Assembly: GCA_036971615.1 (NCBI GenBank)
Contig: JAYKKR010000004.1
Location: 1,612,001 to 1,676,000, forward strand
DNA length: 64,000 nucleotides
Source: Amyloporia xantha
Lineage: Eukaryota > Basidiomycota > Agaricomycetes > Polyporales > Adustoporiaceae
Direction: 5' to 3'
Made by a program: the position numbers and the translations under genes. Below, in pieces: positions 1-64,000 of the stretch. How positions within the stretch are numbered: position 1 is the first letter of the stretch; each line of letters opens with the position of its first letter. Under the pieces are notes generated by a model. That model was not told the origin of the DNA. It saw only the letters and a program-made list of their open reading frames with translations, and did no database searches.

Positions 1-884
1 ATATTGATAAAATACCAAGGTAAGATTGATAAAAAGACAGAAAAGAAGATTGAAAAGATATTAAGAACAGATTGAAATAAGATTGAAGAAAAGATTGAAA
101 TACATCTTATCTGTCTTGTATCAATCTGTTTTCAATATTACAGACAAAAAGATGAAAGTGAGACTGAAATAAGACTTTAACAGGATTGATGGGAAAGATT
201 GAAAACAGATTGAAATAGGATTGTGACAGCTCTGTCACAGTATGTTCAAAATCTTGTGACATGAAAGATAGAGATAAGACTGTGACCACATGTTTTCAAT
301 CTTTTCAATCAGTTTTAAATGTCATATGATGCAGAAAAAATGAATACAAGACTGAAATAAAACACAAAAAGGATTGAAAAATAAAGATGAAATAAGACCG
401 AAATACAATTGAAGCAAGATTAAAATAAGATTAAAATAGGATTGAATTTTTCAATCTTATTTCAATCCTATTTCAGTCTTATTTCAGTCTTATTTCATCT
501 TTATTTTTCAATCCTTTTTGTGTTTTATTTCAGTCTTGTATTCATTTTTTCTGCATCATATGACATTTAAAACTGATTGAAAAGATTGAAAACATGTGGT
601 CACAGTCTTATCTCTATCTTTCATGTCACAAGATTTTGAACATACTGTGACAGAGCTGTCACAATCCTATTTCAATCTGTTTTCAATCTTTCCCATCAAT
701 CCTGTTAAAGTCTTATTTCAGTCTCACTTTCATCTTTTTGTCTGTAATATTGAAAACAGATTGATACAAGACAGATAAGATGTATTTCAATCTTTTCTTC
801 AATCTTATTTCAATCTGTTCTTAATATCTTTTCAATCTTCTTTTCTGTCTTTTTATCAATCTTACCTTGGTATTTTATCAATAT
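1..884. repeat. Large near-perfect inverted repeat (fold-back element), left end possibly outside the window
   Basis: The two halves are reverse complements: bases at x and 885-x pair, so position 1 pairs with 884 and the centre lies near 442/443. The outer arms read as perfect; the innermost 60-70 bases on each side have mismatches and a short length difference. Both arms are A/T-rich and built from variants of GATTGAAA / TTTCAATC. Each arm has the same chance 60-codon frame (107-289 minus, 596-778 plus), which simply reflects the symmetry. No transposase is encoded. Pairing reaches base 1, so the true end cannot be seen. It is either a fold-back/MITE-like element or an inverted duplication. 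Confidence 0.85.
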
Positions 885-1766
885 TGAGGTGCTAAAGATG
901 GTAAACCCCTTTGAACTCTTTTTTAATCTTTTTACTATCTTTCACCCAAAAAGATTAATACCCGCATCCAGTGCATGTATCTGTGCCGCTGTGGACTGCA
1001 ATACTGAACATTGGATTTGAGAGAAATTCTCAAGAAGCAAAATATCAGGTGTCGGTCCAGCGACCTATAACAATGCATGGCCGGAACAAGCTAAATTGAT
1101 GATTGCCAGGATCGACAACTCACAGTGTACTCGGAAGTTTGAAGCCAGAACTAGGCGAAGGTGAGCTTCTTTGCTTCCATTTATACCCATGTAACCTGTC
1201 TTCCATTTGAGATTAGATTCAACAGCCAGTCTTCTCGGAAATTTGGAGAGCACTTAAAATGTTTGTTGCAAGAAAGGTTATTACATGATTGACACCACAT
1301 ACTGATACAATATGTCTAGTGTCTAGGTCTGTGTGATTCTATGAGAAATGGATGCGGATTTCCTACTGGAGGTCAACAATAATGTTGAGTCCCATGTTTG
1401 CAGGTATGTCTATTCCGTATGCGTACCCAACTGTAGAACATGCATCTCCCCTGGCTCGGTCACTGGCTCCACATACGTAGAGTCTATCTCAGTTGGGATG
1501 GTGACTGAAGACAAGGTTAGCAACAATGTTGCTTGCTCGATGTCGCCTGGCTGACAAGGATTGTGGGTATTTATAACCGGGTTTTTGGCAGTCGACTCGC
1601 GCTCGAATAAAGGCAGAGATGAAGTGCGGCCTGACTCGTCTGCGTAAGCAAAGGTTAGCATTTGCAAGCAAGAAGTGTAACTCGGAACGTACGACATATA
1701 GTTGGCTTCGTGGGTAAGTGTGGTTTCGGTCGCTCTTGGACGGCTTGAGCTTCCTCTGCCAGTGAT
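885..1766. other. No gene recognised between two fold-back elements
   Basis: Only short open frames are present (longest about 95 codons, 1410-1697 minus), overlapping on both strands and without recognisable protein features. No tRNA, LTR or tandem array was seen. Confidence 0.5.
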
Positions 1767-2433
1767 GTCATTTATAGTGGATAATCTTCTTTACACTTTG
1801 TACACTTTTTTGTCTAATCTACCCCATACCTGAGTGCTTCACACTCTCTAATCCTCTGGATTATCCCAAGATTTCCCTCACTGTCAGACTACCTTCATTA
1901 TGCAGGATCATCCAGAGGATAAGCCTGAGCATGATCCAGAAGATTATCTAGGAGATAATCCAGAGGATTATCCAGGAAAAGAAATTAATTATGACACCAG
2001 GAGGGATTGAACCCCAGGATACAGAAACAGCCAAAAAGTCGAAATTTGTTGAAGTCCAGATATATAGCATCCCTTGGGGAGACTATAGTATATATTGACA
2101 AAATCTTATATCTATATACAAGGACTTATGGTGTAGTGGTTAGGTTGCCTGTCTACTTGCCTATTATGGAAATGTGTGAATCCTTGGGTTCAATCCCTTC
2201 TGGTGTCATAATTAATTTCTTTTCCTGGATAATCCTCTGGATTATCTCCTAGATAATCTTCTGGATCATGCTCAGGCTTATCCTCTGGATGATCCTGCAT
2301 AATGAAGGTAGTCTGACAGTGAGGGAAATCTTGGGATAATCCAGAGGATTAGAGAGTGTGAAGCACTCAGGTATGGGGTAGATTAGACAAAAAAGTGTAC
2401 AAAGTGTAAAGAAGATTATCCACTATAAATGAC
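1767..2433. mobile_element. Fold-back element with about 250-bp inverted arms and a tRNA-like centre
   Basis: The arms 1767-2020 and 2180-2433 are near-perfect reverse complements (paired positions sum to 4200). The outer tip is GTCATTTATAGTGG at the left and its complement at the right. The arms are rich in GGATAATCC / CCAGAGGAT motifs. Both arms contain GGTTCAATCCC, a tRNA B-box-like motif, in opposite orientations. The unpaired centre (about 2021-2179) holds an A-box-like motif. There is no transposase frame, and no clear target duplication was found at the flanks. It is non-autonomous, either MITE-like or a SINE-derived palindrome. Confidence 0.75.
2122..2210 (+). promoter_or_regulatory. 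Degenerate tRNA-like core with Pol III A and B boxes
   Basis: TGGTGTAGTGG at 2129-2139 fits the tRNA A-box consensus, and GGTTCAATCCC at 2187-2197 fits the B box, about 50 bases downstream as in a tRNA gene. The acceptor positions (2122-2128 against about 2204-2210) pair poorly, so this is probably not a functional tRNA but a tRNA-derived internal Pol III promoter of the kind that drives SINEs. The B box is mirrored in the left arm at about 2005-2015. Confidence 0.55.
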
Positions 2434-3077
2434 AAAGACGACCGTGAGTGCTCGTTTCCTTCTCATCTTGCTGAGGACTCTGTACTTTACCTCGCCATTC
2501 ATGCAGCCCGCCAAACGTCGAAGCTGCCGCATGCTCAGCCCTGAGCAATGATGCCCCAAGCCACATCCGCATCCAATGGTGTCAGCACTTCAATGGTGTC
2601 TGCACACGCCCGCTCATGAGATACGTGGTTATTCCACATCACTCTGGTATGCACGACGTTGCTGATAGCGGAACGTCAGCTGCGTCTTTGAAGTACACTT
2701 GCGTGAAATATAGCCAGAGAGTTGTGGCGTGCATCATCTATACGCATGAGAGAGGGCTGGCCGCAGCATTCCACTGGGGTGTGTCAATTCGGACGAGAAG
2801 GATGGACGAGCACAGGTGCTCAGAGTCCCTGTTGCCCATTGAGCCAGGGCGGTGGCTCACACTTGGGCACGAGCAGTGCATGGTAAGCTCGCATGCTGAC
2901 AAGTCCCATCATTCAGAGCTAAATTCGATGCACAGATATATTCTGGGGCATGTATCTACATTACTTCATGGGTACATAACCTCGCAGGCGACACCTGTGC
3001 TCACAATGTCTCACCGTCAGACGTATGAAGTGTTCCCCATGCTGCCGTCGTCCAGTCTGGCAAAAGCACAGGAGATG
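2434..3077. other. No supported gene; left flank of LTR element 1
   Basis: One 164-codon frame (2616-3110, plus) runs out of this segment into the LTR and resembles nothing I recognise. It is not related to the gypsy integrase on the other side of the element, which matters for how the element arrived. Confidence 0.4.
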
Positions 3078-3332
3078 TGTAACAAATATACTTCTCTCAA
3101 TCACACCTGATATGCGCTGCACCCAATCTCTATTCCAGAGAAAGTCTACAGTAGTGCATACATGGATGTAATGTGAAAGAAGTGTTCGTCTTAGAAAGGA
3201 AATAGGATAGTGGCATATGTGCTGGCACACAAACATATGTAAATATAGATGATAAGGGCATATAAGCCTGGGATAAGGGATTATAATAATATAATGGAGT
3301 ATAATTGAATAGATATGTAACGGCACGTTACA
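3078..3332 (-). repeat. LTR of element 1 (downstream copy in element sense)
   Basis: A 255-bp direct repeat of 9484-9737 with TG...CA ends and a 6-bp terminal inverted repeat (TGTAAC/GTTACA). About four substitutions and one indel separate the copies. In element sense it includes A/T-rich TATA-like sequence around 3250-3300. Confidence 0.9.
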
Positions 3333-3344
3333 TCCTCCCCTACC
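3333..3344 (-). other. Polypurine tract of element 1
   Basis: On the minus strand GGTAGGGGAGGA directly precedes the LTR start. In LTR retrotransposons this purine run primes plus-strand DNA synthesis; it fixes the element's orientation. Confidence 0.7.
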
Positions 3345-3765
3345 GGACTCGTACCACGGGTCCAACAGGAGGAAGGGCCCATCACACCTTGAAGTGGATG
3401 AAACCAGTGGAATGTATTCCTTGCAGGAGACGATGAAGTCCCCGCAGCAACAGTTCACAATCAAATTGTGAACACTCCACGCAGGTCAAGGAGTAGTACT
3501 TAGACATGTGGCAAGCACAGTCTGCAGCAGAGTTGACATCAATGCAAACCAGTCCCCAGAGACCAGTGAGCGCCAACATCGCATCTGAGTCCCAGGCAGT
3601 AGGGTCACTCTGCCTTTGGACCAGCAGGACACAGGGGGGTTACCTCTGCATCCTCAGCAATGTTATCCATTGCTGATGACCAGGAGAGGCATCAAGGTGC
3701 ATTGCCGAATCCGTCGTTGGTCATGATAGTGGATGACGACTGATTCAAGGAAATACGGCATGCCA

Positions 3766-3905
3766 CACCGGTTAGGCATGTGGCAAGTCCACAGAGATAT
3801 GCTGCACCAGTTAAGCATGCAGCATGTCCATAAATATAGCATGCCAAACTGTGAAGTATCTGGCATGCCCGCTGACGTACCACGCAACACCGGTTAGGCA
3901 TGTCG
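3766..3905. repeat. Three degenerate copies of a short CACCGGTTAGGCATGT-like motif
   Basis: Related motifs begin near 3766, 3803 and 3887 (CACCGGTTAGGCATG, CACCAGTTAAGCATG, CACCGGTTAGGCATG), with short GCATGCC-type inverted pairs between them. They lie at the 3' end of, and just beyond, the element 1 frame. Confidence 0.5.
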
Positions 3906-6900
3906 CATGTATGAGGAGACGACGCACATGGCATCTCGACATGTCCATGCCATTGACCTAGACGGTCTAGTGCAATGGTTACACAGCATCAATGAAGGCG
4001 CTGAGGGCATGAAGAAGCTGCGCCAGGAACTGACGTGAACCTCATATACTGGGAAGCCAGCGCTGGGGCACAGCACAATGGCATCCAGTGGATAGATGAC
4101 AGCATATGGCATGCTGTCACTATCCGCATCAGAAGCAGTGACAGACTGCTCCTGGTATGTGCGTCGCACTGGTAGGTGTGACGTATGCTGGGATGAAGTG
4201 TACAACACATCAGGTGTTGTACGCTGGAGGAGAGGGAGTAACCTCTGTCGCGCCTCCACAACATATTCAATGTTGTGGAGACAGCATGCAGTAAGGTGCT
4301 GCAGCCATACTTCGATGTAGGCATACAGCTGTGAGTCATCTTCTGGAAGCAGAAGATACCACTGAGCGGCTTGCGCTGCTCTGCACCTTGCCAATATGAC
4401 CTCAGTCTCATAGGCAAGGGCACATTCACCCTCTATGCGCTCAGCATCTGAGATGCTGGGCGTATAGGGGCTTGAGGCGATGGAGGCATTGGCAGTGGAC
4501 ATGGTGGTTGAGAGGATGGAGGATCCCTGTCCACGTCGACGGTCTATATAGACCTCCAGCGTCAATCGAAGTCGGTTACAGACTTCGATTCCTGATGAGC
4601 GCTGATGAGCGCTGGTCAGCAGACTCAAACTGGAATTGAAAGTATTCCATTTGAGGAGCGACAATCCCAGTGATATGGAATTGTCACCGAAGAGCAGGAC
4701 CAATGGGAATTGGTCAGGCTCCCGGTCCCTCCCCCCTCGGAAAGATACCCCAGTCTGATGAACTTCAGCATCAGAGTCTGGGTTCAGTCGTTTGGGAGGT
4801 AGGATAGTGCGACTGGTAAGCAGCACTACAATTAGAATAGACAAAGTATAAAATACTTCATCTATCCACCGAAAGAATGGCCCAAGTCCAATAGAGACAA
4901 GGGTCAGACATTTCGAAAGGAAAGGAGAAGTCGAGTACATAGAAGATGTACTCGAACACTTCACATATTGGTGCATGGAGACAGGCAAACAACATGATAA
5001 GTTGTTTGTATGTCTATCGACAAGCATGTCTTGGGCATATTCACCCTCAGATACTCCGATAATTGAGGTGAATATGCAGCCCAAGAAGCTTGCATGCATG
5101 TTCTCAAGCATCAGAGGACTTGAGAACAACAGCCTGCTCGACACTACAGTACCGTGTACGTCGGGCAGAGGCTCAGAGTGGACAGGGTGCAGAGGCGTGC
5201 AGTCAGCAATGCTGCTGCACGTATCGCTCACCGCTGCACTCAGGGTAAGTCGCTGCTCAAGTACTTGGGTACTTGAGAAGTGTGCTCCGCTCAATGCACT
5301 GATACTCAGGCATCGAGCGGAGGCTCCCTCGAGTACTATAGTACTCGGGTGGAGTGCCCATCCTAATGCAGCACTATCATGCACATCGGGATGGGGTGGG
5401 TGATGGACGAGATACGGCGGATGCGCGCGCTCGAGCATTAAAGTACTCGAGGACAGCGACCGACCCATCACGCCAACACGTACTTGAGTGTACGAATGAC
5501 ATGTCTCGTCGTTCGCATGTACATCGTCGAGCACGGCAATGCTCAGGATGGCAGACGACCGGTACGCGCAGTCAGCAATGCTGCTGCGTGTATCGTCCGT
5601 GTCCGTGCTCTCGAGTACCAAAGTACTCGAGGGCGGCGGTCTATGTCCGTCGTCGAGGACAGCGCTCAGAGTGTAGGCACCGTAGTCCCCGCAGGGGCGA
5701 GATCCGTCAAGTACAGAAGTACTTGGCGGATGCACGCTGCTGCCGCACCTACGGGGCGCACCATCGCGGTGAGTGACGTCGAGTACCGTAGTACTCGGCG
5801 TATATGCAGGGCTCCGCACACGTTTGCGTGAGCGGCGCCGTCTGCTGTCTGCGGCGTCAGACCGGGCACGGCGAGTACCTTCGAGTACAGGGGTACTCGA
5901 AGAATATGCACGGCCAATTGGGCTGGTGCGCGGGCGTCGAGTGAGCGCCCTCTCGAGTACTATAGTACTTGAGTAAGGTACCTGTCCCAGCACAGCACGA
6001 TTGTGCACGTTGGGAGGCAGCTCTGAGCGAGCGCGGACAGCCGGCAGCATGTACACACAGCCTAGGGAGCTCGTGCGCACACGCCGTAAAGGCACCCTTC
6101 CGAGTACAGATGTACTCGGACGGTAGGCCCTGCCCGACGTAGCACTACTGTGCTCGTTGGGTACGGCTTGGGAGTAGGTGGCCGGCGATGCGAACACGCA
6201 GTCAGTCATGCTGCTGCGTGTACCATTCGCATCAGCGCTGTCGAGTATTGACGTACTCGAGAGCACTGGTCTGCTCGGTGCTGCATTAGCCAGCACGAGT
6301 GGCGGCTCGGATTGAGCGACCAACGACGTGGGCATGCACCTAGCCATGCTGGTGCATGCACCGTTTGTGGCCATGTCCTCGAGTACCTTAGTATTCGGAG
6401 GCAATGGTCCATCCAGTGCGGCGCCGCTGCGCGCGCTGGCTGGTGCTCGGGAGCGAGAGAGGTGCGGCAGATGCACGCAGTTAGCTGTGCTGCTGTGTCC
6501 ATCGCTCGCACTCGCACTCTCGAGTATCGGAAGACTCGAGAGCAATAGCCTGCTCGGCGCTGCACTGACGTACGCGTCGAGCAGCCGCTCAGATTGAACA
6601 GACGGTGGAGCTAGTGCGCCGTCAGCTATGCTGGTGCACGCACTGCTCACGTCCGCGTTCTCGAATACTGAGCTATTCGAGAGCCACGGCTGACCCGGTG
6701 CGGCATCGTTGTGTGCACTGGGTAGCGGCTCGGGTTGAGGAATCAGTGGAGCGGGTACGCCGTCAGCATCGCTGGCGTGCGCATCCCTCGCGCCCGCGTT
6801 CTCAAGCACAGAAGTACTTGGGTACAGCGGGCCGTCCCGCGTGCAGGCGTGAAGAACGCTGCATGCGCGATTTCGCACTGATATCGAAGTGCTCAAACAA

Positions 6901-9425
6901 CGCACCTGCTCGAGTACTAGTGTACTTGAGTAGTGCGCCTTGTTCGGCGCATTTGCGCTCGGGCATTCGAGCACGGTACCTTCGAGTATGAAAGTGCTCG
7001 GGGAGTACATTGGCCCCAACGTAGCACTGTCGTGCTCGTTGGTTCCATGTGCGAGACGCGTGGTATACAGCGGCTGCACACAGACAGCCGTGCTGCTGTG
7101 CGCGTCGCCCGTATGTGCGTCCTCGAGCATTGGGGTACTCGGGGACGATGACCCACCCGGCGCAGCGCGGATGCGAGCGTCGGGTGACGGTTCCGGGTAG
7201 ACAGCCTGCGGAATGGGTGCGCCGTCAGCATCGCTGGCGTGCGCACTGCTCGCGTCGGCGTTCTCGAGTGCGCAAGTACTCGAGTACGGCGGTCTGTCCG
7301 GCGCGCGGGCGTGAATAGCGCTGCGCGCGCGATTCCGCACATGTGCCGGCGTGCTCGAGTGAGACACCTGCCCGAGTACTGGTGTACTCGAGTAGTTCGC
7401 CTTATTCGGCACGCCCGCGCTCGAACATTCGAGCCTGGTACTCTCGAGCACAATAGTGCTCGAGACGTACATTGGTCCCAGTGTAGCACCATCGTGCTCG
7501 TTGGTCCCATGTGCGAGGCGCGGGGTATACAGCGGCTGCGCGCAGGCAGCTGTGCTGCTGTGCGCGTCGCTCGTACGCCCGGCCATGTTCTCGAGTACTA
7601 AGGTACTCGGGAACGACGCTCCACCCAGCGCAGCACTAAGGTGCGCGTTGTGCGGCGGTTCTGCGCGGATGCGGAGAGCCGGCGGCGTGTACGCGCAGTC
7701 AGTCAGACCGCTGCGGGTATCGCTCGAGTCTGTGCTCTCGAGTATTGGGATACTCGATAGCAACGGTCTGGCCAATGCAGCACTGTCGAGTGCGCTGGTC
7801 AGCAGCTCAGAAGGACGTGGCGGAGCGGGGGCGCCGTCAGCACGGCTGGCGTGCACACTACTCGCGTCCTCATACTCAAGTACTCCAGCACTTGAGTACA
7901 GTGGCTTGCCCCGCGCGCAGGCATTGTGGATGCTATGTGCGTGGTCCTGCGCGGGAGTCAGTGTGCTCGAATGAAGCACCTGCTCGAGTACTATAGTACT
8001 CGAGTAGTGTACCTTATTCAGCACACTCGCGCTCGGGAGTTCGAGCAGGGTACTCTCGAGTACAAGAGTACAAGAGTAGTACGCCCGTCCCAACGTAGCA
8101 CTACCGTGTGCGTTGGTCCGGGGTGCAAGGTGTGGGTTACGCAGCGGCTGCGCGCAGGCAGCTGTGCTGCTGTGCGCATCGCGCGTATACACGTCCTCAA
8201 GTACTCGAGTACTCGAGAACGACAGCCCACCTGGCGCAGCGCAGATGCGAGCGTCGGGCAATGGCTCAAATTGGGTGAGCGACGATGTGCGCGTGTACTC
8301 AGCTACGCTGGTACGCGCGCCGCTCGCGTTCACGTCCTCGAGTACTGGGGTGCTCGGGAACGACGATACACCCGGCGCGGCACTGATGTGCGCACTGGGC
8401 GGCGTTTCTGGGAGGACGGCAGGCGAAGCGGGTGCGCCGTCAGCTGGGCTGGCAGGCGCACCGTTCTCTGTCGTGTTCTCGAGTACGCAAGTACTCGAGA
8501 GTGACGGCCCACCCAACGCGGCACAACGGTGCGCGTTGGGCGGCGGCTCGGTGAGGACAACGGATGGACTGGGGTACTTACCTATGGGGGTGCCCCGGTT
8601 CCCGTGTGTCCCAATACCCTCCCGGGCGCGCAACCGCCCGGCGAGTTCGCTCCAAGGGGGCGAGGAGTCACTCGAGACCTCTTGAAGGTCCGAGTATCGA
8701 CGATGAACGCCGTACGGCGCGTCTTGACGCGTCGCAGAGGGCTGCAGCGTGCCGTCGTTGGACGGGGCATGCTGTGGCTGCTGGGAGCCGTCTTGTACGG
8801 ACCGTACTGGTGCGCTCGGGGGTACCGGGCGCGTCCGTTCGGTTTCCGCGGCCGTGGGTGTTGCGGTGGTGGCGGAGTGAGCTGGTGTCGAGGTGGAAGA
8901 GGAGGTGGTGGTGGTGGTAGCGGAAGAAGGCGCGTGTAGGCGCTCACCGCGCCGCGCGTCGGGAATGACTGCGCGGGGCGTCGGGCGCAAACCTCGGGCA
9001 GCCTCAGAGGTCCCCGTTGCGGGCCTGCTGAGCTGCGCAGATTCGCGCACGGGAGAGGACTGCTGTTCAGCGCGTCGCTTCTCGTCGTGGTCGATCTGCG
9101 CCATGACACAGTACCGGATGGTACTGACTGCCATGAGTGCGCGCTCTTCGCGCTCGAATCCGTACCGTCTCGCTCGGTCGTCAAACCGAGTGACTCTTTC
9201 CTCGAGATCCTCGAGAGACATCTCGATTAAATCTGAGATGGCTCTTTCAAAGGATAGAGACCTTCTCTCCCAGTGAACCCAGGAGGGAAGGTCTTGGGCT
9301 CTCCAAGCCTTGCATGAAGAACTGTGAGCTTCTTCATGCAGGGGATGCAACACCTCGAGGCATTTAGCCAAGAGGGCTGTTCCAGCTGGCCACTTGGTAA
9401 AGTAGCTAGTTGAATATGTATGCAT
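3894..9425 (-). CDS. 1843-residue repetitive protein of LTR element 1, function unknown
   Basis: A single uninterrupted frame starts about 60 bases inside the upstream LTR. Residues 1-130 look like a folded, charged, helix-prone region (for example LEDLEERVTRFDDRARRYGF), followed by an S/T/P/A-rich linker. Residues about 290-1390 repeat S-S-T-x-V-L-E roughly every 35-45 residues, separated by blocks such as AHSSTAACAQPL and AAPGG. Near residue 1525 is a hydrophobic stretch (TLSILIVVLLTSR) that could span a membrane, then a less repetitive C-terminus with an acidic/helical part. No gag zinc knuckle or pol motif was seen. The repeats coincide with DNA hairpins, so the peptide repeat may be a by-product of structure, or the reverse. 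An open frame this long is unlikely by chance, but in-frame repeat amplification makes length weaker evidence than usual. Confidence 0.6.
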   Translation of the reverse strand: MHTYSTSYFTKWPAGTALLAKCLEVLHPLHEEAHSSSCKAWRAQDLPSWVHWERRSLSFERAISDLIEMSLEDLEERVTRFDDRARRYGFEREERALMAVSTIRYCVMAQIDHDEKRRAEQQSSPVRESAQLSRPATGTSEAARGLRPTPRAVIPDARRGERLHAPSSATTTTTSSSTSTPAHSATTATPTAAETERTRPVPPSAPVRSVQDGSQQPQHAPSNDGTLQPSATRQDAPYGVHRRYSDLQEVSSDSSPPWSELAGRLRAREGIGTHGNRGTPIGKYPSPSVVLTEPPPNAHRCAALGGPSLSSTCVLENTTENGAPASPADGAPASPAVLPETPPSAHISAAPGVSSFPSTPVLEDVNASGARTSVAEYTRTSSLTQFEPLPDARICAAPGGLSFSSTRVLEDVYTRDAHSSTAACAQPLRNPHLAPRTNAHGSATLGRAYYSCTLVLESTLLELPSASVLNKVHYSSTIVLEQVLHSSTLTPAQDHAHSIHNACARGKPLYSSAGVLEYEDASSVHASRADGAPAPPRPSELLTSALDSAALARPLLSSIPILESTDSSDTRSGLTDCAYTPPALRIRAEPPHNAHLSAALGGASFPSTLVLENMAGRTSDAHSSTAACAQPLYTPRLAHGTNEHDGATLGPMYVSSTIVLESTRLECSSAGVPNKANYSSTPVLGQVSHSSTPAHVRNRARSAIHARAPDRPPYSSTCALENADASSAHASDADGAPIPQAVYPEPSPDARIRAAPGGSSSPSTPMLEDAHTGDAHSSTAVCVQPLYTTRLAHGTNEHDSATLGPMYSPSTFILEGTVLECPSANAPNKAHYSSTLVLEQVRCLSTSISVRNRACSVLHACTRDGPLYPSTSVLENAGARDAHASDADGVPAPLIPQPEPLPSAHNDAAPGQPWLSNSSVFENADVSSACTSIADGALAPPSVQSERLLDAYVSAAPSRLLLSSLPILESASASDGHSSTANCVHLPHLSRSRAPASARSGAALDGPLPPNTKVLEDMATNGACTSMARCMPTSLVAQSEPPLVLANAAPSRPVLSSTSILDSADANGTRSSMTDCVFASPATYSQAVPNEHSSATSGRAYRPSTSVLGRVPLRRVRTSSLGCVYMLPAVRARSELPPNVHNRAVLGQVPYSSTIVLERALTRRPRTSPIGRAYSSSTPVLEGTRRARSDAADSRRRRSRKRVRSPAYTPSTTVLDVTHRDGAPRRCGSSVHPPSTSVLDGSRPCGDYGAYTLSAVLDDGHRPPPSSTLVLESTDTDDTRSSIADCAYRSSAILSIAVLDDVHANDETCHSYTQVRVGVMGRSLSSSTLMLERAHPPYLVHHPPHPDVHDSAALGWALHPSTIVLEGASARCLSISALSGAHFSSTQVLEQRLTLSAAVSDTCSSIADCTPLHPVHSEPLPDVHGTVVSSRLLFSSPLMLENMHASFLGCIFTSIIGVSEGEYAQDMLVDRHTNNLSCCLPVSMHQYVKCSSTSSMYSTSPFLSKCLTLVSIGLGPFFRWIDEVFYTLSILIVVLLTSRTILPPKRLNPDSDAEVHQTGVSFRGGRDREPDQFPLVLLFGDNSISLGLSLLKWNTFNSSLSLLTSAHQRSSGIEVCNRLRLTLEVYIDRRRGQGSSILSTTMSTANASIASSPYTPSISDAERIEGECALAYETEVILARCRAAQAAQWYLLLPEDDSQLYAYIEVWLQHLTACCLHNIEYVVEARQRLLPLLQRTTPDVLYTSSQHTSHLPVRRTYQEQSVTASDADSDSMPYAVIYPLDAIVLCPSAGFPVYEVHVSSWRSFFMPSAPSLMLCNHCTRPSRSMAWTCRDAMCVVSSYMRHA
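4200..4955. repeat. Series of perfect hairpins outside the main array
   Basis: Perfect stems here include GTACAACAC/GTGTTGTAC (4200-4222), CTCCACAACAT/ATGTTGTGGAG (4254-4280), ATCGAAGTC/GACTTCGAT (4565-4589), GACCAAT/ATTGGTC (4698-4715) and TCGAGTACAT/ATGTACTCGA (4931-4955), with loops of 4-7 bases. Their sequences differ from one another, so they are not simply copies of one palindrome. They continue the hairpin architecture into the non-repetitive C-terminal part of the element 1 frame. Confidence 0.75.
5256..8540. repeat. Array of about 28 palindrome units, with further hairpins between them
   Basis: Type A is a 22-mer with 9-bp arms of the form CTCGAGTAC and GTACTCGAG around a variable 4-base loop. 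I placed copies at about 5256, 5328, 5430, 5610, 5706, 5777, 5879, 5952, 6099, 6240, 6377, 6517, 6660, 6801, 6909, 6980, 7122, 7263, 7371, 7443, 7588, 7736, 7875, 7983, 8054 (degenerate), 8196, 8337 and 8478. Between them lie type B stems (for example 7016-7042, 7155-7185, 8512-8540) and type C stems (5563-5592, 6332-6359, 8289-8320, 8431-8462). Arms vary together, for example GAGCAC with GTGCTC at 7443 and CTCAAG with CTTGAG at 5256. A larger unit recurs near 6801, 7263 and 7875. Confidence 0.9.
9311..9340. repeat. Perfect 11-bp hairpin near the start of the element 1 frame
   Basis: TGCATGAAGAA (9311-9321) pairs with TTCTTCATGCA (9330-9340) around an 8-base loop. A neighbouring stem pairs AGACC and GAAGG-type arms across about 9259-9293. 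This shows the hairpin habit spans the whole internal region. Confidence 0.75.
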
Positions 9426-9483
9426 GCGCTATAGACTCCCTCAGGTTGTAGAAACCTGACAAAGTCAGAGGAGCGCAAAAATG

Positions 9484-9737
9484 TGTAACAAATATACTTC
9501 TCTCACTCACACCTGATATGCGCTGCACCCAATCTCTATTCCAGAGAAAGTCTACAGTAGTGCATACATGGATGTAATGTGAAAGAAGTGTTAGTCTTAG
9601 AAAGGAAATAGATGGTGGCATATGTGCTGGCACACAAACATATGTAAATATAGATGATAAGGGCATATAAGCCTGGGATAAGGGATTATAATAATATAAT
9701 GGAATATAATTGAATAGATATGTAACGGCACGTTACA
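9484..9737 (-). repeat. LTR of element 1 (upstream copy in element sense)
   Basis: Direct repeat of 3078-3332, 254 bp, TGTAAC...GTTACA. Just inside it on the minus strand is a short region with a CTGAC-TTT-GTCAG stem where a primer-binding site is expected. It does not begin with the usual TGG, so the primer is unclear. Confidence 0.9.
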
Positions 9738-11203
9738 AATGCCGAGCAAGGGCTTCTGCTATTTTGAGGGTGCGTTTACGTCCCAAAGAATGCAGAGCTT
9801 CAGCGGGATATTGTCAAAATCCACCACAACGCACCTGCAGCCGGCCACCCTGGTCAGGCCAAGACCCTCGAGTTAGTATCGCGAAACTATTGGTGGCCGG
9901 GAATGTCCAAGTTCGTCAATGAGTACGTAAGCACCTGCGACACATGCAACCGTACCAAGACATTTCCCGCTAAACCACAAGGGCCGCTCAAATCGAATGA
10001 GATTCCGGAGCGCCCTTGGCAGGTTATTACCACCGATATGATCGTGGGTCTCCCTAAGTCCGATGGGTTCGATTCAATCCTGGTCACTGCAGATCGCTTC
10101 ACCAAGATGGTGCACTTCTCGGCATGTCATGAGACTCTGACTGCTGAAGGTGCTGCTGAACTTTACATACGCGATGTCTTTTCACATCATGGGGCCCTGG
10201 CCAAGGTCATATCAGACCGAGGTCCCCAATTCGCGTCAAAGTATCTGCATGCGATCTACAAAGGGATGAATATTGAACCAGCCATGTCGACTGCCTTTCA
10301 CCCTCAGACAGACGGGCAGACGGAGCAGTGGAATCAGGAGATCGAGCAGTATCTTAGGGCTTATGTCGGCCATAGACAGGATGATTGGGCGAAGCAGTTG
10401 CCTTTTGCAGAGTTTGCACTGAACAATCGAGTTCACTCTGCAACTGGTTATTCCCCTTTCTTTTTGAACCAGGCCTATAACCCCGATCTCCAAATCCGCT
10501 TGAACCCCATGTCGAAGGTGCCCACTGCGGAAGATAGGTTGAAGTTGTTGCAGGAGATATGGGATGACACGCGCGCTGCGCTTGAGCTGTCTGCTGAGCG
10601 TATGAAAATGTACTACGATAGACACGTGCAGGAGGCACCGGTGTTCAAACCTGGTGACAAGGTGTGGCTGGATGCTCGTAATCTGAAGCTGAAACAGCCG
10701 AGTAAAAAGCTAAGTCCCAAACACCTTGGTCCCTTCCCTGTCACACGGAAGATCAGTGATTTGGACTATGAACTAAAATTGCCCAAATCGGTGCCAGTTC
10801 ATCCAGTCTTCCACATGTCTCCTTGCTCAGCAAGCATACGCATAGTGAAATCCCAGGTCGAGAACCAGACGAACCGCCACCTATTGAGGTCAAAGGCGAA
10901 GACAAGTACGAAGTTGAGCAAATCAAGGATTCACGTATATTCCGCTGCCAACTTCAGTACCTCGTCAAATGGAAAGGATACGATGAGTCCCATACGTCTT
11001 GGGAACCTGCGCGTAACATTGCAAATGCAAAGGAACTCATCGAGACCTTCCATCGTAGACACCCTAGTGCGCCTCGTCGACTCAATGCCGCTATCTTTGC
11101 TGGCTTGCAGTTCCGACCACTTCCTGAAGCGATGACCAAAGCACATTGCTGTTCTGGTTGGGAGATGGGGAAAGGAAGCGCGCATGACGACATGCAGCAT
11201 TAG
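9738..11203 (+). pseudogene. Ty3/gypsy chromovirus integrase 3' fragment with chromodomain, frameshifted
   Basis: The segment enters the integrase at the HHCC zinc-binding region (HHNAPAAGHPGQ ... CDTCNRTK). It then carries the catalytic core with the DDE acids in TTDMIVGLP, ISDRGPQF and GQTEQWNQEIEQ, and a GDKVWLDARNL C-terminal segment. After HPVFHMSPCSA the frame shifts by one base (near 10830), and a chromodomain follows (YLVKWKGYDESHTSWEP). Reverse transcriptase and everything upstream are absent, and a stop lies just before the integrase start. This is the 3' part of a chromovirus pol, cut off by element 1, and is surely not functional alone. Confidence 0.9.
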
Positions 11204-11210
11204 GAGGGGG
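11203..11210 (+). other. Polypurine tract of the chromovirus
   Basis: GGAGGGGG follows the chromodomain stop codon and sits four bases before the putative LTR start. Confidence 0.6.
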
Positions 11211-11214
11211 TTAC

Positions 11215-11947
11215 TGTCACGAGTTGACATTGAGCGTTTCTTCCTTTCTATATACGGACAATTTTCTCCTTTCACTCATCGTTATTTTCCCCTCTTATTC
11301 GAACGGCCATTCTACTGTACACACAGCAAGCTCCTTGTTCATGGACTTAGATGCGTCGACCATTACAGGTCACATGTTCCCTTCCCATGGACTCCATCCC
11401 GCCTTCCCTTTACAGACGTTTACTTAAGCACGGTGCCGGCCGACCTCGGGCCCCGCCGGGCTCCGCTCACGACATCACTTATGACTCATAGCCTGCTTAC
11501 TCAGGCTGCGCACAGACCACCTGCGCACGGACCATGTAGATAGCCTGCCCTGAACTCTTGTAGTATATAAGTAGTACGCCTCTGCCTGGGGACTTCAGTT
11601 TCAACCTCTTGTCCCTAGGTAAGCCAAGCTTGCCTGTACCTACTTACCTGTACTTACATTTATTTATCTTGTCCCTAGCCTCTGATTCGAGCCTCACTCA
11701 TCGTCGCTTCGGTAAGAACCCAGTCGAACGCCCTCAGCCTTTGCAGGTTTGTTTGTCCCCTGTCGCTCGACTCATAGTTGCGACAGTCCCAAAGAGTATC
11801 GGTTTTGCATGCAAGTATGTGCGCTTGCAGGTCTTGTTGATCCGCACGGTCTTGGAGGGTAGTGAAGGACTACCCGTTGATGGAAGACCGAGTCCTTTCT
11901 GGGAAAGAACTCGATTATAAGAAGGTCAAGCTGGAATATCCATAACA
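11215..11947 (+). repeat. Probable 3' LTR of the chromovirus
   Basis: It begins TGTCACGAGTTGAC right after the purine tract and probably ends ...CCATAACA. Only one copy is in the window, so the right boundary is inferred from the TG...CA rule. It contains a TATA box and C/T-rich sequence. Confidence 0.5.
11564..11570 (+). promoter_or_regulatory. TATA box in the chromovirus LTR
   Basis: TATATAA lies mid-LTR, followed about 25-30 bases on by a GGACTTCAGTTTCAACC stretch that would fit a transcription start. Confidence 0.45.
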
Positions 11948-12081
11948 GATTGCCAGCACTCCTGCTTGCAATTGAGTGACCTTTACCTGATCAACCTCAG
12001 GGAAATTACATTTATCCAGACAAGTATCACTACACTATGGACATGTACAGTAGACTAGCATAAAATGAAAAAAAAATTACT

Positions 12082-12255
12082 TAGAAAATCACAGGTTCAG
12101 AAGGTTCGAACCGGTTATGAACCTGAACTGAACCTGCTGAACCGGTTCAGCAGGTTCAGTTCAGGTTCAGGTTCAGGTTCAGCCATAGGCATGCAGGTTC
12201 GGTTCGGGGTTCAGCTGAAATACCCGCTGAACCGAACTGAACCGAACTTAGGAGA
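12082..12255. repeat. GGTTCA-rich palindromic repeat
   Basis: Variants of GGTTCA/TGAACC fill the segment. A perfect 52-bp palindrome spans 12118-12169, centred on CCGG at 12142-12145, and a second looser pair (AACCGAACTGAACCG) lies near 12230-12250. There is no frame or flanking duplication. It is a simple-sequence fold-back. Confidence 0.75.
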
Positions 12256-12730
12256 CGCTAGCCCTGGGTGTCTCAACGATGAGGAGTGAGTCGGAATTGC
12301 ACATTAGATACCACTCACATGCATACCGTCTCGGCCGGCCCCGCGCGCATGGGCTCCATTGTGCGATACACTGAATACATGACAAGAGTACTCATGACAA
12401 CGACTAGCACCCCATGCGTGCTCCAGCCGCGCCGTGGCCAGTGTGAGCACTGAGCGAACTCTTTGGCACCCTAGGCGGATCTGGGTGCGATTCCTGCCGT
12501 CCACGCGCAGGGTGTGTCATCCAGTCGTCCAGTAAGGCAGTGGTCGAGGGGCAGGGCGTCATGCTTCTAGCTGTGTGAGGATCCTGTGGCAGGAGGAAGA
12601 AAGGGCACTCACACGTTTTTATTCTATGTCGCTCTTGTACGCACAACATCGCTGATAGTAGCTCTCTGATCGCGAACATGAGCGGCGTCGCGTCTTTGTA
12701 GCAAAAACATGTCGACGAATGTTTCAGGCG
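12256..12730. other. No gene recognised; expected dioxygenase 3' end absent
   Basis: I looked here on the minus strand for the missing C-terminal half of the dioxygenase (distal His and Arg) and did not find it. Only short unrelated frames are present. Confidence 0.5.
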
Positions 12731-13854
12731 TTACTGCGAAGCGCACTTTTTGTTGACGAAGACACTCTTCCAGCCCGTCACTGGGTTCGTACGAATGACA
12801 GGGTGGACCGCCTCAAGTGTGAGTCCTACATTCTCTGGATTGCCGCGGGTCTCGCCAATCAGCGGCTGGCCCGTTCTATAACTAACGGTTAGCAGGAATG
12901 TGCAATCCGCACATTGAAAATTTCTCACGCTTCACTCGCAATCTTGAATTTCCTCCCTGAGTGGATGGCCGTCAAGCCCTCGAGATACTTGGCAAATGCA
13001 GGGCTCAGTCTGTCGTACGCTTCATAGCCGCTTGCCCACAAGGTGTCCCCACCGATCTCCGGAAGGGTGTGAATCTTCAGGATCGCGAAGTCCGATGGAA
13101 CGGGCTCAAATGTTATGCTAAAGGGGAGACGAAATTCGTCAGAACGCGCAGTAAGATGAGTCGGATTTGCTTTCACTTACTCGGAATGCCACCCCTTTGA
13201 GCCAAACTGGGATATGTCAAGTTCGCTCTCGTATCCCCCCTTTCTACATGCGATACAATTAGAGTGAGTTCACTTCTCCGTAGAGACGTTACAGGTGACA
13301 CCTACTGATCCTTCTTTGATGTAATGACATGGATTTCGAGATCTGTATCGGAGTTAGGCTTCTCCGTGGGGTGAATGTGCAGCCCAGACTCCTTTGGCCT
13401 CCCGGAGAGTATTCCGAGCTTGTTTCCAAGCTTGAGAGTGATACTTTGAGCATGCCTCCAGCTATGTATCCATCAAGTCACGTACGAGCTTCTGTTGATC
13501 AATATTGATGTCTTGGTTTCTGAAGAACACAACGTTTCGTTGAGATACTGGTGATCGAGGATACAGTGATCAGCAATCCCAAATAACAGGGCACATGCAA
13601 GCCTGAATTTTCGCCTCACCGATGATGGCCAGTTCTCTGATCAGGTCGTCTGCATTCTCAGCCTTGAGGAGATCCGTCAATTGAACGCGGGGGTATTCGC
13701 GACCAATAACGGGCGTAAGGTCCACGTGCTCGTACTTGTCCAGCGCTCCTGTTGGGACCAGGGGCTCCGTAGATGCACGCACAGAAAGGGACAAGCCTGG
13801 AGGGAAGTCGGTGACGGTGGTGGTGGTGGCGGCGGCGGCGGCGACGCTCGACAT
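12731..13854 (-). pseudogene. TauD/TfdA-family 2-oxoglutarate/Fe(II) dioxygenase, 3'-truncated
   Basis: Exon 1 (from 13854) encodes MSSVAAAAATTTTVTDFPPG through LTDLLKAENADDLIRELAII. Later exons give NVVFFRNQDINIDQQK, GNKLGILSGRPKESGLHIHP, then FGSKGWHSE joined to ITFEPVPSDFAILKIHTLPE, and finally TNPVTGWKSVFVN. WHSE/ITFE corresponds to the iron-binding His-x-Asp region; the acidic residue reads as E or spans the splice site. Intron signals are short GT-AG, as in fungi. After SVFVNKKCASQ the frame stops, so the distal iron His and the 2-oxoglutarate-binding Arg are missing. Family members oxidise sulfonates or related small molecules; this copy is probably dead. An unrecognised further exon remains possible. 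Confidence 0.75.
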
Positions 13855-14746
13855 GATTGAATTGTTTCGGATTGGCTACTCAGACTGGTCCTCCGTTATA
13901 TAAGTAATTTGTATCATGCCGAACGGCGAGCGGCGCTGCCCAGCAAGCTCGTAATCCTTATCTATTGCACAAGAGTGAACCAACATGTCGCGAAAGGTAA
14001 ACGGGAGATATTCAGGGGCGTACCAGACTTCTTCAGCCCAATCCTAGCACACCTTCGAATTTTGGGCCGGTCAGTCTGTAAGATCGTTGCAGTCAGCTGA
14101 CCGTACTATCGATCCATCTATGTTGTGAGCATGTTGCCATTCTCAATGCCGCAGTATTACGTCTTATCCGCGCCTCTACTGAAATGCATGTAGCACTTGC
14201 AATGATGGGAGCTCCTCATGTGATGGATCTATATCATCAAATCTGCGATGTATGAGTTATGCAAGTATGCATTCTGATTGTCAAACCGACATAAGCAGGA
14301 CTGAAGACTAGTCAGGGACGATACAGTAAGTAACATAGGCTACGATAGTGTCATGCCTACGCACCACGATCACCACATATTACTCGACTTGAATCACCGT
14401 CAGAATTTGGTAGGTCTCGCACTCCCGATACAGTGGCAGGCTCACGCGCACACCGGAGGCGCAAGATGCGAGTGAAATGGCACTGTGTCGCTAGGAAAGG
14501 GTGATGTGCTCAAATAGAAATAAAACCTTCAGCTTAGCGGGCAATTTTGATGGTCGCTGTGCTCTCAGGCTGTACAAGATTCCATCTGTTCCTATAGATC
14601 CAAATTTTCTCGACAAAAGTGGGCATAAATGGTTGCTTTATCGCACATACTGTGCAATCATAGTATCCCTTACCCACGTACCGCTCATCTCCATCATACA
14701 CAGTCCATAAATCGTGTCCACAACTTCGCCTCAGCACTCGCCCGCA
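13855..14746. other. No gene recognised
   Basis: Short frames only (for example 14534-14737 minus, 67 codons). I could not link them into a convincing gene. The dioxygenase promoter would lie immediately right of 13854. Confidence 0.4.
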
Positions 14747-15169
14747 TTACTTCTTGACAGAGTTGCCCCCGCCCTTGGTGCCACCGTTTGTGTGTTGCTA
14801 GCAATCCAAGAATTCGAGTCAGAAAACTGTAGCTGTTAGGACTGACTGACTTACAACAGGCTTTCCCATCTCGAAAATGTCGTCTCCGAAACCGTCGAAA
14901 CCGCCTGCACGGAATAGTTTGAAAAGTGGACGTGCTATTGCTATCGTAAAGATCTTTTCACATACGCAAGAGAAAGCAAGGAAAGACGTACAAGGAGAGC
15001 GCAAGTTGAGCAACTGGATGCAAGTGGGAGGGGGTTCAGTTCAACCTGGGCTTCACGAGCGTCTTAGTCCACGAGCGTCCTGGTTGCATGATTGCGCGCT
15101 ACATTGGACCCTTACCGTGTACATAGCATCCAGATGGCGCCGAAAGATTCTAATGAGCAGGTCGGCCAT
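14747..15169 (-). CDS. Possible small multi-exon gene, unknown function
   Basis: A plausible chain starts at ATG 15169 (MADLLIRIFRRHLDAMYT, then a GTAAGG donor). It continues in exons including AIARPLFKLFRAGGFDGFGD and DIFEMGKPV (donor GTAAGT), and ends QHTNGGTKGGGNSVKK with a TAA at 14747-14749. The last intron joins in phase. The product would be about 70-80 residues, basic and glycine-rich at the C-terminus. I do not recognise the family, and the middle exon borders are uncertain. Confidence 0.3.
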
Positions 15170-15667
15170 TTTGAGAGGTTTGAGAGAGATATTTGATCCC
15201 ATTTGGGGCTGAAATTAAGTCTCTGGCCGCGAGGTTACGTGCCCAATTGAGTCCGAATTGTGCTCCATGCGAGGTCCTGTCTCCTAGCACATATACCATA
15301 TTATGCTGAGAGATAATGAGATACGACTAGCGCCGGCCCGCAACTCAAGTTGGCGGTGGCAAGGCGGTGGCTGGATCTGGATTCTGCACTGCTTTCCCAC
15401 TGCCCACAGCGGCCTGCACGCTGAAATGGATGTCGACCGTACATTTGCTCGCAATGCGAACCGATTACAGCCCATTGCATTCCATGGACTATCTTACCTC
15501 TCTTTGCGCATTGCCCCAAGGCTGTTCTAAACGTGGTCGTTGACACATGCCAATTATAAGCCATTTATAAGCGCGACACTACCAGCGTTCTCCTGGCCTC
15601 TGTCTATATACCTCAGTCTCCCTCCGAGTCGTCTATGTTGGACTTGCCCAGCCCTACCGCTTGTGAG
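15170..15667. other. No supported gene; upstream region of the STAND gene
   Basis: An 87-codon minus frame (15301-15564) and a 75-codon plus frame overlap here without recognisable features. The promoter of the NLR-like gene must lie in this interval. Confidence 0.4.
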
Positions 15668-18600
15668 ATGGCTCACCTCGCTCAAGATATCAATTCGAGA
15701 CAAAGTAGCACCTGGATCAGCGCGAGCGAACGGTTTCGAAGCGATACGAATATTGATCTTAGTTCTGCTCACGGTCTCAAGGATGTATACAACAAGAAGA
15801 CATTACTATCTCTACTTATTGATAACCACAAGGGCATCAAATCTCACTCGAAAGGATATCTCAGGATGTTAGAGTTGCTTCACCCTGTGCTTGACGACGT
15901 GGATTGGCTAGTGTCTGAGGCAGAAGGGGATTTTACAACTGTGTGTACTAAATTGTCTTGTCAAACAGCCTGTATGATACTATCACTTGTACAGGAGTCT
16001 ACTTACGGACAGACATTATTTGGGTCCATCGCCGCGTTAGCCCTGGCATGTCTGTTTTGCTGACGCGAGTTGTTGTCACTTACGGACTGTCTCAGGTTGC
16101 CAAATGCAATTCATCATCGCCGAGTCTGAAGTCTATTATGACCTTGTGCAAGCGCATCTCTCAAGCGACCGATGGTCTGCGCTCTACTCGCACGAGTTCT
16201 GTTCCAAGGGAGATGTTTGTAAATATTCTGTCGACAGAAGTTATCCTCATGGGGAAGTCAATCAAGGCATTACATACTAGTCTACAGTGTGAGGGCAAGG
16301 AAGCTGCGTGCGTAGTTTGCCACTGAATATTCAGCAGATATACGTTCAGAGAATTTTATCACAAATGATGAATCCGTCAAACAGACCTTAATTGAGCTAC
16401 AATGGCAAGTCGATGATGTGCAATGGGGTATAGGTCTGTCCTCCCATCTTTTGTCCCTATCATTTTGCTGAGCGAATTGAACCGGTCCTTGTTTTCTATG
16501 TTTCTTCTTAGACCCTGTCAATGATCAATTTGAGCATGCTTGGCAGGACGTCATTACTCAATTTATGACAAACGCCAATACCGATCCGAATTCTGACGAG
16601 TTTCCTAGAGCAAGCTCTCCGGAGGAGTCAATATCAAAATTACAGGAGTGGTCGGAATGTGGGAAAGAACAGCCGAAGCAAGTTGTTCAACTCAGGGAGA
16701 CTTTACGGCCGGTGCTAAGGTATGTTGCTTCGTTCTGGGAAGCTATCTCAAGTATCGACAGCATGGTAAGTACGGACCGGGGTCAGTCGCATACATATGC
16801 ATGATCATCATTCTATTACATAGGATCGGACTCGCCTACAGCTAGTCTACGGAGCCTTCTTGCACATGATTATGGTGAGCTCTCTGTCATGCCACACCAT
16901 GCTGGTGGTTGAGTTTCTCGTAGATGGCAAAAAAAGATATAGCGTCATATACTCTTATCACCGAGTTTTTGACACGTGTTAAATCATTGCTCGAACGCCT
17001 GCCTGCTAATTTCGATCGCAATATTTCTGCGAATGTCCGACAGCTTGAATTTCGCATTATCCTTCAAATTCTCAGAAGTATAGGGATATCGACCAAAGTT
17101 ATCGGGGAGCATGGAATTCGATTACGCATCACGTCACTCATTGGAATATCTCAATCGATTTATGCACAGAATGAGTCACTCCAACAAGCAGTAAACGAAC
17201 TAGACTATCTAATCAGCAGGACGATTGTTGCATTGTCATCTAGTGAGACTGCTTCATCCGTTGTTTCATTGATTCTCATTGACGGGGTCATGTAATATGC
17301 ATAGCGACCGAGCCGCAGTTCTCAAGCATCTGGCAAAGCGCGATAGAAAGCTACATGGCCAGTACCGGCATTGACATATCCTCGTCAGAGATTTTTCGTC
17401 GCATTGACTCCTTAAACCCTTTGAAGGCTGCTTTAGATGGTTGCGAATACTCTTTTCAGCGCGACCAAAAGAAGCACAACGAAGTCCGAGAGGTGTTGCA
17501 ACCCATGTTCCGTTTTCTTGATCGAGCGTTAGATGGTGCGGCTGATGCAGCCTCATCGGTATGTTAATATCTTTCTCGTTCATGCTTGAATAGTTGACCC
17601 AATTTCGCCAGCATCTCCCATGCAGTAAGGTTGTTTCTGGAGCTATCAAGTGTCTGTTTGACGTGATTATCAGGAACTTACATCTGAGAGAATAGTCACT
17701 AATACAGCCGTGTTTAGGCAGCAGACAAAGTTAGCACAGCATACGCAACCATTCTCCAACTTTTCAAAAGGTTATCAGAATTTCTTGCACGATTCGAGGT
17801 TTACCAGCAACAGGAATCTTCTGCACAAATGAACGATGTTTTCGTCGCAATCTTTAGCCAGCTCTTGGTTATATTTGGCCTAGCTACGGAAACGATTCAG
17901 CAAGGTCGGACTGGTACGGCAAATTGATAATCGGCACCGAGTCATAATATCTTGACACGCATTTCAGTCAGCTATCTGCGCTCGATAATCGGTGGAGATG
18001 ATCATAAAGTACAGGCTGCGCTTGAAGATCTAAATCAACTCATCGCAAGAGAGAGTCTGATGGTCGGTGCAGAGACATTGGTGACTGCGCAGGACGTTCA
18101 GCAAAAAGTGGATCGTAAGAGATCTCAATTTCTCAGCACTTCTCAACGCTCAACAGTTCTTGAACTATTGGTTCTAGAGATTCTGGATCGCCTTCCAGCA
18201 CCAGGCTCAAGCACCAGGTCTGCAGCCATTTTGTGAGTGTGGGGTAGAGTCTGCTTTTCTCTACTTAATTCAATCTCCTTCAGGCATACAGAATTCCCAG
18301 CAAAGCCTTTCATATGCGTCGGCCGAGATGACCTCAGGGCAGCCATCATAAGATCCCTTCTTGCACGAGAGCCTGTAATTGTCCTGGGGACGGGCGGAAT
18401 AGGCAAGACGACCCTTGCCCTTGAGATACTTCACGACAGGGAAATCGTAACCCAGTTTCCTAACCGATACTTCGTAACTTGTGAGGGTATCACTTCTTTG
18501 GAACTGTTCCACCTAGAACTAGCCAACTCGCTCGGAATTCCAACTGCACAGCGGGACGAGCAGTTACGCGAGAAGACCCTCCAGGCGCTGCGTCAGGAAT

Positions 18601-21305
18601 CAGCCATTCTTTGCGTCGACAACTTCGAGACCTTGTGGGATATTCCGGATTCAAGAAGGCGTGTCGAAGGCGAACTCTCCCTTCTCGCTCAAATAGACCA
18701 TCTCGCTCTCGTGGTCACGATGCGTGGTGCGGAACGTCCTGCAGGAATCAAATGGTCCAAGCCGTTGTTGCCACCTCTTTTGCCCCTCGCTGACGCGGAT
18801 GCATCGACGATGTTTAGGGAAATAGCTGGCAGTGTTGACGAATACGCAGAGAGACTGATTCGCGCAGTGGATAATCTGCCTCTAGCCGTCAGCTTGCTGG
18901 CCCATCTAGTGCAGCCGGATCTCGAAACCACCGAGTCTCTATGGCACCGATGGCAGAGATTGGGTACCACGGTCATCTCCCGAGCCGACGGTGCTCAGGA
19001 CCGACTCCTAGATCTTGATACTTCCATTGAGCTCTCACTGAGCAGTCCTCGCATGCGAAATGACCCATCGGCGACCGTCATCCTGACAGTATTGGCTGCG
19101 CTCCCCGATGGACTTCCACTTTCACCGGACATACTGTCAAAGTTTCAACAACACCTGCCAGGAGACGTGGATCCCCAGAAATCCCTTTCAACGCTCACGC
19201 GGACAGCACTTGCGTACATTGATCGACATTCTTCGACTGGACGATTCCGAGTCCTTTCCCCGACTGGTCAATACTGCCGTGGACACGCACAACTGCGCGT
19301 ATCAGACACAATATGGGCGGCTATTGTCGACTTTTATGCGAAGTTGATAGTCGATCACGCACCCCACGATTTAGCAGCGCACACGATTATCCCCCCGGAA
19401 CTAGTCAACGTTCACGAAATCCTCGTGGCGTCTTTCGCAAAGGGCGTTTCGGACGAAAGCATCATTCGTGCAGCTATCTCATACACTGCTTGGATGCTGT
19501 ACCTCTGCACACCAACCGACGACATACTATGGCGAGCTTCGAAACTGGCTAAGGGATTTCCGGCGTTGCAAGGTGACTGTTTCCGCTGGATTGGACGGGT
19601 CTATCGTTCGACCGACCAATTGGATGAGGCGGAGAAAGCCCTGGATAGTGCCCTCCGTTTACACCGCCAAGCAGGGTCTGTTCTAGAGGAGGCCACCGAC
19701 CTCCGATACTTAGGCGAACTCTATTATCAACGTGATCACCTTGATGAGGCGGAGAGGTCCCTGAGCGACGCCCTCACTCTTCACAGGGAGGCCTGTTCAC
19801 GTCGTGATGAGGCTGACGATCTTTTGGAACTCGGTAAAGTCTATAACCGAGCAGATCGCCTTGACGAGGCCGAAACGTCTTTGCGCAGTGCTCTGGACTT
19901 GCATCGCCAAGTCCGTGATCACTCCGGCGAAGCCAACGACCTCCGCTTTCTGGGTAGTCTTTACATACGCAGAGGCCGCATGGGAGAGGCCGAAACGTGC
20001 CTGCTGGATGCCCTTGAATTGCATCGGAGGATTCACAACGTGTTCGACGAAGCCATCGATCTTCGACGTCTCGGTGAATTTTATATGCGCCAGAACCAGT
20101 TCGGGGAAGCGGAGACGCTATTTCTCGATGCCCTGAAGCTGCAGCGGAAGACGCGTTCAGTCTCCGGCGAAGCGGATGCTCTCTGTGGCCTGGGCAAGGT
20201 CTATATATGGATGGACCGCCTCGCTGAAGCCGAGCACAACCTGCAAAGGGCACTCGATCTGCACTGTAAGATCGGCGATGGGTTTGGTCAGGCCAACGAC
20301 CATCAATTCCTGGGCAGACTCTACATACGGAGTGACCGAATCGATGAGGCGGAAAAATCGCTGCTTGCTGCGCTCGGCCTGCACCGACAGACACGCTCGG
20401 CCCTAGGTCAGGCGAACGACCTTCAAGAGCTAGGCCGGTTATACGTGCAGATGTTTCGACTGGACGAGGCCGAGACGTCGTTGTCCGCTGCCATTGAGCT
20501 ACATCGTCAGGCTGAGGATCTCCTCGGTGAAGCCAACGATCTCCAGGACCTCGGTGAACTGCAGCTGCGAAAGAACGCGCTTGACAGCGCCGAGAAATCT
20601 TTGCGTGAAGCTGTCGATTTCCACGCACGGGCGCTCTCGCCCACCGGTGAGGCTTATGATCTTTACGTCTTGGGCGAGCTGTATATACGGCGAGAGGACT
20701 TTGAAAGTGCGAGGAAGTGCTTGGATCGCGCCTTGGAGCTGTACCGCCAGTCAGAGTCTGCCCACGGCGAGGCTTATGCCCTTTTCCAGTTTGGCCATTT
20801 ATACATGCGAACGAACCAACTGGATGATGCTGAAACCTCATTGCTCCGTGCTCTGTGCCTCCACCAGGAGACGCACGACGTTTCGGCGGAGGCGAACGAT
20901 CTTCGGATGCTAAGTGAGCTCTACGTTCAGACCGCACGTCTCTGTCAAGCCGAGGAATCTTTGGAGAAGGCGGTCAAGTTACATCAGCAAGTGAAAGACG
21001 TTACTGGTGAAGGAGATGATCTCCGTATCCGGGGTGAGCTATACATGCAGATGCATCGACATACGGAGGCGGAGACAGCATTGCGCAAGGCCATTGAGCT
21101 GCATCAAGACGTCGGCTTTGTGCTGGGCGAAGGCAGTGATTGGCGGGTTCTTGGTGAGCTGTACACCCGGATCGGCCAGTTTGAGGAAGGACGGGTATTC
21201 CTGGAAAAGGCCATCGAATTTCACGGGCATGCGCAGGATGGCTATGGAGAAAGGAAGGCCCAGGTACTATTGGCACGACTCCCATTGACGGATAAAACCG
21301 TCTAG
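15668..21305 (+). CDS. STAND NTPase (NLR-like): three Goodbye-like domains, NTPase, 14 TPRs
   Basis: The 5' part is split by several short introns. Three successive segments each start with an S-x-W-x-x-A/V-I pattern and run through an L-x-P-V/M-L/F-R/D signature: about 15690-15950 (STWISASERFRSDTNIDL), 16520-16760 (HAWQDVITQF to LRPVLRYVASF) and 17310-17565 (SIWQSAIESYMASTGIDISS to LQPMFRFLDRAL). These resemble the fungal STAND N-terminal Goodbye domain. The large last exon (about 18280-21305) has Walker A GTGGIGKTT, Walker B-like ILCVDNFE and an NLPLAVSLL GxP-like motif. It then has 14 TPRs of 40 residues, typified by LGELYIRxxxLDEAExSL. Family members act as cytosolic ligand sensors in fungal non-self recognition and cell death. 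In-frame ATGs lie at 15635 and 15668. Exon joins in the N-terminal part are approximate. Confidence 0.85.
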
Positions 21306-21989
21306 CAATGTCTCGCTTATATCCTTGTGAGCTTTCTACAGCAAAAATTTCTAAGGATAGTCTTCATACGAAGTTTGTAGTGTTCGTTAACTTTGCGGTG
21401 GGCCAATTGTCGGCTTCTTCGTTACAGATACTCTATACATACCACTGCTAGAGGACAAACAATTTCTGTATATCCATTATCTCGATGTTGAAAGGAAATG
21501 CTATTCGATTCTGGATTGCAGTGGTCAACGTTGTCAAGGCCCGCGGCCGCGGCCTGTATATACAGTTGGAGATCTAGGTTTTTGTCAAATTCAAGAGGCG
21601 AATTCAAATTGGGCAAATTCGCGAGCGGTTGCGTAAGCCACATACTCGTGCGCGTCATCGCTAAGTATCTCCTGTGAGTACTGAGTGGATAACCCTTTGC
21701 TCGACCCCGCAAACGACTTATTCTATTCTGGTACAGTATGTATGTACATGATGGCAAGGAGCGGACATGCGTGGCTTAGAATACCCGCTCTCCTGATTGG
21801 CCGGTAAATCAGACCGTGCTAGCAGCTCCCCGCCTGCATCGACATCAGCGATGAAGTCACTCCACTGAAGCCCCACCCGCCGTCGACTGTCCACACCTCT
21901 GCCCGTGTCGTCATGGCCATCCCGCGCGTCCCCATTTGCCCAGTCCTGTTCGTCTCTGCCATAAAAGCCGGTCTGCGGAGATCCTAGCC
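21306..21989. other. Intergenic; no gene recognised
   Basis: It contains only short frames. The last 200 bases before 21990 are C-rich, as expected for a basidiomycete promoter/5' leader. Confidence 0.5.
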
Positions 21990-22852
21990 ATGATCCACCT
22001 CCCCCGCACCCGCACCCTCGCCTCCAGCCTCCCCCGCACTCTTCGCTACTCAGCACCCACTCCCTCATACGCCCTCGTACATCGCCGCGCCATGTCCCAG
22101 AAGACCCTCTTCCAGGCGGTCAAGGAGGACCATGAGGAGGTGCACAAGCCCGTCTCCTCTTCTCCATCACTCACCGTTCGCTGACGCGCTGCGCCAGATG
22201 TACATGTACCACGACGAATACAAGCGCGCGCTTCAAGCCGGCGACGTCGACGCGCAGGCACGCTGGGCCCGCCAGCTCACCTGGGAGGTCGCGCGCCACG
22301 CCGTCGGCGAGGAGCTTGTCGTCTACCCGCTCATGGAGAAGCACCTCGGCGACAGGGGCCGCCAGCTCGCCGACCACGACCGTGATGAGCATCAGGTGAG
22401 CGACCGCCTCGTGTCCTTCGACCCAAGCTCTGGCTGACACCCTTTCTCAGCACGTGAAAGAATACCTGTACAAGCTCGAGTCGCTCCAGCCCGCGCACGC
22501 CGACTACAGCGCGACGATCGAGACGATCATGGCCACCCTGCACCCGCACAACGACGACGAGGAAGTGAAGGACCTCCCGCTGCTCGAGGCCGCCATCGGC
22601 GCGGACGCGAGCCGCGAGGCGGCGGTGAGCTTCAAGAAGACGAAGAAGCTCGTGCCGACGCGCGCGCACCCCTCTGCGCCGAACAAGCCGCCGTTCGAGA
22701 CGCTCGCGGGGCTGCTGGCCGCGCCGGTGGACAAGCTGAAGGACTGGTTCGCGACCTTCCCGACCGGGGAGGAGATGGGCGCGGCAAAGGAGGAGCTGAA
22801 GTATCGTGATCACGACGCGGCGAAGGACAGGGCGGCGAAGGGCGAGTTGTGA
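21990..22852 (+). CDS. Hemerythrin-like HHE-domain protein, probably mitochondrial
   Basis: Three exons join in phase: 21990-22139, 22198-22395 and 22451-22852, giving 249 residues. The N-terminus (MIHLPRTRTLASSLPRTLRY) is basic and Ser/Leu-rich like a mitochondrial presequence. The domain follows: QAVKEDHEE, YHDEYKRAL, WEVARHAVGEELVVYPLMEK, DHDRDEHQHVKEYL and ATLHPHNDDEE. These repeated H-x-x-x-E and H-D/E-x-x-H patterns are the carboxylate/histidine ligands of the HHE di-iron/cation-binding fold. The C-terminal 80 residues (KKLVPTRAHPSAPNKPPFET) are typical of fungal members. The precise role in fungi is unsettled; oxygen/NO handling or iron homeostasis are proposed for relatives. Confidence 0.88.
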
Positions 22853-23288
22853 TGTGTGAGGGCTGGAGAGTCCGTGGAAAATGCAAGGTTTCGGTTCTTT
22901 GGTGTATTAACAACGATGTATATTGGACGATTTTTATGATCACGCATTTGTGCTTTTCGTGCAATGGTGCATATCCCTTCATGTGCGGTGTCGTCTCTAT
23001 GTATGCGTGTGTACAGGCGGGAGGGTGTTCTTATTGTAATGTTCCGCCTGAAAGAGATTTTGAGAGATCCATTGACTTGAATTCGACTGCGAAGAATGAT
23101 ACGATATCGCAGAAGACACAGTGCATTACACGACAGTCCGCGAGAATCTTTCAGTAATTTCGGTGGTCGCGATCTTCATACAGAACAGATCAAAAGCACC
23201 AAAGACATATGCTAGTCCGCACATTCCCTTCCCAGTGTCCAAGTCGACCGCCACCGACACTGAAATACCTTTTCACCGTGATACAACT
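22853..23288. other. Intergenic; no gene recognised
   Basis: A/T-richer spacer with only short frames, serving as the 3' region of the HHE gene. Confidence 0.5.
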
Positions 23289-23575
23289 TTACAGAACATC
23301 CACTCCCATGTAGCTACACGCGCCAAGGAGCACCGCACCCACCAGTGCGACCGCGGCAGCACGTCGGAATAACGTGCGCATGGAGAAGCGCCGCGCACCG
23401 AGTCTGCCCGCGGAGTCGATCGATGCGACGTCCTCGTCAGTGAGTTCTGCGCGAATTAATTGGATTAGAACATAGAGCTTGCGCGCAGACACGGGGAGAG
23501 ACACGCACCGAGGTCGCCGGCGGCGAGGTAGCCCTCCAGCCGCTCCTGCTTCGTGCTCGCCCTGATGTTCAAGTT
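23289..23575 (-). pseudogene. Aldo/keto reductase C-terminal relic (last two exons)
   Basis: The exon 23575-23509 (preceded by a CAG acceptor) encodes STKQERLEGYLAAGDL. It splices in phase to 23446-23289, encoding ELTDEDVASIDSAG and a C-terminal hydrophobic tail (AAAVALVGAVLLGACSYMGV) before the stop. This matches the end of fungal aldo/keto reductases (TTS-K-x-R-L followed by L-x-x-E-D-V-x-x-I-D-x-A-G) plus a tail anchor. The catalytic Asp/Tyr/Lys/His region should lie to the right, but that DNA is A/T-rich repeat, so the gene is cut off. Splice signals are intact, suggesting fairly recent loss. Confidence 0.65.
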
Positions 23576-24113
23576 CTGCCGTCAGCATTGCACTGGATGC
23601 GGCTTAAAATAGTTTGCGCCGGGATGTCTTGAAGATATTGTAAAGATAGTCAAAATAGGTTTAGAATATTTCGCACCCACTTATTGTAAGTATATTATGA
23701 ATATCTTCAGCATAGTTTCGGCTCTATTATGCAAAGGGTATTCTGAACAATCACTCCATTACATAAGGATACTTTCACGCTCAATATCAGGATAAACTTG
23801 GCATACATCCGTTAGTCATATTGTAAATGAATGCTGGTTTTATTCTGAATAATATTGCCCATGTTGCAGTAAAATTATTCTGAACGTAGTGTGACAGGCG
23901 TGACAATAACATTTACAATATCCCATCAGCCATCATACGGAGAGGATATTGAGAACGCAAGCTGAAGATATTCTGAACCTATTCTAAATAAGTTCAAAAT
24001 AACCACAGCATTAAATCAGGAAATAATGCTAGGTTAGTATGTTAAAGATATCCTAAATGAGAACTGGCAGACAGCGTCCGTCCACACCTTCACCAGTCAA
24101 GGGAAGTGACAGA
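23576..24113. other. A/T-rich repetitive sequence without genes
   Basis: Variants of ATTCTGAA / AATATT and short inverted pairs recur. It replaces the upstream exons of the aldo/keto reductase and looks like a degenerate MITE or fold-back, but I could not define ends. Confidence 0.45.
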
Positions 24114-24121
24114 TACTGTCT

Positions 24122-24659
24122 AAGGCTCCAACTATTTAGTTTATGTTTACAGAAAATCAGTAAATAAACAGTAAATAGTATATAGATAGTAAATAAACAG
24201 TAAATAAATGGTATAAATGGTACATATACATATAAGAAAAAGAAAGCAGTATGTCCTCAAAATCTTCAATAACCCTTTATACAACCAACACTCAGTGCCA
24301 CAGTCTGTGCCTGTGATGAATATCATCAACACAAAGATGGTACAAAAAGAAATTAGTCATGATTTTTCATCAAAATGAGAGTATTTCCCTCCTTCTCTCA
24401 AATAACTGTGCAAATATCTCCCAATAAAAGTGATTATCTATCAAGTGAAGCCAGTTACATGTGACTTCTGAATGTCAGACCTGTTCTGGCCTTGTTGGAT
24501 GCATGATATTTAGCATCTCCTAGAAAAAATGTGTCACATCTGTTTACTGTTTACATACTGTTTATTTACCATTTACTGGGGTAGCAGTAGTTGAACATAA
24601 ACAGTATACAGTTATAACCATTTATAAACAGTAAATAGATGAAATGGTTGGAGCCTTAA
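24122..24659. mobile_element. hAT-like MITE with 8-bp target duplication
   Basis: Terminal inverted repeats AAGGCTCCAAC / GTTGGAGCCTT, imperfectly extended by ATTT-type bases, flank a 538-bp A/T-rich body. TACTGTCT occurs on both sides (24114-24121 and 24660-24667). An 8-bp duplication is the hAT signature. The interior is full of CAGTAAATA/TATTTACTG motifs in both orientations and encodes no transposase. Confidence 0.7.
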
Positions 24660-24671
24660 TACTGTCTGTCG

Positions 24672-24766
24672 CAGTCAGCTTGGGTGACGGACATTGTCCG
24701 ACCCAGTCAGCCCGGGTGACGGCATAGTCCGACCTAGTCAGTTCGGGTGACGGACATTGTCCGACC
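24672..24766 (+). repeat. Three tandem copies of a 31-32 bp unit
   Basis: The unit runs CAGTCAGCTTGGGTGACGG followed by ACATTGTCCGACC. In two copies CGGAC-ATT-GTCCG forms a small hairpin. Related CAGACAGCGTCCGTCC sequence lies at about 24066-24082, left of the MITE, so the array predates it. Confidence 0.75.
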
Positions 24767-25504
24767 CAGTCCGTACTCTGGCTCAGTTTTCACATGGCTG
24801 TGTCCGCGCCCTACTGTTGTAAAACGGACGACGGTGAGAACATACCTATTCGCGCAAACTGGGAGAGTGTCCGCGCAGCACACAACTGCTAGAGGACATT
24901 TGCTACAAGTCAACAGTGCACGAACAGTGAGACGCTGCATCAGACACTTGGCACGGATATGTGAAACTCCACATACCATACTATGCACATCACAGCTGCA
25001 GCGAAGGACCATGTGGCTCGCGGAAATGCAGGGCAGACGCGGTGGTGGTTGCGAGAGCACTCAAACTCCCAGTCTGGCATGTATCCCTGCTTGAAAGCCG
25101 AACATTTATTTTGCGACTGCGGATTGTCTCCTCAAGCCCCCGTGCAGGTCCACCACCACCCGCGCATTGATTTCGCCCAGACAGTGCTTCCCGACGTACA
25201 TCACGCACCCACTGCTCATGACCACGTCCGTGAGCTCAGCCCCATCGTACATGCCAACGTCGCCGAACACCTCCTGGGTGTACTTCTCTCGTTGCGCTGT
25301 TTCTAAAGGTCATAAACAGTTGGAGCATTGATCTTGTAATTGTTCACATACATACTGTGTATTGCCATTTACGACCATGAATCCATCCGCAGCATATCCA
25401 CATTGATCCCGACGACGACGAGGCAATAACGATTGTAGAGTCCTCCGATAGGAGATGGGGGTGTGGCTTGCTCTCGCCTCTCATAGTTGGGAGTTATCAG
25501 CGCA
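24767..25504. other. No gene assigned; possible minus-strand coding relic at 25106-25310
   Basis: On the minus strand about 60 codons stay open and look protein-like (EVFGDVGMYDGAELTDVVMS, then GEINARVVVDLHGG) before a stop. I do not recognise the family. It could be another piece of the broken genes to its right. Confidence 0.3.
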
Positions 25505-25637
25505 CTCAATTTGTTTGTTGTGAACGGTGACTTTGACTTCGTTCGCTTTCTCGATGGTAATTTTGAATGCCTCCATCCAGCGGTCAGTCCCTGACGGATG
25601 CGAACGTGCCCATTCCGTGCCTTCTACTTTGAAAGAG
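25505..25637 (-). pseudogene. C2-domain fragment resembling fungal protein kinase C (PKC1)
   Basis: The frame reads VEGTEWARSHPSGTDRWMEA followed by FKITIEKANEVKVTVHNKQ. This resembles the C2 segment of fungal PKC1 (V-E-x-x-x-A-R-S-H-P-S-x-T-D-R-W-x-E-x-F, then K-A-N-E-V). It is short, frameshifted beyond, and lacks kinase and C1 domains. The identification is from memory of the family pattern and is tentative. Confidence 0.4.
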
Positions 25638-25924
25638 ACGTAAGTTTCAACTTGTTTTGATGCAGCACGAAATCATGGGATAACAGGTGCGTGTTCAAGC
25701 TCCCAAGTCACCAGTAGCCTGCCTGATGAATTCTTCGAGCGTAGATTCTCCTTGCGTTCGCCCTCCACGCCAGGCCCGGCACCACCAGGTACGTCTTACG
25801 CGAACGAGTCAGAAGGACGTCACTTTTGAACACATGTACACTGCATACCTGCGTCTTCATCCTCCACAGCATCACCCAAGTGTGTGGATTTTGATAACGC
25901 TTCTGCATTTCTGAATCTTCCTCT

Positions 25925-28055
25925 CACTCTCTCTTCTTGCTCACGGCGTCCGCTCTTGACCGCTTGTCACCACGGGCTCGGAAGAGCTTAGCCGTCTTGT
26001 CAATACCTTTCTTCAATCATATCTCAACCTGTAGTTTGAACTCGAGCTCGTGAAGCACGCTCGAGAAATTGGCAGTAGTATGGGGTATATATCTTCGGCT
26101 TCCGAGCACCATATGTATCATCGCCAGGTAGATTACCGCCCCGCATGATGGCCTTCATGAACGCGAAAAACCGATCACCGTACTCTTGCGGAGGCACCAG
26201 ACTGATCTCTTGCTACAAGACACACGACCGAATCTCGAAATAGCAAACCGAGCACCGACACAAAAACACCACGCGCGCGACTCACCCGACCCGCAGAGAG
26301 GCACTTCCAGAAATGCTCAAGCTTCTTGAGCGAGTTGTACGCTGTGAGGATATCGATGATTCCGAGATATCATGTCTTGTCCATGCCTTCGTTCACGTCC
26401 GTCGCGCGCAGCCCGCACTCATCCTGGTGGAACAGAAAGTGCTGCCGCTCGCCCGCCGTGTCCTCGTCCGGCAGGCTGATCGTCCCCGATCCGAGCCGTT
26501 TTGGATCCGACTCGCGCATGATGCGGCGCAGCGCAATGGCATCGGACGACGAGGGACCCTTCACTTGCGTCGGTGTTCGCAATGAGTGGCATATCGGGCT
26601 GGATGTGCACGTCGAAGATGAGCAGGGCGGCGTGTCGCTGCAGACAGACGAGGCTCACCGAAAACACTTCGAGCGTGTTGCTCCGGACGTTGTCCCTGTT
26701 CCCGCGGCACAGATTATGTATGCCGACGAGTAGACTGCAGTTCATAATGCATATCCGCTTGAGCAGCTCTGAGTCCCGTCTCAACTGCTCCGTCAGTAGC
26801 GCACGTTTCTCCGGGCCCAACTCGAGCCTCCTGCCCCTGTACATCCAGTTGAGATCTTTCAACGTCGCCCGCGGTTCTTATCCGCCTTCTCCTCGGGATA
26901 CTCCCTCCCGACCATCTATCCCTTCAGGTCGAATGTTTCGTGGATGTCCCGATGGGGCGGGAAGAGGTTGTTCATGATCACAAAGTGAATCTTCCTACCG
27001 TGTGGGAGCTTCACGCCCTGTAGGCCATAAAACCGGCTCAGCAGCGTGTGCGGGTTGCTCTTCACATGCTCATGATAGTCTTTCAGAATCCGTCGCAAGA
27101 ACTTGTGCTCGTTATGATGGATGTTCTTGCTGATCAACCGGTGGTCGCGCGAGAAGTAGAAGAATGACCTGGACTTGCCGGCGAGTCCAGCTCCGATAGA
27201 ATATACTGCGCCTCAGCAAGAGTAAGTAGTCGGCAGGATCGAGGTGGAAGGAGTCTTCGCGCAGTTCACGGAAAACCCATAGCATGCAATCCTTGAACTT
27301 GAAGTCGTACTTCGCCAACGGCATCAACTCATTCTCGACGCTAGATGATGTCAGCGACGAAGATGCAAGCGTAGGAGGTGGCGCTCACATATCGAGCGAG
27401 TACTTGTGCCGCGCCGAAAAGTCCTCATCCATCAGCGCCCGCCGGATCTTCGCCTGGCACCGCGAGACCGCTATCCGGACGTAGCTGACATGATCCTCCC
27501 CAATCACGCTGCCGACCAGCGGGCCCTCGTCTCCCCGCGGCGACGCCCCGCGTACCAGCGACATCGTCCGGGTGAGCGTGCTCTCATGCTGCGCCTGCAC
27601 CGTGCACTTGCTCGGTCGCTCTCGCCGGATCTGTTCTGCCTGCTGTTGCATCTCCGTCTCCAGTTCCATCCCCGCTGGATTTGACGTCGCGTGCACCGTC
27701 TTCATGCGTGTCGGCGGTGCGGAAAGGGACAGAGTGAATCCGGGTGTATTCCGTCGCCGGTGTACATCCGGCAGCTGAGAGGCCGTCGGGTGGAGATGAA
27801 GACTGGGGGAACGTGGGTGGTCGAAGAGGATGAATGGTGGTGACTATTGCCATTCGAGTGTTGGTCGAAGGTAATGTTGGGTAATGGTTCGGATTTTGAG
27901 GGGCCGGCTGGAGCAAGCTCGCCATCTTCGGTGCTGGATGACAGAGAAGGCGGTGGGAGACCTGTTGCTGAGACTGTGCTCCCCGACACATGATATGCCT
28001 TCTGGAGGACCTCGGCCGGAGGACCCGACTCGAGTGAGACCCTGTGGTCCGTCAC
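25925..28055 (-). pseudogene. MSS4: Phosphatidylinositol-4-phosphate 5-kinase (MSS4-type) pseudogene
   Basis: Reading right to left, a low-complexity N-terminus is followed by EMQQQAEQIRRERPSK, VIGEDHVSYV, SRCQAKIRRALMDEDFSARH (then an intron), [71 protein letters not shown], then EYPEEKADKN, LKDLNWMYRGRRLELGPEKR and SLLVGIHNLCRGNRDN. The C-terminal part has GIIDILTAYNSLKKLEHFWK and ISLVPPQEYGDRFFAFMKAI. These are diagnostic PIP5K motifs, including the DLKG metal-binding loop. At least two frameshifts lie in 27180-27240, one right after DLKG, and an in-frame TGA comes before YLGIIDILTAYN. The enzyme makes PI(4,5)P2 at the plasma membrane and is essential in yeast, so a functional copy presumably exists elsewhere. 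Assembly error is an alternative for single shifts, but several occur. Confidence 0.85.
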
Positions 28056-28351
28056 TTTGACGATATGCAGCTCTTGAGTAGATGCGAGAGCAAGACCGTG
28101 AAGAGTGTCCGATTCTCGAGAGACTGCAGGCCTGATCGTATGTGTGGAAGCGGAACGAGATGGAGACCCGGAGAGAGGTACGCAGAGCCAGACAGCGCGC
28201 TGAGAGTCGGATCATCGAGAGAGAATGCGTGTGTGACCGTAGCGGCAATGCGTTAAGGGAGAGAGATGTTTCCAGCGCAATGATGATGGTAAATGGTAGA
28301 GTTGAACAGTATACGGAAAACTTCGCGACCGCTGTCTCTTGAGGGTCGCTG

Positions 28352-28717
28352 TCAGATGTCGCTCGACGACCTCTGCACAAACGCAGTCAATGCACCTCCA
28401 AATATAGTCGCATCCGGCGACTGCGGACTTTGCGCGCCACGTCTCGAAACATCCACCTGGGAGGCACAATGATCATCGAGCGAAGGACCAGCGCGTTGAC
28501 CATACGAACCAACTGCTTGACCCGGGCTGGGGCTGCCTGATCTCGACTGATCATCGCGCCGAGACTGAAGCTCGCGTAGAGTAGCTTCGAAGTAGGAGAG
28601 CGAGCGCTCCGCTTCCCTGGTCTTGGCATCGGTGCGTCTGCGTACCTCAGGATTAGTGGTGGCCTGCCTGGGATGCCTCGATGATCTTGCACACAGTATC
28701 CATGCGCCTGTAGACAA
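28352..28717 (-). pseudogene. HR1-domain fragment resembling the N-terminus of PKC1
   Basis: The frame contains ATTNPEVRRRTDAKTREAER followed by SLSYFEATLRELQSRR, which looks like the antiparallel coiled-coil HR1 repeat of fungal PKC1. A Ser/Gly/Gln-rich linker and a stop follow. Immediately upstream, VCKIIEAS in another frame fits the preceding HR1 helix, implying a frameshift, after a TCTACAG acceptor. In PKC1, HR1 binds Rho1 and lies N-terminal to C2; here the C2-like piece is 2.7 kb downstream on the same strand with the PIP5K relic between. Confidence 0.45.
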
Positions 28718-30024
28718 TAGAAGAGGAACAACGACGCAAGATAAACGCAGAGGGAGTGGGGATCAACGCTCAGTGCGGAAACAAAGCAGGATAGCGATCA
28801 ACGGTTCCATACACCAGAACTTGGTAGCCTCGCCTGCGTCGCCCACCCGGTCCTTGCCTTTATTTTTGACCACATTTTTTTGTCCGTCCGTCTATGCCAG
28901 CAAGGTCTTGACGTACAATTTGCACCCACGACGTGGCTATACCCATGCCTAAGACCATCTTGTGTACAACCAACGGATCGAGGAGCAGGGTGATCTCGTC
29001 CTTGTATGGTTGTGCCCCGAGTTGGCATTAGCGTCCTGCGCATCGGTAGTCGCCTGGTCGCTATCTTTGACGGCAGGGCCCCCCAGCCAGCATCTCCGGC
29101 TTCGTCACGTCCGACCACTCCTTCGCGCCCCACCGTGCCCACGGCGCCACGAACATCTTCGCAATCCGGCCTTGCAACTCGTCCTCCCCCTTCTCGGCCT
29201 CGCTCCTCCCCTTAACCTTCTTTTTTGCCTGCTTACTCTGATCCAGAGCAGGCGTGATCGACATGATGCGTCGCATCGAGCGCTCGACAGCACCGGTCGT
29301 GTGCATGATATGGAAGGATTGTTGGCCCGAGGAAGAACATGAGCTGGTCCGGAGTGGGCGTGGTGCCTGCCGTATCCTGCCAGGAATCGCCGCCAGCACT
29401 CGGCTCACTCCACCCACCACCGCACCCACCACCGGCCTGAGTGTCGCCTCAATCACCACAGAGGTTGCCCCAGTCGGCATTGTTCGCTCCATTCACGTCC
29501 GCGTTCGCTGCCCCGTCCAGAATTTGTACTTCCTTCTCGAGGTTCATGACCACATCAGGTGTAATCACCTCCACGTTCGTCTCCCCCACTGCCTCTCCAC
29601 CGCGTCTGGATGGTCCACCTCAGGTCTCTTCGCAACAGGAGAGTGGCATGGCTTGTTAGTCGAAGCGTTGCCGGCGTGGTTGGCCCACAGCGATGAGACT
29701 ATGATGCGAAGTTTACAATACTTGCATGGGGGACGAGGATATAAGCTGCCTCGAGGCCAAGCAAAAGTGAGTCTAGTGCTGACTGAATGCGTTATGCGCA
29801 AGATGAATTCCCGCACCACTGTGTATGTCTGCATTTCCGGCTCCCACCATTGAGGGATGCATCGCACCCGCACGGCTTCTCTCACCAGAGACTGACCAGC
29901 GGGATTAGGATGCGAGATTGTGAACAAGATAGACCATACAGTGAATAGACCATACAGTGAAGAACTAAAGGAGGCTTGACCTCTAAGCGATTGGAGTCGA
30001 CAGCCTCAAGTAAGCAGCCTCTCG
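28718..30024. other. No gene assigned; scattered frames on both strands
   Basis: The best candidate is a 143-codon minus frame (29061-29492) containing HIMHTTGAVERSMRRIMSI and a Lys/Glu-rich stretch. Another is 29565-29927 minus (VRCIPQWWEPEMQTY). Neither matches a family I know, and neither has clear gene boundaries. They may be further relics. Confidence 0.3.
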
Positions 30025-30030
30025 AGCGAT

Positions 30031-30118
30031 GTTGACCGACATTGACCGACGTTGACCGTTGATCGACGATGACCGTCGATGACCGTCGATGATCGACAGT
30101 GACCGTGACCGTGACAGT
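30031..30118. repeat. Tandem GACCGTCGAT / TGACCG simple repeat
   Basis: About 85 bases of imperfect 6- to 12-bp repeats (GACCGACGTT, GATGACCGTC, GTGACCGTGACC). Similar GACCGTCATGACCGGC sequence appears near 62145. Confidence 0.65.
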
Positions 30119-30657
30119 AACAGACGCGCCGGTGCAGGACGCTTGCCAGCGTCCAGTGGGTTATGGCCACAGACTTATAGGAGCCGACCTTACAGACGTA
30201 TAGGTTTGTTTTGAGAGCATAAGGGTGAGTTTCATCGCCACTATCTGGTAGACTCAAAGAGGTCGCCGACATAAGGGAGGGAGGTCAGGTCTTGCGAATT
30301 TAGATCTCCGATTTTGATCGCCTGTAACACTGCGCAGGTACCGTACGCTACCATATTACCCTTCTCATACGCAACTGCATGAATATATCAGTCAGCTTCA
30401 GTCAGCTCCGCATCAGAGCATTCGGTCAGTGACGGTCAATGTTACTCATCATCCAACGCTTGATGCAACTCGCTCTAGGCAATTATACGGTACTATACAT
30501 AATGAGTACTGCACTTTCGCAGCACATATATAATGACATGAAGAACTTATCCAAAATAAATGGGTAACAAACTCGGTGAAGGTTTGCATTCATTGTAAGC
30601 TGACACTCGATTCCTCCCTCTCCCCCCCTGCAATCATCCGAGCACTGTCCGAGGCAA
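30119..30657. other. Intergenic; no gene recognised
   Basis: Only short frames; A/T content rises toward 30540, consistent with the 3' region of the membrane-protein gene. Confidence 0.45.
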
Positions 30658-31528
30658 TCACCTCCACCCCAAATTTTTAAGAAACATCACCACCAGCATA
30701 CCAATGAGGCCTCCCACAAACCCAAAGCCCACGAAGCACAACAGCACACCGGTCTCTCGTACATATAATCGCGGGACAACATACGAGATGATACGCGGAA
30801 TGTAGCCGGTGGCAGTCAAATTCTCGAGGAAAGACTTATTGAAGGCGAGCGAATCGGCTGATGAGTGGGGGACCCTGCTGACAACGGCTTCATACGCCGT
30901 GTCTGGGATCACGGAAGGGCAAGACGACACAAACAAATCAACTATCTGCCCCAGAGTGTCAATTTCATGCCCAGCAGATCCACGACCTCTCTGGATATCC
31001 AAGCTGGTGGTAGCTAACCACTTGACGAAGGTGAAGAATGCTCCCGCCTCAAAGAACTGAACTCGGAAATTGAGATGGCTTGTGTAGCCACAGACCGCCA
31101 GAATCCCCTAGTTTGAGACTATGGACTCTACATCGGAGCGTCTGACGAGTTTGATGACTCACCTGAATAGCCGTGATCTTGATACTTTCGTCTACTAAAA
31201 TCACTGAATGTTCACAACTGGGATCGTCTGAGTAGTGTGTCATGACAGCACAACACCGTGAAGGCAGTTGGGCGAAAAGCATCTCTCCTGGACGGCGACG
31301 TGGTCCTTGCGAACGCACCGATCCAGGCCGTTCAGTCCAATATATGTCACGAACGTGTGCGGCAAGGAGAACAGTGAAACGCCTTTGTATTACGTGAGCA
31401 ATTGGGACGACGATTATATGTGTGACTGACACTCACGCAGGCTCAACGAGGTCCAAGGCAGGAGGATCGACGCGGATGCCATTGGGGAGGTTGGACATGA
31501 TAATAGCGGCATTTGCAAAGCCTGACAT
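30658..31528 (-). CDS. Small predicted membrane protein, family A copy 1 (unknown function)
   Basis: The start at 31528 is chosen because it aligns with copy 2 near 63.8 kb: both begin with 31 residues ending NGIRVDPPALDLVEPA here and NGVRIEPPLFDLVQPA there, followed by an intron. A middle exon has RRRPGEMLFAQLPSRCCAVM, THYSDDPSCEHSVILVDESI. The last exon (from about 31002) contains SCPSVIPDTAYEAVVSRVPH and ends in a strongly hydrophobic segment (TGVLLCFVGFGFVGGLIGML, continuing VVMFLKNLGWR and stop), a likely C-terminal membrane anchor. The N-terminus is weakly signal-peptide-like. It is host-like with about 50-bp introns. I do not recognise the family. Confidence 0.6.
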
Positions 31529-31920
31529 CTGTAGAAATCCTGATAGTAAAACTGAGAGCAGGAGAACAGCAGGCGAACGCAGTGTCACTCTGAAATTATA
31601 AAGGCGTGGAGACAATGGTCAATGGAAAGATCGGTCGAAACGGACCTGTTGAATCGACCTGCGAACTTTGACGCCGTAAACGAACCCCTTCCACGACCGT
31701 TTAGGAGGACAACGGTAAACGACTCGGATGCATTATTGCCCAGTCACATTGTGCGGCGGTCCAGACTCACGGTTGATTCGGAACAAGGGGAGTAACAAGG
31801 GGAGGATTTCTATTACATTATGTAGGCCAGTCTCGGCAAATGAGTTCATACTTTCGGGAGTCCGATTCGGCAACCAGATTTGCCTCGATGATGCGTTTGA
31901 ACAATCGCAGACGATCGCGT
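31529..31920. other. Promoter side of family A copy 1 and target region of LTR element 2
   Basis: A 65-codon plus frame (31728-31925) with ANEFILSGVRFGNQICLDDA would continue as FIDTC across the insertion if element 2 were removed, so an exon may have been split. This is weak evidence. Confidence 0.35.
31917..31920. other. Target-site duplication of LTR element 2 (GCGT)
   Basis: GCGT occurs immediately before the left LTR and again at 39515-39518 immediately after the right LTR, consistent with a 4-bp integrase-generated duplication. Confidence 0.65.
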
Positions 31921-32770
31921 TGTAAGGAGAGGTATCGGGCTGGGGGGTGAAAGCACAGACAAGCAAGCATCTCATTCTCTCTCTCCCTCAGGTGTTGTTC
32001 CTCCTTCCTCTGTGTCTACCATACAGCTTTGGTGTTCGATTCGATTCTCATTTATTTTGCATTTTTGATCTAATTGGTTTTGGTGTTTTATCTTATCTTT
32101 CCTCCCCTTCCCTCCGCTTTATTCCGATTTTGCGATTCTTCCTTCCGGACTGACACCGCTTCGTTCCGCTTAGTCAGCGGAGGGTAGACGACGTGGCCGG
32201 GAGATAGCTAGCTCTTCAGTTCCCCCTTGGTACCATACTACTAGGACTCCCCTGTACATCTCACTACTGGGCAATAGACACACTCTTTCTCTTACCGGGC
32301 TTAGTGTAGAGCTGCAGCAGCACTTTATACGTCTTTTACTGCGACACTGCGACACTGCGACACTGCGATACTGTGATACTGCAACACCGGGGCTCTGCAA
32401 GCGGCAGGGCAAACTGCGTTCTTTCTCTTCTTTCACCGGGTTTAGTGTAGAGCGCGACAGCTCTATACGTCTTTATACTGCGATACAGCGTTACGGAGGC
32501 TCTCCGCACGCGGCGGAGGGAAGCAATCAGGTGCCAGCGGGCACCTTCTGGGTTTTCTGAGACAGGGCCCTCCACCGGGATTTGACATAGCACAGCGGCA
32601 CTACCATCGGGGACGAGCACATTCCGAGTACAGAGCTGAGTCTTGTACATTGGTCCACCCCTTACCCATTCCACACCACCACCACTCTCTCTTTTGGAAG
32701 CTCGCAGCTCCCTCATAGCCCCTCGGACGAACACATTCGCACACGGGACGGCACACCGTCACGACTTACA
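31921..32770 (+). repeat. 5' LTR of element 2
   Basis: 850 bp, ends TGTAAGG ... CTTACA. The first part is T/C-rich and the middle has GGGTTTAGTGTAGAGC-type motifs twice (around 32300 and 32438). It should contain the element promoter. Confidence 0.92.
32337..32390 (+). repeat. Tandem ACTGCGAC repeat inside the LTR
   Basis: About six imperfect 8- to 9-bp copies (CGACACTG, CGATACTG, TGATACTG). They are duplicated at 39081-39134 in the other LTR. Confidence 0.7.
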
Positions 32771-32772
32771 AC

Positions 32773-32790
32773 TGGAGCCCACCGCGAGGG
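32773..32790 (+). other. Candidate primer-binding site of element 2
   Basis: TGGAGCCCACCGCGAGG begins two bases after the LTR end. It starts with TGG, as expected for pairing with a tRNA 3' CCA. Which tRNA is not known to me. Confidence 0.5.
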
Positions 32791-32840
32791 GCCCTTCTTT
32801 CTGCGAGTCTTACGCCTCCCAGCTCAGAAGCACGGCTGTT

Positions 32841-35800
32841 ATGGCGGCTCAACCCGAGTCTCACACTGACGCCGACGGGAGGCAAGTACGACTTATGAAT
32901 AAATACTTTTTGAACCTACAGACATGCAAACCAGCCAGCGCGCGGCCTACTACACACGGGACAGCGTACGAGACACTCCGAGCCTTGCTACCAGCACCTA
33001 TCCAGCTCCACCTCCTGCGGCCTATAGCCTCGGTACCACTACTTCGACCGCTCCGCACAACACCATGCATGAATGCGGGACAGATCACGTCATATGAGGA
33101 AACAGGTTGCATTGGGATTGAGGCCTTGCAGACGAAAGGAGACGAGGTGGTGACGGGAGGGGGAAGGAGTCAAGGAGCAAGAGACTCTGCGAAACGAGAT
33201 AAGAAGGCAGGCGAGCGAAAGGGGATCGAGTGCACAGGAGCGGTGACGGAGGACAGCGCATCAACTGCTGAACTTGCTCAAGAGGTATCATCGTTGGCGA
33301 GCGTGTCAGGGAGGACAAAGCACGATGGCGTGCTGGCGGAAGGAGTCCACCTGGTCTATACTGGTCTCACGGGGGGTAGCGCGATAGAGGAGGAGCGGCA
33401 TGATGTTTCAAGTGTGTCAGAAGGAGGGACGGACGAGGAAGGAAGGGGAGCATTCCCCCTGCCGATCGTCCAGTTTTCAATGTCTCGACTGGCTGTGCCG
33501 TTTTCGTCCTGCAGCATTGACTGCCTCTCCTACTCCTCAGGAACCGACTGCATCACGGAACAATCGACAGGAGCACCGATTATGTGGAAGGGCGGCTTAC
33601 CCCTGACGATGGAACGGGGGAAAACCTGGGTATCGAGCACATCAGAGGAAACAAGGGAGAATGCGACAGAGGCGGCCCCGGAGACAAGCGTGTCCCTCGA
33701 TTCTAGGCGCGATGCCGAGAGAGTGCGGAGCGGCACTGCGTGTGGAGAGGAGGAGCTGTTGCCTTCCTTAAACGGAGTGGTTGCTTTGCAAACCATGGGG
33801 GCTGCCAGGTCAAATGCGGGGAACGCGTTGAGGGGAGAGGATGAACTTACGGGGCAGGGAGCGGGAGGATCGCTCAGGAGCGAGACTGAGAATGCGGAAG
33901 GGCGGCGGCACAAACAGGGCGTGACGGAAGGGAGCGCAGAAGAGATGGGGAGAGAGGCGCACGTACCGAGCGCTGCGGGAGGGGTAAGGGAAAGAGAAAG
34001 GAGGGCAGGAGTATATTGGCGGTCGGAGCTCGCTGGTTTACCGTGTTCTGTGGGCCTCTCAGCGTCTCAAGGGGCTGAGGCACTCACGCCGTGGGCAAAA
34101 CACAGTCCTTCAGCTTCCCCGTCCATAACGGACCCTCCGGAGTGTCGATGGTTTGTAGAGCTTGTGTTCTGCACTTCGAGCGGTTTCCTGCCCCCGACGG
34201 CCTCTGGTTCTCTCCACGGACGACAGGCGGGAGCAATGTATATGCGTGAGCGCACCCTGCTTGTAACGGTTCCCTCGAATCTTCAATTACCCGCGCGATT
34301 CGGATCTCGTGCACCGGGCGGCGCCTCTTGTCTCTCCTCAATATCCGGATTCCCTGCTGGGGCATCTACGCGCGTCACTGGAACGACTGATGCTGAGGGC
34401 GCCCGCGCAACTTCTTGTTTATTTGGACCGTCTTCCGCGGACCGGTCGATACGAACATCGAACACGCCAAGACGCAGTGCTGAGAACGCGGCGCCGGGGG
34501 TGAGGCCGGCGGACGAACATCTGCCTTTGAGTTCGGACATACGAGGGTTAGGGCTGAGGGGCAAACATACCGAGACGGATGCGCAGAGGCAAGAGACCGC
34601 GTCTCCTGCGTGCACGCGTGACGAGATGCAGGGGGAGGGAACGGGGTCGAACGAAACTAGTACCGCGGGACAGAGAGCGAGCGAGACAGAAGGGCGGCGG
34701 TGCGCATCGAACGCATCGGAAGGATCGAGAGGGGCCGAAGAAGAGGAGCGCGCACAGGAGGAGACGGGACGAGTGAGGGAGCAGCGGGAGGAAGACGAGG
34801 AAAAACGAGCCGGGAAGGCTGGGAAAGGGGGAACAAAGACGGACGGGGAGGCAGGACGAGCACTGCAGGTAGCGCCGCCGAGCGCCCTGCCCGTCCCAGA
34901 CTTCCCGTCCCTCTCGCCCAGTCCATTGGTTGGACTTCTCCCCAGCCGCCGGTCGGACGCGTTCGACGCGTCGAGACGGGCGGAGGAACTTACCTCAGAG
35001 GGGGTGGAGCCAGTGCCTAATTCTTCGGACACGACAGATCGCATCGAGACGACGGTGGAGGAGACCGTTTCGGTCAATATCAGATACACGGAGGAAAGGG
35101 AAATCGAGACGGAGGGGCGTTTATGCGCGTCGAGCGTGTCGGAAGGGAGGGAGGAGACGCTGCGGGACGAAGAGCGCGGGGGCGGCAGAGATGTGCAGAC
35201 GGCGCGGGGACAGCGAGAGCGGCTGGGAGCTACAAGTTATGCAGAACCGGGAGGGAACGCGAAGGGGTCGAGCAGGGGAGAAGAGAGAGGCGACGGGGCG
35301 GGGAAGTCAACGACGGGCGACAATAACGGACGAGCGCTGAAGTTGGCGCTGTCGGGCGCCCCGCCCGTCCCAGGCTTCTCGACGTTCTCGCCGAGTCCAT
35401 GGTCTGAGTTTTTCCTGTACTCTGTGCTGGACCCTCACAGCTGCGTCTGGGAGCCCACAGGACTGGGGACTATCAGTTCTTCTAGCACAACATTTGCACG
35501 AGCGCGGGGCGCGCCGATCGAACGATTCCTGACGTGCTCCTTACCCGCGTACTCGTCCCTTCCGCGCTGGTTGCGAGGCTTTGATTTGGGTATCTGGCGG
35601 ACCCTGTTAGCTGGCGGATCTACGAGTACGACAACGGAGGGCGGGCGCGCCGCGCCGTTCGAACGACAGCCAATGCGTCCACCGTCCGCGCTCTCGCGCA
35701 ACGGGCCGTACACCAGTCTGGGACTACGACTGCCTGGGGAACTGGGTGCTCGATCTAGCGGCTGGGCGAGCGCGTGGAGACAGAGCTCCGGGAGGAAGAA

Positions 35801-38669
35801 AGCGGACCTACGGCCGGTGGATTCACGAGCGAACATAGGACTCTTGATTCTCTCAGATCTGGCACCCCTTCCGTGCAGCTCGAATGGTAGAGACTATACA
35901 TTCGGACGGTCATCTGAGACGCGTACTCGGACGACAAGTGCATCAATATCAAGGCAAGGGTACGAGCGATCGGCGGGTGGATCGGTTAGGCTCGAACTCG
36001 ACACCAAGAAGACAGCAGTCGACCGTCAACGACTCGAGACGCGACCGACGCTGACAGCAGCGGCGCGCGAATCTCAGGGTACGGACGAAGACCCGAAGCT
36101 ATCGAGCGTAAGCACACACGCGAAGGGGAAATGCCAACGATACGCCGATCAGTCAGAATCGCGTTGTGGAACGGCGAGTACGGTACTGGCTACGGGCGGC
36201 CGCGTGCCTTTGCGCGTCGGGCTAACACTCTACAGTACACTGTGTGCGTTCTGGGATCTACGATGGATGTGTCTGGTACAAGAAACAAGAAGAGAACAAG
36301 TCGCGGCAGCATCGCAGAGAGATCGGAGGGGAGGGCATGATACCCCGAGCGGGGAAGAGATGGAGGGGAGAGTGTACGGCGGGCTGGGACTGGCTGAAGA
36401 AAATACGACGGTGCCGGAGGGTGGAGAGAATGTAGGGTTGAGTGAGGTGGATTCGGAGGACGAGGGGGCGATGGGATCGGGAGGAAGGGAGTGCGTCTCT
36501 GTGGAGGGGGAAGGAAGAGCGTGCGTTGCTGGAGTGTCGGAAGGAGAACAGAGGATAACCCTGGGTGAAAGGGGACTGGTGGAAGGAGAGGGGGAGGTAT
36601 CGCAAGATATGGAGGAGCAGACAAGTGAGAGTGATGACAGGTGCGAGGGCGAAGAATTAGGGCGTGGAACTAGGGGTGCGAGCGTGCGCGCAGCAAACGA
36701 CGATCGAACGACAACACCGGGTGGCTCGTTAGAACCCGAGACGGCGTGCAGTCCAAGCCCTGACGCCCGATCTGCCCCACGGAGTGGTCGAACGCGGTCA
36801 AGGGAGGGGGTCATTCGAGTACCTGGCGTTCGCGACAGCAGGGTCATACCTGCACCACGGCCAAGCTTGGATGGAGATGATTGGAGCGTAACCGTGAAAC
36901 GGAGCCTAGGGATAGGTGCGAAGGGAGCTGCTGGAGACACTGCGGCCGCGGGAGAAGAAGGAATGGTGAATGGTGACTGTCGACGGAAGGGGCTTGAGAC
37001 AAGGTCAGAGGACCTCGAGGACGGGGTGCTGGATGCGAATGCAAGGAGCGAGTATACGGCCGAGGCAGCCTCAAGTTGTTCACCCGGCTATGGATCGGAC
37101 TTACACGCACTGGAGGCCACGCAGACGACCGAGGAATTTGATGCCCACCCCTACCAACGATGCGAGCGGCAGCAGACGAGGGGTGCGTGGAAGCGCGTGT
37201 CTCACGGACAGGAAGGAGGGCAAGGACTGGCGACAGGGGCGGAAGAAAGGGAGGGTCAGACGGGAGAGGGGCGAAGCGGCGAAGGTGAGAACAGGCGCGT
37301 GGACGAGGACCTAAGACGGAACACAAGGACGGCGGGCAGAGACGAAGCGGGAGAGCAAGGGACCGCGCGAAATGGGGCAGAGACAGCGCACGATCCGGGC
37401 CCCGACAACCGATCCGCACCAGAGGCTGAACAAACACGATCTTCGCGGGAAGTGGGTCGACAACCTGGCGCTCGCGAGGAACAGGACGTGTACAGACGTC
37501 GGCGAGGTGGAGACCGGGGCGAGAAGGAAGAAAGCGCGGGCTGGAGCCTAGGAACATGTGCAATCAAGGGACCAGTTGGGGACTCGGAACCGCTCGCGGA
37601 GGGCCTCGCCACGGCTGATACGGGAACCGAGAGCTCCATGAGCTCGGAGGGCGTACTCTTGATGTTCTTTGAACTGGGAGGAGACAGCGATGAGGAGCAC
37701 AAAAAGTACCTGCGTGGATCAGGACTGAGCAAAGGCGAGCCCGAAGAGGACCTGCAAGCCCCACTTGGGAGCAGCTACGAGACAAGCGGAAGTGACGCGA
37801 AGGCGGCGGGAGTGGGCGTACGTGCGGACAACAATGCCGCAAGCAGGACCGTGTCTGGACTCGACGGCGACGACGACGAGACCGCGTGCAAGGTTCTTTC
37901 GTCCGCTGAAGAAGAGTGCCGTGCTCAATGTGCTCGACACGAAGCGGAGGAGCGTGCGGTGCGGCTGAAGGTTATTGAGGAGCTGGCGGAGCGTGAGTGG
38001 GGGAAGGACTGGAAGTCACGACGGCCGCCACCTTTTGATTGGGCTCAACGCGCAGAACCAACAGAGCCGGAGACGCCGAGTCTGGAGTTACTCGAGCTCT
38101 TTGAGGAGGAAAGCGTGCCCCTGGACGTACATGATGGTGGCCAGGCCGATGATGAGGCAGATGGCGAGAGCGCAGATGAACCGGGAGAGGACCTTCTCGA
38201 GACACACCCGATGGAGGAGGACGATACGCCGGCGAGGGAAAGCGAAGTGCACCAAGCCGAGCCGCCGACATCCAGTGCAGAAGAGGACACGGTCTACGGT
38301 CTCTACGTGCAGGAGGCGAGCCCATCGTTTGTGGAGGATCCGAGCCCCAAGAAACACACACGAGTCGAGGATCTTTCTGGGTCCAGCTGGACACTGGAGG
38401 ATTGGCACTACGCCCGACCTGTTGCTGCGGACTCCATGGGAGATAGGACAACGGTACCCGATGCGACCACATCTGTCGCTGAATCCACCTGTCCGGAGTG
38501 GGGAGAGGATGTCCTGCAGGCTCTGGAGGCCCGTCATGAGGAAATGGTCAAGTTCGAAAAGCAGTGCAATGATAACCTCCGCATCCTTGCAGATCATATT
38601 GAGTTCCTTCACTTGCGGATGGAGGGATTGACTGGGGACAGTCAATATTTGAGTGTGAAGGGGGTGTAA
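32841..38669 (+). CDS. Giant 1942-residue protein of LTR element 2, function unknown
   Basis: The frame is open from 32643 within the LTR; ATG 32841 (MAAQPESHTDADGRQ) is chosen as the first start clearly inside the internal domain. The TAA stop uses the first bases of the 3' LTR. The protein is rich in Glu, Arg, Ser, Gly and Thr and probably mostly disordered. It has internal duplications: PSALPVPDFPSLSPSP with SGAPPVPGFSTFSPSP, and DARSAPRSGRTRSREGV with DNRSAPEAEQTRSSREV. The last 250 residues are acidic with helical stretches (AEEECRAQCARHEAEERAVR and ALEARHEEMVKFEKQCNDNL), possibly coiled coil. There is no gag or pol motif. The two identical LTRs argue the frame is not decayed. Confidence 0.65.
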   Translation: MAAQPESHTDADGRQVRLMNKYFLNLQTCKPASARPTTHGTAYETLRALLPAPIQLHLLRPIASVPLLRPLRTTPCMNAGQITSYEETGCIGIEALQTKGDEVVTGGGRSQGARDSAKRDKKAGERKGIECTGAVTEDSASTAELAQEVSSLASVSGRTKHDGVLAEGVHLVYTGLTGGSAIEEERHDVSSVSEGGTDEEGRGAFPLPIVQFSMSRLAVPFSSCSIDCLSYSSGTDCITEQSTGAPIMWKGGLPLTMERGKTWVSSTSEETRENATEAAPETSVSLDSRRDAERVRSGTACGEEELLPSLNGVVALQTMGAARSNAGNALRGEDELTGQGAGGSLRSETENAEGRRHKQGVTEGSAEEMGREAHVPSAAGGVRERERRAGVYWRSELAGLPCSVGLSASQGAEALTPWAKHSPSASPSITDPPECRWFVELVFCTSSGFLPPTASGSLHGRQAGAMYMRERTLLVTVPSNLQLPARFGSRAPGGASCLSSISGFPAGASTRVTGTTDAEGARATSCLFGPSSADRSIRTSNTPRRSAENAAPGVRPADEHLPLSSDIRGLGLRGKHTETDAQRQETASPACTRDEMQGEGTGSNETSTAGQRASETEGRRCASNASEGSRGAEEEERAQEETGRVREQREEDEEKRAGKAGKGGTKTDGEAGRALQVAPPSALPVPDFPSLSPSPLVGLLPSRRSDAFDASRRAEELTSEGVEPVPNSSDTTDRIETTVEETVSVNIRYTEEREIETEGRLCASSVSEGREETLRDEERGGGRDVQTARGQRERLGATSYAEPGGNAKGSSRGEERGDGAGKSTTGDNNGRALKLALSGAPPVPGFSTFSPSPWSEFFLYSVLDPHSCVWEPTGLGTISSSSTTFARARGAPIERFLTCSLPAYSSLPRWLRGFDLGIWRTLLAGGSTSTTTEGGRAAPFERQPMRPPSALSRNGPYTSLGLRLPGELGARSSGWASAWRQSSGRKKADLRPVDSRANIGLLILSDLAPLPCSSNGRDYTFGRSSETRTRTTSASISRQGYERSAGGSVRLELDTKKTAVDRQRLETRPTLTAAARESQGTDEDPKLSSVSTHAKGKCQRYADQSESRCGTASTVLATGGRVPLRVGLTLYSTLCAFWDLRWMCLVQETRREQVAAASQRDRRGGHDTPSGEEMEGRVYGGLGLAEENTTVPEGGENVGLSEVDSEDEGAMGSGGRECVSVEGEGRACVAGVSEGEQRITLGERGLVEGEGEVSQDMEEQTSESDDRCEGEELGRGTRGASVRAANDDRTTTPGGSLEPETACSPSPDARSAPRSGRTRSREGVIRVPGVRDSRVIPAPRPSLDGDDWSVTVKRSLGIGAKGAAGDTAAAGEEGMVNGDCRRKGLETRSEDLEDGVLDANARSEYTAEAASSCSPGYGSDLHALEATQTTEEFDAHPYQRCERQQTRGAWKRVSHGQEGGQGLATGAEEREGQTGEGRSGEGENRRVDEDLRRNTRTAGRDEAGEQGTARNGAETAHDPGPDNRSAPEAEQTRSSREVGRQPGAREEQDVYRRRRGGDRGEKEESAGWSLGTCAIKGPVGDSEPLAEGLATADTGTESSMSSEGVLLMFFELGGDSDEEHKKYLRGSGLSKGEPEEDLQAPLGSSYETSGSDAKAAGVGVRADNNAASRTVSGLDGDDDETACKVLSSAEEECRAQCARHEAEERAVRLKVIEELAEREWGKDWKSRRPPPFDWAQRAEPTEPETPSLELLELFEEESVPLDVHDGGQADDEADGESADEPGEDLLETHPMEEDDTPARESEVHQAEPPTSSAEEDTVYGLYVQEASPSFVEDPSPKKHTRVEDLSGSSWTLEDWHYARPVAADSMGDRTTVPDATTSVAESTCPEWGEDVLQALEARHEEMVKFEKQCNDNLRILADHIEFLHLRMEGLTGDSQYLSVKGV
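38657..38664 (+). other. Polypurine tract of element 2
   Basis: GAAGGGGG abuts the 3' LTR and overlaps the last codons of the giant frame. Confidence 0.7.
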
Positions 38670-39514
38670 GGAGAGGTATCGGGCTGGGGGGTGAAAGCAC
38701 AGACAAGCAAGCATCTCATTCTCTCTCTCCCTCAGGTGTTGTTCCTCCTTCCTCTGTGTCTACCATACAGCTTTGGTGTTCGATTCGATTCTCATTTATT
38801 TTGCATTTTTGATCTAATTGGTTTTGGTGTTTTATCTTATCTTTCCTCCCCTTCCCTCCGCTTTATTCCGATTTTGCGATTCTTCCTTCCGGACTGACAC
38901 CGCTTCGTTCCGCTTAGTCAGCGGAGGGTAGACGACGTGGCCGGGAGATAGCTAGCTCTTCAGTTCCCCCTTGGTACCATACTACTAGGACTCCCCTGTA
39001 CATCTCACTACTGGGCAATAGACACACTCTTTCTCTTACCGGGCTTAGTGTAGAGCTGCAGCAGCACTTTATACGTCTTTTACTGCGACACTGCGACACT
39101 GCGACACTGCGATACTGTGATACTGCAACACCGGGGCTCTGCAAGCGGCAGGGCAAACTGCGTTCTTTCTCTTCTTTCACCGGGTTTAGTGTAGAGCGCG
39201 ACAGCTCTATACGTCTTTATACTGCGATACAGCGTTACGGAGGCTCTCCGCACGCGGCGGAGGGAAGCAATCAGGTGCCAGCGGGCACCTTCTGGGTTTT
39301 CTGAGACAGGGCCCTCCACCGGGATTTGACATAGCACAGCGGCACTACCATCGGGGACGAGCACATTCCGAGTACAGAGCTGAGTCTTGTACATTGGTCC
39401 ACCCCTTACCCATTCCACACCACCACCACTCTCTCTTTTGGAAGCTCGCAGCTCCCTCATAGCCCCTCGGACGAACACATTCGCACACGGGACGGCACAC
39501 CGTCACGACTTACA
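38665..39514 (+). repeat. 3' LTR of element 2
   Basis: A copy of 31921-32770; every frame I compared in the two LTRs is identical. Confidence 0.92.
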
Positions 39515-39812
39515 GCGTTCATCGACACTTGCAGTAAGTTGCTGCGACAAGGAGGCGGATGATCGATCAATCACAGAACGACAAACATCAACGAACCCTA
39601 TAGCCCTTCGACATCTGGAAAATGGTGACCGCAGGAATTGATGCAGTCAAGAGGGAGATAGTAAGGCTGCGGATCGACATGCGTGCAAGTGGCGAACGAG
39701 GCCTCGAGGCCTGAGGCCGATTCAATGTCCTTAATTGTCTCACAGTCCTTTATGCGAGTGACACCTCCGTCTCCTCCAGCTATTGTCCGTTCTCCCGTTG
39801 GTCCTCCATATA

Positions 39813-41396
39813 ATGGGCGACCTTCTGTCGTCCGACTCCTTCAATTCCAGCTCTCCAGTGGTGCTCGGCATGTTCCGTACGGTGAAGGCGGGCCCCGTTT
39901 GGTCAATAGCTTGCTGTGTTCTGTCTTATTCGTAACTCGCTGACAAATTGGCATCTGATAGGGGACTAACTCTCCTACCTGGTCGTAAAGAAGTGGTTGT
40001 GCCAAGCGGCTCAGATATTCATATCACGCTCGCCACTCTCACCGAGGACGTCCAGAATCAGGACTGTCGTACAGCGGTCAAACTCTTCTTCCGACCCAAC
40101 GCCTTCCCGCCGTCCGGTCTAACTGTGGAAAAAGAAATCACACCATGTACCTTGGTACCTATGGCGGTCAGTAGCCTTAATCAGCCTGCGGGTTAACGAT
40201 GCTAAGCTTTTATGACGATTCAGGTAGAGTCTGTTCGGCTGGATCTCTGGCTCTATGGTGAGGAGACGTATGTGTTTGAGATTCGGGGTGAAAAGTGAAG
40301 TGAACAGCGCACGTATTTGACGTCGTTCACTTACCAGCTATCAATAGTGCTATTTGCATCTATGGAAATTACATTGGTCAGTTCATGCATGCGATTTTGC
40401 GACCGTAGCCGAACGTCACCCTGTAACCCCCAGTTGATCGCGCCTCCGGCCCTATCCCTGCCGGCCTTCCGGCTGTACCTTCTACTGCGCGTGCTTCTGA
40501 GTACGTATCTCACACATAATATGACACTGTCTACTAAAACATTCACCAGAGAACCCCATGCTTTCGAGGACGCAGACCGATTTGAACAGACTCGCAAGAG
40601 ACGACGTACGGATACCACGAGTCAAGAGCAAGACTCTAAGACTACGGGATCAGTTCGTATGGATATTCTAGCCGAGACGACAACTTACACTCCGAGGCCC
40701 ACTGCACTGCTTCCTTCGAAACATACCCAACTTTCTGGGACAGCCGGAGGTCTGTATCCATTGCCAGAGCAACCACCCTCGCACAGCAATACGGAGGATT
40801 CCACAGTCTCAGGCAACGCCGCCAAGCCGCAGCTCACTGTAGTGTCGAAGTCTGGCCATAAAACATTGATACAGCTCGATGAAAGTGCACGCCAAGTTAC
40901 GTGTCATGACACTCAGATCGGAGAGGGCCAAAGTGCAGCTGTGGGGAATACTGTCCAGCTCCATCTCATCGTCACGGTGCATCCTGGCAACAAAGTCATT
41001 GCGCGTACTTCACAGACTAAAATGGTAAGTATCTACGCTCTATACCACCTTGAAGCACTGTAAATGCTTAACCTCACTCTAGCACTCATTCAAAGTCGGT
41101 CAAGGTGACTTCATTAAAGGTAAATACATCAATTAATGACCATAGTCCCGGCAATTTAGCTCACAAATGATAGGGCTGAATGATGGGCTCATCGGCATGA
41201 AACCGGGTGGTGAACGGGTGATTGTTGTCCCCCCGTGTCTGGGCTTTGGTAAGACAGTCAAAGAACTGGGTAAAGGAGTCATTAACACTGCAAACTCGAT
41301 ACTGGTGTGTGGTGAGTACCATCTCCTCAATACACGCTAGCTTAGTATTCACCAATCATTTGACATGCAGAAGTGAAGCTTGTCTCGGTTGAGTGA
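39813..41396 (+). CDS. Nucleoplasmin-like/FKBP-type protein, copy 1 (probable pseudoenzyme)
   Basis: Exon 1 39813-39901 (MGDLLSSDSFNSSSPVVLGM to GPVW) joins 39962-40166 (GLTLLPGRKEVVVPSGSDIH to CTLVPMA), 40224-40295 (VESVRLDLWLYGEETYVFEI) and 40348-40376 (NAICIYGNYI), all in phase. This resembles the nucleoplasmin-like domain at the N-terminus of fungal nuclear FKBPs (FPR3/FPR4 type). After an uncertain stretch, a Lys/Arg-rich linker (QTRKRRRTD) leads to an FKBP-like domain: SFKVGQGDFIKG, LNDGLIGMKPGGERVIVVPP and SILVCEVKLVSVE. The usual active-site Tyr, Phe-Asp and Trp appear replaced (LHL, ARTS, GLNDG), so isomerase activity is doubtful. It lies 300 bp from element 2 and mirrors copy 2. Joins between 40377 and 40550 are unresolved. 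Confidence 0.65.
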
Positions 41397-42463
41397 GTGT
41401 GGCGCTATCTAGGTCCCGTCTATCCCTGAAGTCATGTTGTGTCTCTGATTTGTACATTGCTCGAGCCTGTGGTGTGCTATATATAGTATCAGAAATCAGA
41501 TCATATTGCATCCGCTTCGACTCGGATGAGCATGTATCGAACCACATCAAAGGAAGGGATGATACAGTGCGCAGCGTTCCACCAACATGATTTCCAGTGC
41601 GCTCTGTAGCACTGCAATCTGAATGCATCTGAAATAACCAACGGACCAACTCTGCTTCCGCAGATCAGTGAAAATGCGGATTGGCCCATATAGATTTACC
41701 GCGCGCATAGTAATATATACTTAGGCGAATCGGACAAATTTTTCACTGAGTACAAGCACAGCTTCACGATCCGAGCCCACTTCCGGCAGCTCTGTACGAA
41801 TATTAGACGGACGTCTCTTCCGTGTAACATCTCGGCTCCAGCAGGGGGACGGGCACCTCCGGGCGGTTGAGATCTATAGCCTACCTTCAGGAGCCTTGTA
41901 AAGGCACGCACATTAACGAGGTACGGAAAGGTACTGCCGAGAGGGCAGGCTTCCCGTCCTGACTGCTGCCCCGGAGTAGTATGTCTAGGAGATCGGTGGG
42001 TGAGTTCGACGTAAGTCGTCACGGGTCGGGACGACAGGGATGAGACAATATATATGCTTGTGGCGGAGATGAAGGTGGGCTCAGGGCAGACAGTGTGGCC
42101 AGGGACGGGCCTGTGAAGATGATTAACTCCCACAGCGTATAAAAGCTGCCGCTAGGATCCCAACCTCAAGAGCGATCCGGGATTATGTCGGTGAGGCACG
42201 ACGACCTTGGGGCTGAGTTCGACGGTCATGTACCGCCCTTCGCCTCCTAGTGCACCCCGAAGCATAATTTCCACAGCTTCCTCAGTTGTATTTGTTTTCT
42301 GAAAGTACATTGAATTGTTACACACTTCCACTGGCGACATCCAGAGTTGGGAGTGCCGTATTCCATAAAACACCCGCAAAGGCTGGCTGCGCTTGGCGTG
42401 AAGCGCTTTCTCTACTGCACAGTGCGCCCATACGACAGAAGAGACATAGATCATCTCACGCGC
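41397..42463. other. Between the inverted FKBP-like copies; no gene assigned
   Basis: A 145-codon (41696-42133) and a 100-codon (42152-42454) minus frame exist. The latter (VEVCNNSMYFQKTNTTEEAV) looks somewhat protein-like but has no recognised family. Confidence 0.3.
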
Positions 42464-44114
42464 TCATTCAACTGACAAAAGCCTGACCTCTGTCATATCG
42501 AAGCAATAGTGAAAAATTAAGCTGATGTCCATCGAAAAATTGATACTCACCGCATATAAGTATTGAGTTTCCGGGGACAATAGTACCATCACGCAGCTCT
42601 CTTGCTTTCTCACCGAAGCCCAAACAGGGGGGCACAACAATGACACGTTCGCCACCTGGCATCATGCCTTGTAGCCCATCATTTAATCCTGGTCATTGGT
42701 AAGCTGATTTCAAGATCGGTGACGAATGGATGCATTTACCTTTGATAAAGTCGGCTTGGCCGACTTTGAATGAGTACTAGAGTAAGGATAGGTCATTATG
42801 GTACCATCAGGTGATGGTGAACGCGATGAGCACTTACGACCTCAGCTTTTCCTGTTCGTGCGACTATTTTGTGACTGGGATGCACTCTGACAATCAGTTC
42901 AAGCCTGACAGTGCTTCCCCTAGCTGCGCTATTGCCTTCTCCGACCTTGGTGTCCCGACATATAACTTCACGCGCACTTTCATTCAGCCTCAACAAGGTC
43001 TTACGACCAGAGTTCAATGGAACAGCAAGCGACGACTTGAGTTTTTGCCCCGTCCCACCGTTATCGTCAGATAGTGCGAAATCTCCATCCTCTTTTGTCT
43101 TGTACGGGAAAGATTTCCCTTTCACGGCTTGCGGCAGCAATACACCTTGAGCTATAGCTGGCTCCGCGAGTCGAGTTTGTTCCGAGGGACGTAGCATAGT
43201 AGATCTCGGGGGAGCGTAAGCCGTGGGCTCAGCTGAGATATTCACATGGGCAAGCTCCACATTGTCTCGCTCTTTGCTTGCAGCACTTAGACGTCCTCGG
43301 TTGCGCGTCGGTCCCGCTTTAGCTGTACCGTCTGCATCGATAGGTTTTCTAGTGGAAGATTCAAGTACACATAGTTTCACACAATCTCCAATGTACTCAC
43401 TCAGAAACATCCACAGGAGGTGATACAGCCAGAAGGTGCCCACAGACAGCCTCCGATGATCGTGCTGAAAGGTTATCGTCGACTGAGAGTCAAAGAGATT
43501 TATATTGAACGAGGGTCGCTCATGAATAGCACGAACGATCTGACCAACGTAGTTTCCGTAGATGCAAATAGCACTATTGATAAAGTGGTAAGCAAACGTA
43601 GATATGTGTACTGTACGATTTACTTTTCACCGCGAATCTCGAACACATACATCTCTTCAGCATGGAGCCAGAGATCCAGCTGAGCATACTCTGCCTATAT
43701 CGTCAGGAACGCTTAGCATCGACAACTGGTAGGCTCATTAAGGCTACCCACCACCATAGGTACCAAGGTACACAGTGTAATTTCTTTTTCGACTTTGTGG
43801 CCGGACAGCGGGAAGGGCTCGGGTCGAAAGAACAACTTGACTGCTGTACGACAGTCCCGTTTCTGGACGTCCTCTGCGAGAGTGACTTGCGTGATATGAA
43901 TCCCTGAGCCGCTCGGTACAACGACTTCCTTCTGACCAGGTAGGAGAGTTACTCCCCTAGGTGGACAGCAGCATCAGCGAGTACACGATGTGAACACTCT
44001 GCGGGCCACTGACCAAGATGAGCCCGCCTGTACCGCGCGGGACATGCCAAGTTCCACCGGATAGCTGGAATAGAATGAGGGATTTATGCGCTTTAGTGAC
44101 AGAGGATCTCCCAT
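42464..44114 (-). CDS. Nucleoplasmin-like/FKBP-type protein, copy 2 (probable pseudoenzyme)
   Basis: An inverted paralogue of copy 1 with the same exon plan. It starts at ATG 44114 (MGDPLSLKRINPSFYSSYPV to GSSW), then has a nucleoplasmin-like exon whose DNA closely matches copy 1 (VVVPSGSGIHIT, TLCTLVPMV). A linker follows (ERDNVELAHVNISAEPTAYA) and an FKBP-like end: VGQADFIKG, LNDGLQGMMPGGERVIVVPP, CLGFGEKARELRDGTIVPGN and a final small exon EVRLLSVE. As in copy 1, FKBP active-site positions are substituted (LEL, ARTG, GLNDG). The exon ending TFWLYHLLWMFLS is unusually hydrophobic for a nuclear chaperone, and its placement is uncertain. Confidence 0.65.
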
Positions 44115-44517
44115 TATATTCAGTCGATCGAGGAGAAAGGAAGGGTAAGTACCGCTCGCGCGCACGAGGAATTATGGATGAACATCCATCAAATCAGCTC
44201 GCTCGCCTATCTCGTGCGTATCTCCATGTACATGCAACAGCCACTAGTACTATATTGCTCCGTACGCCAACTGCATTTTTCTCCATTCAACGTTCAGCTC
44301 CGGTCGCTATATATTTCCACATGTGACGAGGCTTGATAACTAAACACTGCCGGTGACAATGATGAACGTCTGTTCCAGCATTTTCTCGATGATTTCATTG
44401 ACAATTCCAAGCCCAGTTCCACGCACACCTATTCATAGATAGGATCGTACAGACATGGAATAGATGCAGACCTTACGCCGCCGCGCCAAATTCGATAAAT
44501 TGCATTCGGACGTCTCT
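44115..44517. other. Spacer; no gene recognised
   Basis: Only frames overlapping the 5' side of FKBP copy 2 on the opposite strand. Confidence 0.4.
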
Positions 44518-45431
44518 CTAGACTCTTGCCCACAGAACCGGCATGTCACTATGACGCTTCACTGCTGTGTCCATCAACCAACAGGGCTCGCCTGTTGCTG
44601 TAAAAGATAGCAGAAGGTGCTTCAGGACAGGATGCCTCTGTTCCGTCAGGCTAGTCACCGGCTGCCAACCAGCTATTCCATCGAATTCCTTCGACCAGAC
44701 CCAAACCTGCAGTGCTTGTGTTCGATTCATTGTGGTGGCTGTAACGCGATGGATGTAGAGCGTTCCCAATGCGATCTTGGGCGCTGGGACCTGACAACGA
44801 GGAGCACCGATTGTGTCAATTCCCGAGCTACTGTACCAAATTGCATGATGTTCAGACTTCTTCGGTTGACGCTTTTGAGGCTCCACTAGCTAAAACACAG
44901 AGAAGTTGTGAAGCTAGTGTTTTATGCATCCCGTTGAGAAGTCACCTACCCGTATATGACGGTAGTTGTCTAGTGATGTTGTGTGCGAGGCATCCGATAC
45001 GGCAGTGTGCAAAACCGGACTTGTGCTACTTGTGGTCTGACCTGGCCCGATTGGCGCAACCGTCTCAAAGCCTTCAACAACTCTTGGAGAATCCGAGAGA
45101 ATTGACTGATCATGGTCTTTCAGCATCCCAAGTGCTAGTAATGACGAACCGCGTACTGTTGTACTGTCTAGAGAAATCTAGAGAAATTGACACTGTCTGC
45201 ACTGATCCTGACAATATATGGACGTGATCACAAACTCACTGGATGTTCGTAATTGATCGCACGACCAAACCGACGGCGCAATGTGAAGACAACGGCGCGA
45301 TCTTGGACCTGCGTTCCAAGGGCAGGGACTTCACAATGGCTGACTTCTCCGCTGTGATTTGACATAGGAAACTCTACCATCCATCTGATACCATGATCAT
45401 CCGAAGGGACGTCTTCATTTCGGACGGACAT
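44518..45431 (-). CDS. Unknown basidiomycete protein, family B copy 1
   Basis: Exon 1 (45431 to about 45238) encodes IRWMVEFPMSNHSGEVSHCE and VVFTLRRRFGRAINYEHP. A middle exon near 45126-44914 is Ser/Thr/Pro-rich. The last exon (about 44886-44518) has LGTLYIHRVTATTMNRTQAL, QVWVWSKEFDGIAGWQPVTS, HPVLKHLLLSFTATGEPCWL. It is clearly homologous to copy 2 at 60.1 kb, on the opposite strand. The conserved LGTLYIHR, LQVWxWSK and LSFTxTGEPxWL blocks suggest a beta-rich C-terminal domain. I do not recognise the family, and the middle exon border is uncertain. Confidence 0.55.
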
Positions 45432-45862
45432 ACTGCGAAGTACGCAAGATGGCGGTTACAATGAACTCCGGTTGACTGGCGTCTCGACTTCATGGAGGTG
45501 TCACGTGCCACTCGCTCGCACTACGACTTCACGACAACTATGAAGGCTTTTGACCATTCTGATATCGTGGAACGCGTAACCCTTTTCCATGGCGTAGAAC
45601 AAGATCCGTTCAATATATTTTCAGTTCGAAATACGGTCTACACATGTTACTTGGTACAGTGCGTAGAGGTGGTCAATCCAAGAAGACGAATGCCAACAAA
45701 TCATGAAAAGTGCCGTCAAACTTGAGACATCGTACCCAAAATGAGCGACAGTGGGATTTTGCTGCATGCCGGCCTGAAGAGTCCTTCGGAGCGTTTCAGA
45801 CTCATCAGACTTATTTGGTAACTTTCTCATTTACCACTGAGGCAGAAGGTTTAATGCGCGGA

Positions 45863-48800
45863 TTATGCAGCTACATTAAATCTCACCTTATCAAGAGGGA
45901 GGACATGAACGCACGCGACGGTCAGCAACGAAGGCAGACCTCTTTTGATTTGAGCCGCATGACAAATGATATCATCAACGGTCAGAAGAACGGGGGTAGG
46001 ATGGAATTCGTCATAGAAGAGCCGACCTCCTGCGATGGTGAATTTTCTGTAGGGATCCAGCAAGGCATGCTCTCCAGAAAGTGGGATGAACTCATCGATC
46101 ACCAGGAAGTCAACGATTTTCTGAATTCCATCCTGCCTGGAACGAGTATGGCGGAAGATGTCACGGACACAACCGGCCCTCCAATCACTATCATCTCCTG
46201 TCTGGAAAACAATGTTGCTGTCGCCAGGGGCACTCTTTCTAGGTTTGTATCGCACCCCGCGATCCTCAACGTATTTGAGAGGTAGCACATATGGATGGAC
46301 CTTCTTCACTGCGGGATCTTCGTGAGACATGAACCAGTGGTGGAGTGCGACATGAAGTTCTCCCGGAAGGACGATATGATCACTGACTTTCCCATCTGTA
46401 CTGTGGCTTTCCGAGTCTTTAAAATAGTGCAGAGGGTCTTCTGCGGCGAGCATATCATTCAGTAGAGTCCCGCGGATTTCTGACTGGAACGACTGGAAGA
46501 AGGCTGGAATGATAGGTTGGAGCGCGCTAGGAAGAGCAGCGGAAGAAAATTGAGAACGCAGATTCTGCCGACAGCAGAACCGCGTGAGGAGGGTGGCGGC
46601 AAGTTCATCTAGCTCAAAAATACATGAGTATAGCGAAGTCAAAGTGTTAACTTACTCACCCATTCTGTTGTTGGTCTTGATTTGCTGCAATACATAATTC
46701 ATCCGCTCATAGGCAAAACACCAAATAGCTTGTGCGGGTCCCAGCGTTTCGAGTGTGGTGGGTAGGTGCAGTGATAAATGTTGATAGGGGGAAATCGTCG
46801 TGCCCGGAAAAAGTTCAAGCAATGTCACCAAATACTTGCGCATTGTAGTACGATAGATCCATAGCCTGTCTCCTGAGACCGTCCGCATAGTAGCAACCTT
46901 AGTTGCAGTTACTAGGTCCATAAAGTTGCCCAGTAGTTGCGCCTCTCGGGAGTCCTCAGGATTGAGGCCCCAGGCGTAAATCAGTGTGATAGGAAGGTTG
47001 ATAGTGCAGAATGTTCGCCATTCATCGGCCCCAGTGGGTCCCTGTCCAGGGGCACCTATCTTACTTGGTGCCGCCGATACTTCGGAAGGAAGCTCAACTT
47101 CGCGCATATCGGACCATACACGGTTCAGCATATCGCGTCCAAGGACTCTGTATCTGGCTCTTCGACCGGCGAGGAGTTTCCCCTTCTCATCTGTGATTCC
47201 TTTCTCGGTGCGCTATATCAGATCCCTGAGTTAGTCTCTGCTAGCAATATCAATGGAACTAGACTGGAGTAGAGCATACATATTTGTCAAGCTCAATTAA
47301 AGCTTGCTCCTTGGACAGAGCCCTCGCCCTGACCTCTGAAAATTTAAGCTTGGACATACACAATGCGACAGTCCAAGCAACCTTCAGATTGTGTAACTTC
47401 GACTTTGATCCATGCTCAAATACGTCCTCGGCCGCGCGAGATCTCCAGCACTAATCTGCAGTGGGTTTTCTTTGTGTTTCGTGCCAGAGTAATCTGGTTT
47501 CAGAAGCTTTCCGGCCGCATTTGTGATACCAGATCGCACTCGCTGCAGCTCAAAAGGTTAGCGTTGGAGGTCCTATAGACAACGCACACATACATATTCT
47601 TGTAGAAGCGCTAGAAGCTGGTTTCTCTTGAGTTTGCGATAATCAGTAGCAGGGCCGTCCAACTTTGCGACGCACAATTCCACAAGCACAGCATTGCGAA
47701 GCGCGTTCAGTTCGGTCTTGGTACCATTATCTAAAACGGCCTTCGCGAGCCTCAGTTCATGATCATCTGGTAGACCTTTCTTGCGCTTGGCAGGGGTGAC
47801 ATTGAGGACTTTTCCTGATTGATCGATGATACCTTGCCTGAGGCGCTAGTTGGAAAACAGGTAAGCTGAACGAGACTATGATATTATAGTGAGGGAATAG
47901 GCACAGAAACTCACCCATGCCTCGAGCTTTTCGACCAATTCGCTGGTTTTCAGGTTCTCGTACATTCCAACTTGTTCCCCCAGTGTCTCCACACATACCG
48001 ATATAAGAGTAGATCGGCGAAATTGAGTCAGAGCAGACCGAGGTTTAGTGTTCAGTGCTTCCAGTGCCTCCTCAACCCTGATCGCATGCAACTGCGGAGG
48101 TATCACCTCGTTGACAGTTTCTCCGCTTTCAGGGTCGGCTTGGAGAAGGATATTCGGCTCTCTACCAGCCTCGGAAGATGCCACTGGATCGCCGTCCTCT
48201 GTAAACCATCCCTCCGCGATCCTCTGTTACGACAATCAGTTATGAACAGAAGGCAAATGCGGAAGACTTACATATGCCGATAGGCGACTTACCAGCTTCA
48301 CCTTCGGTCCTGAGAACCGTAAGTGGAGTTCTCTGCACATCAACCTCAAGATATCGACACGTAAATCTTCAAGCTTGCCGATGGCTGCCGTCCTAAGCAG
48401 TCGATATGCAATTGCCATGTCCACCTCAGATGGCCGATTCTTGAACGGATCGTATGCCACACCTTGTAGTCTGTCATCGTGTTGAGGACTCATGCCCCAG
48501 ACTTTAGTACAGTGGCGTTTGAGGACCCCTAAGAAGAGCGCGTGCATGGGATCAATTGCCGTAAATTGAAGAGGGTCCCAATACGGCAAACGCATCAACT
48601 CGGACCATCTGATGCCATGCTTTGCGTATATCTCAGCACGTTCCTCAGGATCACTGGAAGATCTCCACCTTTCCGCAGCATTTCTTTGTTCTTGAGATGA
48701 GCGCAAAGGCCAACTCCACCAATCGAGATTCTCGATTTCGTCCATCTTCAGAGAACAGAATGAGCAGAAGTGGTTTGCACTACTGTGGCCGGCAAAACCA

Positions 48801-50592
48801 GCCATTTGCCGAGCGGCTAGTAGATCGCACAGGAGAGGGATAATGGCACATCTCGCTGATTTACCGTTTGGGTGACAAGGTGTCTGCGTGAATTGCATTC
48901 CACGGTACCAAAGGGCGACGAAGTCATCGAGGAGTGGAGATAGAAGAGGGTTGATTTCATCGAGAGACGGATGTGTGGGTCCAGGTACTACGGCACACAG
49001 GTAGATGTTTTCTTCCTTATAGCGCAAAGATAGAGGTAGATTGAGGCAAGCCAAGTATATTGCGCCGACAGAAGCGTTAGCTCCACCTAGCTTTCCGTTT
49101 GCATTCAGCCCATCCATGCACAGGCTGAAGATATATCGGCCTTCTCCAGCATCTGCAGAGACAAACTTCTTCCCATCCGGGCCTAGAAAGTCTCGGAGAG
49201 TTTTGGTGTCCGTGAAGTCACCAATTTCCGCTGAGTTATTGTCTGGACCCAGAAGATCACGATCCATAATCTCCTCCATGCCTTTTCGGCATACAAGTCT
49301 GGCCAGCCAGTGCTTGAAGTCATGGTAAACGTAGCGTCGCGCCGGAAATGACCTCAGGACGCCTCTAATCTTCCGGGTTTTGCGCAACTCGGCGTTACAC
49401 GAAGGCTTCTCCGAAGTGGGCTGGTTTGTGCATCGATCCGGGTACGGCGCATCTTCGGCGAGCGGATAGCAAGAAAAGCAGCTCGGACAGCAGACAAATG
49501 ACTTCGTCTCTGGTTTGAGCGCCAGCGTGTCGATGATGCTACGGACGTCAACAGGTATGCCGGAGATAAAGTTCTCGTATTCGGCATCGACGAAGTCTTC
49601 ATTCCGTGGTATACGTATTGCATGCGACATGCGCAGTATAAGCTTGAGGCTCGCCAATACGAACCCACACCGTTTGATCGATATGCCACAGAGAAGGTGC
49701 AGGACAGCCACTAAAAGGTAACAGAGGAGTAGCAGAGGGTGGAACGAACCAGCAGGAGGTTTCATATATTGAGCTGTAGAGTGGAAGATAAATCCACGGT
49801 ACACGACCTGCTTTCAAATTGCACCATACCTGTATTGATATTTTCCCCTACTCCATGAACACCTGCAGGTGAATTCCTCACAGCCTCAATAGCGTCCCCT
49901 CGCTGCCGAGCCCATTCAGATATCTTCCAAGTCTCAGACTCTGAAATGGCGTCCTCGACCTCACGATGAAGTACCCTGGCACGGAGTACGACTTCCGAAT
50001 TTGGGCTTCGTTTGATCTTCTCGACGGACAAGAGTGTCTGCAGGAGCCATTCCTCATGCTGCAGGAATGGGGCATTCTCGGATACGTCGTACTTGAGAGC
50101 GAATGTGCCAGTATTTATCTCTCGGGATGGAGGATGGCTTTCTAAATGTAGGGGCGTTAAGAAAGCATGAGGGCTTTCGTTGAAAACGAGACCGCGATGA
50201 TCCTCGGCCAGAGCGGCGTGTTTCTGGTCCAAGAGCCCCTTGAGATCGCGTAGGATCTCTAGGTCGTCACGAACGCGAGGGCTACAACGCAGAGGAGTAG
50301 GAGATTCGGTGGCTTCGGATGGCGCGTCGTTCACAAGCATGCTGCTATGGTGTAAGGCAGCGGCCGGTGGGCTGTCACAGCCGCTTGCGGCCATGCCACC
50401 CTCGTCCACCGGTCTTGGCTGAGGTTCCATCACCCTGTTGCGACGTTTGTGTTCGTAGTACTCCTTCCGTCCGAGACATCTCCCTCGAACGGATCGATGT
50501 GACACAGGGTCAATGCATGTACTTTCTTTACACTCAGAGCACTGACATATATGTGTGCTGAAGGCATGGAGTGCTGAAACCGGAGGAGCCAT
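45863..50592 (-). CDS. Tnp2-type transposase (CACTA/EnSpm-like DNA transposon), multi-exon
   Basis: ATG 50592 (MAPPVSALHAFSTHICQCSE) leads into a Cys-rich zinc-binding segment (CQCSECKESTCID), then a linker. The catalytic-type region (about 49700-48240) has FSLCMDGLNANGKLGGANAS, CAIIPLLCDLLAARQMAGFA, GHSSANHFCSFCSLKMDEIE and AIDPMHALFLGVLKRHC, which are hallmarks of the Tnp2 family. Short SAP-like DNA-binding repeats follow on separate exons (LMCRELHLRFSGPKVKLVSR; NLKTSELVEKLEAW). The C-terminal part (47131-45863) carries SPYQHLSLHLPTTLETLGPA and FAYERMNYVLQQIKTNNRM. It acts in the nucleus to excise and insert its element. The frame looks largely open apart from uncertain exons at 47280-47700, so activity cannot be judged. 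Confidence 0.85.
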
Positions 50593-51830
50593 TATATTGA
50601 AAGACCTCGCCCGCTTTGTCAACAATCTCATTCCAATTCCAATTCAATAGATATGTCTTACCTCACAAAAGGACTGTCTTGCAAGACGGATACGGGCAGC
50701 ACAAAGACCAGGATGGGAAGTGGCAAGAGCGACCATGCACGTTCAGTTCTGGGATTTCTTAGGAGTTCCCGTCTCGAATCGCACGCGACCTGTGGTCAAG
50801 CATGTAGACAGAACGTAAGTTACACAATGTACACAATAGGTCGGAGTTTAGCAATATCAATGTTTCAAAACACCGACCAAAGTCGCCAAATTCTCGCCAA
50901 GAGACAATCTCGTAGCGGGAATTTATAAGTGGGTTTTCTGTCGAGATGAATTCCCAGTTCCAATGGCAGGAACTGTCAAAACCTGCCCTATGGGCCTCTC
51001 GGTCGTTGTGAGCTATACTTCTACCGGATCCCTTCCAACCCTGTGCTATGCCTCAGGTCCATAGCTTGTACCTCTTCCGCTGCCGACCGACGGGTGCTCC
51101 GTTCCATCTTGGCTTTTTGTCGGGTGTTACGGGCATCCTGACAGTCGGTGCGGGAGATACTTGCCGTTGTTCCTTCAAGTTCTTGCGGTGCAGACAGTGT
51201 GCTCTCTGCGCCAATGTTCTCTCTGATTGTGGTGATTTAGATAGCCGTCCAGCGGCACGCACCTACTATGGGCAGTTTTTGGTGCCTACATGATAACTTG
51301 TTTGTGTTGAACATGCGTGACTCATACATGAGGGCCGCAAGAGAAGTGGTGAGCGACTAGCCATAGCGGCCCTCTTGCAAATAGTGTCTCAGACGGGGGA
51401 AAGGGACGGCCTCGGGGAGAGGCATAAATTACTGGTTATACATACGCTCAATTCCATTAGTTTCAGAAGTGGCTGGCATAGTGTTTCGCCTTCACGTTGA
51501 TGAGCCATAGTAGAAAATGCTTAAAAAAGGAGGATTCGCCTCCCCGAAATCTGCGCGTGAATAGCGGGACCGTTGGGGAGACAGGTGTACAAATGACATA
51601 GAATAAGCAGAATGCACGCTGGATAGCGGGTGCCAGCAAATTGTAGTCTATGAGTGCTGTCGCTTTACGCGGCCCTACTACCTTAACAAGCATTGCTGAA
51701 GCTCATCTATCTCAAAAACTCCTTCCTTCGTGTACCATATCATTCCCCTGATTCTAAACTTACATACGACCATACAAGAAATCCGATAACAGTACACAGA
51801 CTTCCTAAACTCTTGTCCCAATTCTGACTC
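50593..51830. other. No gene recognised between the two transposon-associated genes
   Basis: Short frames only. The segment contains a fold-back with GGGCCGC-type arms near 51330-51385. Confidence 0.4.
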
Positions 51831-54800
51831 CTACTCAAGATCCGGTGGCAGAGGATGGTCTCTACGACTCCTAATATGTCTGTAACGATTCGCTATTCTA
51901 AACACAATACGCATTAGTAGCCTTCCTCCACGAAAGGACAAAGACGCTGACCGCATAATATCCGCAGAATGGGTGAAGTCGATCGAGGGTTGAACGTTCA
52001 GTGCTGCCTGTTCGTCCGCATGAAGGGATTCGAACCAGTCTGTGTCGTAACTGTTCTTCGGTAAGCCGGGTACTGGAGCATCTTGGGCTTCTCGCCGGTT
52101 AGACCCTCTGTACCGATAATGCGGGAACTGTCCCCTCGTCGGCCTACCATTTGGCTTAAATCTATGAGAGAGGTGAATGAAATCGAGGACCAGCAGCCAC
52201 GCCTCGAACTCAGCAGACCGCCAATACAACTTCGTTACCGCATAGCGTCGGTCACCTGTGCGGTGATCTGATTCATCACCACTCATCGCGGTATAGGGCA
52301 CAGATTTCCAAAGTCGCAAGTATCGTCTGAGGCCGGCATGGCCCTTGCAGACATCGGAGCGACGCTCCCTCAACTGGTGGGTGTTAGCATGAACATATGT
52401 TTGTACTTTCAACTCACATTACGACGCCGAGCTTCGCGGTTACAGTTCGATATGCGGTCCAACTCTTCTTGAGTCAGTTCTTGCTGCCCTCTAAGCTGTT
52501 TCTTATACTGCTCTCTGAGTGTAAGGAGATGGGCGCTGAAAACATCTTGAATTGTTCTGAGATCACGACATTGGGACCACTCCAACTGGACGAAGTCTTC
52601 TGCAAAAATCTCGGCAGCTTTCTTATTCCACCGGCAGCGCAAAGACCCTGCGAGATGAACACGGAAGTCAGCTATGGACGGCGAAGGATCATTCTTGAGC
52701 GCAAAGGCTGCTGCATCCTCGTTGGAAACGACAGGTATAGGACTGTCAACAAATTCTCGATCCATTAGGTACATAACGTGTTTCCGGACTTCTGCCTGGC
52801 ATCATGTCAATCTCGACATCGAGTATGATAGCTCACGTGCGAGATGGCAACTCACCTGCAGACGAAGAGTGTTATAGTCCCTGTGACGGATCTCGCATCG
52901 AATGCCTCCATGGATACCGACGGACGAAGATCCCTCGTCGTTGTCGTTGGGAGCCTGATTCGTAGGAACTGCCCGTGATGCTTGTGCCGCGGTTCTCTGT
53001 ATTAGATCCAGGATGACAGTGAGGAGCGCTTGTACATCGTGCTTCGTAGCCGGTGCATCCTACCAACAGTCATATGTCAAGCGTGTCCCATTCTGTTTGA
53101 AAGTCGCCTACCGGATTCTCTCGTGCCATTCCAGCCACAATATGATCCTTGAAACACGAGAAGGGGATGAGCAACTCAAGCAAACAGTATGGCCATACAA
53201 AAACTGACCAGTTCGACTTCACCTTGCGCCAGCTGACCAAGCCTTTCTTCCACCGTGTCAGCATGATTTTCCGGTTGGAGCCCCTCTGGTTGCCTGCTAG
53301 AACGCCGTACCGCTTCATCGAGCCCGTCTCCGGATTCACCACGGAAGTCAAATCCATCGAAGTCCATCATCTCGGCTCCAGGTTCCGTGTGGGGCCCACG
53401 GCTATCGATATCCATGACGTGTTCAGCAGTGACAGGACCATTATCTTCGACTTCTGCCTGAGGCTCAACGTCGTCAAAGCCAATTACCTCCTCAGGATGG
53501 GATGAAAAAGGTCTGGGAGAAGGAGATGACTGGGATCTTGTTCGTTGCCTGCGTGGACGGATGTTCTTCCGATGAGTCCGACCGCGCGGTCGCTCTGCTA
53601 TACCCGATTCAGACTCTGGCTGAGGCTCGTCATCGAAATCCATTGCGTCCTCATGATTGCTCAAAAATCGCCGGGAAGAGGAAGATGATCGAGTACTTGC
53701 TCGTTTCCTGTGGGGCCGACGAATGTTCTTCCGAGAAGTCCGAGTGCGCTGTCGGTCTTCTGAGCGCGATTCACCAGCTTCATCGCTACTCACCCCCCCC
53801 TCGTCATCTGCTTCATCGCTATCCAGCCCGCGATCATCATTAGCATCGTCAACGTTATACATACTCATTTCGAGACCGGTATGATCCTCGTCGGGATCAA
53901 GGTAACTCAGAGCGTCCTCTTCTACTTCAGCGTTCCCCGTCCTAGGTTTCAAATCCTGGAAATGTGTGGTTACTTCAAGATGCGCATGCTGAGGAATCTC
54001 TTGTTCGGTTTCATCGATGTTCCAGTCAATCTCATCGAGTTCGGGTGAATTAGGTTCCGCATCATGCTCCATGACAGACGGTTCTCGTGAAGGTGCTGGT
54101 AAGGTAGCTGGCCGTCAGCCTATGTTGGTATTCCGTGCTCCGAGAAACGCACCCATGAAGGTTGTCTCTATACCTGTCCAGGAAGTGGTGGTACCCTCCG
54201 GACCTACGTTATAATCAGGAAACATAATACAATGACCATCGTCCTGCCACAAACCTAGATCTGTCTGTTCCATTCCTTCGATTGCCATACCGAAGTCGGA
54301 CACCGGTGTACTGCAAGATACCGTTGGTTGTCCATCTTCATGAGATCGTGCGGGAACAAGGATGGCTATATAGAACAGATTGCGTCAACTCTTCGCGAAC
54401 TTGGTGAGTAGATACGATTCGAAGCTGACCATTGTCGACCCCTATTCCCATTCCATTCCAGGCTCCTACGTGATGCCTCAGCGTGTCGTTCCATCCATCT
54501 AACATCAACTTACCCTCACTACCCACTGAAATGGATCCAAAAGATATCCCAGACCATGAACGCTCCGCGATAGTTGATGTACCGCCCTCCGTCCAATAGT
54601 CGCATGCTGGAACCTGGACAAGCGAAGGACCTTCCTCATCTTGTAGTTCGACGGCAGCGGGAATTCCCACCCTTTCTACCTGATGATCGAGTACGGTGAG
54701 ACCCGAACTCATGGCTTGGTCGCGGCTCACTATCTGTTCATGTACTGAATTCTCAAATCCATCGAGACAGTATCCTTCGGCTTCTTGCATAGGTCGATCG

Positions 54801-56279
54801 GTGTCAGCAACGGGTTCTCTTTGAAGTCGTTCTTGCAAAAGGTGCCCCTTACGGCTGGACTCAAACATATGGCATTCAGACAAGTCCGATTCAGGTGCTG
54901 TAGCTGATGTACCAAGCGTCATTTTACATCCTCTTCAGTTTTAGTTCTAGACACTCACCAATATTGGGGGGCTGCTCGCGGTTGTCGTCGGATGTGGGCG
55001 AGAGCGACGACTGAAACAAAGGGTGCAGTGTCGCTGGTAAATTATATCGTAAGGCGTGATGATATAATGGCACATACAGGGAACATACGGTGGATGGTTG
55101 AAAGATCCCGCATGCCGTCGCCACTATACTCAGCAGCAATTGTCTCTGCATGTCCCAACAGCCCAGTGTCATGCCCGAGTGGCCAGGTTAATGAAGCATC
55201 AGTGGTGGCTGGCCTTTCGTCGGTGATGGACGTGTCCCTCATGCGACCGACGGTGTACTCCTCCTGCCGGAATAGCTCTGTATCATCTTCCAACATCCAG
55301 AGGAAGGAGTCACTCAGAGCCGATCCTTGATGCAGAGTAGATGGATCAGTCGCGCCTGGCCTTTCGTTTGAAGCGGACGCGTCAATCGTGATGTTGTTGG
55401 CTTCGTCCGTGTGGCTCAGTAGCCACGCATGATCTTCTAGCGATCAGCAGACGTTAGCACGCCGTACGCAGCATAGTTGAGTACAGAAGCGGAAAACATA
55501 CCTATCAACAGCTCATCATTCCCTGGTGCAGATTCCATATTCACATCGCCGTGGCTATGATCAGGATCCTTGGCGGAATGTAGACGACCAGACCCATCTT
55601 TCGTCACAGAACGATAGTATCGCCGAAATCAGCACCATTTAGCTGCTAGCAAAACGTGTGGGTTCATTTACTTACCTTTGTTTTGGTATAGTGACGGTGG
55701 TTCATTGCTGGCTGCCTCTTCTAATACGAGGAAAGATGAAGCGTTCGTGGCCAAGTTTTCACCTCTGAGATTTCCGGCATCTTGCACATCTTCTGTCTCG
55801 TTCGTAGCTGTGAAAAAGAATGATTAACGTTAATCATACCCCTTCGTCACCAGCGCTGGGATAGGACTTGACGTACCAGTGACGTTCATCCCGTCCACTT
55901 CTTCTAAGTCCCCAACATCATTCTGTGAACGCTGTTCGATGAGATTGGACAATCCGTACGAACCTAACGCCTCTTCACGATGCCGCCTCTTGCGCGAGCC
56001 TGATGCATTTTCTTCGTGTTGCCTCTTGCGCGAACCAGGAATGAGGCGGTCTTCGAATAACCCTTCACTCTCGTCTTTTTCTTTGACAAGAGCCTGCCAT
56101 CGGTGCGGCCAGTATGTGTACAGCCTCAGGAATCTTCGCATAGTCGACGAGGTGACGATGACTACCAGGGGATGGAAAAGAGATTGACTTACGGTCTCAC
56201 CTAGCCTCCGATACATATAACATGATATTTCCATTGTCCTGCGCATGCGCGTGGATCTTTGTGCAGCTTGGAGCGGCAC
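51831..56279 (-). CDS. Transposon-associated unknown protein gene, several exons
   Basis: Successive minus-strand exons begin at 56279 (MPLQAAQRSTRMRRTMEISC, then SRKRQHEENASGSRKRRHRE, a bipartite basic nuclear-localisation-like run). They continue through acidic, Ser-rich exons (ELDEIDWNIDETEQEI; duplicated RTSRKNIRRPHRKR and RTHRKNIRPRRQR) and helical exons (QLEWSQ, QQELTQEELDRISNCNREAR). The last exon has AMSGDESDHRTGDRRYAVTK, LYWRSAEFEAWLLVLDFIHL and APVPGLPKNSYDTDWFESLH. The closing motif (S-x-D-E-S, W-R-S, then L-P-x-x-x-Y-D/x-x-W) is one I associate with unknown proteins beside DNA transposons in mushrooms. It may be the second gene of the Tnp2 element. Exon limits are approximate, and it could be two genes. 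Confidence 0.5.
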
Positions 56280-56796
56280 CGCAATGGGACTATGTAACGG
56301 GGCAAGAGTGCGAGTCTATTCCGAATAGATGCGCGCTGGAGATTGAACACCTTTGAGTATCTGTCTCAATGGCTTCTTTCTCTCAAGTGTAACTTCACTG
56401 TGAAACGTTACCTCAAGTGGAAATTCCGATGAACCGCTTGGTGTGAATCCATTATGTCTTCGAGTGGCCCATTGTGACTCGTATATTGCAATGCGACCAC
56501 GAGGAAAACACTAGAAACAATGGAGGAGATCGTGGTCCAGACACTGTCACAGAGATTCTGGAACGATTTACCGTAGCAACAAGTTCCAGAGTCAAATGCT
56601 CAGACACAAGAAGTGCGATGGGATAGGTAGAGATATGTCGGAACGCGACCGACGCATTCCGAACACCATTCAACACCTCAGCCGTACAAACGCGACACGC
56701 GCGTGCAAACGCGGTCCACGTGCTCGCGTGTGTGGGTCCATTGTTTTTTAGGATGTCTTTTGTTGCGGCCCGGGTGAGTGGCGGTGATCGATATCG
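56280..56796. other. Spacer between opposite-strand genes; no gene assigned
   Basis: A 123-codon minus frame (56452-56823) overlaps the start of the next plus-strand gene and shows no recognised feature. Confidence 0.35.
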
Positions 56797-58155
56797 ATGC
56801 TCCTTGTGCCACTTAGGGAACATGGATACTTAGACTGCCACGGCGGGATATGCACGCACGCATTCCTTTCCACTACTCATCTGATGTCCGAGTCTATCGG
56901 TGGGTCCTGCAAATTGACTTCGCCATCTGATGGCCATCACAAACATGTCATCCACTTTACCTCGACCAAGAGCCGGGTTATAAAGACGCCAGAGTCAAAT
57001 GTCATGGAAATCGATGAGGAATGGATTGAGTCGTGGGTTGCGATAGTGGAGGTCTTACCTGGTTGTCGTGAGTACTCACTGTTCACCACCAAATTATTGA
57101 GGTCTAATTACTCCGGAGTGAACCAGTATCCCTAATCGCAGCGACTGCATCTGTTGCGGATCGCGAGATACTGATCAGTCAAGTGATCGACTCTCAATGG
57201 GAGTTTACTTGCACAGAGGTATGAATTCATATTTGAACAAGATGTATGTAATACTGAGAACCGTATGCATCCAAAGGACATCCTTGTTGTTGGATGGTGG
57301 GTAGGAAAAGAAAGCCTATCCTATCTGATCAAGCTGGACAGCGTCGCAGAATTTTGGGGCTTCATCTCAGTGTATGGGTCCCTCCGGATGAATGTTCTAG
57401 CGGCAGCATACAATACTCGACAATGCCTGCTCGATGCAGAAACATCGTTTGAAACATTCTTCAAGGCAAGTTCTGCGAAAGCTAACGAATGTTCGGACAA
57501 GCGCAGTAATAGGAAACACGAGGGAACTTCCACGCGCAGTATCGTCCGCAATTGCTGGCGAATCCTCCGCCACGGGAAGGTACTGTCTCAGGTATAGCCA
57601 GCCGTCCATGCATAGCACTACATTTTCCACCAGAACCAATGCTCTTGACCAAGTTAGTGCATGACGTTCCGTGTGCAGTTGATAGAAAGTTGTTTTTGGT
57701 GGCCCGACTTTGTGCAATAGTCAATACAACTACTTTGTAGGTACTAAAGAGGATGAGATTCTCGTATGAAGTACGTAATTGTCGTAAGGCTGGTGAGAGG
57801 ACACAACTGGAAGTTAGAAATCTACTGTCGCCGTAATGTCGCCACTATTGCGCTCCCCACTGTCCGTCCCATGAGGCCAGGTGGCGGCTTCAGTTCTTTT
57901 GCCTTCCCTGTTCGAGACCAGTTGTATCTCGGCGAAAATCGACCTCTTCCGCCAGGTATGCCCGCGGTAGGAGCGTACCAGCCGCCCGCGTACACTCCGC
58001 CGGCCCCTCTGCCACCGCCGTACCATAGGAAGAAGACATTTGAGGGTGAGACTGCTCATATACCAGTGGCTGGGCAACCAGAAAGCGATACACTGAGTGA
58101 AGAATGCCCCCCTCCTCCGGTACGCCACCTCCCGTGCATGTCAACACCAACTTGA
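56797..58155 (+). CDS. Unknown multi-exon protein with a proline-rich PPxY tail
   Basis: Linked exons read VIHFTSTKSRVIKTPESNVM, EIDEEWIESWVAIVEVLPG (donor GTGAGT), LIAATASVADREILISQVID, then DILVVGWWVGKESLSYLIKL and NTRQCLLDAETSFETFFKAS. The end of the gene encodes SSFAFPVRDQLYLGENRPLP and AYQPPAYTPPAPLPPPYHRK. Two PPxY motifs (PPAY, PPPY) are classical ligands for WW domains such as those of Rsp5/Nedd4 ubiquitin ligases; that partner is inferred. Start codon and some joins are uncertain. I do not recognise a family. Confidence 0.4.
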
Positions 58156-58421
58156 GTGCTGCTTCATCGAGTTATACTTGCGGCAACGGTCCATCCTCTG
58201 AAAGATTTCATTTTCATTTTACACGGACACCTGTACAAGGTAAGAGAACAAGCTACCAGTCATCTATCTCATATGTATATGTATCGATAAATCCTTCGCG
58301 GAGCTCTGATCCGATTTCACTATCTGAGAGAATGATATGACAGATGTAGAACAACAGCCCAAATATCACTGAGGGCACGAGAGCCTTGCGAAGCAGAGTG
58401 CCACCGCGAAATACCTTCAAG

Positions 58422-59681
58422 CTATGATGCCAGCATTAGCCTCCTGTGAAGTGAATGTTTGCAAAAGCTTAACCTCTCCGAAATGTACAGTGCCAAAAGC
58501 ACTATTAAATCCGCACACAGATTGAATGACCTAATGATGATATGAGCGCAGTTCCGCGCAACGCGAGTGATATACGGTGGTATTTTCAGCAAGTAGATCA
58601 AGCCAAAGTCAAAGGTACTCATGCAAGCCGTGGAATTGGCAGTGCCCTCTATTGCCAACTGTCGTGCCCGGAAGGAGGGAGAAGTCGTCAATCTGACTAG
58701 AGGAACCGGGTGCTCGGCAAGCCATGCCACAATCGTTCGAACCGACGACACTACTTTGATAAATTGGGCGTGCAGCTTGGGGATTTCAGGTGTGCCTTTC
58801 CATGATGTTTGACCGACGTCATCTGTCCTGATACAACCGACCATGCGAGAGAGGAGATTATGGAACCGGATGCCAAAGGTTTCAATGTCAAGTCGTTGTT
58901 GGTGAAGCAGACGGCGCAGGTCCTCTGTTTCGGAATATTAGCCAAACCTGTGGGCCTTGTTCTTCCATTGCCCAGTTTCCAACATACCAAGATCGATATC
59001 CCCCTCATCACTAGCGAGAATGGATAGAAGCGCGTCGGTCAACGCTGAAGCATCCTCCCACCAACAAGCCTGTCGGGGAGCATTTGCGTCACGACAAATA
59101 ATGAATGAAAGAAGCATGGCTTACTACGACAGGCCCATTTAGGTCACCGTGAGATGCAGGAGGTTTCGTCGAGCCTGCACTTAAGGGTGCGTAGCATTTG
59201 AACATGTCTGTCATGCCCTTTCAGCGGTGATACAGGTGTGCACAGCGAAACTTGTACCCTGAATTGGGGGCGAAAGCTCTTTTGGCGGCTCGTCCCGCGT
59301 CCAAAACCGGTCCAGGAGAGAGTCAGCGTCATAAAGGCGCCCTCCAGAGTCGGAAAAGATGCGGTCGAATGTAACTTCCATTTGTTGCTGGTAATCTTCC
59401 AGCATAGCACTAGTAAGGAATGGCCGCACCTGGTCGGCGTGGAGTTTTATCCGACCATCCCTATCACAAGGGACGTGATTAGCTTCTGCAGCAGCAACGA
59501 AAATATTCTGCAGGAAAGAAGACAGAGCAGAGCGGTCGTGAAGACGATCTGGCGTAAGCTTATGCATGGGGAGGTCGTGCGGGAACAGCCAGTGGCGGGG
59601 GCATAGGAAAAGTTCGTGGACGCCAGCAGACGCCTGAGAGCCGCCACAGAGCTCGGCGCTTAGCAGACGCGTCCCAGACAC
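58422..59681 (-). CDS. Unknown multi-exon protein with a C-terminal hydrophobic segment
   Basis: The first exon (from 59681) carries HKLTPDRLHDRSALSSFLQN, TSAMLEDYQQQMEVTFDRIF and DADSLLDRFWTRDEPPKELS. Later exons contain LLSILASDEGDIDLGMLETG, EDLRRLLHQQRLDIETFGIR and FIKVVSSVRTIVAWLAEHPV. The C-terminus has RSFNLCADLIVLLALYISER, a possible membrane helix. It is mostly helical by appearance with about 50-bp introns. It faces away from the plus-strand gene to its left. No family was recognised. Confidence 0.45.
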
Positions 59682-60132
59682 TGCGCACCCAACTTAATTA
59701 GACACCTGCAAGACGCATTTGCCTTTGAACTACACAACGTGTCATCAAATCTTCTGCATGTGTTCATTATTATTACGAAGTAGAAACGGCGGGGCGAGAT
59801 GCGGAGATAGTGGTGCATAGGATGACACTCATATTCTGCCCAAGACTGGCCAGACAGCGACTTAATACGACTTCAAACACATGATTCTCATCGGATTTAT
59901 TACTCACCCACTATGTCACAGTCCTACTGCATTCGCATAGCGTCTGCGCTGCTTCTATACTGCGTCTGGGACACGCTGCAGACTCCAGAGGCATCCGCTG
60001 ACGGCAATTTCCCGTGGCGGGGTGTCACTTAGGCACTTAGGTCACCGTGACGCGCCTTTGATAATGGGTGGCACTCTCTCTGTTAACCTGCTACCACATT
60101 CTTCCGCAGTCTCCATCGCTCTCCCTCGAGAA
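59682..60132. other. Intergenic between divergent genes; no gene recognised
   Basis: It should hold the promoters of the minus gene at 59681 and the plus gene at 60133. Nothing specific was seen. Confidence 0.4.
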
Positions 60133-61299
60133 ATGTCCGAAATTACCAAGTGGATCGCGCACTTCCGCGTGCCTCAAACGTCGGATCGCGCTAGTCACTG
60201 TGAGTTACCCTCGTTCGGGGTGAGAAACAAAGACGTTTGCGATGTCTTTACCCTGCGCCGCCGCTTCAGGATCCGTGATCATCCTGGTACAAGGGTAAGC
60301 TGCTCCCCTACGACACTTTATTTCCTTCTTTTGACGCAGGAAATCAGGTCTTTCAAGGAGAATATTCTACTAATGTCTGTCCTATGACATTGGTTTCTCA
60401 CATGATCCAAATCACTCATGTACTCACAGACAGCTGCACTCTCCCCACGCAATGACAATTGCGAAGCAGAGGCCGGCGAAGGAGTGCGTACTGTGGCTAT
60501 ATTGAATTCACGGATCATCTTGAGAGTGACTGTTCCTGACGACTAGCCCATCGTTATGAACGATAACGTCAGCATCCCTCGCCCACTCGAGCAAATGGTC
60601 GGTGTCCCCATAAGAAACATCGCGTCGCGAAGCGGGGGGCAAGATGAAGGCACCATGAGGACTCCTGGAGACGCAGCTAGAGGCGATACTGTTAGCCCCA
60701 CTCGCCCAGACGAACAGTTAGAAGACGTTCCTAGAGAAAACATCCTGTCTCGAAGCAAGATGCAAGATGCAGGCTTGCCGAATCATCCCGGTGACACCGT
60801 TGTTTTGCAGGATAGTAGAAATGGCTCGGGGCAGAGGTCATTTCAGCTGCCGCTTCAGAATCGGGTATGTAAGGTGGCCCTTCTTGTACGCTCTTTGTCA
60901 CTGAAGCTTCATGTACAGTGGATTGAACCCAAGAAGCGCAAGATGAAGAATGTTGACGGCCACATAATCTGGTACGAAAGCTCGGGCGAACACTCCCTCA
61001 GCATTCCTGTAGGCGTGGCTCCAAGAACGAAGATTAATCTTGGAACGTTGTACATACACCGTATTGATTCCTCTCACACCAGCCAAATGCGTGTGCTGCA
61101 GGTTTGGATCTGGTCCAAGAGATCCGATGGAGTGTCTGAATGGCAAGTAGTAACTGACCTGAAGGAGCAAATACATCCTGTCATTAAGTACCTCTCCTTG
61201 TCGTTCACACCAACAGGCGAGCCCTCCTGGTTGAAGGATACGACAGCAAGGCGCCAGAGGGATTTGCCGATTCTGTGGACGGGAGCCTGTGACGATTAG
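60133..61299 (+). CDS. Unknown basidiomycete protein, family B copy 2
   Basis: Exon 1 from ATG 60133 (MSEITKWIAHFRVPQTSDRA, SHCELPSFGVRNKDVCDVFT, LRRRFRIRDHPG) ends at a GTAAGC donor. The main exon (about 60556-61299) has EDVPRENILSRSKMQDAGLP, then KKRKMKNVDGHIIWYESSGE, LGTLYIHRIDSSHTSQMRVL, QVWIWSKRSDGVSEWQVVTD and LSLSFTPTGEPSWLKDTTAR. It is homologous to copy 1 at 44.5 kb in both exons. It carries an extra basic patch (PKKRKMKN) that could be a nuclear-localisation signal. The connection between about 60296 and 60556 is unresolved and includes an in-frame stop in the simplest reading. Confidence 0.55.
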
Positions 61300-61334
61300 C
61301 GCTGATGGCCACTTAAAGAGCATCTACCTAGATC

Positions 61335-61988
61335 ATGTCGCTCAACGAACAGGGCATGCATACATCGCTCCCAGTTATATTATCTGTGAACTACCACCCA
61401 CTAATGTACGGCATATTCACTATGATATCTACACCTATGTTTCGCAGCATGCAAGCAATACATATTGTTTCACCACCCTTGTATCACTCAGCTAAGTATG
61501 GTTCGGCCACGCGAGTTGTATTGGGAGAATACGGTCAAAGGGCCCGCGAAATGAGAGAAGCGGACGAATGGCGCATGGGAGGCGCCTTGACAGTCGCGAG
61601 GGAGCTGCTCAGCCCCAGAGAGCTCGCGGCAGTGCTGGCGGAGGACGAGGTGGCGGTGGGGGACGTACTCGACGTGCGCGAGGGGGCCCGTGTGCGGCTG
61701 GGTGGATGTGGTGGCGGCGGTTGGCTTGAGGGTAAAGTACTCATGAATGCGGGGGTGGATGCGGGGGTAAGGCGCTGTGGGAGCTTTGGCGGGCCTGTGG
61801 CTCAGGGCAAGGACACAGATGCCGGCCCGAGGTGCTCGAATGATTCGTGCAGGCCCGTGTTGTCCGCATCCATGTGCGAGGTGGGCGAGATAGTGAGGCC
61901 AGTCGGTGAGGAGGGCGAACGGTCGTTCCCGCCGTCGGACGAGAGTCCAGGCCGCGTGAGCCCGAGTCCCAGTCCGACCTCTAGCTAA
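61335..61988 (+). other. G/C-rich open frame, possible gene fragment
   Basis: From about 61500 base composition jumps to G/C-rich and the frame reads protein-like (GEYGQRAREMREADEWRMGG, ALTVARELLSPRELAAVLAE), then low-complexity Gly. It lacks a convincing start, and the first 160 bases look non-coding. It could be a captured or truncated gene piece. Confidence 0.3.
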
Positions 61989-62831
61989 AGGCAGGATCCA
62001 TATTTGACAGTGGAAAGCAGACCAGATGAAGGCAGCCGGTAGCTATCACCCACTGTACAGCAACTGCTAAAGCCCCTGACGGCCATTGGCAATGCCTGGT
62101 CAACGGCCACTGCTCGCCGCTCAACGATCGACACTCACCGACTACGACCGTCATGACCGGCAGTCACCGGTAATCTACTCACTGGCACCCACGACTTGCT
62201 GTGCGAGAGTAGCCGCTTGCTGCTTCTCACTTGGAAGTGGCTTCCTTCTGCTCATGTCTGAATGTCAAAGATGCAGGTAGCTGCTCGCGGAGCGCTGCTT
62301 GACACCCGCATTGTGGCTACCTACTTCCCGGGATCCTCACTCGACCACCGCTCCAACAAACATGTACCTAACTTTCCCGCTCCAGTTTCACAGTAGCCGC
62401 CATCGTCGCGGCGGCTGCTCTTGACCGCTCCCGTCTGTCATCCGCACCGGGCAGACCAACGAGTGGCTGCCCCCCATAGACCACAGGCAGACTCACCTTC
62501 TGGATAGCCTCTTGCACACTGCGCCAAAGTCAAAGACAAGGGGTAAGTTCTAAAGAGGGAGACGCGTCACGGGCGCCGATATCACACCGACCGGCACATG
62601 AGCTCGAGGATGTCCTATGTAATCCGCTGAACACTGGCGAAGCACTCCCTTGATCTAACGTGGTATAACCCGACGTATTTAAAGCTCTGGCTCTACGACA
62701 ATTTCTCCTTCGAGTAATGCGATGCAAGCCTGACTAGATTTCATCGGACGCTATTCCATATAGCAGCTACTCTGACACATTGTAAAACACGATGCTAGCG
62801 TAACTGTTTCATGTACTTGTTCACAGTCGAA
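61989..62831. other. No gene recognised
   Basis: It includes GACCGTCATGACCGGC-type simple sequence near 62145, similar to 30031-30118, and short frames only. Confidence 0.4.
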
Positions 62832-63844
62832 CTATACATACCTCCTTGCTATTTCTGTCCAAATCCAATGCAATGCTGACGCCACGGCACAACCGACGAC
62901 CGCACCGCCCATCGAATACAATGCAAATTCATGAGTGGAGCACATTGACGAAGGAGAGCATTCATGACTGCCATGGCGCGAGTAGGGAGGTGGAGGGTCG
63001 ACTAAGGGAGAATCGGGAGATTCAATGACGACGGCATTGCTAGGATTGAAGAAAACCGCAGACATCCCAGAAGACAGGGCGGGATCCGAAATGCTGCGGA
63101 CAACACCCTCGCCAGCCTCTGATGTGACCCGTCCAATCCCTGTTGACACAAGCATTTCAAATAATTGCGCGAAAACCTTGAGCTCCTTGGATGCCGTCGC
63201 GAGACTGTCTTCTAACGCTCCTTCACCAGAGGCAAAACAATTGATGAAGGAGAAGAAGGACTGGTTGTCATGAAATTCTGCCTGGTACTTTTGAGACATT
63301 GAATGCCACGAGACCTTCAGAGAATCCTATACATTAGAGCAGTCATCATCAGACTCGACAGGTCAAAGAGATACAATGACAACCGGGTATACCTGACTCG
63401 CTTCGATTTCTCTATCTCCCACCAGCAAGACAGCACGATAAATGCTCTCTCCAGCATCGTACATCTGATGTGTCACGGTCGCGCAATGTCCTGACGGAAG
63501 CTGGACAAAGAAAATGCCTACATGGCGAATCGGTGCTCCCTCGGATACTGGTACATCGCCGCTAGAAATAGACAGTTCTCCCAGTGATGCTGGTTCACTT
63601 CCAGGACGGCAAACTTCATGAGAATCAAATGCTGGCAAATCACGCTCAGGCAACGTGAGCTCCTTGACGTCCGCACTGAAGGTCACCAAAAATCGCCTGG
63701 TGATGTGAAGTTTCATTATTGCAGATCCAAAGATATGGCGGCTTGGACTCACGCGGGCTGAACAAGATCGAAAAGAGGAGGTTCAATTCGGACACCATTC
63801 GCGAAGCTGGTGAGAAACGCGGCTATGATCGCGGGGGTAGCCAT
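62832..63844 (-). CDS. Small predicted membrane protein, family A copy 2 (unknown function)
   Basis: ATG 63844 (MATPAIIAAFLTSFANGVRI) gives a signal-like N-terminus ending EPPLFDLVQPA at an intron, exactly as in copy 1. Exon 2 contains MKLHITRRFLVTFSADVKEL, IRHVGIFFVQLPSGHCATVT, HQMYDAGESIYRAVLLVGDR. The last exon (about 63295-62832) has FFSFINCFASGEGALEDSLA, then PPPPYSRHGSHE and a hydrophobic segment (YSMGGAVVGCAVASALHWIW) before RRYV and stop. The shared QLPSxxCAVMTHxxxD...ILV block ties it to the copy 31 kb away on the same strand. Its cytosolic or linker PPPY motif is absent from copy 1. Confidence 0.6.
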
Positions 63845-64000
63845 GGAAGTCTGGAAAAATGGTAAGGTTGATAAGGAGGAAGGAGATTTACAACCTGGTG
63901 GCTTTCTGAGTGGCACCGCGCTCCTTTGTCTCCAGATAATCATATGGCGTCGAGAATGTAGCGAAAGTAACACAGATTGAAGATCTGTCGGATAATCGCA

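Follow-up and report, generated by a model that had tools for sequence, protein, structure and literature searches.

A hairpin-filled LTR element with one long reading frame in Amyloporia xantha and its possible selection for folding

The window analysed here is a stretch of 64,000 nucleotides from the basidiomycete Amyloporia xantha (contig JAYKKR010000004.1, positions 1,612,001 to 1,676,000). It contains an LTR-bounded element whose interior combines a single long reading frame with a chain of short hairpins (Table 1). The purine tract beside the left LTR and the start codon of the frame, 58 bases inward of the right LTR, place the element on the minus strand.

Table 1. Features of the element in the window
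Feature	Position	Strand	Remarks
Element	3078-9737	-	LTR-bounded; hairpin array within
5' LTR (element orientation)	9484-9737	-	TGTAAC...GTTACA; 98% identity to left LTR
3' LTR (element orientation)	3078-3332	-	98.4% LTR-LTR identity in window copy
Junction of 5' LTR and interior, expected position of primer-binding site	9470-9489	-	20-base junction
Purine tract GGTAGGGGAGGA adjoining 3' LTR, probable polypurine tract	3333-3344	-	Seen directly; 14-base junction
Chain of short hairpins filling the interior	3453-9343		Stem census; folding excess over codon and dinucleotide shuffles
Single open frame, 1,843 aa	3894-9425	-	No known domain, no homologue found
N-terminal non-repeated coding part, with stems	8601-9425	-	18 genomic matches; pN/pS 0.31-0.65
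In-frame array, units of about 141 bp with hairpins A, B and C each	5189-8543	-	27 type-A units and repeat families
C-terminal coding part, diverse stems	3894-5090	-	95-97% identity, window copy versus others

The locus had been predicted to be a retroelement, and its termini and those of its relatives bear this out. Both LTRs are direct, about 255 bp long and bounded by TG...CA (TGTAAC...GTTACA). A short target duplication of fixed length accompanies most of the paired copies, with 5 bp in five of the seven (L010-L014) and four of five bases in a sixth (L009). The window copy has none (flanks GCATT/CATCT at 3073-3077 and 9738-9742), possibly owing to recombination between copies or a later rearrangement. 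It adjoins a gypsy-type integrase frame (9903-11135). No TGG stands beside the LTR at the 5' junction, all 20 bases of which recur at 14 genomic places with 0 mismatches each, every one at an LTR of the window element's family. The 14-base purine-tract junction is exact at 10 genomic places, each at LTRs of the same family; with one mismatch it has 22 matches, compared with 15 for a control pattern. A genome-wide search for an autonomous partner with the 14-base and 20-base patterns retrieved no exact junction outside the family.

The LTR has at least 26 matches across the 46.8-Mb, 60-contig genome. Eight copies were read, namely the window copy, the paired elements L009-L014 and the longer L015, the last without its 5' LTR. 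The seven paired elements measure 5.4-6.7 kb, and the six besides the window copy 5.4-6.3 kb. The family includes recent insertions. Leaving out 2-8 gap positions per pair, the two LTRs show 0 base differences in L011, L013 and L014 and have identities of 99.6% (L009), 98.4% (window copy), 97.3% (L010) and 96.8% (L012). Since the LTR pairs of L011, L013 and L014 are free of base differences, the differences among these three copies mostly predate insertion. Over the last 1.75 kb or so of the interior, the window copy is 95-97% identical to L009-L015; long alignable blocks upstream are about 71-91% identical. The copies are mosaic, with alignable blocks ranging from 71 to 98% identity, perhaps through recombination between elements or template exchange. 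The loci L046, L047 and L049 carry the LTR and the N-terminal part common to the family (about 880-900 bases), followed by sequence with no strong match to the window element. In L049, the segments at about 2893-3240 and 4434-4780 form a large inverted pair.

The 1,843-codon frame spans nearly the whole interior, including the entire array, where hairpins A, B and C correspond to the peptide motifs SSTxVLE, PNAH..AALG, and DGAPAS..DGAP or DAHSSTAACAQP, respectively. All 27 type-A palindromes of the window copy lie in one codon phase and their 26 spacings are all multiples of three. The phase is likewise single in 95 of 95 type-A units (at most 4 mismatches) of L011-L014 and the window copy, and the eight copies together give 152 of 152 spacings divisible by three. 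A long frame is kept in five copies (1,440-1,843 codons): stop-to-stop frames at the same place measure 1,440 codons in L011, 1,579 in L012, where the frame stops early, 1,587 in L013 and 1,444 in L014. In L009 and L010 it is broken into pieces. In alignments of 7 or 8 copies, gap runs tallied for each sequence are multiples of three in 18 of 19 cases in the N-terminal part (3, 9, 12 or 15 long; one is of length 1) and of length 3 or 9 in five of five cases in the C-terminal coding part, while all six in the untranslated 3' part are of length 1. Six pairs of copies gave pN/pS values of 0.31-0.65 for the N domain, 0.63-0.94 for the array and 0.39-0.84 for the C part, after removal of 0-17 out-of-frame codons from each comparison. 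Gap lengths, pN/pS and the type-A phase together indicate that the frame is maintained and that the amino acids of the array are weakly constrained.

No Pfam domain matched the 1,843-aa frame up to an E-value of 1; the search thus detected none of the gag-pol enzymes of autonomous LTR retrotransposons in the window copy, and no pol domain. No protein homologue was found among 7,981 and 4,903 scored candidates. The neighbouring gypsy frame, used as a query against the same database, gave 3,217 matches, and six of the seven organism-named records among the 120 listed were basidiomycete, so the protein database does contain fungi. Viral contigs yielded no relative of the element. A structure predicted for residues 1-130, with no alignment, had a pLDDT of 54.9, too low for interpretation. 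A splice-donor-like AGGTAAGTACC is present at the start of the array (8573-8583, minus strand); of 14 aligned copies, eight have GTAAGT at this site and one has GTGAGT, the remainder being unaligned there.

The original prediction placed a series of palindromes between 5256 and 8540, with about 28 copies of a 9-bp-arm palindrome (type A). We counted 27 such copies with at most 4 mismatches in the 18 arm positions (5240-8582), of which 3 are exact, 10 have at most one mismatch and 24 at most three; the mean in shuffled sequences was 0 (n=50). All nine pairs are intact in 7 of the 27. Each of the eight arm pairs named individually is present, six at the predicted start and two 3-4 bases later (7446 instead of 7443, and 7740 instead of 7736); two of the eight hold one G.T pair and are thus not fully Watson-Crick. 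The predicted number of about 28 thus holds. The predicted limits proved too narrow, since hairpins of unrelated sequence run from about 9343 to about 3453, and the minus-strand frame over the array had not been part of the prediction.

Hairpins occur throughout the interior. A mechanical search for non-overlapping stems, allowing Watson-Crick pairs only, retrieved 97 stems with a score of at least 6 from the window element, LTRs included, of which 49 scored at least 8 and 16 at least 10. Stem density was 14.6/kb in the window element, 14.9-16.5/kb in L009-L014 and 11.5/kb in L015, compared with 4.7-7.3/kb across six stretches of the window taken as controls. Block shuffles (three per element) contained 22-45 stems per paired element (n=7) and 44-58 for L015. 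Per 500-bp bin, stems scoring at least 7 number mostly 4-9 inside the element and mostly 0-2, with a few bins of 3-5, outside it. They occur in the N-terminal coding part, the array, the C-terminal part and the untranslated 3' part, with unrelated sequences, and their density drops at the LTRs. The two 3.2-kb bins in which most of the element lies contain 21 and 15 perfect 7-base arms (loops of 3-8), the first bin contains 8, and the remaining 17 contain 0-4 each. The 7-base-arm counts, the stem-density controls and the shuffle counts rule out a chance origin of the hairpins. An Rfam scan of 3000-9800 retrieved no hammerhead and no known RNA family or ribozyme reaching its cut-off; the sole match up to an E-value of 1 was atpB RNA, which at 21.2 bits fell short of its cut-off of 37.4.

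The folding excess is not accounted for by protein or codon usage. Synonymous codons were shuffled within each frame of the window copy and L011-L014 with protein and codon counts unchanged (n=40). In the window copy, the mean MFE per 120 nt was -46.4, compared with -35.6 in the shuffles (z -20.1), and the z values were -21.7 in L011, -24.4 in L012, -25.6 in L013 and -17.9 in L014. Five other frames of the window, taken as controls, gave -2.4, 0.6, -0.6, 6.2 and 1.4. With dinucleotide shuffles of 250-nt fragments, six copies had an MFED of 25.7-28.9% for the frame strand and 23.6-25.0% for the opposite strand, while two control stretches gave 0.4-1.1% (1.1% for 9900-30000). With 350-nt fragments, the means of four copies were 26.2-29.4% and their lowest fragments 10.2-13.3%. 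The two control sets had values of 4.1% and -1.9%; a single fragment of 60.4%, probably the palindrome at 12118-12169, lifted the former.

Type-A stems show compensation between units. The 14 loci used supplied 268 distinct units of up to 6 mismatches. An earlier permutation was replaced by disjoint contrasts because it disregarded relatedness: units were paired by flanking sequence into 74-125 disjoint nearest-neighbour pairs, under six overlapping settings (178, 200 or 268 units with at most 3, 4 or 6 mismatches, each at two distance limits). Two-sided changes at paired positions reached about twice the expectation overall (observed/expected 8/3.2, 12/5.6, 12/4.5, 21/9.2, 16/8.1 and 32/16.7), and unpaired combinations 1.03-1.23 of theirs. 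The observed excess was reached in 0-14 of 5,000 derangements. At the two paired positions that are synonymous on both sides, such changes numbered 1-7 against 0.5-4.2 expected, which is too few to decide.

For the element as a whole, recent copies were compared in both directions (L011/L013 and L009/L014; 974 substitutions counted twice over), with a second pairing of L011/L014 and L009/L013. In the null, each change was relocated within 75 bases and matched for base change, synonymous or nonsynonymous class and CpG status. This local null replaced a whole-block codon null, under which regional rate differences inflated the effect. Stem arms change less than matched positions, with 146 substitutions against 224.0 expected (0.65), and this holds at synonymous sites (48 versus 74.2) as well as nonsynonymous ones (89 versus 138.0); the untranslated part gave 9 versus 11.9, which is not significant. 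Loops received 114 against 97.2 expected, and mirror repeats, retrieved by the same search as a control, 57 against 59.5 (0.96). The depletion varied between pairs of copies, with ratios of 0.82, 0.75, 0.48, 0.57, 0.76, 0.49, 0.60, 0.60 and 0.68 in nine directed comparisons. The other copies thus do not show freely broken stems, a pattern that had been named beforehand as speaking against selection on structure.

Over the whole element, the avoidance of one-sided changes is a stronger signal than compensation. One-sided stem changes numbered 99 versus 187.8 expected in the first pairing and 94 versus 165.9 in the second, with none of 500 simulations as low in either. The depletion in the first pairing extended over the first 2,300 bases (52 versus 100.1), the last 2,300 (29 versus 53.8) and the N domain alone (25 versus 45.8). 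Two-sided Watson-Crick changes numbered 13 versus 8.8 in the first pairing (42 of 500 simulations as high) and 15 versus 8.0 in the second (3 of 500), and a tighter null of 40 bases to either side reached these counts in 99 and 26 of 500, respectively. Covariation beyond shared ancestry, as originally proposed, therefore holds for type A in the disjoint nearest-neighbour contrasts and is weak for the whole element under the local codon-matched null, as is compensation outside type A. In the N-terminal coding part, some stems are changed on both sides between copies. With the window copy as reference, alignments of the N and C parts gave 7 and 2 two-sided changes that are Watson-Crick and none of another kind; they are unusable as proof because partners slid by -2 or +3 columns yield 5 and 4 in the N part.

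Two older copies were also compared with their recent sisters (231 differences), and their arms held 33 changes versus 42.6 expected (0.78). The arm ratios of the two copies were 0.78 and 0.68 for stems scoring at least 6 and 0.86 and 0.92 for those scoring at least 8. Among the 75 changes polarised as private to the two older copies, 17 fell in arms, with 17.7 expected. In alignments of the N part (14 copies) and the C part (10 copies), changes common to at least two copies had ratios of 0.70, 0.74 and 0.86 with three references (not significant with one of them), those private to older copies 0.93, 0.78 and 0.87, and those private to recent copies 0.99, 1.07 and 1.00 (36, 43 and 35 changes). 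These values are suggestive of a relaxation of stem avoidance after insertion and lean towards selection in the active lineage, without amounting to proof; the ratio of about 1.0 for recent private changes conflicts with such selection if those changes predate insertion.

The evidence on the strand that carries the structure disagrees, and recent copies give no clear preference. Selection on sense RNA alone should spare G.U. On the frame strand G.U is not spared: one-sided changes to G.T numbered 37 versus 60.7 expected and those to A.C 40 versus 71.6 in the first pairing, and 29 versus 54.6 and 44 versus 61.0 in the second. Mismatches counted over all stems on this strand comprise 136 A.C and 63 G.T, compared with 30 and 30 in the rest of the window. 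Much of this A.C excess probably comes from one type-A pair, which is C.A in 86 of 268 units. A reading of the excess in favour of the opposite strand was dropped, as the recent copies lack it in one pairing (37 versus 40) and show it weakly in the other (29 versus 44). In each of six copies, the frame strand exceeds the opposite strand by 2-4 points in folding excess.

Considering that stem sequences are largely free, that pairing is kept and that hairpins cover the element throughout, selection would act on folding as a whole. The explanation that we propose, and hold to be about as likely as not, is that the family consists of non-autonomous, LARD-like LTR retroelements whose full-length nucleic acid is selected for near-continuous short hairpins and which encode one long orphan protein. 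More tentatively, though not far from an even call, the whole genome of the LTR element may be a selected chain of about a hundred hairpins laid over a full-length frame, with a multiplied 47-codon cassette of three hairpins. By analogy with the genome-scale ordered RNA structure of viruses, the folded form might act on the genomic RNA or its cDNA. It could keep the transcript compact for packaging into particles, or shield it from nucleases or RNA silencing, and enzymes would be supplied in trans by another element. With three hairpins in 47 codons, the in-frame unit (about 141 bp) may have been multiplied because it adds hairpins and leaves the frame intact.

The main rival is template-switch (quasi-palindrome) mutation, in which a reverse transcriptase or polymerase switches from one arm to the other and copies one from the other, so that hairpins are made and repaired without selection. 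Inverted-looking loops are a mark of such events. Their rarity here speaks against it, only 16 of 862 differing loops being closer to the reverse complement and one matching it exactly. Template switching is strand-symmetric, in keeping with the lack of sparing of G.U, and in 50 arm sets at least two bases of one arm differ between copies with the other arm unchanged. Published work reports that template switching creates perfect stems and compensatory changes (PMC8794818) and extends the identity between arms of yeast quasi-palindromes (PMC3820800). Against it, the adjacent gypsy pol frame, which is also reverse-transcribed although it may have used another enzyme, has little excess (z -2.4; MFED 1.1%). 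The private changes of older copies do not avoid stems (17 versus 17.7), a comparison that is no test of switching during reverse transcription. We consider this origin unlikely. Less likely again is a role at the DNA level, in which the palindromes would act as cruciforms or as single-stranded DNA hairpins in cDNA or during replication. Such forms might, for instance, serve integration, mark chromatin or promote recombination between copies. The near equality of the folding excess on both strands and the unspared G.U would suit it, and the mosaic copies, with their blocks of 71-98% identity, suggest recombination between elements. However, the stems are short (16 of 97 score at least 10). The stems outside the array have no common sequence, which argues against a sequence-specific binding protein and disfavours the protein-binding array that had been among the original suggestions.

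That the hairpins are a by-product of coding is very improbable. Under this explanation, the repeats SSTxVLE, PNAH..AALG and DGAP..DGAP would happen to fall on palindromic codons, and the shared ancestry of the units would mimic a system. The strictly in-frame units of the eight copies (152 of 152 type-A spacings) accord with it, but unrelated stems also occur in the N part, the C part and the untranslated 3' part, synonymous changes avoid arms (48 versus 74.2), and the amino acids of the array are weakly constrained (pN/pS 0.63-0.94). As a full explanation it is refuted by the synonymous-codon shuffles, in which the structure is lost with protein and codon usage preserved.

To our knowledge, there is no second LTR element whose protein-coding interior is constructed in this way. 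Within the accessible portions of the open-access literature on structured or hairpin-rich LTR elements, template switching and genome-scale ordered RNA structure (GORS), no LTR element of this kind was found. Several known systems come close to the family. Large retrotransposon derivatives (LARDs), such as Sukkula of grasses, are described as LTR-bounded, devoid of gag-pol and assumed to move in trans. The window element resembles them as a large LTR element with a structured interior in which no pol was found. LARDs are also described as encoding no protein product, whereas five copies of the family retain a frame of 1,440-1,843 codons, and short local hairpins in a chain make up the structure. 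The element does not fit the LARD definition because the long frame is kept, with all but one of the N and C gaps in multiples of three and pN/pS below 1.

GORS is a structure of one RNA strand in which G.U is spared. The element works like GORS yet is not a member: consecutive stem-loops run through coding sequence and the MFED lies far above shuffled controls along the whole element, but G.U is not spared in the family, and it is an LTR element integrated in a 46.8-Mb genome and not a positive-strand RNA virus. GORS consists of several hundred consecutive stem-loops through coding sequence, poorly conserved in position and measured by MFED, with values of 7.5-10.7% in HCV, about 15% in SARS-CoV-2 and 23.4% as the highest quoted (PMC7642675). 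The 26-29% of the element lies above all of these quoted values, the shuffle program and fragment step being different. Retrozymes are described as non-autonomous LTR retroelements with structured RNA (PMC4918200), and the element shares with them a predicted structured interior in a putatively non-autonomous LTR retroelement; it differs in having no hammerhead match in 3000-9800 by Rfam. The TIPIRT domain of Ty1, which functions in packaging and dimerisation, is a further example of structured RNA in an LTR retroelement (PMC5454406). Its structure lies at the 5' terminus, whereas in the window element it occupies the whole interior.

If the proposed reading is correct, nearly the whole 6,000-letter interior would be folded while spelling one long protein, an unusually strong double use of sequence in which a coding sequence is obliged to meet reading frame and base pairing together. 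Genome-wide folding is known from persistent RNA viruses, where its purpose is unsettled. A retroelement that seems to have the same property at even greater strength, in several recent copies, offers a harmless case in which packaging, stability and escape from silencing could be set against one another. The same case bears on whether reverse transcription itself manufactures hairpins.

Long palindromes also occur in the window outside the element. The one at 12118-12169 is perfect, with 24-bp arms and a 4-base CCGG loop (TGAACCTGAACTGAACCTGCTGAA), and is the longest perfect stem among the listed stems scoring at least 10 outside the element. At the AT-rich left end of the window (410-497) there is a long quasi-palindrome with an arm of 37 and a loop of 14, made of AAGATTAAAATAGGATT-like repeats.
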